This document shows, one piece after another, positions 1-64,000 of a stretch of DNA of 64,000 nt. The DNA comes from Unio delphinus (Eukaryota > Mollusca > Bivalvia > Unionida > Unionidae): contig JAQISU010000098.1 of NCBI GenBank assembly GCA_029339505.1, positions 1,559,501-1,623,500 on the forward strand. Reading direction: 5' to 3'. The notes beneath the pieces were generated by a model that was given only the letters and a program-made list of their open reading frames with translations, was not told the DNA's origin and did no database searches. The translations under genes were made by a program, and so were the position numbers. Every line of letters starts with the position of its first letter. Within the stretch, counting starts at the first letter, position 1.

Positions 1-954
1 TTGTCTCCATATTTGATGTTCAAGGTATACTTAAGCACAGTTAATGACAGTTTCAAGGGCAATACAGTATCTGTCCGAAAATCTTAAAATTTTAGATTGA
101 TGGATAAAATTTGTTTTCAGCTATGGTCAGCATTGTTTAAGACATAGGGTTTATCTTGGTAAAGGACACTTGTGCATTGCCATGATAATGTTGCCAATTA
201 GATCAAGAAGCAAATTTAACTAGCCAGGTGACATTGTGGTTCCCATCCTAACAGGTCATCCATGCTGCAAAGAAAAAGGTGTCCTTGAGAGAAATGGCCT
301 TTTGTGAGAGAAACAAATTGGTAAAGTCAACTCCATGAAAATAATCGTCAATAGAACTATTTTCAATTTATTTAGTATGTATATTTTACTAAATGTATAT
401 CTGTGTAATAATAGTACAAGGGACATCCATATACAAGGGTACAATTGTATTTTCTATGGAGGTTTAATTATATATATCACTCTACATGGGTGTTGGTTGA
501 GGTTGTCTTCTTGAGTAGTGTGTCATTAGAGGTTTTATTCAAGTGAAGGTTATGGACTTGTGTTTGTTTCTTGTTTTCTTCAGTTTTCTTGCTTTTCTTG
601 TGAAAAGTAATTCATCACAACAGTATATTTTGGTCAGATCTATTTAACATACAACAGTGTAAAGATCTTGAGAGTATAAAAGGTGCTTTTTCTACATTAT
701 ACCATGGAGACGTCAACTAGATAATGCTGAGAAAATGAAACCTTTTCTCAAGGACTGACCAAGGCAGCCAATCTGGCCTGGCTTGAATGGTTATCAAACC
801 CTCAACCCCAAGATTATAGAGTCTGATGCTCAGCCATGCCTTCCCCATTCACTGTATTGTAACTTTCAATAATAAAGATGTTACTATGCTTTTATCAGAA
901 CAACAGCAGATCCAGACTTTTGTCTTTTAAATGTCTATTTTTCTTTAAAAGAAC
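1..954. other. Non-coding stretch upstream of recognised exons
   Basis: No exon, RNA gene or recognisable transposon was found. All frames are closed quickly by stops. It presumably belongs to an intron of the + strand gene whose first visible exon is at 7599. Confidence 0.4.
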
Positions 955-1268
955 TCTCCTGTGTCCTAGTCGTTAGATCGTCCATCTCAGATGCAAGAGG
1001 TCTCGGTTTCAAACTCTGGACAAGTTGTACACAAGATCTATAAAATTGTACTAACAGCTGCCAAACTGTCACACAACATTAAGAAGTTAGTGTTAGGACT
1101 GGTCGGCCTGATGTCAGAATAATGTGACTGGGTGGGACATCATGCTACATGTCTGTGGCATGATGCCCCAATGCTTAACATATCAAAACTGCCACATTAC
1201 AGACATCATATTGATATGACTGATTTTTTTTTTTAAAGCTATATTAAAATTCCAAATCACAAACACTG
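955..1268 (+). repeat. tRNA-derived SINE, family A, near full length
   Basis: The head has a pol III box-B-like motif (GGTTTCAAACTC near 1008). The conserved body reads GTTAGGACTGGTCGGCCTG, GTGACTGGGTGGGACATCAT and GGCATGATGCCCCA. It ends in the AAATTCCAAATCACA tail. Other copies of the same body lie at 2625-2850, 15035-15200, 36125-36320, 40955-41250 and 54155-54335. The arrangement matches the SINEs widespread in bivalves; the exact Repbase family is not assigned. Confidence 0.75.
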
Positions 1269-1410
1269 TAAGTTTAAAGTCTGTTAAGTCAAACTCACAT
1301 ACAACACCTTCATCCCCCCTGATAATAAACACCCCAAAATCGGCCAGTCGTGAATAAACTTAAATTGAAGACCCAAAACGTATCACACTGAAATGATAGT
1401 TTACCAGAGG

Positions 1411-1411
<1 letters not shown>

Positions 1412-1489
<78 letters not shown>
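1412..1489. repeat. (TA)n(CA)n compound microsatellite
   Basis: About 25 TA units run directly into about 14 CA units. The many-Y-I-C peptide that can be translated on the minus strand is only a reading of this repeat. Confidence 0.97.
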
Positions 1490-2055
1490 TACTGTATTTA
1501 AATACACAAGAAGAGACATTGGGTTAGAAGAATAGATATATTTGGAGAAACTGTTTGAAGTATGTTTGCCAAGTATAAGCAGTGTCAACTAAGGTCTTCA
1601 GTTGTCTTGAGTTGTATCTGTCTTGGCACATAAATGAAGACAGGAAAGTGCTCATGAATGAGATATGACCGATAATAAAGAGATTTAGTTGGCATGAAAT
1701 ACAGCAATACACTCTGATATACAGCATTTGGCAAGGTTTGAATAGCTCTTAAATAGACTTTTAGCAAATCTTGTCACTTTAATGGGTCATAAGTCATCTA
1801 TATAAAGTTACCATCAATGGGTAATACATTTCATTTAAGAGATGAAATTGTCAAATTTTTTTCTGGCATCAAAAGAACAAATTTAGAGTATGGCACAATT
1901 TTCCAAAGTATTTCAGCAGCAGTGTTGGTTGGATATGTTTTGAATATCTTACCAGATTTTAGCAAAATAATGGCAGTTTTTTCATTATGAAATTATATAT
2001 TTGTATTGTAAAAACTCTTAGGTATCTTAGCCCTGCTTGTCAATACATGTATATG
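1490..2055. other. Non-coding stretch
   Basis: No exon-like ORF with splice sites and no recognisable mobile element. The base composition is uniformly AT-rich. Confidence 0.35.
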
Positions 2056-2059
2056 GTTA

Positions 2060-2620
2060 ATTTTTTTCTGGTCAAAGCTACCCATTTATTTTGGTCCAAT
2101 TTGACATCATATGGTAAATGTCTTCTGGTCAAAGCTACCCAGTTATTTTAGTCCAATTTGACGTCATATAATAAATGTCTTCTAGTGAAAATTATCCAGG
2201 TATCTTGGTCCAGTTTTCACCATATGGTAAATGTCTTCTAGTAAACATTACCCAGGTATCTTGGTCCAATTTGACATAATATGGTAAATATCTTCTGTTC
2301 AAAGCTACCCAGGTTTCTTGGTCCAATTTGACATCATACGATAAATGTCTTCTATTAAAAGGTACCTTGGTTCCTTTGGTAAATGAGTGGTCTCTTAGTA
2401 AAAGTTACTTTATGTCTTGTTCATCTGTAAACTTAGGGTTAATGTCTTAGTAAAACCTAGCTTGGTGTATTGGTCCTCTGTCAAGTTATGGTAAATGTCT
2501 TAGTAAAACCTAGCTTGGTGTATTGGTCCTCTGTCAATTTATGGTAAATGTCTTAGTAAAAATGTACTTGGTGTATAGGTCCTCTGTCAATTTATGGTAA
2601 ATGTCTTAGTAAACACTTAC
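2060..2620. repeat. Degenerate tandem repeats of about 60-65 bp
   Basis: At least five imperfect units share TGGTCCAATTTGACATCATA, GGTAAATGTCTTCT and AAAGCTACCCA. From about 2400 the unit changes to one with GGTAAATGTCTTAGTAAAA and TTGGTCCTCTGTCAA. The two unit types look like diverged forms of one array. Confidence 0.75.
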
Positions 2621-2624
2621 TAAA

Positions 2625-2850
2625 ATGGTACTAAGAGCTGCCTCGCTTGGCGCCCAACATTAAGAGGTTATTGTTAGGACTGGTCAGCATGGTGTCACAA
2701 CAATGTGACTGGGTGAGACATCATGATACATGTCTGTGGCATGATGCCCCAGTGCTAGACACCACTATAAACTGCCATACTGCAGACATTATAGCGATAT
2801 GACTAACATTTTTAAAAAGTTACATTTTAAATTCCAAATCACATACACCC
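2625..2850 (+). repeat. SINE family A, 5'-truncated copy
   Basis: It carries the family A body (TGTTAGGACTGGTCAGC, ATGATGCCCCAGTGCTAGAC, ACTGCAGACAT) and the AAATTCCAAATCACATACAC tail. The tRNA-like head is missing. Confidence 0.75.
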
Positions 2851-3114
2851 ATGAGAATAATTTATGTGAATTTCATAATTCATTCATTATATCAATCCAA
2901 GGTTATGGCTAATACAATGTTTTCAAAGGCAGCCTATACTTCTGTTTGTAGAATTACACAATTTGATCCAAACATTGGCTTTTATATCAGTAGATGTTTA
3001 AAAAATATAAATGTAAATTCTACTTGTTTTAAGGGGATTCAAAAGTAAACAAGAGGACTTTTTGCATGAATGTATTGTGTTCATTCTATAATAAAACAGC
3101 TATTTTTTAATATG

Positions 3115-3340
3115 AATCGGATTCTAATGGAAAATGTTATTTAATAAAGCTCCATTCCATTGTAATACATCTTACTATAACATGATTTCAGATTCTAATG
3201 GAAAATGTTAATTAATAAAGCTCTATTCCATTGTAATACATCTTATTATAACATGATTTCAGATTCTAATGGAAAATGTTAATTAATAAAGCTCTATTCC
3301 ATTGTAATACATCTTATTATAACATGATTTCAGATTCATT
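3115..3340. repeat. Three tandem copies of a roughly 72-bp unit
   Basis: Three near-identical units begin with GATTCTAATGGAAAATGTTA and contain ATTCCATTGTAATACATCTT. Units two and three differ from each other by almost nothing, which suggests recent duplication. Confidence 0.9.
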
Positions 3341-3390
3341 GTGATACTATTATGGGCATATTGACCAGAATCATGCCAATGTATAATGGT

Positions 3391-5462
3391 TAGGGTTGAA
3401 AGAAAACATGATGAAACTTAATCTTATGAAATAGGTATGAAAGAAAACATGATGAAACTTATTCATATGAAAAGGGTTAAAAGAAAACATGATGAAACTT
3501 AATCGTATGAAATAGGGATGAAAGAAAACATGATGAAACTTAATCTTATGAAATAGGGATAAAAAAAAACATGATGAAACTTATTCATATGAAAAGGGAT
3601 GAAAGAAAACATGATGAAACTTATTAATATGAAAAGGGTTAAAAGAAAACATGATGAAACTTAATCGTGTGAAATAGGGTTAAAAGAAAACATGATGAAA
3701 CTTAATTGTATTAAATAGGGATGAAAGAAAACATGATGAAACTTAATCGTATGAAATAGGGTTGAAAGAAAACATGATGAAACTTAATCGTATTAAATAG
3801 GGCTGAAAGAAAACATGATGAAACTTAATCGTATGAAATAGGGTTGAAAGAAAACATGATGAAACTTAATCGTATGAAATAGGGATGAAAGAAAACATGA
3901 TGAAACTTAATTGTATGAAATAGGGTTGAAAGAAAACATGATGCAACTTATTCATATGAAAAGGGTTAAAAGAAAACATGATGAAACTTAATCTTGTAAA
4001 ATAGGGTTGAAAGAAAACATGATGAAACTTAATTGTATGAAATAGGGTTGAAAGAAAACATGATGAAACTTATTCATATGAAAAGGGTCAAAAGAAAACA
4101 TGATGAAACTTAATCGTATTAAATAGGGTTGAAAGAAAACGATGAAACTTAATCTTGTAAAATAGGGTTGAAAGAAAACATGATGAAACTTAATTGTATG
4201 AAATAGGGTTGAAAGAAAACATGATGAAACTTATTCATATGAAAAGGGTTAAAAGAAAACATGATGAAACTTAATCGTATTAAATAGGGATGAAAGAAAA
4301 CATGATGAAACTTAATCGTATGATATAGGGTTGAAAGAAAACATGATGAAACTTAATCGTATTAAATAGGGCTGAAAGGAAACATGATGAAACTTAATCG
4401 TATGAAATAGGGTTGAAAGAAACCATGATGAAACTTAATCGTATGAAATAGGGATGAAAGAAAACATGATGAAACTTAATTGTATGAAATAGGGTTGAAA
4501 GAAAACATGAAGAAACTTAATCTTATGAAAAAGGGTTGAAAGAAAACATAAAGAAACTTAATTTTATGAAATAGGGTTGAAAGAAAACATGATGAAACTT
4601 AATCTTATGAAATAGGGTTGAAAGAAAACGATGAAAGTTAATCTTGTAAAATAGGGTTGAAAGAAAACATGATGAAACTTAATTGTCTGAAATAGGGTTA
4701 AAAGAAAACATGATGAAACTTATTCATATGAAAAGGGTTAAAAGAAAACATGATGAAACTTAATCGTATTAAATAGGGATGAAAGAAAACATGATGAAAC
4801 TTATTCGTGTGAAAAAGGGTTGAAAGAAAACATGATGAAACTTAATTGTATGAAATAGGGTTGAAAGAAAACATGATGAAACTTAATTGTATGAAATAGG
4901 GTTGAAAGAAAACATGATGAAACTTAATCGTATGAAATAAGGATGAATGAAAACATGATGAAACTTAATCGTATGAAATAGGGTTGAAAGAAAACATGAT
5001 GAAACTTAATTGTATGAAATAGGGTTGAAAGAAAACATGATGAAACTTAATCGTATGAAATAGGGTTGAAATAAAACATGATGAAACTTAATCGTATGAA
5101 ATAGGGTTGAAAGAAAACATGATGAAACTTAATCGTATGAAATAGGGTTGAAATAAAACATGATGAAACTTAATCGTATGAAAAAGGGTTGAAAGAAAAC
5201 ATGATGAAACTTAAATGTATAAAATAGGGTTGAAAGAAAACATGATGAAACTTAATTGTATGAAATAGGGTTGAAAGAAAACATGATGAAACTTAATCGT
5301 ATGAAATAAGGATGAATGAAAACATGATGAAACTTAATCTTATGAAATAGGGTTGAAAGAAAACATGATGAAACTTAATCGTATGAAATAGGGCTGAAAG
5401 AAAAAATGATGAAACTTAATTGTATGAAAAAGGGTTAAAAGAAAGTGAGGTGAAACTTAATC
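3391..5462. repeat. 41-bp minisatellite, about 50 copies
   Basis: The unit is GGTTGAAAGAAAACATGATG followed by AAACTTAATCGTATGAAATAG. Variants alternate (AATCGTATG, AATTGTATG, ATTCATATG, AATCTTGTA), and some recur together in the same order, for example near 3990-4260. That points to higher-order amplification of multi-unit blocks. There is no long ORF and one strand is strongly purine-rich. Confidence 0.97.
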
Positions 5463-5689
5463 TAGTATGTTCATTTCGTTTTGCAAGACACCATTATTTT
5501 GTTTTAAAATTTCTAGAGTGCCCACTATATCACAGTTCTATATATTATGCTGCTCTCAGTACATCACGGTTTTTATATATATATAAGGGTCAGCAATAAT
5601 GGACCCTGACTACAGATTTATAACAAAGGGGAGCTGTTTCAGACAGTTTATTGTCAATGAAAGATTTTTATTAATAAAATTTTCACATG

Positions 5690-6160
5690 CATTTTTGGGC
5701 TTTTAAGAACACAGATTGGTAACCACTAATAATATTCACTATGATTATTAGGCTTATTAACAGGCTGGCAATAGTTTTCTGGTTCAGATTTTCCTTTCAA
5801 TGGCTTTGTAAGAATGGAGAATGTCCTTTCTGTATCAGAATTAAAAATGGCAGTTACAAAACAATAGTGCTCAGCCTGCAGAGAAATTCAGACTGTTTTC
5901 CTTTAGCTAGGTTTTTAAGTCTCCTGATTACTTTCTGATACTCATTCAAGCTAGGTTCACCCCAAAGAGAAGTTTCTGAGTTTGACTTCAGATGTATTCC
6001 TAAGTCAAATTTTTTTCTTATTGATTTCTTAACATTTGGAGAAAGCACGCATTTCTTAATTTTGGAAACGAATTGAACAAAGCATATATAAGGTGACTTT
6101 ATTAAATATTTCTTTGAAAACATTTTAAGCAATGCTTTAGCAATGAAACAGTACAAAAGC
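5690..6160 (-). pseudogene. hAT transposase C-terminal remnant
   Basis: The minus strand reads through about 100 codons (6156 to 5854). After a frameshift it continues with residues NSDTERTFSILTKPLK near 5790-5840. An (A/N)xDTER(T/V)FS motif is the hallmark of the hAT dimerisation domain at the transposase C-terminus. The upstream residues are basic and poorly conserved, and the frame is broken, so this is a decayed fragment. The 61135-61390 remnant shows the same motif in clearer form. Confidence 0.55.
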
Positions 6161-6900
6161 TCAAAATACTAACGCAAGTCTTCCTGCAGAAATATTTATT
6201 GGTCTATTTCTCCATTTTGTCTCACTTTTGCCAATGGTCATCCGAATTTTGTTCAGAAACTTTAAAGTCATTGTGTGCCAACTTGGATCTCATTATCACT
6301 TATAGTACTTTATAAAACATGCATCATTTATCCTTTAATGCTCCAGATTACAACTGTAATGTAATTAATTAACAGGTTGATGTGTACACCTGTAGGCTTT
6401 TTAAACTGATTACTCTACCACATAAGTGCACCAGTATAACATTTCTTTTCACCTGTAGACTGGATACGATGGGTTTCTGTAATGTGTGGATGGAACATGC
6501 AGAAATTTGGGGGGAGGTTTACATATATAAAAAAATGTAATCTTAGTTTTTAAGAGTGGTAGATTTTAGCTCAAAACCAGTGTATGCCGTAGATAGAATC
6601 ACATGTATGCAGACCTGCCTCGTATGTGTCAGCAGATTTGGTTCTATGCAGTTTGTTAAGAGTACATGGTAGAACTAACAACATACCTTTAATCAGCTGG
6701 CACATTATGCAATGGCAGATCAGCATATGTGTTATATACAGTTTAAGTAAATATAATACAGTATTATTATATTATATTCAATTGTTCATGCTACATAGAA
6801 GCTCAACATAGAACACTCACTGACATCTGTGTTGTTGGTATATCCACATGTCCATCTGTACATTTTTTGAATGCCAATTTTTCACCTGTAAAAAAATATT
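6160..6900. other. Non-coding stretch
   Basis: No exon, RNA gene or mobile element recognised. The longest + strand ORF (about 61 codons at 6626) has no recognisable domain. Confidence 0.35.
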
Positions 6901-6929
6901 GCTATGCCCTTTGTGTACATGAGTAATTT

Positions 6930-7265
6930 TACACTATACAAGTAATTTTTTTTTCAACTGTAAATAATGCTACATGATAAAGTATACTTAATGCAAGTAA
7001 TTTTGTATCAATAAATATTGCTACACCAAGAAGTATACTTAATATAATTATTTTTGTCACCTTTAAATGTTTTTTGAGTCACCATAAAGTATATTTAATG
7101 CAAGTAAATTTTTACCTTTAAATATTGGATCATCATTGAGTATACTTTATATAATTAATTTTTTCACCAATAAATATGTCTACACATTAAAGTATACTTA
7201 TTACAAGTACATTTAATTTGTTTATTTGTAATTATTTGATACACCAACGTATAATTAAATGCAAA
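6930..7265. repeat. Degenerate tandem array, roughly 60-bp units
   Basis: About five weak copies share AAAGTATACTTAATGCAAGTA, TTTTTCACC and TAAATATTGCTACAC. Divergence is high, so the array is old. Confidence 0.6.
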
Positions 7266-7598
7266 CAAAAAACTTACAGATAGTTCTATATGAGACAGAT
7301 TATCTTCATGATTTTTTTTAGAAATGTTTACATTACATTATTAAATTTTGTATGACATATTTGTGCACCACCACTACATGACCATATAGCTTTACCATAC
7401 CTCCATCCATATTTTGTCTGTCAAGGCATGGTGTAATTTTATATTTCATTTATCTTGGGCGCTGTTGTGGGCATTTTTGTTCCATGCACATATTTCAGAT
7501 ATATAGAGATTAATTATAGCATTACATGATTATGAAAGTTTCAAAGACAAATGATTAATATTTTTAATTTATTCTGTAATTTGGTTTGTCTTTTACAG

Positions 7599-7689
7599 TT
7601 TGTCCGTTTCTATGGAACCTTAATTCCAGCCTATTGTGTGGCCATTCTTTTGATGAGTCTGACGTATCAGCTGAAGTCAATAGCTGGAG
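7599..7689 (+). CDS. PGAP1: PGAP1-like exon (first visible), one membrane segment
   Basis: A good acceptor (TTTGTCTTTTACAG) precedes an open phase-0 exon that begins FVRFYGTLIPAYC and runs through a hydrophobic segment to QLKSIAG. The exon must end at phase 1 to join the next one. The only site that does this is GGAG|GCATGT at 7690, a GC donor. Using the nearby GT (CAT|GTATTT) puts exon 2 out of frame. The residues resemble a luminal loop plus a transmembrane helix of the PGAP1 C-terminal half. Earlier exons, including the lipase-like catalytic domain, lie upstream of the window. Confidence 0.7.
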
Positions 7690-10600
7690 GCATGTATTTT
7701 TAGATTTAACTTTATCAGAGTTTTTTCTGTAGCAAAACTACTTATTTTTGACCCAAGTTTCTCTTCAAGTATATTCACTAAATACAATTTTCATGGTCTT
7801 GGGGTACAAACCATGACAAGGTATATTTTACTAATTACTATAGCTCAAGTCCAACAACTAAAACAGAGATCAGAGAATTTTTTTTCAATTCTGCACATAG
7901 GATCCCAAGGGCAGAGGACACTGTGTCCCCCATAATCCAGATTTGGTGGGCACGACAATTTTAGAGGGACAAAATGAAAATAATAGTATTTAGTGTACCT
8001 GTGGTGTTATAAAAAAAATAATCTGATTTTGCTTCAGAAGTATTGCCACCTTAACTTAGTGGACTGCACTGTACTATTTTCCTTGGACATCTACATTATT
8101 GCAATAAAAGTATCTTGTGTTGAAGTAATTTAGTAAATATTAACATGCTTGAATATTCGGTTAATCTGAAATTAACCAGCATGGCATTTTCTGTATTGGA
8201 TCTTGATCTCATTTAATTTTAGTGTATATTATCTATTCGCATTTATTAAAATAAATACCTGTTTTCTGAATTACTTGTCTTTCCAGGCTAGCAGATCATG
8301 AATTAAATGACAAAATGATATATAGCTATTGGTCCAGTGTAATAAACAATGGTCAACTAGTTAGTTAAATACAGTACAAGCCGTCTGCCTTCTTCAATTC
8401 AGTTGTGATCAAGTACATTATTAGTCTGCCAGTATTCTTTGAAAAGATTTCATAGCAACATCTAAATCCACTCATGCAATAATTCAGAGCAACATTTAAC
8501 ACTCTTAAGAAACATTTTCACCTTGGATAGTTCCTGTCAATAATTGTTGCTATTCAAATGGATGCAACATCAAATATAGGTAATGTTTGTCAATACAGGA
8601 TAGCATGGACAACATCAATGACTGGTAATGTTTGTCTGTTGCAGAATAGAAACCATGTGGGTTTTGGATTAAATGAATAACACAAACAATGTGTGACAGA
8701 TGGAAATTTATGAAATAAAATAATAAGAAAAAATATATAGTCTATAAATATAATGATTCTCACACACTCTCAACATATGATTGATCCAATCACACTATAC
8801 AAACATTAACACATTGAACATAAACCGAAAATATGATATCACTATGAAATACAGATTCATAATACCTCATGTACTGCAGATATGTTTCAAATAATATTAT
8901 GCACTGTAAGAGATATTCACATAATCTCACGTACGGACTACGATTAAGATTCAATAATCTCAAGGTATTCAAATGGTTTTCAAATAATGTTATGCATTGT
9001 AAGTGAGATTCAAATAATCTCCTGGAATACAACTAAGATTTAGAATAATCTCATGCAAATGAAAATGTACCCAATTGAAACAATAATTGGAACAAACATA
9101 TGCTTCTTGACCCTTGTACAGCTGTATGATTCAAAAACTGATGAACCACAGTTTTTTTTTTGGTTAGCCCACACTTGTATCAGCTGCTCGCACCCTTCAC
9201 GGATCCACCACATGTACAGTAATACGTATACACACATACAGACAGCATACAGCACCCTTGAATTAGCTATGTCTACATTCGTGGATCCACCACATGTACA
9301 GACATATGTACATACATACAGACAGCTCTAGTCAGTTCTAGATAGCTCTAGTTCTAGTCAACTCTTGTCAGCTATAATAAAATTCAATCAGGTCTTAATA
9401 ATGGGTTTTGAAAAATCTCTAGATATATGCTAATACATTAAGCTCTAATAGCAACTTGTAATTCAAAGTTCACAATGTTTCTAATCAGCATTGTAATAAA
9501 TGCATCATTACACGATATGACATTACAAACTAAATAGGCTTCGCATATCAAATGAAATATAAATTTAACACTTACCCCTATGGCTGAAGAACACAATGGA
9601 GAGCATACACTCCTTGACAAGATCCAAAATTACCAGTGTGTCAGTTTTGAATTGATCTTCCTTAAATCCATAGGAGAGTGAGTAATAGTCAGAGTAAAAT
9701 GCCTGTGCATATCCTGCTTTTAATGTCCCTTGTCGCAAGTAATTTCCGGCGACAAGATCCAAAATTACCAGTGTGTCAGTTTTGAAATGATCTTCCTTAA
9801 ATCCATAGGAGAGTGAGTAATAGTCAGAGTAAAATACCTGTGCATATCCTGCTTTTAATGTCCCTTGTCGCAAGATAGATGTTAGTACTGTATCTTACCT
9901 GGAAAAAACACTTATTCAAATAGTTCTAAGGCATAACCAAGTTATTGTTTTTGCCTAATTCTCAATACAGGATAGCTTGGACAACATCAAATACCTGTAA
10001 TGTTTGTCAATTCAGAATAGCTTGGACAACATCAAATACCTGTAATGTTTGTCAATACAGAATAGCATAGACAACATCAAATACCGGTAATGTTTGGTGG
10101 CAATACCAGATAGCTTGGGGAAAATATTGCTGATGTCAAAAATAGAAAGAGATCATAAAACAATTGTAAACCTCAGGATTTACCCACATAGATGAACGAT
10201 AGATTTATGTTCTTAATATTTAATGGAGGTAAATCTGATATATGGAAGGTTCTGAGTAAAAACATCAAATCTGCCATTCCATTCACACTTGAAAATAGAG
10301 TGAATGGACTTATTTTAAAAAATGCTTATCAGCTTTAGTTAAAATTTCTGGAATGATTTTAATTCTACTGTAATATATAGTGGTGTTTTATAATATCTAT
10401 TTCTATGGTAATGTGCTGCAAGTAATGATTGGATTAAGCTTTTAAATGATAGGAATGGCTAATCATGTTAGGAATCATCATCTCCATCAATCCATCTGTG
10501 AACTACACAATCTTATGAAAAATATCTAATCCCCTCAGTATGTTTGAAGGATTGCAAAAAAGAACTTGGTGAGTTTTATGGACATCACATCAAGATGCAG

Positions 10601-13600
10601 ATTTCAATAAATCACTCAGCTGTCATGTTTTGTAAGACTTGTTGCCCTTTTTACATGAAACTTATTGTATTGTATAATACAATTTTTTGACTGCAATGAG
10701 TCATCCAGTTTTCTCTGGAATACCATGAAGCTTTGTACATTTCAGGATCATAATGTTAAGATGTACATATTAACAAAATCGGTATCCCATTGTTAGCGTG
10801 CAAGTCAAAAGCACGTCGACAAAAGCGTGCGCCGACAATTGCATGCAAGACAAAAGCGCACCATCAAAAGCGCAAGGCAAATTTTTTTAAAGTCAACATG
10901 TCAAATAAAAAAGATTCATACATATAAATAATTATACAATAGAAAATAATTAGGTATTTAAATAAGGTTTACTATTATTGAAATGAGTTACAGTATATTA
11001 TGTCTATCACTGTTCAAATTGAAACATTATGTGCGATTCCATGCAGATACATGTATTTGATCAATGGTACGTTGCCGTATGTTGGAACCAAAGCTAGCAG
11101 GTGTCAATTAAGTCTGACGTACTTTGATTTTGATGCGTCAGGCTGTCTAAATCCTGCTCAATATCGTTCGATCATAATCTCTACATGATCTTGTTCCTTG
11201 CAAAAGTGGTCAACCAGCTTGTGGACAGATAATGAAAGTCTATTGTCTGTTGAAATGACCGATGCCATGCCTCAACCGAATTATTAGTGCGTGGTAAACT
11301 GTCATTTACATGGTCACGCATGTTTCACAGATTAATAGGAAATAATTCGGATTTCCTTGATGGTTTCTTCTTTGTCTTCCCACGTAGTTGTCTTCCCAGT
11401 AATCATTGATTGACGTAAGTTCCGGAGGGCTGCTTTCCACCAACTCATCAAAAGTGTCTGGAACATCTTCAACTGGAACAAAACTGAGGGCTAAAAGCAT
11501 TTTGACATACATGTAAACATTTTCATCATCAAGGTAAACCTCCGCTAAATAACATTCTTGTACTTTGCGCCACAAACAGTGTCCTAGATGGAAGAAGCAT
11601 CCTGCTTACTGTGCTTTTGGGAAGATGGTTTCACAAGCATTTTGAAAGGCTTTCTCGAAATTGGCCATAATGCTAGCAGGATTAAGACCAGGATGCAGTT
11701 TGAGAGTTTTTTGCATGATGCTTTCATAGCCATGCTCTGTTTTCTCCAGCAGCAAAACGTAGACTAGGGGATAGGCCGAGTTGTTAATTAAAGCATGGAT
11801 AGTGAATAGCTGAGTAAATAGTGTCAGCACAACTTTTATAGTACCATCGATAAACCAGTTATCATTTTGCTGTAGAAGGGTCAGATTTTCTTTCGTTCCG
11901 AACATCAGAATGCGAGCATCATCATCTTCATCCAAATCCCACAGAAGAAAATTAGTGTCTCTTGTAGATTTTTTGCAGAGATTCTGAAATAGCAATATTG
12001 TTTAACAAAGTTATGTTGAAGTATGGAAGATCATTTTTCTTTCTCTGTCGTTTGATCTCTCTCTGTGAAGCCATATACGATAGCAAATTACACGCTGTCT
12101 GCAATGAAATTCCGAGAGAACTTTGCTGAATTATTTTTTCCTTGGTCTCTAAACGGTGTTCATTGCACTTCGACGGATCTCTGCTACGGTCTTCTTCACT
12201 TTGTTGCTCGCCGGATCTGGAGCATGGTTATGCTCAGAAAGCACAGTGCTTGTGTGCACTGCGATCACTTTAATTTGCCCTTTACAATCACATTTACAGC
12301 ATCTCCATGATGCACTGCCATCGGCATTTACTTGGTCTTTTCTATATCGATATCCATCATTTATCTTCTTTCCCCTTCTGTGACTCAGTCTTTTTCATGG
12401 TTAGATAAGATTTTAAAATTTTCACAAAATAAATTTGGTATTTATAGTTGTCTAGGCTTATACTGCATAAATGCGCATCATGTTGTCTGCTCACTGAAAA
12501 CAGTTATTCAAACTATTAGTTTTTTTCTACTCAATATTAAGAGTGTATACTTTGATGTCAGCTCACTGGAAACAGTGATTCAAGCTATTAGTTTATTTCT
12601 ACTCAATATTAAGAGTGTACACGCTTTGATGTCTGCTCAAACTGATTAAAACTTTTAGTTTATTTCTACTAAATATAAAGATTCTACACTCTTTGATGTG
12701 TGCTCACTAGAAAATGGCATATGGAGTTTATGCGGCATGCTTTTGACAGGACGCATTGGACGGGCATATTTCACAGCGCGATTTTGACCTGCATGCTAAC
12801 AACGAGGTGCCGACAAAATCACTTTGCTCCCACAATTTTTGTTAGAGTTATTGCCCTTTCTGTACTACAGCTGAATATTATGTAAGACACTTATGAATGC
12901 ATCTTGTTGTGCACATTTTAGCTGTGCTGGTCAAGTACCAGAAGAGCTTATGAACTGGCCTTCGTCTGTCTATTTTCCATTTGTGATTGTTATTTCTCAT
13001 ATTTTTGTCCCAAGGTATATTTAGTCCTAAAGAAAGATGGTGCCACCACAGTGGCCATCTTGAAAATCTTGTTATATCTACCCCTCCTGATCATATTTGG
13101 TCATTTCCACAATGGTACTGATTTATATCCAACATGGCTGCCACAGTGGCTAATTTTAAAATCTTGAAATATGAGGAGTGGTTTTAACATGCAGGAAGTC
13201 AAAGAAGAAATGATTTTATGCTGAATTCCTGGAAAAACATTTACTATATAGAGCATCAGTGCCTTCAAGGGAATCTTGGTTGGTTTGAACATTACTTTTT
13301 GCACATTTTTTTCTATATCTTAAAGAGGAAATGGGACAAGGACACACTGAAGCAGTCAACCTGGCTTGGCCTGGGCAGGTATAGATCGTGCAACCTTTGG
13401 ATCATGAGTGCAGTTCCCCCAGCCCCAATCAAGGCAACTAAATTTCCTTCCATCCATCAGAACTTTGTAGTTCTAGTCATGCTAAGAACTTCTGAACAAA
13501 TTTGTTTATGGGGTATTACATTAAGAACACCAAGGTCAAGTTTGTTTTTCTTGGCAGCTGTGGCCACAGCTGAACACATTTGTATTTGATTGTTTTATAT

Positions 13601-16600
13601 TGAAAGGCAGACACATGCAGAGTTCAGTGATGATTTACCAAATAGAGTAGGCATCAGCCTATAGGCCGCACACCTTTTAGGTACCCAGCAAAAGTGGATC
13701 AAAATAATATCAATAGGAGACAATTTGCAAGAGGGGCCCTAAGATTTTAACTGCCAAAAGGCCTCCACAGGTTTTAATTTAGCACTGGCAAAGTTCTCAT
13801 TATGATTCACCCATCTGTAGACACCAGGAAGATACTTACGCTCCTCTTCTGGTAATCATATACTCATTATTCCCACTATGAAAACCATGTCATATGGACA
13901 ACGTTCTTCTGCATACCAGGGCACAGCAACATGGAATGAATTGTCCATAGAAATTAGACACAATAACACAGTGATCCCTTTCAAGAGTGCTCTTAAAACT
14001 CACCTTTTTCGACGGCAAGAAAAGAACTTAAAGACCTAATAACATCTCCTACCTTAAATATTTTCAGCATGTTTTTATGTTTTCTAAATTTCATTGCTGT
14101 TTTTGTTGTTGTTCTTGTAGTCATATTATATATGTTGTAAAGTGAGTATAGCTTCTAAAGATTAGGTGCTATACAAAATCCTCATTAGTATTATTATTAT
14201 TCAGACATGGCATGTCAAGTACTGATAAGTTATCAAGGATTTTCATCTTTTGCTTTGACAGCAGCATTATGTTAGCAAGTACTAATACTGTAATTATGTT
14301 AGCAAATACCAGTACTCTCACTATGTTAGCAAGTACCAGTACTCTCATTATGTTAGCAAGTACCAGTACCCTCATTATGTTAGCAAATACCAGTACTCTC
14401 ATTATTTTAGCAAGTACCAGTATTCCTTATGTTAGCAAGTACCATACTGTAATTGTTAGCAAGTACCAGTACTCTCATTATGTTAGCAAGTGCCAGTACT
14501 CATTATGTTAGCAAATACCAGTACTCTCATTATGTTGGCAAGTACCAGTACCTTCATTATGTTAGCAAGTACCAGTACTCTCATTATGTTAGCAAGTACC
14601 AGTACTCTCATTATTTTAGCAAGTACCAGTACTCTCATTATATGTTAGCAAGTACCAGTACTCCTTATGTTAGCAAGTACCATACTGTAATTATGTTAGC
14701 AAGTACCAGTACTCTCATTATGTTAGCAAGTACCAGTACTCTCATTATGTTAGCAAGTACCAGTACTCTCATTATGTTAACAATTATCAGTACTCATTAT
14801 GTTTGCAAGTACTAGTACTTTCATAATGTTAGCAAGTACCAGTACTCATTATGTTAGCAAGTACCAGTACTCATTATGTTAGCAAGTACCAGTACTCTCA
14901 TTATGTTAGCAAGTACCAGTACTCATTATGTTAGCAAGTACCAGTACTCATTATGTTAGCAAGTACCAGTACTCTCATTATGTTAGCAAGTACCAGTACT
15001 CATGTTAGCAAGTACCAGTACTCTCATTATGGAGGGGTTTGCAGGTTAAATCGCACCAGAGTCATACACCAAAGATTTTTAAAATTGGTACTAACAGCTG
15101 CCTCGCTAGACCATGGCATTAAGAGGTTAGTGTTAAGACTGGTGGCCCTGGTGTCAGGATAATATGACTAGGTGGGACATCATGCTACATGTCTGGGATA
15201 TAGTTTTTTTATGGGAAAGCAAGAGGATACTGTTCAGTTTTTACAAATACATTTACAGATTTCTGCTTGAAACCTTTTTATTCCAACACTTTAAAAAGTT
15301 TATGAAATATTGTGATTGCATCTTCTGTAGTTTTTCATAAAATCTAGACCATTAATTCCTCATGATGTACTTGCTTTAAGTTCCAACCCTAAGCTCCTTT
15401 TTTACACACACACACACACAGAATGGATGACCATTGATAGAATTTTTAAGGCATGAAAGATAAATTAAAATAAGCAGCAGACATTGGTCTCTGAATCTAA
15501 TCCAGCTTCAAGAATTTGCTGATGGGAGAGATCTCCATTTCAAATTAGTTATGTCATCCATTCTGTACAGGTATGTAATACTCATTTATGTGTGATTCCC
15601 TACTAGAAAGGTCACTTTTTCAAGGTCACTTAACTGTTGCAGAAGGGGTGGCCTTATAACCAGGGGACCACTGTATTATCACTTCCATGCTACTGAATTT
15701 GCAAGGAATGCAAGTTAAAAGTATCAGAAGCCAGTCACAATTTCATTTTCAGATAGATTGGAGTATGTATAAACTGTAGGATCAATTGATAGTTGCCTGT
15801 TGATATTATGATGAAATGATTGCATGAGACACTGCTTTGTTTATAGTAAATTGACATCCATTGTAGAGTCTTTGAGTGGGTATCTAAATATTTTTCAAGT
15901 TATGGCCCAGTGACTAATGGATGGATCGAATGACTATTGTCAGCTACATATGTTTATTTGTCTTTACTAATGTCAGCAACATATGTCAATTTGTATTTAT
16001 TAATGTCAGCTACATATGTCTATTTGTCTTTACTCATCTATTTGTCTTTACTAATGTCAGCTACATATCTATTTGTATTTACTAATGTCAGCTGCTTGTC
16101 TATTTGTCTTTACAAATGTCAGCTGCACATAGATATTTGACTTTACTAAAGGCAACTGCAAATTTTTTGTCTTTAATGAGAAATATGTGTCTATATTTGC
16201 AACTCTACCACTTCATCGAGCTAGTTTTACATGTAAATGCACAAGTTACAAAGTAAGTGAGCTTATCATGTGATCGGTTATTTTCTGGTACCCTCTCAAA
16301 TACTTTTTGCAATCTATGCTAGACAATCAAAGATGGCTATCATACCACATCTACTTCAAAGTGACATGTCATATTGACTTGAGGTCAACAACATGAGGTC
16401 AACAATATTGTGCTTTGCAGCTGTTGGCTCTTGTCAGGTTGATAAATATCAGCAGTAATGACAGCTGGTAATCATCATAGTTACAGAACATGACAACATA
16501 GAAAGGCAGTAAACATAATCAGAATAATATCTTGTATTGATTAAATTAGGATATATTCTTGGCATTTTGAAATAAATGTCTTTATCAATTAAGAAATAAA

Positions 16601-19600
16601 GAAACAAATTTTAGCCATAATAGAGAATGGGGACAATATGAATGGGAATATCGTATTAGAAATAACGTCATATCGAGTCAGTCCTTTTAAAGACCAGCAA
16701 TTTTAGTATGTCAGATCTACACTCAGTGAATGCATATCGGTCAGCAGCCAGTGTCACAGTACTGTAAAGTAAATATATTGCAGTAAATTGCTAGTTTTTA
16801 TTGTCCATCCCCATGTTTATCTTTTTGTCGATTAGTCTACTGACTGACCAAACTATTCTCAGTAATTTCACCAAATATTAAGTCAACTTTTGAACCCAAC
16901 TTATTTTAATTAAATGCACTTGAAAGCAATGATAAGTGTTTGTATAATTAAGATGACTTCTGGTAAGGAAAAAGATACAAGTATGGTTCCAGTCTTGTAA
17001 CACTTGTTACAGATATAAATTTAATGAGGGAAAACAAGATTTACTAATTTTTGATTGGGATATTTCAAAACAATAATTCTGGTGCCTCCAACCGAAGTAG
17101 GAGCTGACAAGTGACTATAAATAATATACCAAAATCATCCCTGTGTACATATGCGCCTTGAATTAGCCTTGGGGATTTGGACAAGAGGTTCAAATTGGTG
17201 GGGCTGAAGTTAAAACTGGTAAGCATTAAATGTTTTACAAATGCCTACTCAATTTGATGTCATCATATATATCAATAATACTTAGATTTCATATGAAATT
17301 CAATAATCTCATACTTTTACTTACCAGGGATTTATAAGGTAGTCATTCTACTTGTTTACATTTTGATCAGAATTGTAGCATTCATTTACATCATTCTTTC
17401 AGAGAACCATTGGTTGAAAACATCGCATCCATTATGAATTTCACTTTGCTCAGTAGCTTTAGAATTACTGCATAGATTGAAATCAAATTTGATATAAGGA
17501 TTTACCATAAGATACGAGTTGATTTTCACTATTTTCCAACAAACTAACAGAGTTATGGCCCCTGTTTGACTTAGAATTTTGCCCTTCAAATCATATTAGT
17601 TGTGGCATGCATGACCTATTGACATTGTACATTTTAGTTCTATGTGCAGATGAAATATGCAGAAATATTATTTCTTTGCAGATTGTTGTAAACATTTTCA
17701 GCATTATATTTTATATAGAATTTTGTACTTACAATGTTTCCTGTATTTTTTGTCAGCTGGAGAGTGCCCAAGTGCTTTACAGTCAATAATTTGGGCCTGG
17801 AAACCATTAAGGGTGGCACCTATTGCCATGATTCTACAGTTTGTCCTAAGGTAAGTCCACATGAATCAGAATAATTGCATCAAAGGTTGACCGGATTTCC
17901 TTGATAAAACAGTGAAAATAATCCTGGTCCCCACTTTTCAAATATTTAAAGTCATAAACCAAAAGAACATACTGTGATGGGGTTTTCATTTGACAACCTC
18001 TTAATCTTATGATAGCTAGTTGATCCATAACTAAAATGGTGCTAATAAGACCACTAACATGGCCTCAACAGTGGCCATCATGAAAATCTTGTAATTACTA
18101 CTTCTAGATGGATAATCATATTGATAAGAAGTTTCCAGGAAAAGATTTTTTTGTGTAGTTGGATGTTAGTGAAAATGATGCCAATCCAGTATAATTGCCA
18201 TGGTTGCTAACACTGCTACTCAGCAAAGGAAAGTTGTAATGACATGTTTTTTTTTTAAATAATAACTTCAGACAGTAACAGTGTCAAGTCATATTACTTT
18301 TATTTGCGCATTGTTACGAGTCTATGCTCTTAAAATAAGTAACAGAAAAGAGTGAAAGACAACAAGCTTTATAAAATTTAACATAATTTAATTCCCAAGA
18401 ATACAAAGTGAAAATGAGAAAAAAGAACTTACAGTATTTTTTGTGAATTAAATTCTAAAATAATCCAAGAATTAGATCAGACACAAGTCCTAGTAATTTA
18501 AAGTTGTGAACTGTATTCAGTAAAAGTCCCAAAGAAATCCAAAATTCGATGAGGTGTCTGGTATAGTTTATGGAGTGCAGATGTATCAGCTGTCATTTGT
18601 TGAATCACAGTAATATAATTCAAGGTTTGAATTCAGTATAAATTCCAGTGAATGTCTTATCCAAGAATAGTATCAGAGCTCTTATGTATTTCCAGAGAAA
18701 ATAATCACTTGAATTATGCTAAAGCATGAATGACCAAGTCCTCACAATTACAAGATTATTTAGTTCTTTACATCACCTCAGGTCACAATTAGCATTTTCT
18801 AACAAAAACATTACCTAATGGAAAACAACCTTTTAGAATGATCTAATGAGCCTTGTTTAGTTACAATTCAATAACCTGTAAAATTCACTTTGGAAATTCG
18901 GAAATCCTGACCCAGGTCAATATTTTTAATTCTTCTGGTTTACCTGGATAAAAATCCTGATATTAAGTTCATACACATAGGAAATAATGAAGCTGTTATT
19001 AGTTGTTTTGAAAAGATAAAAATGAGATTTAATAAAGGTTTAAATAATTCAATCAGGTCAAGCTGAAATGAACTCAGTTTTGGACAAGATCAAGTCAAGC
19101 ATACAATATCACATTACAATAGCATGTAATTATACATTTTTAAAAATAAACAATTAAATTAAATATACATAACAGCATGAAAAGAATATTAGGTACAAAT
19201 TGCATTTATTTGCAGTAATGTATCATAAATATTTACTGTTATTTGGCAAATCGATCATAAAAACAAAGATAAAAGATATAGTCATTGAATTAAGACTAAA
19301 TTTTCTGTGCAGATGGGATAATATTCTCAGTTTATGAGGGCGATATAAAATTAGTGGAACCCTGATAAAAAAGTACATGTATAAATTATTATTTCACATA
19401 GAATTCATCATTAACTGTTATAGGCAAATTATATATTCCATTTTGTAGTGGTATAAAAATGTTATATATTCCATTCTGTAGCGGTGTAGACAAGTTACAT
19501 ATTCCATCATGCAGTGGTAAAGACAAGTTAAAAAGTAAAAACTTATTTATTTTTATAAAACAACTGTATTTGCCACAAATTAATTTTGAATATTGTAATT

Positions 19601-22600
19601 ACAGTTTTATTTCTAATACTTTAATGATATATTTGATATGTGTCAGATATGTTAACATTGTGACCAAATGGTATTTTGTTATGATATTTGGGCAAAATTA
19701 AATTTTTTGAAAATTTCAGATATTTAAACATATCTTTGGTTATTTACTAGTGTATGTTGATGTGTCAACTACATTTATTATTTTGTAAGATTGCAAATCG
19801 TCCTTAGATTTTCAGGAGAAAATATTTTCTGTTTGAATTTTACATAATTTCTCAGATCCACTAAATATTTTCTTGTTTTTTGAATGAATTTGTTTTTGTT
19901 TACTGGCCCTCTCACTTAAATATCTTCCCCTAATGCTGGCATCACCCTCAAAGTTTCCATTCTTGTTACATAAGTAGTGTAGGTAGTAAATTCATTGTCG
20001 GCAAATCTCAAACGTTAGCACACTGTCTTTCATAGGGTATCAGTTTCACATGTAAACTTAATCATCATATATTTAGTTACAGATTTAACAACTGTAACAG
20101 TAGATTAGACAAATTCTAACTATCACACTTAGGAATCAAACCTGTTTTGTCTCATAATCTGGCACACATACCACTAGACAGACAGGTCTCAATCAGTTAG
20201 GCGGCTTACTAAGTAGTCTCGTGTATATATATCTAGCTAGATGACTTATACAACAATTATACATATATAGCATATTCATCTAATATAAGATACCAACCAT
20301 TGACTTTTTTTGGGGGTGGTGGCTGATCTTCCTTTGAAATATCTTGTTTTATTTTATTTCAAGATAATCAATTTTTTTTTGTTGTTGTTGTTGTAATTTA
20401 ATGTATATAATATATTATTCTTTTCCTGTTAGAGCATTCTATTTTTCTTGTTCCAGAACATTATATGGCTGTTCCCTGATTCGGGAATTTGTAATACATG
20501 CCAGACATATCCGTTAGAACTGTTTTGCTGTATATGATTCATTTATATTGACTTTATCTTAAATATAAGACGTATGTTGCAGCAGGGGTAAAAGTACCCT
20601 GGGGGACTTCTTTGAACAGTATAATGTAACCTCTACTCTACTAGGCTTGTATTTAGAGTAAACCATTTAGCTTCATTGATAATGAGGGATTCCCAGCTGT
20701 GATTTTTAAAAAGAGGAAAGAAAACTGAAATAGTTTCTTTACAAATTAAAATGTTTTCAGGTAGCTAAGGCACTCCTCTAATAAATAATAAAAGGGAGTA
20801 ATATCCAGGTTTGATTGATCTCTGCAAGTTAAATCTCTCTACAAAGTAATGCAGCCAACTTTAAAATATAGCCAGCAGGCACATGTACAGTTATGTGATA
20901 TGTAGTTGATGTCTGCATTACTGACTGCAGTTTAGGAAAATGAAAAAAATAATTCCATAGCTATGCATGATTTCAAAGTTTCATAAAAGACAAAGTGAAA
21001 AAAAAATATACAATTTATGTTTCCAAGGTTCGATACAAGCATGTAAGTTTTAGAATGACTAAACTGCTTTTGATGGAATGAATATATGACAACAGTTAAA
21101 AAGTATTTAAAAGTTTGTGATAAACAACAGTATTATAACAAAGGAGTAATAATATATATATGTGTGTGTGTGAGTGTGTGTGTGCATGCGTGTGTGTGCA
21201 AATTTCAAAACCAAACAGAGTTTAATGTTTCAAGTACCTATTAAACTTAAGTAGTCATAGAGTGACATGTTTGAAAATTTTAGGATGCCAGACTCAAGTA
21301 ATTTCATTAGTACTTTCAAGACTGGACTATTGTAACTCAATTCTGTCTGGTTCATCACAATATTTACTCCAGAAACTTCAAAAAGTTCAAAACACAGCTG
21401 CACGGATCATCTTTAGAGTACCTCAATCAGAGCACACCTCACCACTGCTCTGTACCCTACACTGGCTATCAATTCGATACAGAATCAAACACAAAATTTG
21501 TTCTCTGTGCTATATTTCAATGACAGACTCCAGTCCAACATACCTATCCAGCCTCACCCATGTGTATACACCAGCTAGATCCTTATGCTCTTCTTCTGAT
21601 AATCGTATACTCATTGTTCCCAAGGTGAAAACAAAGTCATATGAACAACGTTCGTTTGCACACCAGGGCCCTTCGTCGTGGAACGAATTGCCCATTGAAA
21701 TTAGATACAAAGACACAGTAGTCCCTTTTAAGAATGCTCTCAAGACTCACCTGTTTCAACTGCAGGGACAAACTTAGCGACCTAATCATGTTTTGTATCT
21801 TATATGTTTTCAGCATGTTTTTATGTTTTCCAATTTCATTGTTTTTGTCATTTGTTGTTCTGTAGTGTAGTCATATCATTTTTGATGGTGTAAAGCGCTT
21901 AGAGCTTCGAAAGATTAGGCGCTATACAAAGTCCTCATTATTATTATTAATAATTTGGTTGCCCTAGACTTTCAGAGAAAAAAATTAGGTAAGAAATTAA
22001 TTCTAGAAGGCGAAAAATAATTGAAGGTTTCAGTTAAGGCAAGCTAAAAAGAAATTAGAATAAAAGAATAAGGCCTTGATTAACAGTATATCAGTAAATC
22101 TTAGCTGATCACCACCATGTCACTTCTGTCCACATAGGTTCAAGTCTCAGACTCGGCCAATATGGGTATGTGAGAAGATTTGCCAGTAGCTACCCAAGGC
22201 TTTGGGGGTTTTCTAGGTTCTTCCTCCACCCATTATACGGGCTGCCCCTATATAGCTTATCTTGCACTGAGAAATTTGCATTAAACCCCACACAAAAATT
22301 AACAACAGCATATATTGCCTGGCTTGAAATTCACATACATGGCTGTAAGCTTCTTTTCCTTCTGATTGTATTAATTAAACGTTAACCATATATTTATTTA
22401 TGGCAGTTTGTCTTGAGCAATTTTGCTGCCAAAACAATTGTCCATATTTTTCTCCACATATGTATTTTTCAGGATTCATACCTTTAGATGAGGTTAATTG
22501 CACAAGTCATGTATTAGACTAACCATTTATAGGATATAACATCAGTCATGTATTAGACTGATCGTTGATAGGATGTAACACTAGTCATGTATTAGATTGA

Positions 22601-25600
22601 TCGTTGATAGGATGTAACACTAGTCATGTATTAGATTGATCATTGATAGTATGTAACACTAGTCATGTATTAGATTGATCGTTGATAGGATATAACACTA
22701 GTCATGTATTAGACTGATCATTGATAGGATATAACACTAGTCATGTATTAGATTGATCATTGATTGGATATAACACTAGTCATGTATTAGACTGATCGTT
22801 GATAGGATATAACACTAGTCTTGTATTAGACTGATCATTGATAGGATATAACATCAATCATATATTAGACTGATCGTTGATAGGATATAACACTAGTTAT
22901 GTATTAGACTGATCATTTATATGATATAACACTAGTCATGTATTAGACTGATCATTGATAGGAGATTGATCATTGATAGGATGTAACACTAGTCATCTAT
23001 TGCACTGACTATTGATAGGATGTAACACTAATCATGTATTAGACTGATCATTGATAGGATATAACACTAGTCATGTATTAGACTGATCATTGATATGATG
23101 TAACACTAGTCATGTATTAGACTGATCATTGATAGGATGTAACACTAGTCATGTATTGGATTGATCATTGATAGTATGTAACACTAGTCATGTATTAGAC
23201 TGATCGTTGATAGGATATAACAGTCATGTATTAGACTGATCAATGATAGGATATAACATCAGTCATGTATTAGACTGATCGTTGATAGGATATAACACTA
23301 GTCATGTATTAGACTGATCATTTATATGATATAACACTAGTCATGTATTAGACTGATCATTGATAGGAGATTGATCATTGATAGGATGTAACACTAGTCA
23401 TGTATTAGACTAATCATTGATAAGAGACTGATCATTGATAGGATGTAACACTAGTCATGTATTAGACTAATCATTGATAAGAGACTGATCATTGATAGGA
23501 TGTAACACTAGTCATGTATTAGACTAATCATGGATAAGAGACTGATCATTGATAGGATGTAACACTAGTCATGTATTTCACCGACCATTGATAGGATGTA
23601 ATGCTAGAAATGTATTAGACTGATCATTGATAGGATATAACACTAGTCATGTATTGGACTGACCATTGATAGGATCTAACACTAGTCATGTATTAGACTG
23701 ATCATTGATAGGATATAACATTAGTCATGTATTAGACTAACTATAGTCCAGTCTTGAAAGTACTAATGAACACACAAGTGTTTTAGTGACATCAACTGAA
23801 AGATATTTGTGAATGGAGCTGATGCATCTCAGCACAAGATATGCAGCCTTGCATATGTTCATGACATGTTGGTGCAATGTGAGAGTACTGTCCAGAGTAA
23901 CATTTAGGTTTCGTACTGACTGTGAATTTAAAGGTCAAATGAAACGATTTTATATGAGTTATATGATTTCTTTAAAATGTTGTACAGTTTTGTGTTTAAA
24001 ATCATTATTAACGTTTCCCCGATTGAAAAATATGATCATACCCCATTTAAATCGATCAAAATGATTGGGTACATATTTCCCGCCATAATATTTACATCGC
24101 TTACTTCCCTTAGCTGATGACGTCACTTGTGCCACAACAAGCTTTGTTTACAAGCAAGTTTACCTGTGTGAATCGATAAGCAGTGAAATGGTGTATTGCG
24201 TCGCTTTTAACTGTAAAACTGAGTCAGGTCAAGGGGTAGGATTATTTGAATTTCCGAAACACGAAAAGCGGAGAAAAGTTTGGATTTCCCGAATAAAAAG
24301 GAAAGATTTTAGTCCATCGAAAACGCTTTGTGCAAAGCACTTTACCAACGACCAGTTTGTTGTTGATCCTTCATTAGCAATGATAATCGGCTACAAATTG
24401 AAAAAACTACAGCTAAAACGAGATGCAATACCATCAATTTTCGATTTTAAATCGAAAAAACAAGGATGTGAAAACGCGGATTCACTCAAAAAAAAACAAC
24501 GACAATCGAGGGCAGTAGCAAAAAGAAAAAGAATGGAAGTAAGTAATTTTTTTTTCCTTTCTTAAATTTATAATTGAATTGTTTTACTAATCATTATTTT
24601 TTAAAATTAAACTGTATGTTCAACATTAATATGAATCTATAAATAAACTAGATCTCTCAAATTTCACCCAAGAACAATGGGTTTGTATGTATGAGATAAG
24701 CACAGCAGGAGAGTCTGGACTATGTCTAAAGATATAATCACTAATTAATACAGTAAATAACTGCTCATTCATTATGATTAGCATGAATAATTGCTATCCA
24801 CACAATTAACAATTTCAGTAATACAAAGATTTTTTTTAGTAAATTCCTTTATAATTTATTTTATTTGTTGCTGAATAAAGATGTTAAATTATTTTATTTT
24901 ATTTTTTAAAATTTTTTGCAGACACTTGCACAAGTATTGAAGGATTCATCTGATAGTGATCTAATGAAAACAGTTGTTGGAACAGCTTTAATTGTAGACA
25001 TGTGCTGTACATGTGAAGGGCGTTACAGATGGTATAGTCAGCCTATGTCAGGAACTATGCTTTTAGGCAATTTGATTTTATCTGGAGCAATCATGTTTGC
25101 AGGAGCAAGTCCAACAACTGTACTGAATGTGTTTATGCATTAAAAAATTCAGTGCTTTTCACAGAGAACATATATGTCGATACAAAATGCATATATTGTT
25201 CCCATTGTATCATCAGTTTGGCAATTAAGTCAGTCCTACATGTTGGATGAAATCAAAAACAGAGGGAGTGAAATTAAACTTGGCGGAGATGCACGCTGCT
25301 TTTCTCCAGGACACACAGCAAAATATGGGTCTTACAGCATCATGAACCTTGAAAGTGGGAAAATATTGGATCTTCAACTTGTTCAGGTAAATTTCCTTTC
25401 AATATATATATATATGTACCTTTTGTGCCTGGAATATAGTTTATTGCTTGCCGCATTGCATTTCAATGAGAATGTAAATAGAGGTCAGATGGTGACATTA
25501 GATGGCAGTCACCAGTATCGAGTGTCCTTCCCAAAATGGCGAAAGGGAGAAGGAGTTGCAAAAGAAATTAAAACCAGACAAACATACAATAAGTTATTTG

Positions 25601-28600
25601 TTTAATTTTTTACAAAAATTATAGCATTCACATCTAACAATCTATTCTTCTTGTTTCAAGTAATAAACAGTTTGATTTGATTGTTTTGCAGGATATATTG
25701 ATGACTTGTTTGATGAACTTCTGATCAGACGGGAAATGTACACCAGCTATTCAGAAGCCTTTGATGCCAGACAAAGTTAGACCAGCCCCTCTGGCACAGG
25801 CATTGCCAAGACAGTCAAAAATTGAAATAGTCGATAGACATATTTCAAGATTCAATTAAAACTATAATTAAAATTATTTGTGTTCAGTTTTGTCTCTTTA
25901 AGAAGTTAATTACGATATTTAAATCCACAATATTGTTGTGATGGAAATTTATCTCTTATCGCTTTCACAACACATGATGGCAAGATCTTTCTTTGCTTTT
26001 TACCCAGTCTTTGGTAAATCCATCGCACAAATCTTCTATAAGCTATATATCTGTACAGTCTGTAAAAAAAAAAATTCTTAAAATCATTGAAGAGGTATTA
26101 AAATTGAATGTGGCACATAGATGTACAGATGAATAATCATTTATACATGTATATATATTCATTTTAAATTGATTTGATTTCATTTTTATTGTTGCTGTCA
26201 TGTTCATCATCTATTACTACATTTATTTTGCATTACTATTAAAACCTCTATAAACAGCTGTTGTTTTGTGTTTTATTTCTACAAATTAAGAAAACTATAC
26301 ATAAAAGGGTAAAACTTGATTTGGGGGGAAAAAGAGACCGGGTGTTTAGTGTTTACTAGAAGGTGCAAACGAACTATTTAACTTGAAGAGTTATTCCTTA
26401 ATAAAACAAATGTAAAAACACTTACTCGTGTATATTTTGATCATTTAGTCCATGTTCCTCCAAATACTCATAATAAGATGTTTCCAAAACATGTTCATTC
26501 AAACAGTTTGCTTGGAAACCATCATGCTCTGTTATGCAGGAAATTCCTGCTTCTTCCATTTTTCCATCCACTATATTCGTGTCTTTGCAACACTTTGACT
26601 CACTTCTTGTCTGCATTGTCATGCAGTGTTGACAAGAACACCTGCAACAATTAAAAGAATATACTAAAGTAGTGTGCCAAATCAGTTTATTCTCATTAAA
26701 AAATTACCTTTTCCAAGATCTACATATAAACTGTAAAATGCACTAACAAATTGATCAACATTATATTTGTGGTGACAATACGGATGAACTTTTTAAGTTA
26801 AATTTTTTCAAGCAGATGTGAATAAAAATATGCACATTATATACAATGTAAGGTCCTTAGACACATGCAGGGAAATAGTCTGAAAACAAAACATCATCCC
26901 CCCCCCCTTTTTAAACTCTTTTTGAAACGAGCAAAACAGTAACCGAATACTTTAAAAAAACGAATGCATTTTGTTTATAATATAAGTATTTGTTAGAAAT
27001 CTTACCAAAGATTCACTTCATCAACCTCTTCGTCAAGTAAGGAGTCTTCATTCTCTTCGGTCGAAAGGTGACTGTCGTCCGAGTCAGACTCAGAGCTTGT
27101 GTCTCTGTTTGAAACATTTTGTACCGAAGATAATCTTGGTTCAAACATATATGGTGTTATTGACGGTTTCGTCGAAGTCAAGTCTGGCATTTCTTCACAA
27201 TCTGTCGAACTTTCATCAGAAACATAATCCATTTTGTTATCTTGCTACCCACGCCGTATATTGTTTACAATTGTATGGCACGTATGACGTCAGCAGAAGA
27301 GGTAATTCAGGGGAAGTAAGCCAGGTCACATTTGCGCACCGTTCGACTTTTGATGACCGGGTACGTGCACCCGACATTGATTTAATTAATTTCATTAGGT
27401 TTTTTTTACTTCCAAAATAATAATCAATCATTTTACTTATTAAATTTGAAGATCAAAAATCGTTTCATTTGACCATTAATGTTGGTGTTGCTGATATTTA
27501 TTGTTTTATGTAAAGGATGTGAATGAAAAAGTCTTTGTGTTGTAATCAGAACAGCCTCAGTTTTATCATCATTCATCTGCAGCTTGTTACATGTCATCCA
27601 TGATTTCACATCAGAAATGCACCTCTCTAATCCTTGGATGGTAGCATCAACTTCAGTTGGGTGACTAGATTTGTATATTTGGGTGTCATCAATGTACAAT
27701 TGGTAAGACACTGGATGATGATCAATGACACTTGAGAGCATCCGAGTGTATAGAATGAAGAGAACAGGTCCAAGAACAAATCCCTGTGGATCACCACAAT
27801 ATAGATCAACTGGACTGGAGTGTATTCCATTTGCAGATACAATTTGTGTCCTTTTGACTAAGAAGGACTTGAACCACAGTAAGGATGTATTGTGAATGCC
27901 AAATACATGCTGGAGATGGTGAAGTATATCATGGTCTAATGTGTCAAATGCTGCAGTTAAATCAAGGAGGGTGAGGACTGTAATCTTTCCGCTATCCAAA
28001 GCAAAGAGAATGTCATTAAATACTTTCAGAAGAGTAGTTTCAGTGCTGTTTCAAGGACGATATGCAGACTGTACATTGCTAAAAAGACTGTTTGATTTCA
28101 GATTAGATACAATTTGGGTTAGAACAACTTTTTCAAAGATTTTTTATATGAACGGGAGATTAGAAACTGGGTAGTAGTTCTTTAAATCGATATTGTCGAG
28201 TGTTAGTTTCTTCAGCAGAGGCTTAACAATGGCAGTTTTAAAAATTGATGGGGTTTCCTGGGATGAGAGAGAGATATTAATAACATCAGTTAGTGATAGC
28301 AATATTTGGTCTAAGTACTCAAACAGCAATGAAGTTGGAATTGGATCAAGTTCATATGACTTTGGTGCACTCTTCATCACGATTGTCCATACTAAATCCA
28401 TAGAGACAGGTTCAAATGCTGCTAATGGTTGTCACTGAAATTGTGTTGTCAAGCTTATCTCTAATGGTTTGTAATATCAACAGTTTTTGTCTTACCACTT
28501 GTTTGTGAATTTGACCTGGTGTATATTGTTGTCCATTGGTATGTGTATACTTGTTTAGGATTTGTCCATTGATCTGTGTTTACATTTATACACTTTTGAA

Positions 28601-31600
28601 CATTGATTTGTGTCTGCTTCTTTATTACTTCATCCATTATTCTGTATGTCTACATATGTCTTTTGATCTGTGTGTATGGTTGTAAAAAAAAATTCATTGA
28701 TCTGTGTCTGCTTGTATAGGATTTTGTCCATTAATCTGTATTTCTGTCTGCTTATGTCTGTTGATCTGTGTATTCTTGTATAGGGTTTACCGTTTTTTCC
28801 ATTGACCTGTGTATACTTATATAGGTTTATGTCCATTGATCTGTGTCTGATTGTATAGTATTTTATCCATTAATCTGTACATATACTTATATCTATTGAT
28901 CTTTGTATATGTTTGTACAAGTGTTTGTCATTGATCTGTGTCTGCATATATAGGTTTTGTCCATTGACCTGCATGGCTGTATATGCTGTAATTTCAGAAT
29001 ATGTACATATTAGACTGAAAAGGTATTGAAAGTGATAAAGCAACAACTCTGAATACAAATTGCAAAGAAATTGAGTTTGTTAAGTGTTACATATCTCAGT
29101 GTGGATAACATTCCACATCTGCAGGGTTTTTCAATATAACTGTGAGAAAAACAGGTCCATCTATCACAATTTTGATGTCTTTAAGTGCAATTAGTAATGA
29201 CTACACTTATGAAATGCAGGATTATTCTATTGATTCTATTTGAGCAAATTCTGTATAGAATACTTTTCTGCATCTCCACAGAAGCCTTAGAGTATATTGT
29301 CTTATATTGAGACTGTCTTATAATGAAGTACATGATACAGTAATCTGTTATAACAGTTCATGGGGGCCTTAGAGTATACTGCCTTATAATTAAGTATATA
29401 AAACAGTTCTCCCTTGTTATAACACAGTCCATGGGAACCTTAGAGTATACTGCCTTATAATTAAGTATATAAAACAGTTCTCCCTTGTTATAACACAGTC
29501 CATGGGAGCCTTAGAGTATACTGCCTTATAATTAAGTATATAAAACAGTTCTCCCTTGTTATAACACAATCCATGGGAACCTTAGAGTATACTGCCTTAT
29601 AATTAAGTATATAAAACAGTTCTCCCTTGTTATAACACAGTCCTTGGGAGCCTTAGAGTATACTGCCTTATAATTAATTATATAAAACAGTTCTCCCTTG
29701 TTATAACACAGTTCTTGGGAGCCTTAGAGTATACTGCCTTATAATTAAGTATATGATACAGTATTCCCTTGTTATAACACAGTCCATGGGAACCTTAGAG
29801 TATGCTACCATATGAAGTACATGATACAGTACTCCCTTATTATAATACAGTCATTGGGAACCAAAATAGTATACCACCTTATAATGCTGCACATGATATG
29901 CCATTATTATGATCCATGGCAGCTTTGAAGTATACTGCCTTATAGTTTGACTGCCTTATAATGAAGTACATAATACATTGCTTCATTGTAACACTGTCCA
30001 TGGGAGTTATAGATTATACCACCTTATAGAGAGACTGCCTTACAATGAAGTACATAATACATTGCTTCTTTGTAACACTGTCCATGGGAGTTATAGATTA
30101 TACCACCTTATAGAGAGACTGCCTTACAATGAAGTACATAATACATTGCTTCTTTGTAACACTGTCCATGGGAGTTATAGATTATACCACCTTATAGAGA
30201 GACTGCCTTACAATGAAGTACATAATACAATACTTCACTATAACACTGTCCATGGGAGTTATCAAGTATACTGCATTATAAGATAAAATGAAATGGGATA
30301 ATCACATTATTTACCTTTTAATGGGGCAATGTTATAATGAAGGGCCACATAGCTAGGGAGTACTGTATATTTTTGCAAGTTTTCATTTTGTTTATTGATT
30401 TATCTCAAGTGAATGCATAAATTGCCTCTTCCAATAAGAATTTGTAGTTTTTACTTGCATTTCACTGGTCTTAGAAAAAGATGGGCCAACTAAAATTTTT
30501 TTTGCACATTTATGAACAGAGACATGCCACTGTTTTTTTTGGGGGGGATTTTTCTCACTTGTGCTTGAATGTCTCTATTTATACTTTCACTTTTTACTCC
30601 TACCATGCCATCTGAGGTAAGACTCCAAAGCTTGGTATATGATTGAGGTTGTATTCCATTTTAAGCAAGACCACAAGCTTTGGGATATGACAGGTTGCAT
30701 ATACCATTTGAGACCAAATCTTGGGATGTGATTGAGGTTGCATTGCAGATGTGATAGGAATATACCACATTTTTATTGGTGTGGAATTTGTAACCAGTTC
30801 CAAAAGCTTGGTCCCAGATCTGTCATCACATAATGTACCAGAAGGTTAAGATCCATCTTGTTTACTGTAAATCCTATGTAGAACCATAACTGACTCTGAT
30901 CTGCTGTGTGTTGGGGTTAATGACAGGTCTGTGTCTATCATTTTTGTTTGAAGTCAGTTGTTGAATTAAGAACATAGGCTCAGATTTGCAAATCACATGT
31001 AATTGTAGATCTGGGTCTATCTTGTTTAAAGTCAGATATGCATCTAACAACATAGACTTATTGTAATTTGCTTGCTAATTATGTAATGTCAGATCTGAGT
31101 CATATTGTGTGAAGTCATATTATAAAATCAACAACATAGACTGATTTGCTGTCTTATTATCTAATGGCATCTCTAGGTCTGTCCTGTTTGCTTTTGGTCA
31201 TGTGTACGTCATGCATCATCAGTTGATATTTTCATTTCATTTAAGAACACAAAAAAAAAAAAAAAAAAAAAACTTGTAAATTTTAGATACTGAATTCTGT
31301 TATAGAAATAATATTAATGCAGAACCCAAAAGAAGTAGTTTATAAATTCATCTTGTCAGTTTGGAGGGATTATTTCTACTGTAATGAGTAATAACTGTGG
31401 TAAGTGTATGATATTTTTAATATCAGATAAAACAAAATCATCTTACTTTGTCCACTAGTACAGTGTAAATAATCAGAGCCCTTTTACATGACCGATATTT
31501 CATCAAATAGATAAGCTTGATTGTTTTGGGATTTGAATGATCACCTACAGTGTGAATATTGACCACATGTGTCCCTACAAGTTTACCTCCATGTTTACTT

Positions 31601-34600
31601 CATGTGAAAACTTTACAAGAATGTTGTCATAGCGTCAGTTTACATTAAACTAACTACTGTATATACTTGCTTATAAGGAAAGTTAAACTGCCAACTGCAT
31701 AGACCCATATTTGCCATCACATAATGCACTGGAAAAACTCGGTCTGTGCAATTTGTTAGGAGTAATCAGTAAAACATATAATATTGACTCTGATGGGCAG
31801 GTACATTATGCTGTGGTAGATCAGGATCTTTGTTGTTTGCAGTTTGACTTGACTTATAAGACAAGTTCAGCTGCCAACTGCATAGACCCATATCTGCCAT
31901 CACATAATGTACTGGAAAAATTTGGGCCCATTTACGTGGTATGATCTTTTAGTGTTTCACGGAATGGACTCGTGTATTTGGTATATATAGTATGTTCCCT
32001 GGAATTGGTCCAGTAAAATTATATAATCTGTAGTATGATCATTGAATTGACCCATTTACATGGTATGATATGTATGTAGTATGTTCCATGGAATTGGCCT
32101 ATTTATATGGTATGACCTGTAATATGTTCCATGGAATTGGCCTATTTACATGGTATGATCTGTAGTATGTTCCATGGAATCGGCCTATTTACATGGTATG
32201 ATCTGTAATATGTTCCATGGAATTGGCCTATTTACATGGTATGATCTGTAATATGTTCCATGGAATTGGCATATTGACATGGTATGATCTGTAATGTGTT
32301 CCATGGAATTTGCCTATTTACATGGTATGATCTGTAGTATGTTCCATGGAATTGGCCTATTTACATGGTATGATCTGTAATGTGTTCCATGGAATTGGCA
32401 TATTGACATGGTATGATCTGTAGTATGTTCCATGGAACTGGCCTATTTACATGGTATGATCTGTAGTATGTTCCATTGAATTGGCCTATTTACATGGCAT
32501 GACATATAATATGTTCCATTGAATTGGCATATTGACATGGTATGACCTATAGTATGTTCTATGGAATTGGCATATTGACATGGTATGATCTGTAATATTT
32601 ACTTTACTGATGGAAATATGGTAATAATTGCCCCAACAAATGTCAGATCACTTGATTATACAGTGAACATAGCTGCCAAATATCACTGAATATGAGTGTT
32701 CATTTTTGTGTTAAAAACCTTTTTTTTTTATATGAAAAAATAGAATTAATTATATCCTTGCAATTTTTTGGTTTAGAATGAGCACCTCATTCCATTCTGA
32801 GAGTAAATGTATTACATGTCTATAGGGATATAGTTCTAAAATATGATTGGTTCATTAAGAATAGAGAGGCAGCCATGCCTTTGGTTTTAACCATCAGATT
32901 GGATTGCACAAAGTAACTGTCACTATCACTGTATCTCATCTTCATAATATTCAACTTGTAGGCATGTCAAATAGCAAAGCAGAAGATTCAGAATTTTCTC
33001 CAGCAAATAAAAGAAAACAGATCTGGAAGGACAATAATGCTGTCATGTTTAAATTTGTGAAACCATCTTGTAAATGAGAAAATGTTGCAAATTGTGTAAT
33101 TGGGATTTTGCTATTGGGCATGGAGGCATGCATGAGATAAAACAATGAAAAAGCTAATAAACATTAGCTTGCTGCTTCACCATTAACAAAACAACTTGAA
33201 CTCACAACATTTATAAATATGAGAGAGAACCTTGATGTAATTTGATTGGAAGTTCATTTTAATAAAATTTCTTTTAGAAACAAACCTTCCACTTTTCAGT
33301 TGTGTGTGTTGCTTGCGATTTATTTCATGCACATTTTCCAGACAGTTCAATTTAAAAAATATAATATAGAACACAATGTAAATCATTAGTTAAAGATGGT
33401 GCATTGAAATCAAGAATGATTGGGGGGGGGGATGTGGCAAAGGCTCCTATAAACTGCTTGTGTCTGAGTGTGAGTTTGTTGCTCTCTTGCACATTCTGAA
33501 TGGGCACCTGAATGGAAAAGGATGCCTATTCAGAAGATGCAAGAGTGCAACACATGCATCTTTGACATTAAATAAGTTACTGTCCTACTTTGCTGATGGT
33601 TGCAGATGTTGCAAATAGTTACCTAAGTATTAAAGTGTAAAAAATCAAAAAAATTTCATGAAAATCAGTATTTTTGTCATAAGCAGTCAGTATTTTTGTA
33701 CTATGGAGTTGGCAGCTATGCAGTGAAGTGCAGTTGAAGATCTGGCTGTACTTTTATGCAGTGTTTGAAGATCTCATTGATATGGACAAAAGTACATTTT
33801 CTGTATGTCAGAGTCTTGCAATACATAAAAACCCAAAGATAAACTGGCCACAAAAAAATCTACACAAATCAGTCTATCCATACCACATGTGTAATAATTC
33901 TGATGAGATGCTGGTTTTCACTGGCTTTTTTTTTTCTTTCTGTCGGGTCAGAAGTTGATACATTTCTTCTAATCGACCACAGGGTTTCAGATGAGTTGTA
34001 AGTCCTAATGGGACAAACTATTATAATTGATTTCAGCAGGAAAACCTCTAATTTATCTGCTCTTCCTTCACCAATCTGAACACACGCGCTATTAAAAATT
34101 CTGCCAAGAATGAGACTTTTACTTTGAGTGTTGTCCTGTTGCAGAAGGAGAAAACCACATGTAATGATTTCAGTTTGCATGCAGGTGGAAATGACATTGA
34201 TCAGCTGTTCTCAGACTGATGAGATGAATAGAGTGTGAAATGTCATTCTACCTGTAACAAATTATCAAATCAAGAGAAGAAATTACCCAGTCTTTATCAT
34301 CTGCAGAATTGTATTGATTAAAGTCATTTTACAACAAAGATAGAATGGCATTATGTGCAGTAAATTTTCACTGTCACAATTGATTGATAAATTGACTAAT
34401 TGTTGGAAATTTTACTGGTTTGTAAATATTGCACTGTTAAATTGTTTAAAAAGTTTTTTGAATTTTATGTTCATCTGATTCCTTGCCATGTACTGATACC
34501 CATTGGTAAAGGACAAATATAACAAGTTCTAATAAGGTAATACATTTCATTACACCATCATTTGACAGAGTGTATGGGAATTTTCCTTTGTCCAACACCT

Positions 34601-37600
34601 CATGAAATACAAATGTTAGGAGAATGGCATAATACCATACACCCTGTCAAAAGACATTGTAACCCATGGTAATTTTTCTAAGGTCTTTGCATAGACTAAA
34701 AAAGAACAAAAGAAAGAAGCAAACATTGATGCTCTATTCTTTTTGGCACTCAAATGGTTTAAAAACTGAAAGGTTTGTTTATCATGTCACACATTGAGGA
34801 ATATTTAGTAAAGTTGTATAATACATAAAGTTTATCTAGCATAAGTAAATACATAGTGTCTGTTATATTGGTTTTGGAGTTCATATTATTGAGAGATAGC
34901 AGGTTTATTACTGGTGACCTAGCATAGAGGCTTTAATAACAGTGGTATTTACTTTTCTGTCAGTTTGAATTTGGGTTTAATAGAGATGTAAAGAATTACT
35001 ACTTGCATACCAGTGATTTAAGTTGATCATCTTCTCAAAATGTACCAAATAGCTACCGGTAAAAATAAATAAGTTATGTACTTTGGAAGCAGTGTGCTAC
35101 GAAACTGCAATTGTTGTGTTCAGAAAATATGTTTCATGTACAACTTGAAAAAATTATCAAAGCCTTCTTTACTTATAGTAAATTAAGTTTTGTGTGGCAC
35201 TAATTGTCTTTTAAAATTATGATTTATTTTACTTCTGAATAAAACAGTATTTTGCTGGCATTCTTTGTTTATTGTAAAATAAGTGGCAACAACATATGTA
35301 GTGTCATCATGCTTTGAAAAGCTCAGAGGAAACCATGGACAATAATGAGAGAAGGCAATATCATAGCCAAACATTCCTTCTCGATTGTGAAATAATTTCT
35401 TAATTACTTGCTTAGTCTGTTAGAGAAATAGCACATTGGATGATGCATACAATTTATGTACTCTTGAATCATTACTCAAACAAAACCTACATAGCTTGCA
35501 TCAACAGACATTTTTATGATTGACTGAAATCTGGAGTTGAGCGAACTGGTGCTGTCCTAAGTACAGCCTTTCATTTCTAAAAAGCCTCATTACATTTGTC
35601 GGACTAATAAATTATATTTTCTTACTCAACAAACTGTTCAGGGCCTTAGCAATTTTTAGTAAAATTTCAACAGCCATACCCAAATATTGCATCAGTTACT
35701 TTTGACTGATAGGCAGTGGGAATTTAGATGACCATGACCTTAACTTCTACAGGGTTAACTTAACTGTGTCCTACAATATATCCTGAAAATTTAAATAGCC
35801 TGGAAAAACTCACTTTTATAAATTATTTGTCAAATCTGCTTCACTAAGGCGATTAAACAATTTCCAAATGGTTTCCAAGTGATCTTTCGAGGTGGTTGTT
35901 GTGGATGATGTCATCGATGTACACATCACAACTAACTAGACCATATGTTGTGTGTTCAGTAAATGCTGGAATGTTGATGGAGAATTTCTTCATACCAAAC
36001 AGCATCACATTATGTTGATGAAATCCATCTAGAGTTGCAAATGCTAAAATTTCTTTTGCTCTTTCTGTGAGTGGAATTTGGCAGCATCCTTACAAAAGGC
36101 TAATCTTGGTGACATATTTTGCATTTCCAATTTGGTCAGCCTGGTGTCAGGATAATGTGACTGGACATGATGATACATCTCTGAGGCATGATACTCCAGT
36201 GCTAGATTTCACTATAAACTGGCACACTGCAGACATCATTGAATATGACAAACATTGTTAAAGCTTTGTTAACAATTCAAATCACACACACACACACACA
36301 CAGACAGACAGATACACACACATAGAATATCCAAAACCAAGTTCAAAAGGACTAACACCCAATGATTCTTGAACTGATTCCCAAACAGCAAATAATCAGC
36401 TCCATTTTCAAATCAAGTGAATAATGAACTAAATAAATTATGGTTAAAATGTGATTTTCTTTTCTTCAAAGTCCACAATGGTGGAATCTTAACCATGATC
36501 ACTTTGGCATCTACACATGTTTGTCCTCGTGTATGCCCAACAGCCTAGATTAGTGTCATTGTTAAAGTTTAAATTAACCTCCATTTTAGTTTTTATTTGA
36601 CCACTATAAAATGGTGCATATTACATTATGATGTCCCTCTACGTATATTTCTATTACCAATTTCGTTTCTACACAATAACTTGCAATATCCATCATCTAT
36701 AGTTTTCAAACCTTGTAGATAGCCAGCATTTGGCGTAAGGAAGAAACCTATCAGTTTTTAGATCAAAGGTTAAAGGTCAAGGTCACTCTGACTGAAAAAA
36801 TATTTTTTTTTCTGCACAATAACTTGAATGATCCACCATCTGCAGTCACCAAACATTATGGATGGTGTGCATTTGGGTTGTAGATTAACTCTATCAGTTA
36901 CAGGAATAAAGGTCATGGTCACTGACGAAATAAAGAAAAATAGTTTCTACACAATGACTCTAGTACTCCACATTTAATTTACTAATATTGTGGCCATACA
37001 ATTGATGTAATAGATAAACCTATCTATTTAGAGGTCAAATGGTCAAAAATCGAGCTGATTTTGAATGAAAGAAAAATAATGGGTTTTGGTCAATAACATT
37101 AGTTTTGCATCCGATGCATGGACCAAAATTTGGGATGGCTTGCATGTCAGTTTGGATATCAAGAGTTCCAAGTTCAAAGTCGTTTGATTGAAAGAAGAAA
37201 ACATTTTTGCAAAATACTTAAATTTTTGACGATGCATCTATTTAGGTCTTACTCTTTAAGGTACGAAATCGGTTCATTAATTTTAGGCCAACTGATCAAA
37301 GGTCAGGGTTTTGGTGTTTGACAAAAATTAATTTTGCAGAAAACTTTTGTTCTAGACTAAGTTCTTTGAGTAGACTATGTGATTGTCTTGCACTGAGGGT
37401 AATAAAGAAAACCTATAGAGTCTTAGGTTTAGAGGTCATGATAAGTCTAATGAGAAAATAAATGTCTCTTCACAGTAGGCTTACTTCAAGACTGCATACC
37501 TTGATCAAAGGTTCAGGTCTTGGAGACCCATTGGTCAGTAATCTCCCTAGTCATTCTAATTGTGTCCACATGAAGAATACGCAAACACAGGAAGGAATAT

Positions 37601-40161
37601 TATGTGCTGTTTGCATTGCTCTTGGTTACAAAATAAATGGCCTGCTCTGCATATGGGGTGGGATGGGTTCATGGATTTCATAATCCTCACCCATATTTAG
37701 CATCATGATGGCATATTATGTTAATATATCACACTTTCATAATTTGAGATAGCATTCTGTAGGTAGGTCATTTACCTGGGCAGTAACTAGTAGTATATGC
37801 AGTCTATTTACAATTACTAACCATGAGATACATGTATATTCATCTATTCAAACTAGCTTTTAGCATAAAAATTTATTTGACTTGCTTCATTCATTTCATC
37901 TGTTATAACTATTCATGGTAAACTCCGAATATTTATAGAGATAATTTACAATAGGTGAAATTACCTTTGATCTTCAAGTTTCATACAGTAGTTGCTGGTA
38001 TGGACCTAAGAACTACAGTTGTGACTCGATGAAACCATACACATTTGTCCACTAGTAGTACCTTAGTACTGCACATGTATTGCACTCATTTTACACCTGT
38101 AGTGCATTTTAAAGATAGTGCATGGTAGTGAACAGGGCAGTGCACAATAATCAGGATTTCCATGCCCTCCTGATTTTTAAGGAAATCCTGGAATCCAACT
38201 GGATATTGAATGAAGTAAAAAATATCATTGAAACCTCATAAACATGTTTCACAAAAATCATGCAGTCTCAAAAGTTGGGATACACCTGCAGTATTGGCAT
38301 CTGTCAAAATTATGTTTTATGATATCATTAAACACTCTCAGTAGAATTTTATCATGAATAATTGCATACAATTTGTCTGGATAGATTTTGAGTTAGCAAG
38401 AAACGTTTTTCTAGTTTTGGTTATACAAAGTTTGATGAAAGCACCTGGTAACAGAGATCAGTGTTACATATTTCCAGACCTTTATATGATTTGATCTCTA
38501 TAACTGTTGAGTAACAATAATTTGACCCAATTTCATAAACCCCACACTAAATATAACTAGGGGTTTGTAAAATTGGCACATCTTTTGTAATTAATAATTG
38601 GACACGCTGTATACAGTAAATGCAAGCAAGTAAATGCTTCATAGGATCATGTGTTTTCATTTAATGTTGTTTTGTTGTTTGAAAGGAATAGAATATTAAA
38701 AGAAGGAACATAGATTTTGGCTCAGAAAAGTAGCAGGTCTGACTTATTTATTATGTCTGTTTCTTGTTGCAGACTTGAAGCTGTTCAACCGTATCTCATT
38801 CTACTGCACATACCAACTGTAGATGGCGCTCTTTTGATTCGTCAGGGAATATGGTTCCGTTTTGCTCACATGGTTTTGTACCTAGTTGGATTTGGCATCA
38901 TCACCTTCCATGCTGTTATCGTTAATGCAGTCATCCAAATAGCCAGTAGAATTCTTGGGCTCATATTTGGTTGGTATGTATCTTGAATTCATTATTTCTT
39001 ACATGACAAGTTGATGGGAGCTGGAGGCACCTTGTAAGGGGTTGATTCACTTATTTAAATTCATTTATTTAATATATTTGCAGTTCAAGTTTAGCATCTT
39101 TGGGTTCAGGATGTGCTAATGGAGAGATCTACTCTCTGAACAACTTGACCGGATGGGATTTCGGATTACAACTCGATGATGATACAAATAGAATGTTTAA
39201 TGATGAATGATTTGAATGAGAAATTTATTATGATTAACATGTGCATGTATATGGTCCAAATATTGGATTAATTATCATAAAACGCATGGACTTAAAATAA
39301 TGAAATACAAATAAATTACCTTGCACAGTACAAGGACAAGGGGTGAATGATTCACAGTTATTTCACAATGAAAAGAATGATTTGTTGTACTCAAATAGTA
39401 AATAATGTATTTTACTCATATAGTAAAATATATTCACTCAAATAGTGAAATTATGTAAACAAATGGGACATATATAAATTATCTTTCCTTCCCAAAAAAC
39501 CCTGGGTTTTTTTAACCACAAAAATTAGCCCACCGCTAAAAGTTTACATGCTTGGAGTTACACATCCCATCACCAGTACACTCGACTACCAGTCACACTA
39601 GTCAATCAAGCCATCAGTATTTCAGGTTGGTCAATTAAGCAATCAGCAGCTACAAGTCTCTGTCAGCAACATCTAATCACCTGCTACTTGACCAGCAACA
39701 CTTTATTCATCTGTATGGCTGGTATGGTTCAGCTTCACAGCAGCTATGATCGACTTGTATGGTTAGTTATGCAGGATTCCACATCGACTGTGATCACTCT
39801 GATAACTCTGACCACTCTGGTCTTCTCTACAACTGATTATTCTGGTCAGATATTACACTTGTCACTGGTCAGCTCTACACTTTGGTCAGATATCACTCCA
39901 TTCACTCTGATTACTCTGGTCAGCTCTACATCTGATCACTTTGGTCAGATATCACTCTGGCAAACTCTACAGCTGAAGATGTGCAAGTCCCTTTTAGTAG
40001 ACTGCTTACTGACAAGACATTTAGTAATGTAAAGATTTATACCTACAGTGTGGCATTTATACACAGATATCGTCTGTGGACTGGAAGCATTTGGTTCTAA
40101 CCATTGAAAGCACTTTGCATGTGCGGCATAGGATGAACCAAACTCGCTATTTTGAAATATT

Positions 40162-40223
<62 letters not shown>

Positions 40224-43200
40224 CCTTGAGTATGTATCATTGTACACAAAACAAACGTACATGTATTCAATAAATAACAGGGTTTATACAATTCTATGAT
40301 ACTTTCAAACAACTACAATTCTTCTTTAGCCACAAAAAAAAATTAAATTCAGAATGATTGGATAAAGCTCTTTTACAGATTTGTCCAGAGTATTTAATAG
40401 TGTTTAGCATCAAACAAATGGGTGCCCTAAGTGGCAGAGTGGTCTAAAGCGCTTTCTGTTACGGATCACTGCCATCTCACCTCTGTCTGCGTGGGTTCGA
40501 GTCTTAAGTTTCGGCTAATGTAGTTATGTGAAAAAGCTTGCCAGTAGCTTCTTGTGGGTCGGTTGTTCTTTCTGGGGGTTTTCCCAGTTTCTTCCTCCAC
40601 CAATAATACTGGCTGCCATGTATAGCCCTATCGTGTGCTGAAAAATGGCGTTAAAACCTAAAAAAAGAAGAAGAAAAAAGAAAGCATCATACAAAGACTT
40701 ATCATGGAAGAATTCTGGCATACATTTTTCCCATAAAATCTTATATTCAAATACATTGACCAACATGGTAATTATCAGCACCCTAATTTTGCCATTACAT
40801 GGGACATAATATTTTGAAATCTGGAGCATTATTTATTACTGTAATATTCATTGAATAAGACTGTTAAGAATGGGCTGCTATTTTGTCCTTTTTGGTTGCT
40901 TTTTTAGCTCACCAGAGCAGTATAGTGTAAGCTTGAAGTGTTTACTTAATAAAAATCAGATGCAGGAGATCACGGGTTCTAACCCCCAGCAGAGTCATAC
41001 CAAAAACTTACAAAAATGGTAATAACAGCTGCATTGCTTGGTGCTCAGCGTTAAGAGGGTTAGTGTTAGGACTGGTCAGCCTGGTGTCAGGATAATGTGT
41101 CTGGGTGGGACAAGATGCTACATGTCTGCAGCATAATGCCCCAATGCTAGACATCACTATAAATTGCCACACTGCAGTCATCATAGCAATATGCCCGGAA
41201 AATTGTTAAAGCTATGTTAAAAATCCAAATCACACACATACACACAATAAAAATCTTTTTTTTTTATACAGTGCACTACTATTAAAAATTTTTGAAATAC
41301 TTTTTGCACATCCTAACCCAAAATGCCATTCCTGACATGTGAAAGGTGGAATAACGTGTATTCAGTGGTAAACTCATTTTTAGTGACTATAAATTTATAT
41401 TTGGATAGATGCATATACTTCTAGTAATAGAGATACTGACGGTAAGTATAAGCAAATACTGTGACTTAACCCAGTCAATACAGTCTTTTAGGACTGTATA
41501 GTGATAATAGCTTTTGAAGCAAAATTTTAAAACAGTCATTTTAAAAAACAATATATACCTGGTTTGTATCAACTCATTATATAGTACCTCTACTTTGATA
41601 TAATAGAAAAGAATATTCTGTCTTTATCATTATGTCATGGGCCATCATTTCATTGTCAAGATCCCTTTAGTCTGAAAAATTTATTGTTTACAATGAGGAA
41701 CAGAGACTTCTAAAAGCTTCTCGAGGTGAGTTCTGTCATCATCAATTATATTTTAGTTTTGATGGCTCTTTGATCATTTATTGAATATAAATCTGTTTTC
41801 CAACAAGTTATGCAAATCTGGTAATAAATGTGCTGTGCAGATAGTTTCACCAAAATGTAATTCACCATTCTGCTCTGTATTTATTGAAAAATTGTGCTAT
41901 GAATGAATTATTTTTAATTGCATACAAATACTGGGCTTTTCATGAGCATGCTTAAAGTAAGAAAATTTATATTCACTAAAAATCTGTCGCAAAAGTAGCA
42001 TGGAATAAAAATATCACTGATTCTATTTTTAATATTAAATAAAAATACAAATTTGTTACAAGTTGTTCACATATTTATCATCCACTTTAATGGGGGATAT
42101 TGTGATAACCTCAGTCAATCCGTTCATATGTCTGTCTGACCATCTCCATGCTGACTATATGGTCTTAAGCTATGAAACAGAAAGAAAGAAAAATCAGAAG
42201 TTATGTAAAACTGAACAAATAATTGAATTCTCAGTTATAAATGAAAAAAAAATGGAACTTGGGTATTATGAATTTTTACCAAAGTAATAATTTCAAAAGA
42301 ATGAATAGAGCATTCTGAATGAATTCCAGATCTTGAATGTGCTGATGTACCAATAGCCTTGAATGTGCTGACTGTGCCAACAGCCTTGCTATATCACAAT
42401 GACATTTTCCAGAATTCCTTGAATGAATTTACAACAATTCAAAAATAGTAATTAGTCCAACAATTATATGAGCGCTTTGTAATTCCAATAAATAATTTAA
42501 ATAATACTTCCAGTCAAACTAAATCTAAATACAACATCACATATATCTGCTGCATGAAAAGAAAATAACAATAATAAAAATAGGAATTATGAATGAATTA
42601 ATGTTCTCTTCTACCTCCTTTTTACGTCTCCACTACTCTACTACAACTCTCGGGGCCCCGAGTGGTCTAAAGCGCTGCCTGTTACGGATCACTGCTATCT
42701 CACCTGTCTGCGTGGGTTTGAGTCTAGGATTCGGCCAATGTGGGTATGTGAGAAAGCTTGCCAGTAGCTTCTCGTGGGTTGGTGGTTCTTTCCGGGGTTT
42801 TACAGGTTCTTCCTCCACCATTAATACTGGCCGCCATGTATAGCCTATCTTGTGCTGAAAAATGGCGTTTAACCATAAGAAAACAAAAAACAAACAAAAC
42901 TACTACAACTCTTGTCACAATACCTTCCACATGACTTCCATTTCAACACAACCCAAATGATTTAATCATCCAATGGGAAATTGCCACAAACTGTAAACAG
43001 GTTCATTATATAGAACCCAAACACAAATAAATTACCTTATTTTTTTCTGTTTATCTTGATACATAATCTACACATGGACAAAAATTAACCATATAATATC
43101 TTAACTAAAAATGATATTTACAATATATAATAATGGGCACAAATTAAACACAATATCAGTAACAATGCCTTGTCCTAAATTGCTGGTTGCAATTCATGAA

Positions 43201-46200
43201 TAATTGTACAATACTTGCTCATTCGAATGCTCTTCATGGAATTCATGTTCAATTGACTGATATTTGAGTTATAAATTTTTTTGATATTTATTGCTAGTTC
43301 AGATGTTATATATTGTTAGGATAATTAGAAAGCAGGTTATTAATTGGCATGGTCTCGAAATCATAATAACTTTCATCATTAATACTTTTCTTAGCAAATT
43401 GAAAAGTCTTAAAGATATAATATGAAAATTTACTTATTTATGTCTGTTTTATTTATTTCTCTGACAATGACCTTTTTAGGTGCCCATTTTCCAGATTGGG
43501 TCATATTCTTTGCCTTATAATGACAGTGGTAGCTGGAGTGTTATCTTTATTGTTCTGTGGAGCCATAGGAATATTTATCTGCTACATCATCTGCCTTATA
43601 CAGGTAAGGACCCTACAGGTTAAAACCAATCATCTACCTTATACAGGTAAGGACCCTACAAACTAAAGAATTATATATCACCTGTCTTATACAGATAAGG
43701 ACCCTACAAACTCATAAAAAAAGAAAGAATTTGTTTTACAAATTTTAGATTTATGTTTGGTTTACTTACAGAGAATTTTTTTTTTTGGGAAATTATCCAG
43801 TAAGCATAGTTCTAGCTTGCAAGGCTGAAGAACAAGTGACCTTATGGTTTGGCGCTAAATTATTGTGTTATACATCAACCAACAATTGCTATGTTAAACT
43901 TCTTCGCAAAACCCATTGGACCGATTTGGACCAAATTTGGGAAAGAACATCATGGCCTGAAAAGGGTTTTTAAATTTATTCAGATAATGTCAACCCACCA
44001 TCAATTATAGTCACAATTTCCAAAAATATTAAAAACCCTTTAAACAATGTTTCAAAATCTTTCTGTTTGATAAAGAATCGTTGCAGGAACACCTTTCACT
44101 TCAATTAAAATGATTCTGATATTAGGAGTATAACTACAATAGAAAGTCATAAAGACAGAATAATCAACTTCTCCTAAACCACTTAATAGAATTTAATCAA
44201 AGTTAATATAAAACATCTTGGAATGAAGACTTGCAATTTTTTTATATAAAATGTCCACCGTAAAATATGACAACAGTTACTAAAAATAGAAATCTACAAA
44301 AATTTCTCAATAATTGTTCTGCAGAATTTGACCACATTTGACATTGATTTTTTTAAAATTTAAAACAACTTGAAATAACTTTTTTCAAGGACTATTAAAT
44401 GAGAATGAGGACATGTATAAAACATGTTGATCCACTTTGAGATATGGCCACTGTTTATTTCCAAACAATAGAACAACAGTTAGATGACATTTTTTTATTG
44501 TATGTGACAGAAGGCATCAGACATTGAGGACCTTCAACTTTGTAAAACTTATGTTGATTTGCCATCCAGTATGGCTACAATTGCTAAAAATAAATAAGTT
44601 CTTACTCTTCCTCAAAGTAATTAATATAATTCGACCAAATTTGACAGAAAACATCCAAGCATAGATGGTTTTACAATAATGCTTACCATTGCTAACAATA
44701 GAATTGTGTTTGACAGAAATGATGCCAATCAATCACGGATATGGACATCATTACTTAAAATAGAAGTGCCTTGAAATTGCTTACAAAGAAATATTAAACA
44801 GATTTCTGGAGCCACAGTTGGACTCTTAATCCTATAATTGTGAGTTTGTAACCCTACCAGGCAATCAGAAATTGACTGACTTATTATGTCTTTTTGGAAA
44901 GGGACTTAGCTCCCATTTCCACGGAATGATATGGCCATTAAATGTAGTAAAACTGCTGTTAAAATGAAATAAGGAAATGGATAGAATTTGTCAAGACTTT
45001 ACAGAAAGCATCCTATGAGGACCTTTCTGATTATTAAAATGTTGCTGATTCACCATAAAATATGACCATTGTTAATAAGAACAGAAACCTCAAAATAACC
45101 TTTTCAAAGCCACTTAACAGAACTTGACCGAATGTTTCTCAGAAGCATCCTGGCATAGAGGGGTTTCAGTTTTGTACAGCCTGTGCTGATTTGCTGTCAA
45201 ACATGGCCACCATTACTAAAAATAAAAAATAAAAATTTGAAATGATTTCTTGAAAACATGGGAAAAATTCAAAAAAACATGACCAAAAGCATTTTGTGCA
45301 ATGAGGACTTTTAAAATTTGTACTAATGATGCAAGTCCAGTATTCAATGTGACTCCCAAAGCTAAAAATAGAAAACCTGTTAAATGACTTTTAAAAATCG
45401 GCAGAATTACAACAAATTTATCAGATAGCATCCTGACAGATGGCTTTCAAGTTTGTACAACTGATGTGGATCTACCATCAAATATGGTAACCATACTTAA
45501 ATGAGAAACATTTAAACAACTCTTTCTTAAAAAAAACTGCTCAGCTGCAGTTGACCAAGTTTGAGAATGAACATCCTGAAAGAGGGCTAAATTATGCTAA
45601 TCCACCACTTAAGTTTAAAAAATATTTAGGCATACTTGATCTAAAAAAAAAACTGTTAAACAGATTTTTGCCAACTGTGACACAGATTTCTTTGCTGTCT
45701 GCTCATGAATTTTGTCTAAAATAGGCATCCATCAGCAGATGGTGTGATCTCAGGCCACTTTGCCCATTTCTCGGTTTTGGTTTGGTTTCTTCTCATGTTA
45801 TATAGCAACACTAATGGGTTATTTGGTACTGAGGCGACTGGAGTACTTTACTCTTAGACACAAGCAGTAGCAAATGCCAGCTGATATTGTGGTAGGATTC
45901 AGACTTAGTTGCAAGTCTAGTATACTAAGCACTTATTTTGTATTTGTTTTGTGGCATCCCACAATATAAAGAAAAGAAAGAAACCTTGGGTTACAACTGA
46001 CATACTTGATCTGTGCGACAAGTGTCAATAGCTCAAGAAGATGAAATCAGAAGTAGAAGGAGCAAAACAATACAGGGAAATCAACCAGGTTATCAAGAAA
46101 AGCATGAGAAAGGCAAGGGAGACATGGATTGAAGACCAGTGTAAAGATATAGAAAACAATCTAAAGAAAAATAATAGCAATAAAGCATACCAACTGGTGA

Positions 46201-49200
46201 AAGACCTGACCAGTGTAAAACAAGGACGCTCCTCCATCATTCAAGATAAGGGAGGGAAATGTCTTACAGAAGAACAAGACCTTCCTAAGAGACGGACAGA
46301 ATACTGCTCAGACCTGTACAACCACAGACCTAAAGGGGACCCAGACATACTCAACACCCCATCAGTGACCAACACTGACAACTACCCCATCCTCTGAGAA
46401 GAAGTAGAGGCTGCAGTGAAAGCATTGAAATAGGGAAGGCAGCAGGAGTAGACAACATCCCTGCAGAACTAGTCCAACAAGGGGGTGAAGCCATGATAAG
46501 CACCCTACTAACAATCTGTAACAAGATCTGGCAAACTGGGGAATGGCCAACACCATGGACTCAGTCATTCATAGTAACTCTCCCGAAAAAAGGCAATTTG
46601 CAGCAATGTCAGAACTATCGTACGATCAGTCTTATATGCCACCCAAGCAAAGTCATGCTAAAAATCATATTAAACAGACTGAAGCTGCTGGCAGAGGAAA
46701 TCATAGCTGAAGAACAGGCAGGCTTCAGACCAGGGCGAAGCACAGCTGAACAGATTTTTAACCTGAGAATACTATGTGAGAAATACCTCCAGCACCAACA
46801 AGACCTTTATCATGTCTTTATAGATTTTAAGAAGGCGTTTGACAGGGTATGGCATGCAGCCCTTTGGTCCAACATGAAGCTGTACAACATCAACGCTAAC
46901 CTCATCAAAGTCATAGAAAGCCTTTACAGCAAGGCCACCAGCGCAGTATGCTTCAACGGTCAAATAGGAGATTGGTTTAGGACAACTGTGGGAGTCAGAC
47001 AGGGCTGCTTGCTTTCACCTACTCTCTTCAACATCTTCCTTGAAAGAATCATGACAGATGCACAGGAAGACCATGAAGGAACTGTCAGTATTGGAGGCAG
47101 AATAATAACGAATCTGCGCTTTGCTAATGACATCGATGGCCGTGCAGGAAATGAGGAGGAGCTAGCTCAGTTGGTGGAAAAACTGGACAGGACAGCTACT
47201 GCTTTTGGTATGGAAATCAGTGCAGAGAAAACCAAATTGATGACCAACAACACCAGCACTGACATCATGATTAGTGGCCAAAAACTGGAAACAGTTAATA
47301 GATTCAAGTACTTAGGAGCCATCGTGGCAGACGATGGATCGAAACCAGAAATATTGTCCAGGATTGCGCTGACAATAACAGCAATGGTAAGGCTGAAGAC
47401 AGTTTGGAAAGACAGAAACACCTCAGTCAGCTCAAAAATCTGACTGATGCGCTTCTTGGTTGCATCTGTATTCCTATATGCCTGTTAGTCATGGACCCTC
47501 ACAGCGGATCTCGAAAGGAGGATACAACCTGTTGAAATGAGATGCTTTCGAAGGTTGCTTTGCATTACATATAGAGATCATGTCACAAATGAGGAAGTGG
47601 GAAACAGAATTAAGCAAGCCATTCCCTATGAAGAGCTATTGACCATTGTGAAAAAGTGCAAAATGAAATGGTATGGACATGTCACACGATCAACAGGGCT
47701 TGCTAAGACAATCATGCAATGTACTGTGCAGGGAGGGCGAAGGAGAGGAAGACAGGAAAAGATGGGAGGATAACATCTCAGAGTGGACAGGTCTGAAGCT
47801 GAGTGACACAGTGAGAGTATCAGAGAACAGATTGGAATGGAGGAAGCTGGTTGTCAGGTGCCCCAATGGTCGGCAAGACTAAGGGATAGATAGATAGATC
47901 CCATAATATAGGATGGACATTAAAATGGCTGATAAAAATTTAATTTGAAAATAGAAATAATAAAAAAAAATGCAGAAAATGACTAAAATGTTTAAGATGT
48001 GCATTGTCAGGCTAATGACTTCTGATACTGCTGCTATCTTACAGTCTCAAGTAGATGATGGAATAGACGGGTTAACAGATATAAGAAGGAAAAAAGAAAG
48101 AATTCAGATTTTAAAAAATTAAAAACTTAATAATGAAATATTCAATTTAATTTTTTTATAACCAAGCAATAAATAAATGCAAGTTATCAAGAAATATTTT
48201 CTTTTTGCACTCGCTCACAGATTAGAGTCGGTAATATTGAAAGCTGAATATTTTGTGTTATTTGCATTTTAAATCTTTTTCTTTACAAGCTGTTGTACAT
48301 ACTTTTGAAAAGCACATCTGTTCTAAAGTTTTAAAGAAATATTTGAAAATAAAATATTTATTCTTTCATTGTGCCTGCAAAGGCAATACTCCATTATTTC
48401 TAGGATTTTATCTTGTTGATAATATTGTATTAATGTTTTCATTGATTTCTAGTTGTCTGTCATCCACTGCAGGTGGGAGCTTTTTCTACTTTTTACTTCA
48501 AATTATTGTTATTTGAAATAATTTGGGTTTTTTTCTTCTTCACACAAGCATTTTATCTTGGAATTTAAACAGTACCATCGATTTTCTGTTTTGTTATGAT
48601 CACTCATTGGCAGACTTATACTTTCTGTTAAATTCTTCAATTTGGGTCCTAACAAGCATTGAATTATGGTGCTTTAGTGTTTAATTAACTCCAATTTGCA
48701 GCTGCAGTCTAAACAAAAGAATCCAGTGACAATATTTTGATAGTATATGTACTAATTGGTATATCTAAAAATCACTCCTACACTTGTTCCAGTGTATATG
48801 GACTGTCTTGTAAGCATAGCTGTACGATCTCATAGTACATCAGTACTTTTGAAAGGATAAGGGCTGTTCTTAAATTGTAGCATGCTCACTATCATCACAG
48901 GCCTTGGGCAGAAAATGGTGTACATATATGACATTGTTTTCTTTCAGGTACTAAAGCTTTGTTACCAGTCAAGTAGAAATAATGATGCAAGATTGAAAAC
49001 AAAGTTTCATTTTTTCTTTATTCTCTTCCTGACCTGGATGTGGGTACTGATCCTTAATTCCCCAGCCCTCATCATCTGGGTCAAAAATGTACAGTAAGTT
49101 GTTTAATTACAGCATGTCTCGTTAGTAAATAACATAAATATTTTCACTTTATTCAGTTTCATTTCACACTTTAAGCAACAGCAGGGGAGGTTACCATTAC

Positions 49201-51930
49201 AGTTGTTTTCAGGGAAACAGTGGTTATCTCTCTTGGCTACATTTTTAATAAAGGACTACATTTGGATAAACCAAAGTGACAAGTATATGGAAAACGTTTT
49301 TCTTAAAAATTAAAATTTGAGGATCAAGGACCAGGATGAAGCACAGAGAGCTCAGCAAACTGTTTGTTAGGACATGATTGCAGGATTCAATACTATTATT
49401 AAAACTCGTACCAAATATTTTTAAAAAATACATGAAAATCACGTCATATTTTGAAGCCATGCCTTCATGTTTGTATTACACCCCTCCTATATTTAAAAAA
49501 TTTCCCCAACCTTCTTTTTTAAAATGGATGTGATATTTACCAACTAAACTTTCTTTTACTGAAAATACCCTTGCTCATTTCTTGTACTGAACAATCACTT
49601 GTTTGTTTTTTATTTAAAGGCTAAAAGATGGATCCACCTTCATAGAGACTTAAACGTGGTGCATATATATTATAAAATAATTGTGAATCAAACCCAGTGT
49701 TGTCACTTGCAATTGCCAAAATCCCCACTTGAGATGTAACTTTGGCAACTGCTTCTAATAATGCAATGTACTGCACATTTAAGAATTTGGATTTGTGTTT
49801 TCTTTGGAACGTTTCATTTCAAGTCACTGACTTTTACTAGTGTAACATTTGTAAGGTTATACAAATAATGTGAGGTCACTAAATTTCTTGACAAGGGAGC
49901 ATGCAAAATGTTTGATTTTGTAGTAAATCAATCTTTTATGTTTTACACCAAAGTGAATTTAAGAAAAAATGGGGAAGTAAGCAAAAGTTATTGGTTACTA
50001 AATTGATAATAACTAAAGTTGAATAAGTACCAGATCCTGGAAGGGAAAATTCCATTGTGAAGTCCTCTTCAATTACACTAGATAAATAAATATGTAATAA
50101 TTATAAAGATTAAGATTAATTTATTAATTAACTATTTGGGAGACTAGCACCACAATATAAATCGATCAATTTAGGACATTCTGAGGACTTGTAGAACTTG
50201 GTAATTATTATATAAATTTAAACTTTGATATATTGTATTAAATCAAACCCATTTATACTTGAGCACAATCAACTAGTGATTCCAATATCAGATATGATAG
50301 TGCGATTCATTTAATAAGGCAAATAAAAAATGAAACAACTTATACAATGAGTAGAAATGAAAGGAATGAAATAATGATAAGATAAAAATATGCCATCATA
50401 CAGAGAAATTCTACTTTTACACACAGGTACACCCATTCCCTGGCTGAAGACCCCAGTAGAATAACTGGATTTCTGGGCAGCATTTTACTTTTCATTTTCC
50501 TTGTTTGTGACACTCCTTTCTCAGGGAGGTAAGTACAGACCAATCATAGGATCTACACAATGTAGTCCATAGCACATGTGGTCATTAGTCTTTCTTATGC
50601 CCTTACCATATTTATCCCTTGTATCGTGCCAAGACATACTGTCCATCATGAATTTTGTTTCTGCTCAAAGTTTTTAAAGGATAGCATGAATTAAATTCAA
50701 TTGTTATCTTAAATTTAAATGTTATCTTAAATTAAAACGACCTGGGTAAAGATTTTTTTTCAGCATTTTTTGGCAGAGTTTTGCAGTGAAGGTTTAGACT
50801 AGACCCAGGAGTATTATCCAGAAGTGTGCCCACAACTCAGAACATATTAGTACCATATATTTACATATTAGCAGGACATGTTAGTACTATATACTTACAT
50901 ATAAGCAGAATAATTTCGGAAAAAATTAAACCCTTGAAGGAGGGAGGAGGGGTTTATCCACAGAGCAAGGTCAAAACTTTAAAATTTTTATGTATTTTTG
51001 TTGACCATCATAATACATGTAGCTGAAAATCATGGAATATAAAAAAATTAATTTTTTCTGTGTCCCTAGACTTACATACTATTAAATAAGATAATTTTGG
51101 TGTCCTTGCTAAACTGTCAAAAACTACAAAGATTGTGGGTTTTTCAAAAAATTATGTTGCATTTTGCAAATTGAGGTAATCTTTGTGAAAAGGTACTGTT
51201 CGAGGCACATAACCAGCATAAGTGTTAATTGTTACTTAACTGTTACATTTTCATGAAAGAATTGTAATAATAAAGGCTAAAATTCTGAATATACATCAAC
51301 TAAGATCTTATTTTTTTTATTCTGTTGGAACAGAAGGATAATTTTCAGCAAACTGGAAAGGTAGTTGGTTTGGCATCTCCTTTGTTCATAATTGGTAGAT
51401 TTGTCTTTTCTTTTACAGCAAAAAAGGCCAGTTTATCATGAAAACCCTGAAGCTGGCTTGGGTTAAGAGGGAATTTTGTGTGGCTGCTATACTAGTAGTT
51501 GGTCTAAATAAATGCATTTAGAACTTATAACATGCATCTTGTAATGTCATCCTGGACATGCAAGGTCATGTACTAATAATTATTGTTACCTTTTTATTGA
51601 AGAGGGGGTGGGGCAGCTTACTCATGAACAAGCTTGTACACATGGATATATGGTAAATGATTATTGAAATGCATGACTCCAACTAATGATTGCTGTTTTT
51701 ACATTTATTACAGAATGTGTTATTGTGAAATAAATTCCAATACAGCTTCACTATTGTATTCTAAGTTTGGAAAATTTACAAAACCAGAAAAGCAGCAATT
51801 AATCACAAGTCAAATGATAAGAAAGTACTAATTAATTATCTGATTGATACATTAATTAATTTGTTTTCTGACACTGCTGCCTTACTGGTGTAATTGATGA
51901 ATTAATTTGATTTCTTACTTCCACACGAGT

Positions 51931-51987
<57 letters not shown>

Positions 51988-54900
51988 AAGTTTTCTCTTG
52001 ACCTGTTTTAATTCAAACTGACACTTCAGACAAAGAATATACTGAACTTGACTTGTAGTGATTATTGATGATTATTTCAAAAAAGTTAAAATTATATTTC
52101 ATGTCTCTTTTAGTAAAATCTACTTGTAACTTGTAACTGCCATATTTGCACATACATGTCTGCTACATCTGTACTTGTAACTGCCATATTTTACATGTAT
52201 CTGCTATGTTTGTAAATGTATGTACCATATTGTTATGTGTATATGCTATATTGTTATGTGTATATGCTATATTGTTATGTGTATATGCTATATTGTTATG
52301 TGTATATGCTATATTGATATGTGTATTTGCCATAATTGTACTTGTATCTGCCATATAATGTCTGGGGTAAAACTCTTATTGACTCAAGACTTGATATTTT
52401 TTCAGTCCAAAAATTATAAAATTAATAATTGTGTAAAATTCTGAATTTAAACTAAATACTACTTAAATCCCAATAAGTGATGATAATATTTCATGGATTT
52501 ACTCTGTGCAGATGTTCCTAGAAAATGTTTTAAAAAGAATTTGCAGATGTTCCTAGAAAATGTTTTAAAAAGAATTTGCAGTTGTTCATAGATAATGTTT
52601 TAAAAAGAATTAAGTATGCATGCCTAGTTTTAAGATTTGTAAACATACAGTTCAATTCTGATGGATGGATACATAGCAGTAATATTGAATACAGTAGAAC
52701 CTGTCTTGAAAGAACACCCCCTTCTGCCAAACAATTATGGTCTCTCATGACAGTTGGTCTCGCTTAGCAGGTTAGAATACTATATAATCAATAAATCTGT
52801 GCATTGAGAATGAGGTCTCACAAGACAGGTGGTCTCACATGAATGAATGATTGTTAAATTAAAGTGAACCAGCCACAAAAGGTCATTATTCACTGTTTTA
52901 TCTTTCAAAAGAAAGTTATTTAATTTTTCCCATGGGGTAAGGAATGGTGCCACATCCCCATGGGGGTTTATGCACACATAGTGTGCTATTTAATTTGGTC
53001 GTCATGTGGCGCCCCTATTGAGAGACTATCTACATGAATGTAGGACCTGGGTGAATGGGAATAGATCAAACACGCACTCAACCTTATCAACCAATCGGAA
53101 GGAGTGTACTAGAGGTGCAATGGCACCAAATAATGACTGGTGAAAAATGATTTTCACGTCTCGTCATGTTGAAGGTTTCTGGTCGCGAGAAAGTAGGAAA
53201 AGGTCCGATAAGCCAGCCCATGTATGTCAACAGCCTTGAAACGCCCTAGCCATACTTATTTCAAATCAGGTCCAGTTTCACTAATGGACGGAAAATATGC
53301 CAATAATGTGTAAGCCACCTGTGTAATTAAATCAAATTTTGTGTAGTTGAAGATTTTTTTTCTAACTCAAATTCCTAACATACCAATGTTTCTTCTCAAG
53401 GTTGTTATAAATTTCAAAATTAGTTTGTTATTTAGGTGTTTTAGTAGCCCGTCAAATGATTGGTCAATGAACCCATGTGACCTCATTGTGGGGCTACATA
53501 TTGCTCCTTAAGGTTGTTATACATGTTAGAATTTTCGATTTATTTAGGTGTTTTAGTAGCCTGTCAAATGATTGGTCAATGAATCCATGTGACCTCATTG
53601 TGGGGCTACAGTTTACTTCTTAAGGTTGTTATAAATTTCAGAATTAGTATGTTATTTAGGTGTTTTCGTAGCCCATCAAATGATTGGTCAATGAACCCAT
53701 GTGACATTATTGTGGGGCTACCATTTACTTCTTAAGGTTGTTATATATTTCAGAATTAGTTTTGTTATTTAGGTGTTTCAGTAGCCTGTCAAATGATTGG
53801 TCAATGAACCCATGTGACCTCATTGTGGGGCTACATATTGCTCCTTAGGGTTGTTATACATGTTAGAATTTTCTATTTATTTAGGTGTTTAGGCAATGTT
53901 TCTATATTTTTTCAATTAGCCCTGTTGTATTAAGCAGTTCAATTATATTTTTGAATGTTCCTTGAGGGTTGGTGTTAGTTAATTGGATTACTTCTGGGTA
54001 TGTACTTGGTGCAGCTATGTTTAGTTGTTTGGATCTAAATTTGTCCCTTTCTTTTAGGTTTTTTCACAATTGTTGAAGATATGGTGTAACTCTTCTGGAG
54101 TGTTGCAATTGTGGCAATTAATGTTATGTGGGAAGGGTCCTATGTATTTCCAAAGTTAGGACTGGTTGGCCTGGTGTCAGGATAATGTAACATGGTGGGA
54201 GATCATGCTACATGTTTGTGGCTTGAAGCCCCAGTGCTAAACAATACTATAAACTGTCACACTGCAGACATTGAATCAATATGACTGAAAAATTGTTAAA
54301 ACTAAGTTAAAATTCTAAATCATACACATTCCAACAAGTGATCTTTTCAAATTGCACCAGTCAATATGCTTAGCCTGTTTTTTCCAATATTCTCCTAATC
54401 TCATACAGAGCAAAACTTAAGGATCATCCACAGATAGTTGTGACTAATAATAACTATATCCTGTGGGTAGTGCTCTTAGAATAGGTGGTCTTTTTTATAG
54501 GTTGTCATAAAATATGTGGTCTCTATATAACAGGATATATCTTGGAATAGGTGGTCTTTTAGATTTATGCACAGGCATGACTCCGTACAAAAATCTTTAT
54601 TATTCATGAATCATTTAGATTACCAAACTGAGTGGTAAAATCCCTAAATATTATTAAAATCTCTTCGAAGTAGAGTAATCAATCTTGAAATCCTGAAAAG
54701 TGTTTAGACGTATTTATAATCCTCCACCAACTTGGGGACAATATTTTAGTTAGAGGAAAATCTTCTTTTACAAACAATTATTTTGAGAAGAGTCTAAATT
54801 TGTCAATCTCTCATGTCTTGCAGATCAGCCTTCAAGATGGTAGGATATGCAGTTCACACACTATCAGTACTTCTGTTGATGTACGGAGTGGAGTCGGCTT

Positions 54901-55004
54901 TTCGAGTGCCATACTTTGCCCTAATTAGCCTGGCAGCTGTTGCATTGCCCATTGCTGCCCAGGAACTTACTGCAAAATTCAGCAGAAGACAAAAGACAGA
55001 GTAA
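7599..55004 (+). CDS. PGAP1: PGAP1-like gene, 3' part (seven exons joined)
   Basis: The joined exons code for about 312 residues with seven or eight hydrophobic helices. In the known family, PGAP1 is an ER membrane enzyme that removes the inositol-linked acyl chain from GPI anchors after their attachment to proteins. The active-site Ser is in the luminal N-terminal domain, which is not in this window. Vertebrate PGAP1 is about 920 residues, so this would be the C-terminal third. Introns are 10.1, 20.9, 4.5, 5.3, 1.3 and 4.3 kb and carry nearly all the repeats described here. The alternative is another multi-pass ER protein with similar C-terminal helices; the name rests on remembered motif similarity. 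Confidence 0.65.
7696..8560. other. Intron 1, proximal part; nothing recognised
   Basis: AT-rich intronic sequence with no exon-like ORF and no recognisable element. Confidence 0.35.
8565..8660. repeat. 47-bp repeat, two copies
   Basis: The unit contains GACAACATCAA, GGTAATGTTTGTC and CAGGATAGCATG. Further copies of the same unit form the array at 9960-10115, about 1.4 kb away. Confidence 0.7.
8840..9060. repeat. Degenerate roughly 60-bp tandem repeats
   Basis: Recurring AGATTCA(A/T)AATAATCTCA and ATGTTATGCACTGTAAG blocks explain the 80-codon minus-strand ORF seen here. No protein family is recognised. Confidence 0.55.
9565..9890 (-). other. Duplicated ~135-bp block, ORF on minus strand
   Basis: Two copies of a roughly 135-bp block (9615-9748 and 9752-9885) are nearly identical. 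On the minus strand they stay open for 102 codons, with the phrase FYSDYYSLSYGFKED repeated. Just after the ORF a strong minus-strand donor (CATAGGG|GTAAGTG) appears at about 9577, and a TTTTTTCCAG acceptor lies near 9900. It could be a duplicated exon of an unknown nested minus-strand gene, or a short tandem duplication that happens to be open. No domain is recognised. Confidence 0.35.
9960..10115. repeat. 47-bp tandem repeat, 3-4 copies
   Basis: Units read CAGGATAGCTTGGACAACAT, CAAATACCTGTAATGTTTGT. They are related to the pair at 8565-8660. Confidence 0.85.
10120..10785. other. Intron 1 stretch, nothing recognised
   Basis: AT-rich, with no ORF or repeat I can name. Confidence 0.3.
11010..11995 (-). 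pseudogene. MULE transposase, broken
   Basis: Starting at 11995, the minus strand encodes RILMFGTKENLTLLQQNDNW, then FIDGTIKVV (first catalytic Asp region), then SIMANFEKAFQNA. The family motif in that last block is normally D-F-E-K-A; the Asp is Asn here (11660-11662). An in-frame TAA at 11606-11608 precedes AGCFFHLGHCLWRKVQEC. Further on come DYWEDNYVGRQRR and, after more breaks, NNSVEAWHRSFQ near 11255-11290, both typical MULE blocks. With at least one nonsense codon, a catalytic substitution and later frameshifts, the gene cannot be active. Confidence 0.8.
12140..12405 (-). pseudogene. FLYWCH zinc-finger region of the MULE
   Basis: The minus strand reads GYRYRKDQVNADGSASWRC, then CKCDCKGQIKVIAVH, then SEHNHAPDPASNKVKK, and stops after AMNTV. 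The W-x-C, C and H-x-H spacing is that of a FLYWCH DNA-binding domain, which many animal MULE-family transposases carry at the N-terminus. The frame is closed by a TAG right after the domain, so the transposase reading frame is interrupted here. The + strand ORFs at 12065-12383 are shadows of this region. Confidence 0.8.
12470..12710. repeat. Three tandem ~78-bp units inside the MULE
   Basis: The units contain TAGTTTATTTCTACTCAATA, TTAAGAGTGTA and TTTGATGTCAGCTCACTG. The array lies within the right part of the MULE. Confidence 0.8.
12810..13795. other. Intron 1 stretch with weak dispersed repeats
   Basis: No exon recognised. GTGGCCATCTTGAAAATCTTG near 13050 recurs in similar form near 18070, so part of this is a dispersed repeat of unknown type. 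Confidence 0.35.
13800..14200 (+). pseudogene. CR1-group LINE, 3'-end fragment
   Basis: This stretch is closely similar to the end of the LINE at 21290-21950: ACGCTCCTCTTCTGGTAATC, GTCATATGGACAACGTTC, TGGAATGAATTG and the 3' end AGATTAGGTGCTATACAAA followed by ATTATT repeats. Translated, it is the last part of a reverse transcriptase ORF (W-N-E-L-x-I-E-I-R), interrupted by indels. The fragment is 5'-truncated, as usual for non-LTR elements. Confidence 0.8.
14264..15028. repeat. 27-bp minisatellite, about 28 copies
   Basis: The unit is TGTTAGCAAGTACCAGTACT plus CTCATTA, with 21-24-bp shorter variants. Because many units are multiples of three, spurious ORFs rich in 'LASTST' or 'VSKYQYSHY' appear. 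The array begins just after a LINE 3' end and is followed by a SINE copy. Confidence 0.97.
15035..15200 (+). repeat. SINE family A, partial
   Basis: It carries ACTAACAGCTGCCTCGCTAG, TTAGTGTTAAGACTGGTGGC and GGTGGGACATCATGCTACAT. It breaks off after CATGTCTGGG, so the 3' tail is missing. Confidence 0.7.
15640..15675. repeat. Solo pogo-like terminal repeat
   Basis: GGCCTTATAACCAGGGGACC followed by ACTGTA resembles the inverted end of the pogo-like elements at 55.9-59.1 kb, which end GGTTATAGCGGGGTCCCACTG|TA. No partner end was found nearby. Confidence 0.4.
15935..16150. repeat. 33-bp tandem repeat, about six copies
   Basis: The unit is CTAATGTCAGCTACATATGT plus CTATTTGTCTTTA, increasingly degenerate towards the 3' side. 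Confidence 0.9.
16160..17750. other. Intron 1, distal part; nothing recognised
   Basis: AT-rich sequence without exon-like ORFs, up to the polypyrimidine tract and acceptor before 17757. Confidence 0.35.
17757..17850 (+). CDS. PGAP1: PGAP1-like exon 2
   Basis: The acceptor is TATTTTTTGTCAG and the donor is CTAAG|GTAAGT, close to ideal. The exon starts with two bases completing an Ala codon and reads AGECPSALQSIIWAWKPLRV followed by APIAMILQFVL. It ends in phase 2 (AG|). It contributes a short loop and a hydrophobic stretch. The other two frames are either stopped or give a non-hydrophobic peptide incompatible with the neighbours. Confidence 0.7.
17855..19440. other. Intron 2, proximal part; nothing named
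   Basis: AT-rich and without convincing ORFs. A dispersed repeat fragment (GTGGCCATCATGAAAATCTTG near 18070) is shared with the 13.05-kb region. Confidence 0.35.
19420..19535. repeat. Three tandem ~43-bp units
   Basis: The repeats share ATATTCCATT(T/C)TGTAG(T/C)G and GACAAGTTA. Confidence 0.75.
19560..21150. other. Intron 2 stretch, nothing recognised
   Basis: No exon, RNA gene or mobile element that I can name. Confidence 0.3.
21153..21200. repeat. (TA)n(TG)n microsatellite
   Basis: A short TA tract is followed by an interrupted TG tract. Confidence 0.9.
21285..21955 (+). pseudogene. CR1-group LINE, C-terminal RT part and 3' end
   Basis: The ORF runs to a TAG at 21775. It reads VLSRLDYCNSILSG, LQKVQNTAARIIF, HWLSIRYRIKHKICSLCY, PTYLSSL, GPSSWNELPIEIRYKD and FKNALKTHLFQL. 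This is the region after the RT palm in CR1/L2-type non-LTR retrotransposons. The 3' UTR ends with TGTAAAGCGCTTAGAGC, GCGCTATACAAAGTCC and a short ATT repeat, the typical tail. The element is 5'-truncated: the RT palm and endonuclease are absent. What is present is a single uninterrupted frame, so the copy is fairly young. Confidence 0.85.
22105..22312 (+). repeat. SINE family B, 5'-truncated
   Basis: It shares GGTTCAAGTCTCAGACTCGG (box B), TATGGGTATGTGAGAA, TTGCCAGTAGCT, TTCTTCCTCCACCCATTATA and the TTAAACCCC end with the copies at 40420, 42651 and 55581. The tRNA box A part is missing. Confidence 0.75.
22480..23742. repeat. 39-bp minisatellite, about 31 copies
   Basis: The unit is TCATGTATTAGACTGATCAT plus TGATAGGATATAACACTAG. 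Blocks with an extra 'GGAGATTGATCATTGATAG' insertion recur as larger units (22960, 23365 and after), showing higher-order duplication. The last unit runs straight into the truncated minus-strand LINE at 23745. Confidence 0.97.
23745..23927 (-). pseudogene. CR1-group LINE, downstream half of a split copy
   Basis: The minus strand reads NSQSVRNLNVTLDSTLTLHQ, then HVMNICKAAYLVLRCISSIH, then KYLSVDVTKTLVCSLVLSRL. This is the region just before the part seen at 21285. It continues the LINE at 27480-28440 across the Kolobok insertion. The LINE stops at S-R-L-D-Y, where the minisatellite begins. Confidence 0.85.
24118..24125. promoter_or_regulatory. TGACGTCA (CRE-type) box before the transposase
   Basis: This perfect 8-bp palindrome sits 63 bp upstream of the transposase ATG at 24188. 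A CTTACTTCCC block lies just before it (about 24100-24109). The same two motifs in the same order precede the antisense gene at the other end. CREB/ATF binding is known for this palindrome; its use here is inferred. Confidence 0.55.
24188..24538 (+). pseudogene. Kolobok transposase exon 1: THAP domain
   Basis: The exon starts at ATG 24188 and encodes 117 residues. Residues 1-87 form a complete THAP zinc finger: Cys4, Cys9 (CVAFNC), Trp32, Cys48 and His51 (CAKHF), and the closing AIPSIF (80-86). A basic tail (KKKQRQSRAVAKRKRME) follows. It ends in phase 0 at GGAA|GTAAGT. The THAP domain binds transposon ends in P-element and Kolobok transposases. This exon is intact, while later exons are broken. 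Confidence 0.88.
24922..25386 (+). pseudogene. Kolobok transposase exon 2, nonsense-interrupted
   Basis: The acceptor is ATTTTTTGCAG and the donor is GTTCAG|GTAAAT; 155 codons in phase 0. It encodes RYRWYSQPMSG, NLILSGAIMFAGASPTTVLN and, after the break, QNAYIVPIVSSVWQLSQ and GGDARCFSPGHTAKYGSYS. The G-D-x-R-x-x-S-P-G block is a conserved Kolobok signature that probably carries the first catalytic Asp. One in-frame TAA (25141-25143) follows VFMH and the frame continues unchanged after it. It is most simply a point change from a Leu codon, since the related proteins as I know them tend to have Leu-Asn here. Confidence 0.85.
25425..25588 (+). pseudogene. Kolobok transposase late exon, 5' part deleted, donor lost
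   Basis: It reads YSLLLAALHFNENVNRGQ, HQYRVSFPKWRKGEG and ends TRQTY. L-x-A-A-L-H-F-N-E-N is a conserved block near the C-terminal part of Kolobok transposases, normally a few hundred residues after the GDxR block. Here it follows after about 40 bp of partly TA-repeat sequence, so the central catalytic region has been deleted. The exon should end ACATACA|GTAAGT but the sequence is ACATACA|ATAAGT, so the donor G is lost. Confidence 0.75.
25692..25859 (+). pseudogene. Kolobok transposase last exon, frameshifted
   Basis: The acceptor is TTGTTTTGCAG. In the expected phase it reads YIDDLFDELLIRREMYTSYS and hits TAG at 25777. The +1 frame then continues IQKPLMPDKVRPAPLAQALP and ends IEIVDRHISRFN at TAA 25857-25859. 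A C-terminal H-I-S-R-F is what I would expect for the family, so a one-base change around GGGAAATG (about 25733) has shifted the frame. Confidence 0.65.
25906..27232 (-). CDS. P2X7-ballast-like accessory protein of the Kolobok, intact
   Basis: Three exons on the minus strand (27232-27006, 26641-26426, 26059-25906) join in phase to 198 codons plus TAA. Splice sites are standard: TTTG|GTAAG with TTGTTGCAG, and CACGA|GTAAG with TTTTTACAG. Residues 1-75 are Ser/Asp/Glu-rich and contain PYMFEP. Next come WCSCQHC (76-82), KCCKD, SCITEHDGF (110-118), then RYIAYRRFVRWIYQRLGK, LPSCVVKAIRDKF and a final GFKYRN. This Cys/His layout, the AYRxFVxW block and the G-F-K-Y end match the zinc-binding cytoplasmic ballast domain of vertebrate P2X7 and the many 'P2X7-like' proteins annotated in invertebrate genomes. 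There is no channel domain or membrane segment. It converges on the transposase with 46 bp between the stops. No stop, frameshift or splice defect is seen. Its role is unknown. Confidence 0.87.
25990..26425. other. Intron 2 of the ballast-like gene (26060-26425) with flanking sequence
   Basis: AT-rich intron between exons 3 and 2 of the minus-strand gene, with no other feature seen. The second intron (26642-27005) is likewise featureless apart from a short C run near 26898. Confidence 0.6.
27285..27292. promoter_or_regulatory. TGACGTCA (CRE-type) box before the ballast-like gene
   Basis: It lies 53 bp upstream of the minus-strand ATG at 27232. On the minus strand it is preceded by GCTTACTTCCCC (27311-27322) and followed by CGTGCCA, echoing GCTTACTTCCC, TGACGTCA and TGTGCCA at the left end. 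The shared order shows that the two ends keep matching promoter blocks well inside the short terminal repeats. Confidence 0.55.
27480..28440 (-). pseudogene. CR1-group LINE, RT palm region, upstream half of split copy
   Basis: The minus strand encodes SYELDPIPTSLLFEYLDQIL and AIVKPLLKKLTLD (28401-28144). After stops and frame breaks come LLDLTAAFDTLDHDILHHLQ, GDPQGFVLGPVLFILYTRML, YIDDTQIYKSSHP and WMTCNKLQMNDDKTEAV. These are RT motifs of a CR1/L2-type element. The palm motif is Y-I-D-D, where the group normally has Y-A-D-D. The frame is broken at about 28140 and 28060. Its 3' continuation is at 23745-23927. The endonuclease is absent upstream. Confidence 0.88.
28500..28985. repeat. Degenerate tandem array, about 40-60-bp units
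   Basis: Recurring TTGATCTGTGT(C/A)T(G/A)CTT, GTATAGG and TTTGTCCATT blocks. This explains the IHTDQ/MQTQI-type minus-strand ORFs. Confidence 0.75.
29255..29880. repeat. 71-bp minisatellite, about eight copies, pogo-end-like unit
   Basis: The unit is CCATGGGAGCCTTAGAGTAT, ACTGCCTTATAATTAAGTAT, ATAAAACAGTTCTCCCTTGT, TATAACACAGT. Part of the unit (TATAACACAGTCCATGGGAG followed by CCTTAGA) resembles the inner end of the pogo-like element at 55934 (TATAACCCGGTAGTTGGGAG followed by CCATAGA). A pogo-like inverted end (AGGGAGTACTGTA) closes the region at 30367. Confidence 0.85.
29960..30275. repeat. 84-bp unit, about four copies
   Basis: The unit contains CCATGGGAGTTATAGATTAT, ACCACCTTATAGAGAGACTG and CCTTACAATGAAGTACATAA. 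It is a diverged, expanded relative of the 71-bp unit next to it. Its length is a multiple of three, which creates a spurious 102-codon repetitive ORF. Confidence 0.9.
30370..31650. other. Intron 2 stretch with poly-A tract
   Basis: No exon recognised. A run of more than 20 A residues lies at about 31250-31271, and weak repeats (AGATCTG(G/A)GTCTATC) at 30830-31190. Confidence 0.35.
31660..31945. repeat. Tandem duplication, two ~180-bp units
   Basis: CTGCCAACTGCATAGACCCA and GCCATCACATAATG(C/T)ACTGG occur twice, about 183 bp apart. This accounts for the 77-codon + strand ORF. Confidence 0.8.
31965..32600. repeat. 43-bp minisatellite, about 14 copies
   Basis: The unit is ATGGTATGATCTGTA(G/A)TATG plus TTCCATGGAATTGGCCTATTTAC in two pieces. 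Alternating CCTATTTAC and CATATTGAC ends show two subtypes that alternate in the middle of the array. Confidence 0.97.
32610..33470. other. Intron 2 stretch, nothing recognised
   Basis: No exon or named repeat apart from a short G run near 33422. Confidence 0.3.
33478..33551. other. 74-nt imperfect hairpin, pre-miRNA-like
   Basis: The left arm (GTTGCTCTCTTGCACATTCT, GAATGGGCA) pairs with the right arm (TGCCTATTCAGAAGATGCAA, GAGTGCAAC) over 29 positions, with one mismatch, one 2-nt internal loop and one G-U pair. The loop is 16 nt. Size and geometry fit a microRNA precursor in an intron of the host gene. It could also be a small palindromic repeat. I do not recognise the mature sequence. Confidence 0.4.
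34550..34662. repeat. Inverted repeat with 28-bp arms
   Basis: TTACACCATCATTTGACAGA plus GTGTATGG (34550-34577) is mirrored by CCATACACCCTGTCAAAAGA plus CATTGTAA (34635-34662), with a few mismatches. The roughly 57-nt spacer contains weaker inner complementarity. It may be a tiny MITE or a structured RNA. Confidence 0.5.
34670..36120. other. Intron 2 stretch, nothing recognised
   Basis: No exon, RNA gene or mobile element that I can name. Confidence 0.3.
36125..36320 (+). repeat. SINE family A, 3' part with CA tail
   Basis: It contains GGTCAGCCTGGTGTCAGGAT, TGATACTCCAGTGCTAGAT, ACACTGCAGACATCAT, GTTAAAGC and the AATTCAAATCACACACACAC tail. An interrupted CA/GACA microsatellite is the tail. 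Confidence 0.8.
36600..37570. repeat. Degenerate ~150-bp tandem repeats
   Basis: Six or so weak units share TTCTGCACAATAACTTGAAT-type starts, a (T/A)AGGTCAAAGGTCA-type block and GAAAGAAAA. A similar unit occurs inside the pogo-like element at about 58150-58560. Confidence 0.6.
37575..38765. other. Intron 2, distal part
   Basis: Nothing recognised up to the acceptor before 38773. Confidence 0.35.
38773..38973 (+). CDS. PGAP1: PGAP1-like exon 3, multi-helix membrane region
   Basis: The acceptor is TTCTTGTTGCAG and the donor GGTTG|GTATGT; 201 nt, phase 2 to phase 2. It reads LEAVQPYLILLHIPTVDGAL, then LIRQGIWFRFAHMVLYLVGF, then GIITFHAVIVNAVIQIASRI and LGLIFGW. At least two long hydrophobic helices are present. 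It joins exon 2 (AG|A) and exon 4 (TG|G) in frame. Confidence 0.75.
39084..39315 (+). CDS. Candidate alternative terminal exon of the PGAP1-like gene
   Basis: An acceptor (TTAATATATTTGCAG) sits 110 bp after exon 3. Joined to exon 3 (TG|T), the frame stays open for 41 further codons, SSLASLGSGCANGEIYSLNN, LTGWDFGLQLDDDTNRMFND E, then TGA (39208-39210). An AATAAA lies at 39310-39315. The peptide is hydrophilic and acidic, unlike the exon 4 continuation. Using it would truncate the protein after exon 3 and remove the last membrane helices. Phase, length and poly(A) signal agree; transcript support is unknown. Confidence 0.4.
39320..40160. other. Intron 3 stretch
   Basis: Short degenerate repeats of the type CTCTGGTCAGCTCTACA and TCTGATCACTTTGGTCAGAT occur at 39780-39970. 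No other feature is seen. Confidence 0.4.
40165..40220. repeat. (TA)n microsatellite
   Basis: About 28 TA units. Confidence 0.97.
40420..40681 (+). repeat. SINE family B, full length
   Basis: A tRNA-Ser/Leu-like head has box A (GTGGCAGAGTGGTCTAAAGC) and box B (GGGTTCGAGTC). The body is GCTTGCCAGTAGCTTCTTGT, TTCTTCCTCCACCAATAATA and TGGCTGCCATGTATAGCC. The end is CTGAAAAATGGCGTTAAAAC followed by A/G-rich sequence. Confidence 0.88.
40955..41250 (+). repeat. SINE family A, near full length
   Basis: Box B (CACGGGTTCTAACCC) in the head, then TTAGTGTTAGGACTGGTCAG, CCTGGTGTCAGGATAATG, CACTGCAGTCATCATAGC, and the AATCCAAATCACACACATAC tail. Confidence 0.85.
41260..42637. other. Intron 3 stretch
   Basis: Nothing named. 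The 74-codon + strand ORF at 42063 lacks recognisable similarity. Confidence 0.3.
42638..42912 (+). repeat. SINE family B, full length with 13-bp target duplication
   Basis: The SINE body occupies 42651-42899, flanked by CTACTACAACTCT on both sides (42638-42650 and 42900-42912). It carries box A (CCGAGTGGTCTAAAGCGC), box B (GGGTTTGAGTC) and the CTGAAAAATGGCGTTTAACC end plus an A-rich tail. The perfect duplication marks a fairly recent insertion and fixes the family's exact boundaries. Confidence 0.93.
43480..43603 (+). CDS. PGAP1: PGAP1-like exon 4, transmembrane hairpin
   Basis: The acceptor is GACCTTTTTAG and the donor CTTATACAG|GTAAGG. It reads CPFSRLGHILCLIMTVVAGV, then LSLLFCGAIGIFICYIICLI, then Q. 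The single long hydrophobic run fits one or two helices. It joins exon 3 as TG|G (Trp) and ends in phase 0. Confidence 0.75.
43604..43740. repeat. Echoes of the exon 4 donor after the exon
   Basis: CTTATACAGGTAAGGACCCT at the exon 4 boundary is followed by two imperfect copies (near 43640 and 43690), each with TATACAG(G/A)TAAGGACCC. A short tandem duplication has copied the splice donor and its flank into the intron. Confidence 0.7.
43880..45650. repeat. Degenerate long tandem array in intron 4
   Basis: Ten or more weak units of about 150 bp share (C/T)TACTAAAAATAGAAA, TTTTCAAGG-type, GAATTTGACCA(A/C)ATTTG, AGCATCCTGGCATAGAGG and TTGTACAACTTATGTTGAT-type blocks. Divergence is high. It is not coding and looks like an old dispersed or tandem repeat family. 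Confidence 0.6.
45985..47905 (+). mobile_element. RTE-clade LINE, 5'-truncated, inactive
   Basis: The + strand frames give KSEVEGAKQYREINQVIKKS (46041 on), then the RT from 46493: TLPKKGNLQQCQNYRTISLI, EEQAGFRPGRSTAEQIFNLR, HVFIDFKKAFDRVWHAALW, GVRQGCLLSPTLFNIFLERI, NLRFANDIDG, KYLGAIVADDGS. After a stop at 47441-47443 the C-terminal domain follows (MRCFRRLLCITYRDHVTNEE, WYGHVTRSTGLAKTIMQCT, RRRGRQEKMGG). The order and residues fit RTE (BovB-like) non-LTR elements. It ends in a GATA microsatellite tail (about 47885-47898), typical of RTE. The endonuclease is missing, stops interrupt the frame near 46395 and 47441, and the palm motif F-A-D-D has become F-A-N-D. Confidence 0.88.
47910..48940. 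other. Intron 4, distal part
   Basis: No exon or element recognised. Confidence 0.3.
48948..49093 (+). CDS. PGAP1: PGAP1-like exon 5, conserved membrane helix and WVKN motif
   Basis: The acceptor is TTTTCTTTCAG and the donor TGTACA|GTAAGT. It reads VLKLCYQSSRNNDARLKTKF, then HFFFILFLTWMWVLILNSPA, then LIIWVKNVQ. A helix of the form N-x-P-A-L-I-I-W-V-K-N followed by Q-Y-T-H in the next exon matches, as I recall the family, the conserved end of a helix and the short luminal loop of PGAP1. This is the strongest basis for naming the gene. Confidence 0.78.
49100..50420. other. Intron 5
   Basis: AT-rich, nothing recognised. Confidence 0.4.
50427..50528 (+). CDS. PGAP1: PGAP1-like exon 6
   Basis: The acceptor is TTTTACACACAG and the donor CAGGGAG|GTAAGT. 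It reads YTHSLAEDPSRITGFLGSIL followed by LFIFLVCDTPFSG: a short polar loop with the D-P element, then a hydrophobic helix. Phase 2 at its start and phase 2 at its end match the neighbours. Confidence 0.77.
50529..51410. other. Intron 6, proximal part
   Basis: No element recognised, except short repeated GTACTATATA(T/C)TTACATAT near 50850-50905. Confidence 0.35.
51419..51521 (+). CDS. Weak candidate alternative terminal exon
   Basis: The acceptor TTTCTTTTACAG is followed by an ORF in the phase required by exon 6 (AG|C). It reads KKGQFIMKTLKLAWVKREFC, VAAILVVGLNKCI and stops at TAG 51519-51521. AATAAA overlaps the end (about 51508). It would replace the last exon's helices with a short basic-hydrophobic tail. 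Short ORFs like this arise by chance in AT-rich introns, so this is held weakly. Confidence 0.22.
51933..51983. repeat. (TA)n microsatellite
   Basis: About 25 TA units. Confidence 0.97.
52205..52345. repeat. 21-bp tandem repeat, six copies
   Basis: The unit TGTTATGTGTATATGCTATAT is repeated; it explains the MCICYIV-type ORF. An 18-40-bp related motif (CTTGTAACTGCCATATTT) precedes it. Confidence 0.95.
52515..52615. repeat. Three ~46-bp tandem units
   Basis: GCAGATGTTCCTAGAAAATG plus TTTTAAAAAGAATTT recurs three times. Confidence 0.88.
52690..52990. repeat. Possible Tc1/pogo-like MITE end
   Basis: TACAGTAGAACCTGTCTTGA followed by AAGAACACC is typical of the ends of Tc1/mariner-superfamily MITEs. 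GGTCTC(A)CAAGACAGGTGGTCTC at about 52812 and related GAATAGGTGGTCTTTT phrases at 54480-54560 may belong to it. No clean right end was found. Confidence 0.35.
53000..53385. other. Intron 6 stretch
   Basis: Higher GC than the surroundings near 53000-53250; no ORF or element recognised. Confidence 0.3.
53395..53895. repeat. ~112-bp tandem repeat, 4-5 copies
   Basis: Units share TCAAATGATTGGTCAATGAA, CCATGTGACCTCATTGTGGG, GCTACA and TTATTTAGGTGTTTTAGTAG, with high identity. Confidence 0.95.
54155..54335 (+). repeat. SINE family A, 3' part
   Basis: It contains AGTTAGGACTGGTTGGCCTG, GTGTCAGGATAATGTAAC, AAGCCCCAGTGCTAAACAAT and the TTAAAATTCTAAATCATACA tail. Confidence 0.8.
54340..54815. other. 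Intron 6, distal part
   Basis: Three GAATAGGTGGTCTTTT-like phrases at 54480-54560; nothing else recognised. Confidence 0.35.
54824..55004 (+). CDS. PGAP1: PGAP1-like terminal exon
   Basis: The acceptor is CTCATGTCTTGCAG. Sixty codons including TAA at 55002-55004. It reads SAFKMVGYAVHTLSVLLLMY, GVESAFRVPYFALISLAAVA, LPIAAQELTAKFSRRQKTE. Two hydrophobic helices are followed by a short basic cytosolic-type tail. Joined with exons 1-6 it gives 939 nt, or 312 residues plus stop, without a frame conflict. Confidence 0.77.
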
Positions 55005-55580
55005 ACATCAGAGCATGTGCAAAGTGTTCAGGATGGATGAATCTTTAAATTTGCATATATAATTGATTTCTCAGCATTCCTGGTTATCTATATTTAGAAT
55101 TTTGTGTTTATTTGTATTAATATGGATTGTACCACTGATTCTAACAACTCCAACATATACTGTATAGTAGGAATTTTTATCAGGGGAGAAAGTTTGGTGA
55201 TTTAGCAGTCTTACAGTGTGATTGCAAACAACTGAATCCAGAAAGCTATGTTATTATAAGCAAGTATTTCGGCTAGAAATATGATTTTAGGAAACAATGG
55301 CTTATGTTATTGAAACTTTCAGTATTAATCAGCTCCATCGTTACAAGTCATTGTGGGTAATTTTCTCCAAGGTTTTATGGATATGACTGCCATTAGGTTC
55401 TCATTTACCACATTTTTTTTTATTGATATACAGAGTGAAATAGTGAGAGTATAGCATTGTACGTATCTTTTTTACCCACAAAGCATTGCTGAAAATTGCA
55501 CAATGACTAGCAAAAATGGTCTATTTGTACAGGATTTTGCTACAAATCAAATTAAAAATAGAATAAAATTCATTTACATA
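55005..55580 (+). other. 3' UTR of the PGAP1-like gene with poly(A) signal
   Basis: AATAAA at 55562-55567 is the first canonical signal after the stop. A family B SINE is inserted 13 bp downstream, just where cleavage would be expected, and its G/T-rich head (GGAGGTGGTGGTG) might serve as the downstream element. Confidence 0.5.
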
Positions 55581-55830
55581 TGGAGGTGGTGGTGCCTAAA
55601 TGGCTGAGTGGTCTAAAGCGCTCACTGGATCACTGCCATCTCACCTCTGTCTGCTTGGGTTCAAGTCTCAGGCTAAGCTAATATGGGTACATGAGAAAAC
55701 CTGCCAGTAGCTTCATGTGGGTTGGTGGTTTTTGCTGGAGTTTTCTATTGTTCTTCCTCCATCAATTATACTGGCGCCATTTATAGCCTATCTTGTGTTG
55801 AAAAATGGCATTAAACCCTACAAGAACAAA
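55581..55830 (+). repeat. SINE family B with 9-bp target duplication
   Basis: ATTTACATA occurs at 55572-55580 and 55831-55839. Box A (GGCTGAGTGGTCTAAAGCGC), box B (GGGTTCAAGTC), the CTTCCTCCATCAATTATA block and the AAAAATGGCATTAAACCC end are present. Confidence 0.88.
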
Positions 55831-55931
55831 ATTTACATACCATTTCGATGCGGAAAATAAGATGAATCGGCAAATTTTCCATCATTTATCATATGTAAGT
55901 CGATGCTGAGTAGAAGACTAGGCCAGATAAC

Positions 55932-57239
55932 TACAGTGGGACCCCGCTATAACCCGGTAGTTGGGAGCCATAGAATCCGACCGGGCTACGAACCGAACCG
56001 TGTTATAAGCAACCATGTACAATACTAACACATTTTTGGATTTAATTGCAGGGTGGGGGGTACATAACGACGGGTGCGAAAATGCATGGCACAATTACCA
56101 TTTTTAATCAATATATATTAAATGAGAAAAACATTTACAGATTTAATATATTACTTTATTCAGAGAACCATGCATTGGTACATACACGTGTCTAATTTAT
56201 ATATACATGTATAATCTATTGCATGAAAAGAGTATCAACACCGTGTACTCACCAGCGAATCTTGTAACAGACACTGAATCCATAATACATATATTTCCAT
56301 CGAAAATATCCACACAAGGATGTAAAATATTCAATAATTTTGTCACAGATCATTATGTGACTGAATTCAATGAAAAGAAAATAGCAAAAATTACGTAACG
56401 GGTGTACGTAACGAATGATGAAATAGTACATGTCCGTAGATTAAATAATGGAAGCTAAAGTGTATTCTTATAATAACTACATATACATCTCAGGACCTTT
56501 CCATCTCTGAATTCAGTCATTGTAAATTTCAGCACATATTCCCACCCAAGCTGCTAGTCAAAGTCCTTTGAACTTGCTGCCCAGCTATTGCGTCATGTTC
56601 TTTTGATGTACTCTAATACAGCAGGCAGAACTGGCTGATATTTTAACCACTGAATTATGTCACTGTTTAGCTCGGCAGTTCACTTTGATGATAAACAATG
56701 TACTTAAATTGATTGATTTATACATTCTGGTGAGAATCTTTTATCAACCCCCGCATTGGCTATTGTTTAGTTGTGTATGAAATTAAGAGAACATATATCG
56801 GAGATTATTAGAGCAACCATTGTATTCAGAATACATTAAAGACAAACACAAAGTAGACACGATGGCTTCATTACTCAGGAATCAGTAATTATAATATTGA
56901 CACTTATGAGCTGTAATTTTTCAACAATAAACAAAGATCAAAGTTCTCAGTAGGCCCAGCAATTGGTTCGTATTAACGACGTTTATTTTTGCACAAAACT
57001 AGAAGAAAATTTGATAATACATTTTCTACAGGTTCTTTTTCACACTGTTCAGACGAATATGAGAATGATAATTAAACTCTTGCCTTTTTTTTATACTTAA
57101 AAAATTTTTATTTTTATTTTTTTGGTCTTTGAGAAAAATACCTGTAATAAATTACCCGAAATTTTGGGAGCCATGCCACGACCGGGTTATATCCGAATTC
57201 GGGTGTTAGCGGGGCGGGTTATAGCGGGGTCCCACTGTA
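55932..57239. mobile_element. Non-autonomous pogo/Tigger-like element 1
   Basis: TA duplications (55932-55933 and 57238-57239) flank inverted ends that are identical over 23 bp (CAGTGGGACCCCGCTATAAC plus CCG). Length is 1304 bp. Related GGGAGCCAT and GGTTATA blocks lie further in on both sides. CAGT ends with a TA target fit the pogo branch of Tc1/mariner. No transposase frame is found; the 63-codon ORF at 56207 has no DDE features. Confidence 0.8.
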
Positions 57240-57686
57240 CCGTGGAATGTGTTTTTCACTATGTTCTACACAGCATCTTGAATTTTATCCTATCTGTAAC
57301 TCAGTAACCTTTCCGGTCAGGATCATTAAATGTTACTAAAAGTACCTAATTTGTTTCATGCAAAGTATTTAAAATTTATTTATTATGTACTTTTACATAT
57401 AATGACGCCGACGTGAAAATTTATTGAGTTATAGAGAGGTTAAAATTCACGATGCTGTTTGGAATTAAATTATAATAACTTACAGTTTCATAAATATTAA
57501 ACATTCCACTATACTATTTCAGATTACCAGCAATAGGGTAATTGCATCATTATTACTAAAATGCTTTTTCCGGTTTGTTTGTTTGGGGAAGGGTGTTGGT
57601 GGGAAGAGAGATACAGAGAGAACAATGAATATGTATTTCATTGCATTTTCGATCTTGCATCTCATGATCAAAATAAAATAAGGTCA

Positions 57687-57727
<41 letters not shown>

Positions 57728-57860
57728 TTTTTATATAACCTTATTGCCAGTGTTGCTGACGTTTTTGTAAAAAGAGAAAAGACATTAATAAATGAAACAG
57801 TATATTGGTAACTATGAAAATACATACCATACTCCTTATAGGTTTAAATATTCACAGTAG
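57240..57860. other. Spacer between the two pogo-like elements
   Basis: It contains a (GA)n microsatellite at 57694-57725. Nothing else is recognised. Confidence 0.5.
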
Positions 57861-57861
57861 T

Positions 57862-59079
57862 TACAGTGGGACCCCGCTATAACCCGCCCCATTATGACAC
57901 GAATTCAGATATAACACGGTTGTGGCATGGCTCCCGAAATATATTTACATGTATTGCAACATGGCAGTGTAGAGCTTTAGCTGAGTATCATAATACAAAG
58001 TCTTCATTTCATTCATGTTTTATATATTTAATCATACAAGTCAATTCAGACGAAGCTAAGATTATCTTGTAAAAAATATCTTATAGGCCGGTAAATACGA
58101 TACTCAAAGTAACTGAGTTTACATATTTTCGATTTTTATAGGAATTTCTTATATATGCGCACCATTTGGCATTGTAAATTATGCCGTTACCCATCCTGTC
58201 TGTCTATTAACTTTTTCCCTTTCTACATAATAACTTTAGTTCTTCATTTACCTAAGTTTATTAATCTTTATGGATGGCATGTATTTTGGAGAAGGAAGAA
58301 CCCTAGTAATTTTGGGGTCAGAAAGTTAAAATCACTTGACTGAAAGAGGAAAAATTGGACAAAAAAATGTATTACTTGCAATTGGCGTGATAAAAAAGAC
58401 CCCAGTTTCTCTCATAATTGGGTCAAATGTAAAGGTCATTGACCGAAAGGAGAAAATAGTTTCTGCATAATAACATCAGTGGTAATCAGTCACTAATCAG
58501 GACTGAACTTTGTGGCTGGCTTACACTTAGGGTTAAAAAAAAGAAGCCTGTTAATTTGGCTCCAAATGTCACTCTGAATGGCTTGATCCCCTGGGTAACC
58601 TCTGCAAGATGATAGCTGTCTACAGCTGAGCAGTTTAAGTACATGTACATTTAGCATGTAAACAACTATAGCTATGTGCCACAGGTGACACTATTGTAGT
58701 GAAATGTGTGACAATAAGGTATAGAGCAAATAATGACTACCCATTTTTGTATTATTTGTGTTTTCTAAAGGAACGTGACTGAAATACGAATTTTATTACA
58801 TGATCTATACTTAAATGCATTGATTTATTATATACATGTACAGTACTTAACAGATTATGGATTGTACTACACAAATATAAGTTGTCAAATTTACAAGTGT
58901 ATTTCAGACTAGTTTGTTTTTATTTAATCAATAGCACATATTTTTGCGCCAACTTTCATACCCGCCCACCTCAGTTATTTGTAGGTACATGCATCATTTT
59001 GTTCAGCTGACTTAATTGGTTATAAGAGAGTCAGGCTCCATGATCCCTAACGACAGTGTTACAGCGGGGTCACACTGTA
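57862..59079. mobile_element. Non-autonomous pogo/Tigger-like element 2
   Basis: TA (57862-57863 and 59078-59079) flanks CAGTGGGACCCCGCTATAAC on the left and GTTACAGCGGGGTCACACTG on the right. Length is 1214 bp. Its left ~85 bp match the inverted right end of element 1 (CACGAATTC, ATATAAC, GGTTGTGGCATGGCTCCC), so the two are the same family in opposite orientation. The interior at 58150-58560 looks like the degenerate repeat of 36600-37570. No transposase. Confidence 0.75.
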
Positions 59080-61130
59080 TAGCATAAAACCACTAATCAT
59101 GGAGGGGAAACAGCACTAGAGTATGTACTGTAAGACCGGTTGTGATCACAAGACTTGGCACAGGTCCCAAACAATGTCGCTGTCTGTCTGAATACTTTGT
59201 ACAAGTTTCTAGGTTCAGTACCATCAGCTGTTAGGTAAGATTTACCAATGTTGCTAAAATAAAATGAAGAAGACAGTCATGTTGTAGGGAGTAAACTCTC
59301 TGATTTTTTAATCGTTCCCTCTAAAAAACAAAGCCCAGAATATGATGACAATGTCAGTTGTTGCAGTCTCACAGAGACTTAAATCTTATTTATTTGTCTT
59401 TGCTATGCAAACAATCCATATCTTGAAGACATAATCATTTTCATTTGTTCACTAGTCTTTAATGAAATATGGTGTATACTGAGACAAGCATCAGGGATAT
59501 TCATTCATCAAACTTCAGAAATATTTGTCTCTCTGCTAACTATCTGTGAGAGGTAGTTTATTCTTGAGTCCAATCTTTAGAGCCCCTCAGTGGAGGGATG
59601 GGGGTCTCAAAGGTCATGTTTATAAATTCCAGTTGCAATGACATTAGCAAATATTTCATGACCAAGAATATTTGCAGTCATAGCAGATAATTGTAGAAAA
59701 TATGTGTTGGATTTTGCATTATGACATTTGGGTTACAATAGGAAGGATTGGGGGTGAGTACTGTCCCCAGGAGGGGGACGCAGTAATATTTTGATTTGGA
59801 ATAAGCATTAAGAGTGTAGCAATTTGTATTCATCAGCCAATGTTGTTGGGCAAGTTTATTAACCAAAATGTAACTAAATTAACATTGTTATTTCTGAAAA
59901 TACACATTATATTAATCCTTAAACCCATTAACACAAATTTTTGCATAGATTTATTTTTTGCTTGTTTTATTCAGAGTTTAGTTAGATTTTGAAAAGGATG
60001 ATGTTATTAAAATGTAATGTTTCTATTTAGTGAACGTGATTGTGACCAGTCAAGTCGTTAATTGTCCTCTCAACATTAAAGTTAATATAGCATTTGCGTG
60101 TTCATTAATTCATTCATCCATTCATTACCCTCACATTTTTTTCAAAACCTATTTCATTGACATATATGAACTTGGAATGTTTCTTCACCTCAGGAAGAGC
60201 AACTCAGCTATACCAAAAGCTATGTCACTGACTTAATTTGAATTTTCAACACATTTTGTTCATTACACCCTCAATTTTTTTTAACACGGTCTACCTTATC
60301 ACATGAAAATTAGTACATTAATGGATCCCAAGAACAGTAACACAACCATAGCAACCCTACCATAGTCCAATAATCAGCCTCCCCACAATCTGTTGATACA
60401 GATGCACATTATACATGAAAACTTCTCTTTTGTGTCTAAAAAATGTTCTTCAATTTTATGATTATGTGAATTGAGCCCCACAAATCGTCCATCAGTATCA
60501 ACATGGGGAGGGGGTGATATATTGGACTATACCAACCTTGGATTAATATGATCACATCTTCAAGCTTGAATTTCTTTATTTTTAGCTAATATTCATTAAA
60601 TCCTCTTATATCTCAACCATATGTCACCGCTATCTATGAACATTGCAATGTGGATATATGTCAAGGTGACTAATCTTACCATACAAAAACTGTCATTATG
60701 ACCTAATTTTCACACTTAAGAAACATTTTTGTTGTCATATATTCATTTGTTTTATCTTCAGTATCTTTTACCCATTTTTACCTACACTCAGGAAATTTGG
60801 CCTTTAGCGGTATCTCAAGGAAGTTAAATGAACCATGCTAACATTAGGTCACTGTAACCTAACTTCATACTAGATTTACCCTTTTAATTTTTGCTATCAG
60901 TTCATTACACTCCCAGTATCTTGACTTATGAAAACAAAATTGATTTGTTGTTACATCTCGAGAAGAATAATTCAACCATACCAAAACTAGATCACTGGAA
61001 CCTAATATTTGCGCTTGAGCAACTCTGGTACTTTACACTATACCAGTCTATAATTTCAGCTAACAGTTGAAGAATGATCACAGGTGCTTGGGTTGAAGAT
61101 ATGCTAATTTCTGCAATGTGAAGATTTGTA
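59080..61130. other. 3' flank with degenerate repeats
   Basis: Between about 60080 and 61020, weak ~170-bp units share CCATACCAAAACTAGATCAC, TGGAACCTAAT and TTCATTACACTC-type blocks. No genes recognised. Confidence 0.4.
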
Positions 61131-61134
61131 GCAT

Positions 61135-61390
61135 TTCTTACAATAACATTACTAAATTACTGATCTTAACACTTAGGAGATGATGTACTGTTACTGGATC
61201 CAGGTTTCCTCTACAGTCAGTCTTATTTTTTGTCAGAATGAATATTGTCCTTTCGGTGTCTGCATTGGAATGTGGCAATATCAGTACTACTCTAACGAGT
61301 TCACCAAGAATTCTTCCTGTGGGTCGATTTATATTGCTGAGTGACTGCCATATCTGCTCAAGAATGGTACTCTTTTTGGTCTAATGTTTT
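61135..61390 (-). pseudogene. hAT transposase C-terminal remnant
   Basis: The minus strand reads EQIWQSLSNINRPTGRILGE, then LVRVVLILPHSNADTERTIF, then ILTKNKTDCRGNLDPVTVHH, then LLSVKI. P-H-S-N-A-D-T-E-R is the signature of the hAT dimerisation domain. The piece is one open stretch of about 75 residues and nothing of the rest of the transposase is seen. It resembles the 5690-6160 remnant (NSDTERTFSILTKPLK). Confidence 0.82.
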
Positions 61391-61399
61391 AATATACGC

Positions 61400-62455
61400 A
61401 AGATTCTTCACACTAAGCATAAAATCTTCATTATATCATCACACCCTTTTGTGATTTTAAGCCCCGTTTATAGATACCTTTGTCATTATTATCACTATCA
61501 CCACAATTTAATAATGACAGATCCTGAAAAGAGTTGTCACTTGCTAGTGTTATACATGATGACAAATACTCCATTCATCCCAGTCATTACAGATTACAAT
61601 AGCAGTTAGTGACATGTCTGGTGTACATTCATGATTACAAAGGATGAAATCAAGATCACTGGTGTTCATATCAGTTTTTATGATGCAGTTGTTCATAATA
61701 GAGTTAAACACTTATTTTGCCTAAATCAAGGTCATTGGTCAAGTGTTGCAGATGGTCACTCACAATGGTGAATTTATATAATAAATTTTTATTATTATTT
61801 TTATTACTGTACAATTTTTAAAAAAATTTTTTTAGAAACAATAGAATATGACAATGTGAGTAGTTATTGTCTATTTGCATGATAACTTTTGTGAGATGAA
61901 TGAGTCAGTTGACATTATTTTGACTAGATCTGAAAAATAATCTTTTTACCAGAAACAGTTTGATTATGTTTGGTCATTATGTTGGCGTATAGTGTCTTGG
62001 TACATGTAACTTTATCCCAGTTTCATGCAGAAGCCATATTTCAGTTATAACATATTTGTTATCATGATTAATATGCTTATATGAGACAGGCTTTCTGCAT
62101 GATCCATGCCATGATAACAAACTTCAAAATCAGCTTTTCACAAAAAGTGGAATGCTTTTTCATATCCTGTTTTTCTTGATTGTAACCTCTGAAATTCTCA
62201 TTAACAGCCATCAATGAATTTTACGTGATATTTCAGTTGCTTGGAATTTGCTACTTTCATGCACTGACATACTTAGACATCTCAACAGACTTTAAACACT
62301 GAAGTCAATCTCAGATTATGTCCCTTTAGCTATTGACTAATCCATCCATAATCAATTAGGATATTTAATCTTGTCCAAATTACTTTTGATCATTCATAGT
62401 ATAGACTCTAATCTATCGCAACTACTTGAAGCACCAAAGCAGAACATTCATTGTA
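61400..62455. other. 3' flank, nothing recognised
   Basis: AT-rich, with no ORF or element that I can name. Confidence 0.3.
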
Positions 62456-62464
62456 GAGAGGATC

Positions 62465-62535
62465 AAGGTAATGTGTATTGTTTTGCTAATGTGTATTGTT
62501 TTATGCTAATGTGTATTGTTTTATGCTAATTGGGC
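62465..62535. repeat. Three ~23-bp tandem units
   Basis: GCTAATGTGTATTGTTTTAT is repeated three times. Confidence 0.92.
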
Positions 62536-62539
62536 ATTT

Positions 62540-64000
62540 TAGTAACCCATCCATAATCAATTAACATCCTTGATCCTTTTGGAATTACTTCTGCTCGTAC
62601 ATAGTATAATCGACATAGACAAATTTCAAACAATGAAGCCAGCAGACCATGCTGATGGGATCAAAAGGTAACGTTAGCAAGTACACTGCCTCGCCCTGCA
62701 TAAGCCAGTTTAATCAAGTCATCACAAACAGTATTACCATAATATTCAACATGGAACCAAAAAGTGACCCAAAAATATTGGAAATAATCAAATTTTTCAC
62801 TAATAATTTTGCATACACTGGAGATTTCAGTGAATGATGGGAAACACCCTAAACCCAGGAGATAAACTCTCCCATTTGGAGGTTCACTTTATTGATTAAA
62901 ACACTTGTGATATCTTCAATGATTATGCATAATTAAGTGAGAATTATTGCTCTTTATTACTTAAATGTACATGTACACATTTTATGATTATTTTCCTCTG
63001 TAAATTGTGTCAGAGTTACATCTATCTGCACCTAGACTTGGTTCCAAGCCATCCTATTGCAATCATGTAACTACCAGGTAGTAATTTATTGCTTTCAGAT
63101 TGTAATCATCAGGTATAGATTATTTGATTTTCATAATTTACAGTGATGTCATCTTTGTGGAAGCAAGATAGAGCAAGTCCTCAATCATAATTTAACCTCT
63201 ATGCAAAGCACACGAGGCAAGTCGGCTAAAATATTTGCAAAATAGAGCAATTATCATCATAAAAATATTTTTCAGGAAATTAAATTAGTCAAAGTTTTCA
63301 AGGGAATGGGATTATGATAAGAGACTTCTTCAATGAGAAACAGTTGTAACAAGCACATTTTGGCAATGTCTCCTATCAATTGATCTATCTATATACAGTG
63401 ATCTCCCTTTGTAGGAAGAGTCTAAAAGCATTGCAAGTCAGGATGGTTGATAAAGAGGTAACATATATATTAAGTTCTAAGTCATTTCCATCTGCAAAGT
63501 AAACAGACTGATCTGGTGTCCCACTGATACATCAGCAAACAGGGGAAAAAAATGTGACCAATTGATTCATACGACTATTTCCTAGCAGTTATCACTGCTA
63601 ATATCCACTAATGGAGGATGTATATAATAATTTGACTTCTCATGATACTTTTTGTTGTACATTACTAATCCGTACAACATACATCTTTATATTTTTTAAT
63701 TTACTAATCTGAGATATACCTTTGTATATTTTAATTTACTAATCCATACAAGATGTCCCTTTTGCACGAAAACTTGCATATTTGGATTTGGAACGTTTTA
63801 TAGAAAACTGACTGAAAAAAATTTGTATCTCTTGTTATGTCTTTATTATAATATTACCATTGTGTGGCTTGTTATATAACATATGTTGTGATAAAAGGAA
63901 AAGATTGGAAGTGGATGCCATATCTCAGAAAACAAAACTCAGAATTACTGGCTCATACTCAGTCCCGAAGCCAATTATTTTCTGTGTAATCCTAACATTA
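62540..64000. other. 3' flank to window end
   Basis: No gene recognised. A twofold ~50-bp repeat (TTTACTAATC(C/T)) lies near 63660-63760. Two similar stretches (TCAATTAGGATATTTAATCT and TCAATTAACATCCTTGATCC) near 62355 and 62560 form a ~200-bp degenerate duplication. Confidence 0.3.

Follow-up and report, generated by a model that had tools for sequence, protein, structure and literature searches.

A deleted two-gene element inside a retrotransposon

The window, the whole 64,000-nucleotide stretch of Unio delphinus DNA that was analysed, comes from an assembly of 2.5 Gb. It contains a gene resembling the tail of P2X7, carried by an internally deleted Kolobok-type element (23928-27479) that lies inside a decayed retrotransposon. 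As the original prediction had it, the element is flanked by TTAA, the left and right target site duplications (23928-23931 and 27476-27479) adjoining terminal inverted repeats (TIRs) of 20 bp (23932-23951 on the + strand, 27456-27475 on the - strand) that match each other at 19 positions. With up to three mismatches allowed, the 19-mer common to both TIRs is present in the window at the two ends of the element and at no other position, the expected number of occurrences being 0.03. The rule given for Kolobok termini in the available text of Kojima and Bao (2022) is 5'-RR...YY-3' (PMC9587614); the left end (AG) agrees with it, whereas the right end (CA) departs from it in the last base of the TIR. 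The flanks are occupied on the - strand by the reverse transcriptase of a decayed non-LTR retrotransposon, of which the upstream part is at 27480-28050 (PF00078, E = 1.7e-20 over 27436-28050) and the continuation, judged by eye, at 23741-23927. When the element was excised in silico, the reverse transcriptase reading continued across both flanks with one frame change near the joint; thus, the element is an insertion into this retrotransposon.

The + strand carries the predicted THAP transposase gene. Its first exon (24188-24538) encodes a THAP domain (PF05485, E = 7.1e-15) and ends at a donor GT (24539), the N-terminal and middle part of the transposase (24922-25387) is interrupted by an in-frame TAA (25141-25143), and a C-terminal remnant (25444-25859) shows similarity over 25444-25590, followed by a frame change before the stop codon at 25857-25859. 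A scan of genome contigs with the ballast protein encoded on the other strand gave no relative, and a DNA pattern gave a single contig (G001:C427, 14,909 bp) that carries the label of a gill symbiont of Bathymodiolus brooksi. Its genes contain introns and belong to an animal type of transposon, which makes it probable that this contig is DNA of the mussel host. The transposase pieces of the window are collinear with those of the mussel-type contig on one strand (E = 1.9e-8, 3.4e-5 and 0.015), the middle part included, and the ballast gene of the contig is on the other strand; the C-terminal pieces align with a score of 62, whereas the best of 5000 shuffles scored 50. By eye, the transposase of the contig has a DVWH at about the position expected for C/DxxH, and its C-terminal part had no Pfam match above a family cut-off and none in NCBIfam.

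Measured against the transposase of the second contig, the window copy retains only 56 bp (25388-25443) at the place expected for the catalytic core. The part deleted is that in which a DDE core with a C/DxxH motif would lie, and by the same comparison the counterparts of DVWH and of the final acidic residue would fall there. The window transposase is broken, with its core missing, an in-frame stop codon and a later frame change, and to judge from this reading it is very unlikely that the copy yields an active enzyme. The broken state had been missed in the original prediction, and the 46-bp gap that it placed between the two stop codons is present if the transposase ends at 25857-25859, but reaching that stop requires the frame change. 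The transposase body of the window had no match in Pfam, nor did its middle part match any solved structure. piggyBac, which also uses TTAA, was considered and rejected: no piggyBac transposase was recognised, THAP being the only match listed when the transposase reading was compared with Pfam at E values up to 10.

The opposite, - strand encodes the second, Cys/His-rich protein, which had been predicted to converge on the transposase and is specified by an intact gene of three exons with GT-AG introns (198 amino acids, no internal stop codons); it is here called KolX. Exon 1 (27006-27232) has the start codon at 27232 and encodes an acidic N-terminal region; exon 2 (26426-26641), in which the W codon of the first motif is completed, encodes the zinc-cysteine motifs WCSCQHC, CC and CIT; and exon 3 (25906-26059) includes the stop codon. 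The similarity to the zinc-binding cytoplasmic domain of P2X7 claimed for this protein was confirmed by profile search: residues 37-195 match P2RX7_C (PF20478) with E = 3.9e-20 and 73 bits, compared with a cut-off of 23.5. Four distinct chain sequences, all of P2X purinoceptor 7, were found in the PDB at E up to 10 (best E = 2.1e-7). All seven zinc cysteines and the three zinc-domain motifs are aligned between the window KolX and a P2X7 chain, the chains covered being of human and rat type, and the likeness, which includes a C-terminal motif, extends over about 120 residues. Unlike P2X7, the window KolX has no channel domain; the loop preceding CIT is longer, the stretch leading up to the final YxG is shorter, and the first motif lacks its proline. 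No relatives of the ballast protein or of the transposase were found in viral contigs, and a search of phages and plasmids with the second ballast protein, that of the mussel-type contig, found no relative. Two matches to the ballast protein in the phage collection (L001 and L002; E = 6e-3 and 4e-2) were judged, on inspection of their translations, to be nitrate reductase beta chains of bacteria and were dismissed as chance.

Between the TIR and the start codon at each end of the window element is a promoter-like block, the two being mirror images with the same order of CTTACTTCCC and TGACGTCA, which we take to resemble ETS and CRE promoter sites, respectively. The left block (24100-24125, + strand) has CTTACTTCCC at 24100-24109 and TGACGTCA at 24118-24125; the right block (27285-27320, - strand) has TGACGTCA at 27285-27292 and CTTACTTCCC on the - strand at 27311-27320. 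Their similarity (local score 42) was equalled in one of 2000 shuffles and, in a second test, in none of 500. One related element (L040) also has a mirrored block, of different sequence (0 of 500 shuffles), and another (L051) has no significant one (31 of 500), so that the feature is significant in two of the three elements tested. The blocks are interpreted, from their motifs, as paired putative promoters, each of which would drive one gene. THAP domains bind DNA, and the symmetry of the blocks and their location inside the TIRs would also suit subterminal binding sites of the transposase, a possibility with appreciable weight but less favoured than promoters, given the resemblance of the motifs to ETS and CRE sites and their position upstream of each start codon. 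The result for L051 counts against both interpretations alike as a general rule.

Linkage of ballast genes to transposases

The U. delphinus genome was searched for P2RX7_C, which yielded 1140 first-look candidates; all 150 that were scored exceeded the Pfam cut-off, while the same profile gave no signal in any of 14 control genomes. Forty-five of the 150 scored loci were examined. Of these, 30 were the top-ranked loci, each covered over 3.2 kb; the other 15, each covered over 10 kb, had ranks 121-149 and were the last of 75 odd-rank loci preselected among the 150. THAP or transposase sequence was present beside P2RX7_C in 33 of the 45, and in all 33 the arrangement is convergent. Among the best 30, 19 have a transposase C-terminus within 1.5 kb at a threshold of E 1e-3, in every case downstream and on the opposite strand; four of the other 11 were extended downstream, and three of these have convergent transposase pieces at a threshold of E 0.01. 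Nine of the 15 longer loci have a THAP piece and two more their own transposase piece, again convergent without exception. The 12 loci without a linked piece include seven that were covered to 1.5 kb on each side, one (L015) that had none after downstream extension, and four (L039, L042, L044 and L052) that have no linked piece of their own in 10 kb, the sampled copy of L039 having only that of a neighbour. Identical queries had no match at a threshold of E 0.01 in the remaining 60.4 kb of the window.

At eight of the 15 longer loci the element is complete, with both TIRs, of the AGGTCTACTAG type, adjoining TTAA and with ends AG...CT, and all eight have KolX and a THAP exon inside. Another locus (L044) has two TIRs and one mutated TTAA. 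Six of the eight complete elements are 4.3 kb long and approximately 94-98% identical to each other over the aligned parts, and L051 is approximately 80-88% identical to these six. None of the seven complete elements compared (L043 being left out) could be aligned with the window element at the DNA level, and queries with the transposase body from the window and from the second contig had no match at a threshold of E 1e-3 in the eight complete elements. L049, of the AGGTCTACTAG group, was matched by all four window transposase queries. Thus, the test set by the original prediction, whether ballast genes lie next to THAP/Kolobok-type transposases in TTAA-flanked elements, was positive for this genome, in which they often do so (linkage at 33 of 45 loci, complete elements at 8 of the 15 longer ones).

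These observations bear on whether the ballast gene is a standard transposon gene or a host gene that the window element captured once. Free-standing ballast genes are reported across animals, some of them described as syntenic in the available text of Rump et al. (2020; PMC7016195), as a host origin would lead one to expect; however, the convergent pair is common to element groups of this genome that are unlike each other (the window family, the best-30 group and the AGGTCTACTAG group) and to the probable mussel contig, and Kol0 elements with KolX are described from vertebrates, annelids, cnidarians and sponges (PMC9587614, available text). A single capture is therefore highly improbable.

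Recent spread of one derivative and, apparently, of broken copies

The first 273 bp of the window element have 155 first-look candidates in the genome, of which 40 were scored; 27 of these, including that of the window, are at the top score. A 274-bp segment over KolX exon 3 has 148 candidates, and 16 of the 40 that were scored are at the top score. For 28 of the 40 listed left ends there is a listed exon 3 partner at a distance of 1872-1902 bp (1872 bp in the window element), and the partners of the remaining 12 are possibly among the copies outside the listed 40. This near-constant spacing indicates that one derivative, which keeps KolX exon 3, if not more of the gene, at a set distance from its left end, has spread very recently. 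The window element is a member of a large, near-identical and recently mobile set, and its TIRs would be recognised in trans by transposase from fuller relatives.

Several KolX genes of the AGGTCTACTAG group are damaged. One stop codon is common to L041, L042, L043 and L046, which represent three different insertion sites, L041 and L042 having a flank in common; a zinc cysteine has been lost from KolX in L043, L044 and L048; and KolX carries other breaks in L045 and L048. Since the one stop codon recurs at three insertion sites, copies with a broken KolX seem to have spread too, as far as can be judged from these sequences. The stop codon and the lost cysteine conflict in their distribution, and therefore recurrence or gene conversion is possible. 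Some of the breaks may be later than insertion.

It could be proposed that KolX is retained in deletion derivatives because each copy needs its own in cis: the window family has kept KolX while losing the transposase core, and 16 of 40 scored copies have the top score in the exon 3 segment alone. This is nonetheless unlikely, considering that the AGGTCTACTAG-group copies with the shared stop codon at three insertion sites, and those with a lost zinc cysteine, suggest that broken copies spread. KolX is probably usable in trans, as the transposase would be, because copies in which it is broken appear to have moved as well.

Relation to Kol0 elements, nanor and P2X7

The window element is best explained, with a probability of roughly 0.93, as a non-autonomous derivative, shortened by internal deletion, of a Kol0-type Kolobok DNA transposon with two genes, in which KolX on the right faces a THAP transposase on the left; the likeness to the Kolobok superfamily was judged by the TTAA sites, the THAP domain and KolX. 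The left gene originally encoded a THAP transposase, and the convergent right gene a small protein of the P2X7 ballast family, KolX, which is predicted to act as a zinc-binding accessory factor of transposition. Kojima and Bao (2022), in the portion of the article available, described Kol0 elements as encoding a transposase and a second protein that they named KolX, with the fold of the P2X7 cytoplasmic ballast and seven conserved cysteines, and stated that the fusion of KolX to a P2X4-like gene gave rise to P2X7, nanor being a likely domesticated KolX (PMC9587614). The name KolX was not found outside that article in the literature searched. The window element resembles Kol0 in its TTAA sites and in pairing a transposase with a ballast-domain protein of seven cysteines, and differs in lacking the transposase core (PMC9587614).

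According to the accessible text on Xenopus, THAP is usual in the transposases of Kolobok elements there (PMC6004289). Those elements (XKol) are similar to the present ones in having a THAP and DDE transposase, TTAA sites and ends beginning with AG, whereas the ten full-length elements described are longer (6.8-13.9 kb), and KolX or a second protein is not mentioned in the same portion of the text (PMC6004289).

The second gene had been regarded as possible transposon cargo; rather than being incidental, it is KolX, the standard second gene of the Kol0 Kolobok lineage (PMC9587614, as far as its available text goes). The accompanying idea that the P2X7 domain came from a transposon is correct in substance and already known, because Kojima and Bao had both named KolX and derived P2X7 from it. 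The tail of P2X7 would most likely be a captured KolX, as they proposed (PMC9587614). The published claim that the ballast domain of P2X7 is one of a family of transposon proteins was argued briefly, and the present work contributes an independent, counted test of linkage. The other additions are modest: a recent derivative in which KolX was kept, broken-KolX copies that seem to have spread as well, the mirrored promoter-like end blocks in two of three elements, and a re-reading of published synteny.

The synteny in question was reported by Rump et al. (2020), whose available text describes free-standing ballast (ZCD) proteins and nanor across animals, with the same Pfam-type domain and cysteine motifs as KolX, and one Ixodes protein that joins a THAP domain (printed 'TAHP') to a ZCD (PMC7016195). 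Fewer than ten ZCD genes per species were given there, compared with 150 of 150 scored places above the Pfam cut-off in U. delphinus, where 33 of 45 examined are beside THAP or transposase sequence. The association of ballast genes with two markers from sponge to sea urchin was read as ancestral synteny (PMC7016195, Figure 6), and transposons, Kolobok and, in that spelling, THAP are not mentioned in the main text. An alternative that may be placed at about even odds is that this synteny represents the transposon's own neighbourhood, moved by transposition, and that KolX derivatives with two promoters are efficient carriers of a ballast exon. If so, copies of an expressed ballast exon would be dispersed over animal genomes by such derivatives, and captures of the kind proposed for P2X7 would be likely. 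The linkage observed suggests that many invertebrate genes designated "P2X7-like" may be transposon genes, and that what looks like synteny in their surroundings may be linkage that moves with the element.

KolX loci elsewhere in the genome

An identical premature stop is present in exon 2 of KolX, the second gene of the Kol0 Kolobok lineage, at four Unio delphinus loci (L041, L042, L043 and L046), with three distinct insertion sites. This common stop may mean that a lineage with broken KolX kept moving, or that the mutation has recurred, or that gene conversion has spread it. A further locus in this genome, L039 (G000:C31:15111716-15121715), has a pair of KolX genes in inverted orientation, approximately 7 kb apart.

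Records filed under bacteria and phages

A transposase gene and a KolX gene are both found on contig NZ_CAHJWD020000427.1, filed under a bacterial gill symbiont of Bathymodiolus brooksi. The contig resembles mussel host DNA, and is probably a contamination of the reference genome. The short, unannotated "phage" records OR845564.1 and OR851486.1 look, by eye, like bacterial nitrate reductase genes.

Other repeats in the window

Long minisatellite arrays occupy positions 3391-5462 (41 bp unit), 14265-15031 (27 bp), 22501-23738 (39 bp) and 31988-32598 (43 bp); the Kolobok insertion begins about 190 bp past the end of the 39-bp array. Other mobile-element pieces include a MULE-type transposase domain fragment (11609-12001, minus strand; PF10551, E 1.1e-8) and a long reverse transcriptase reading (46379-47440, plus strand; PF00078, E 4e-39), around which G+C is raised (0.43 for 46001-48000).
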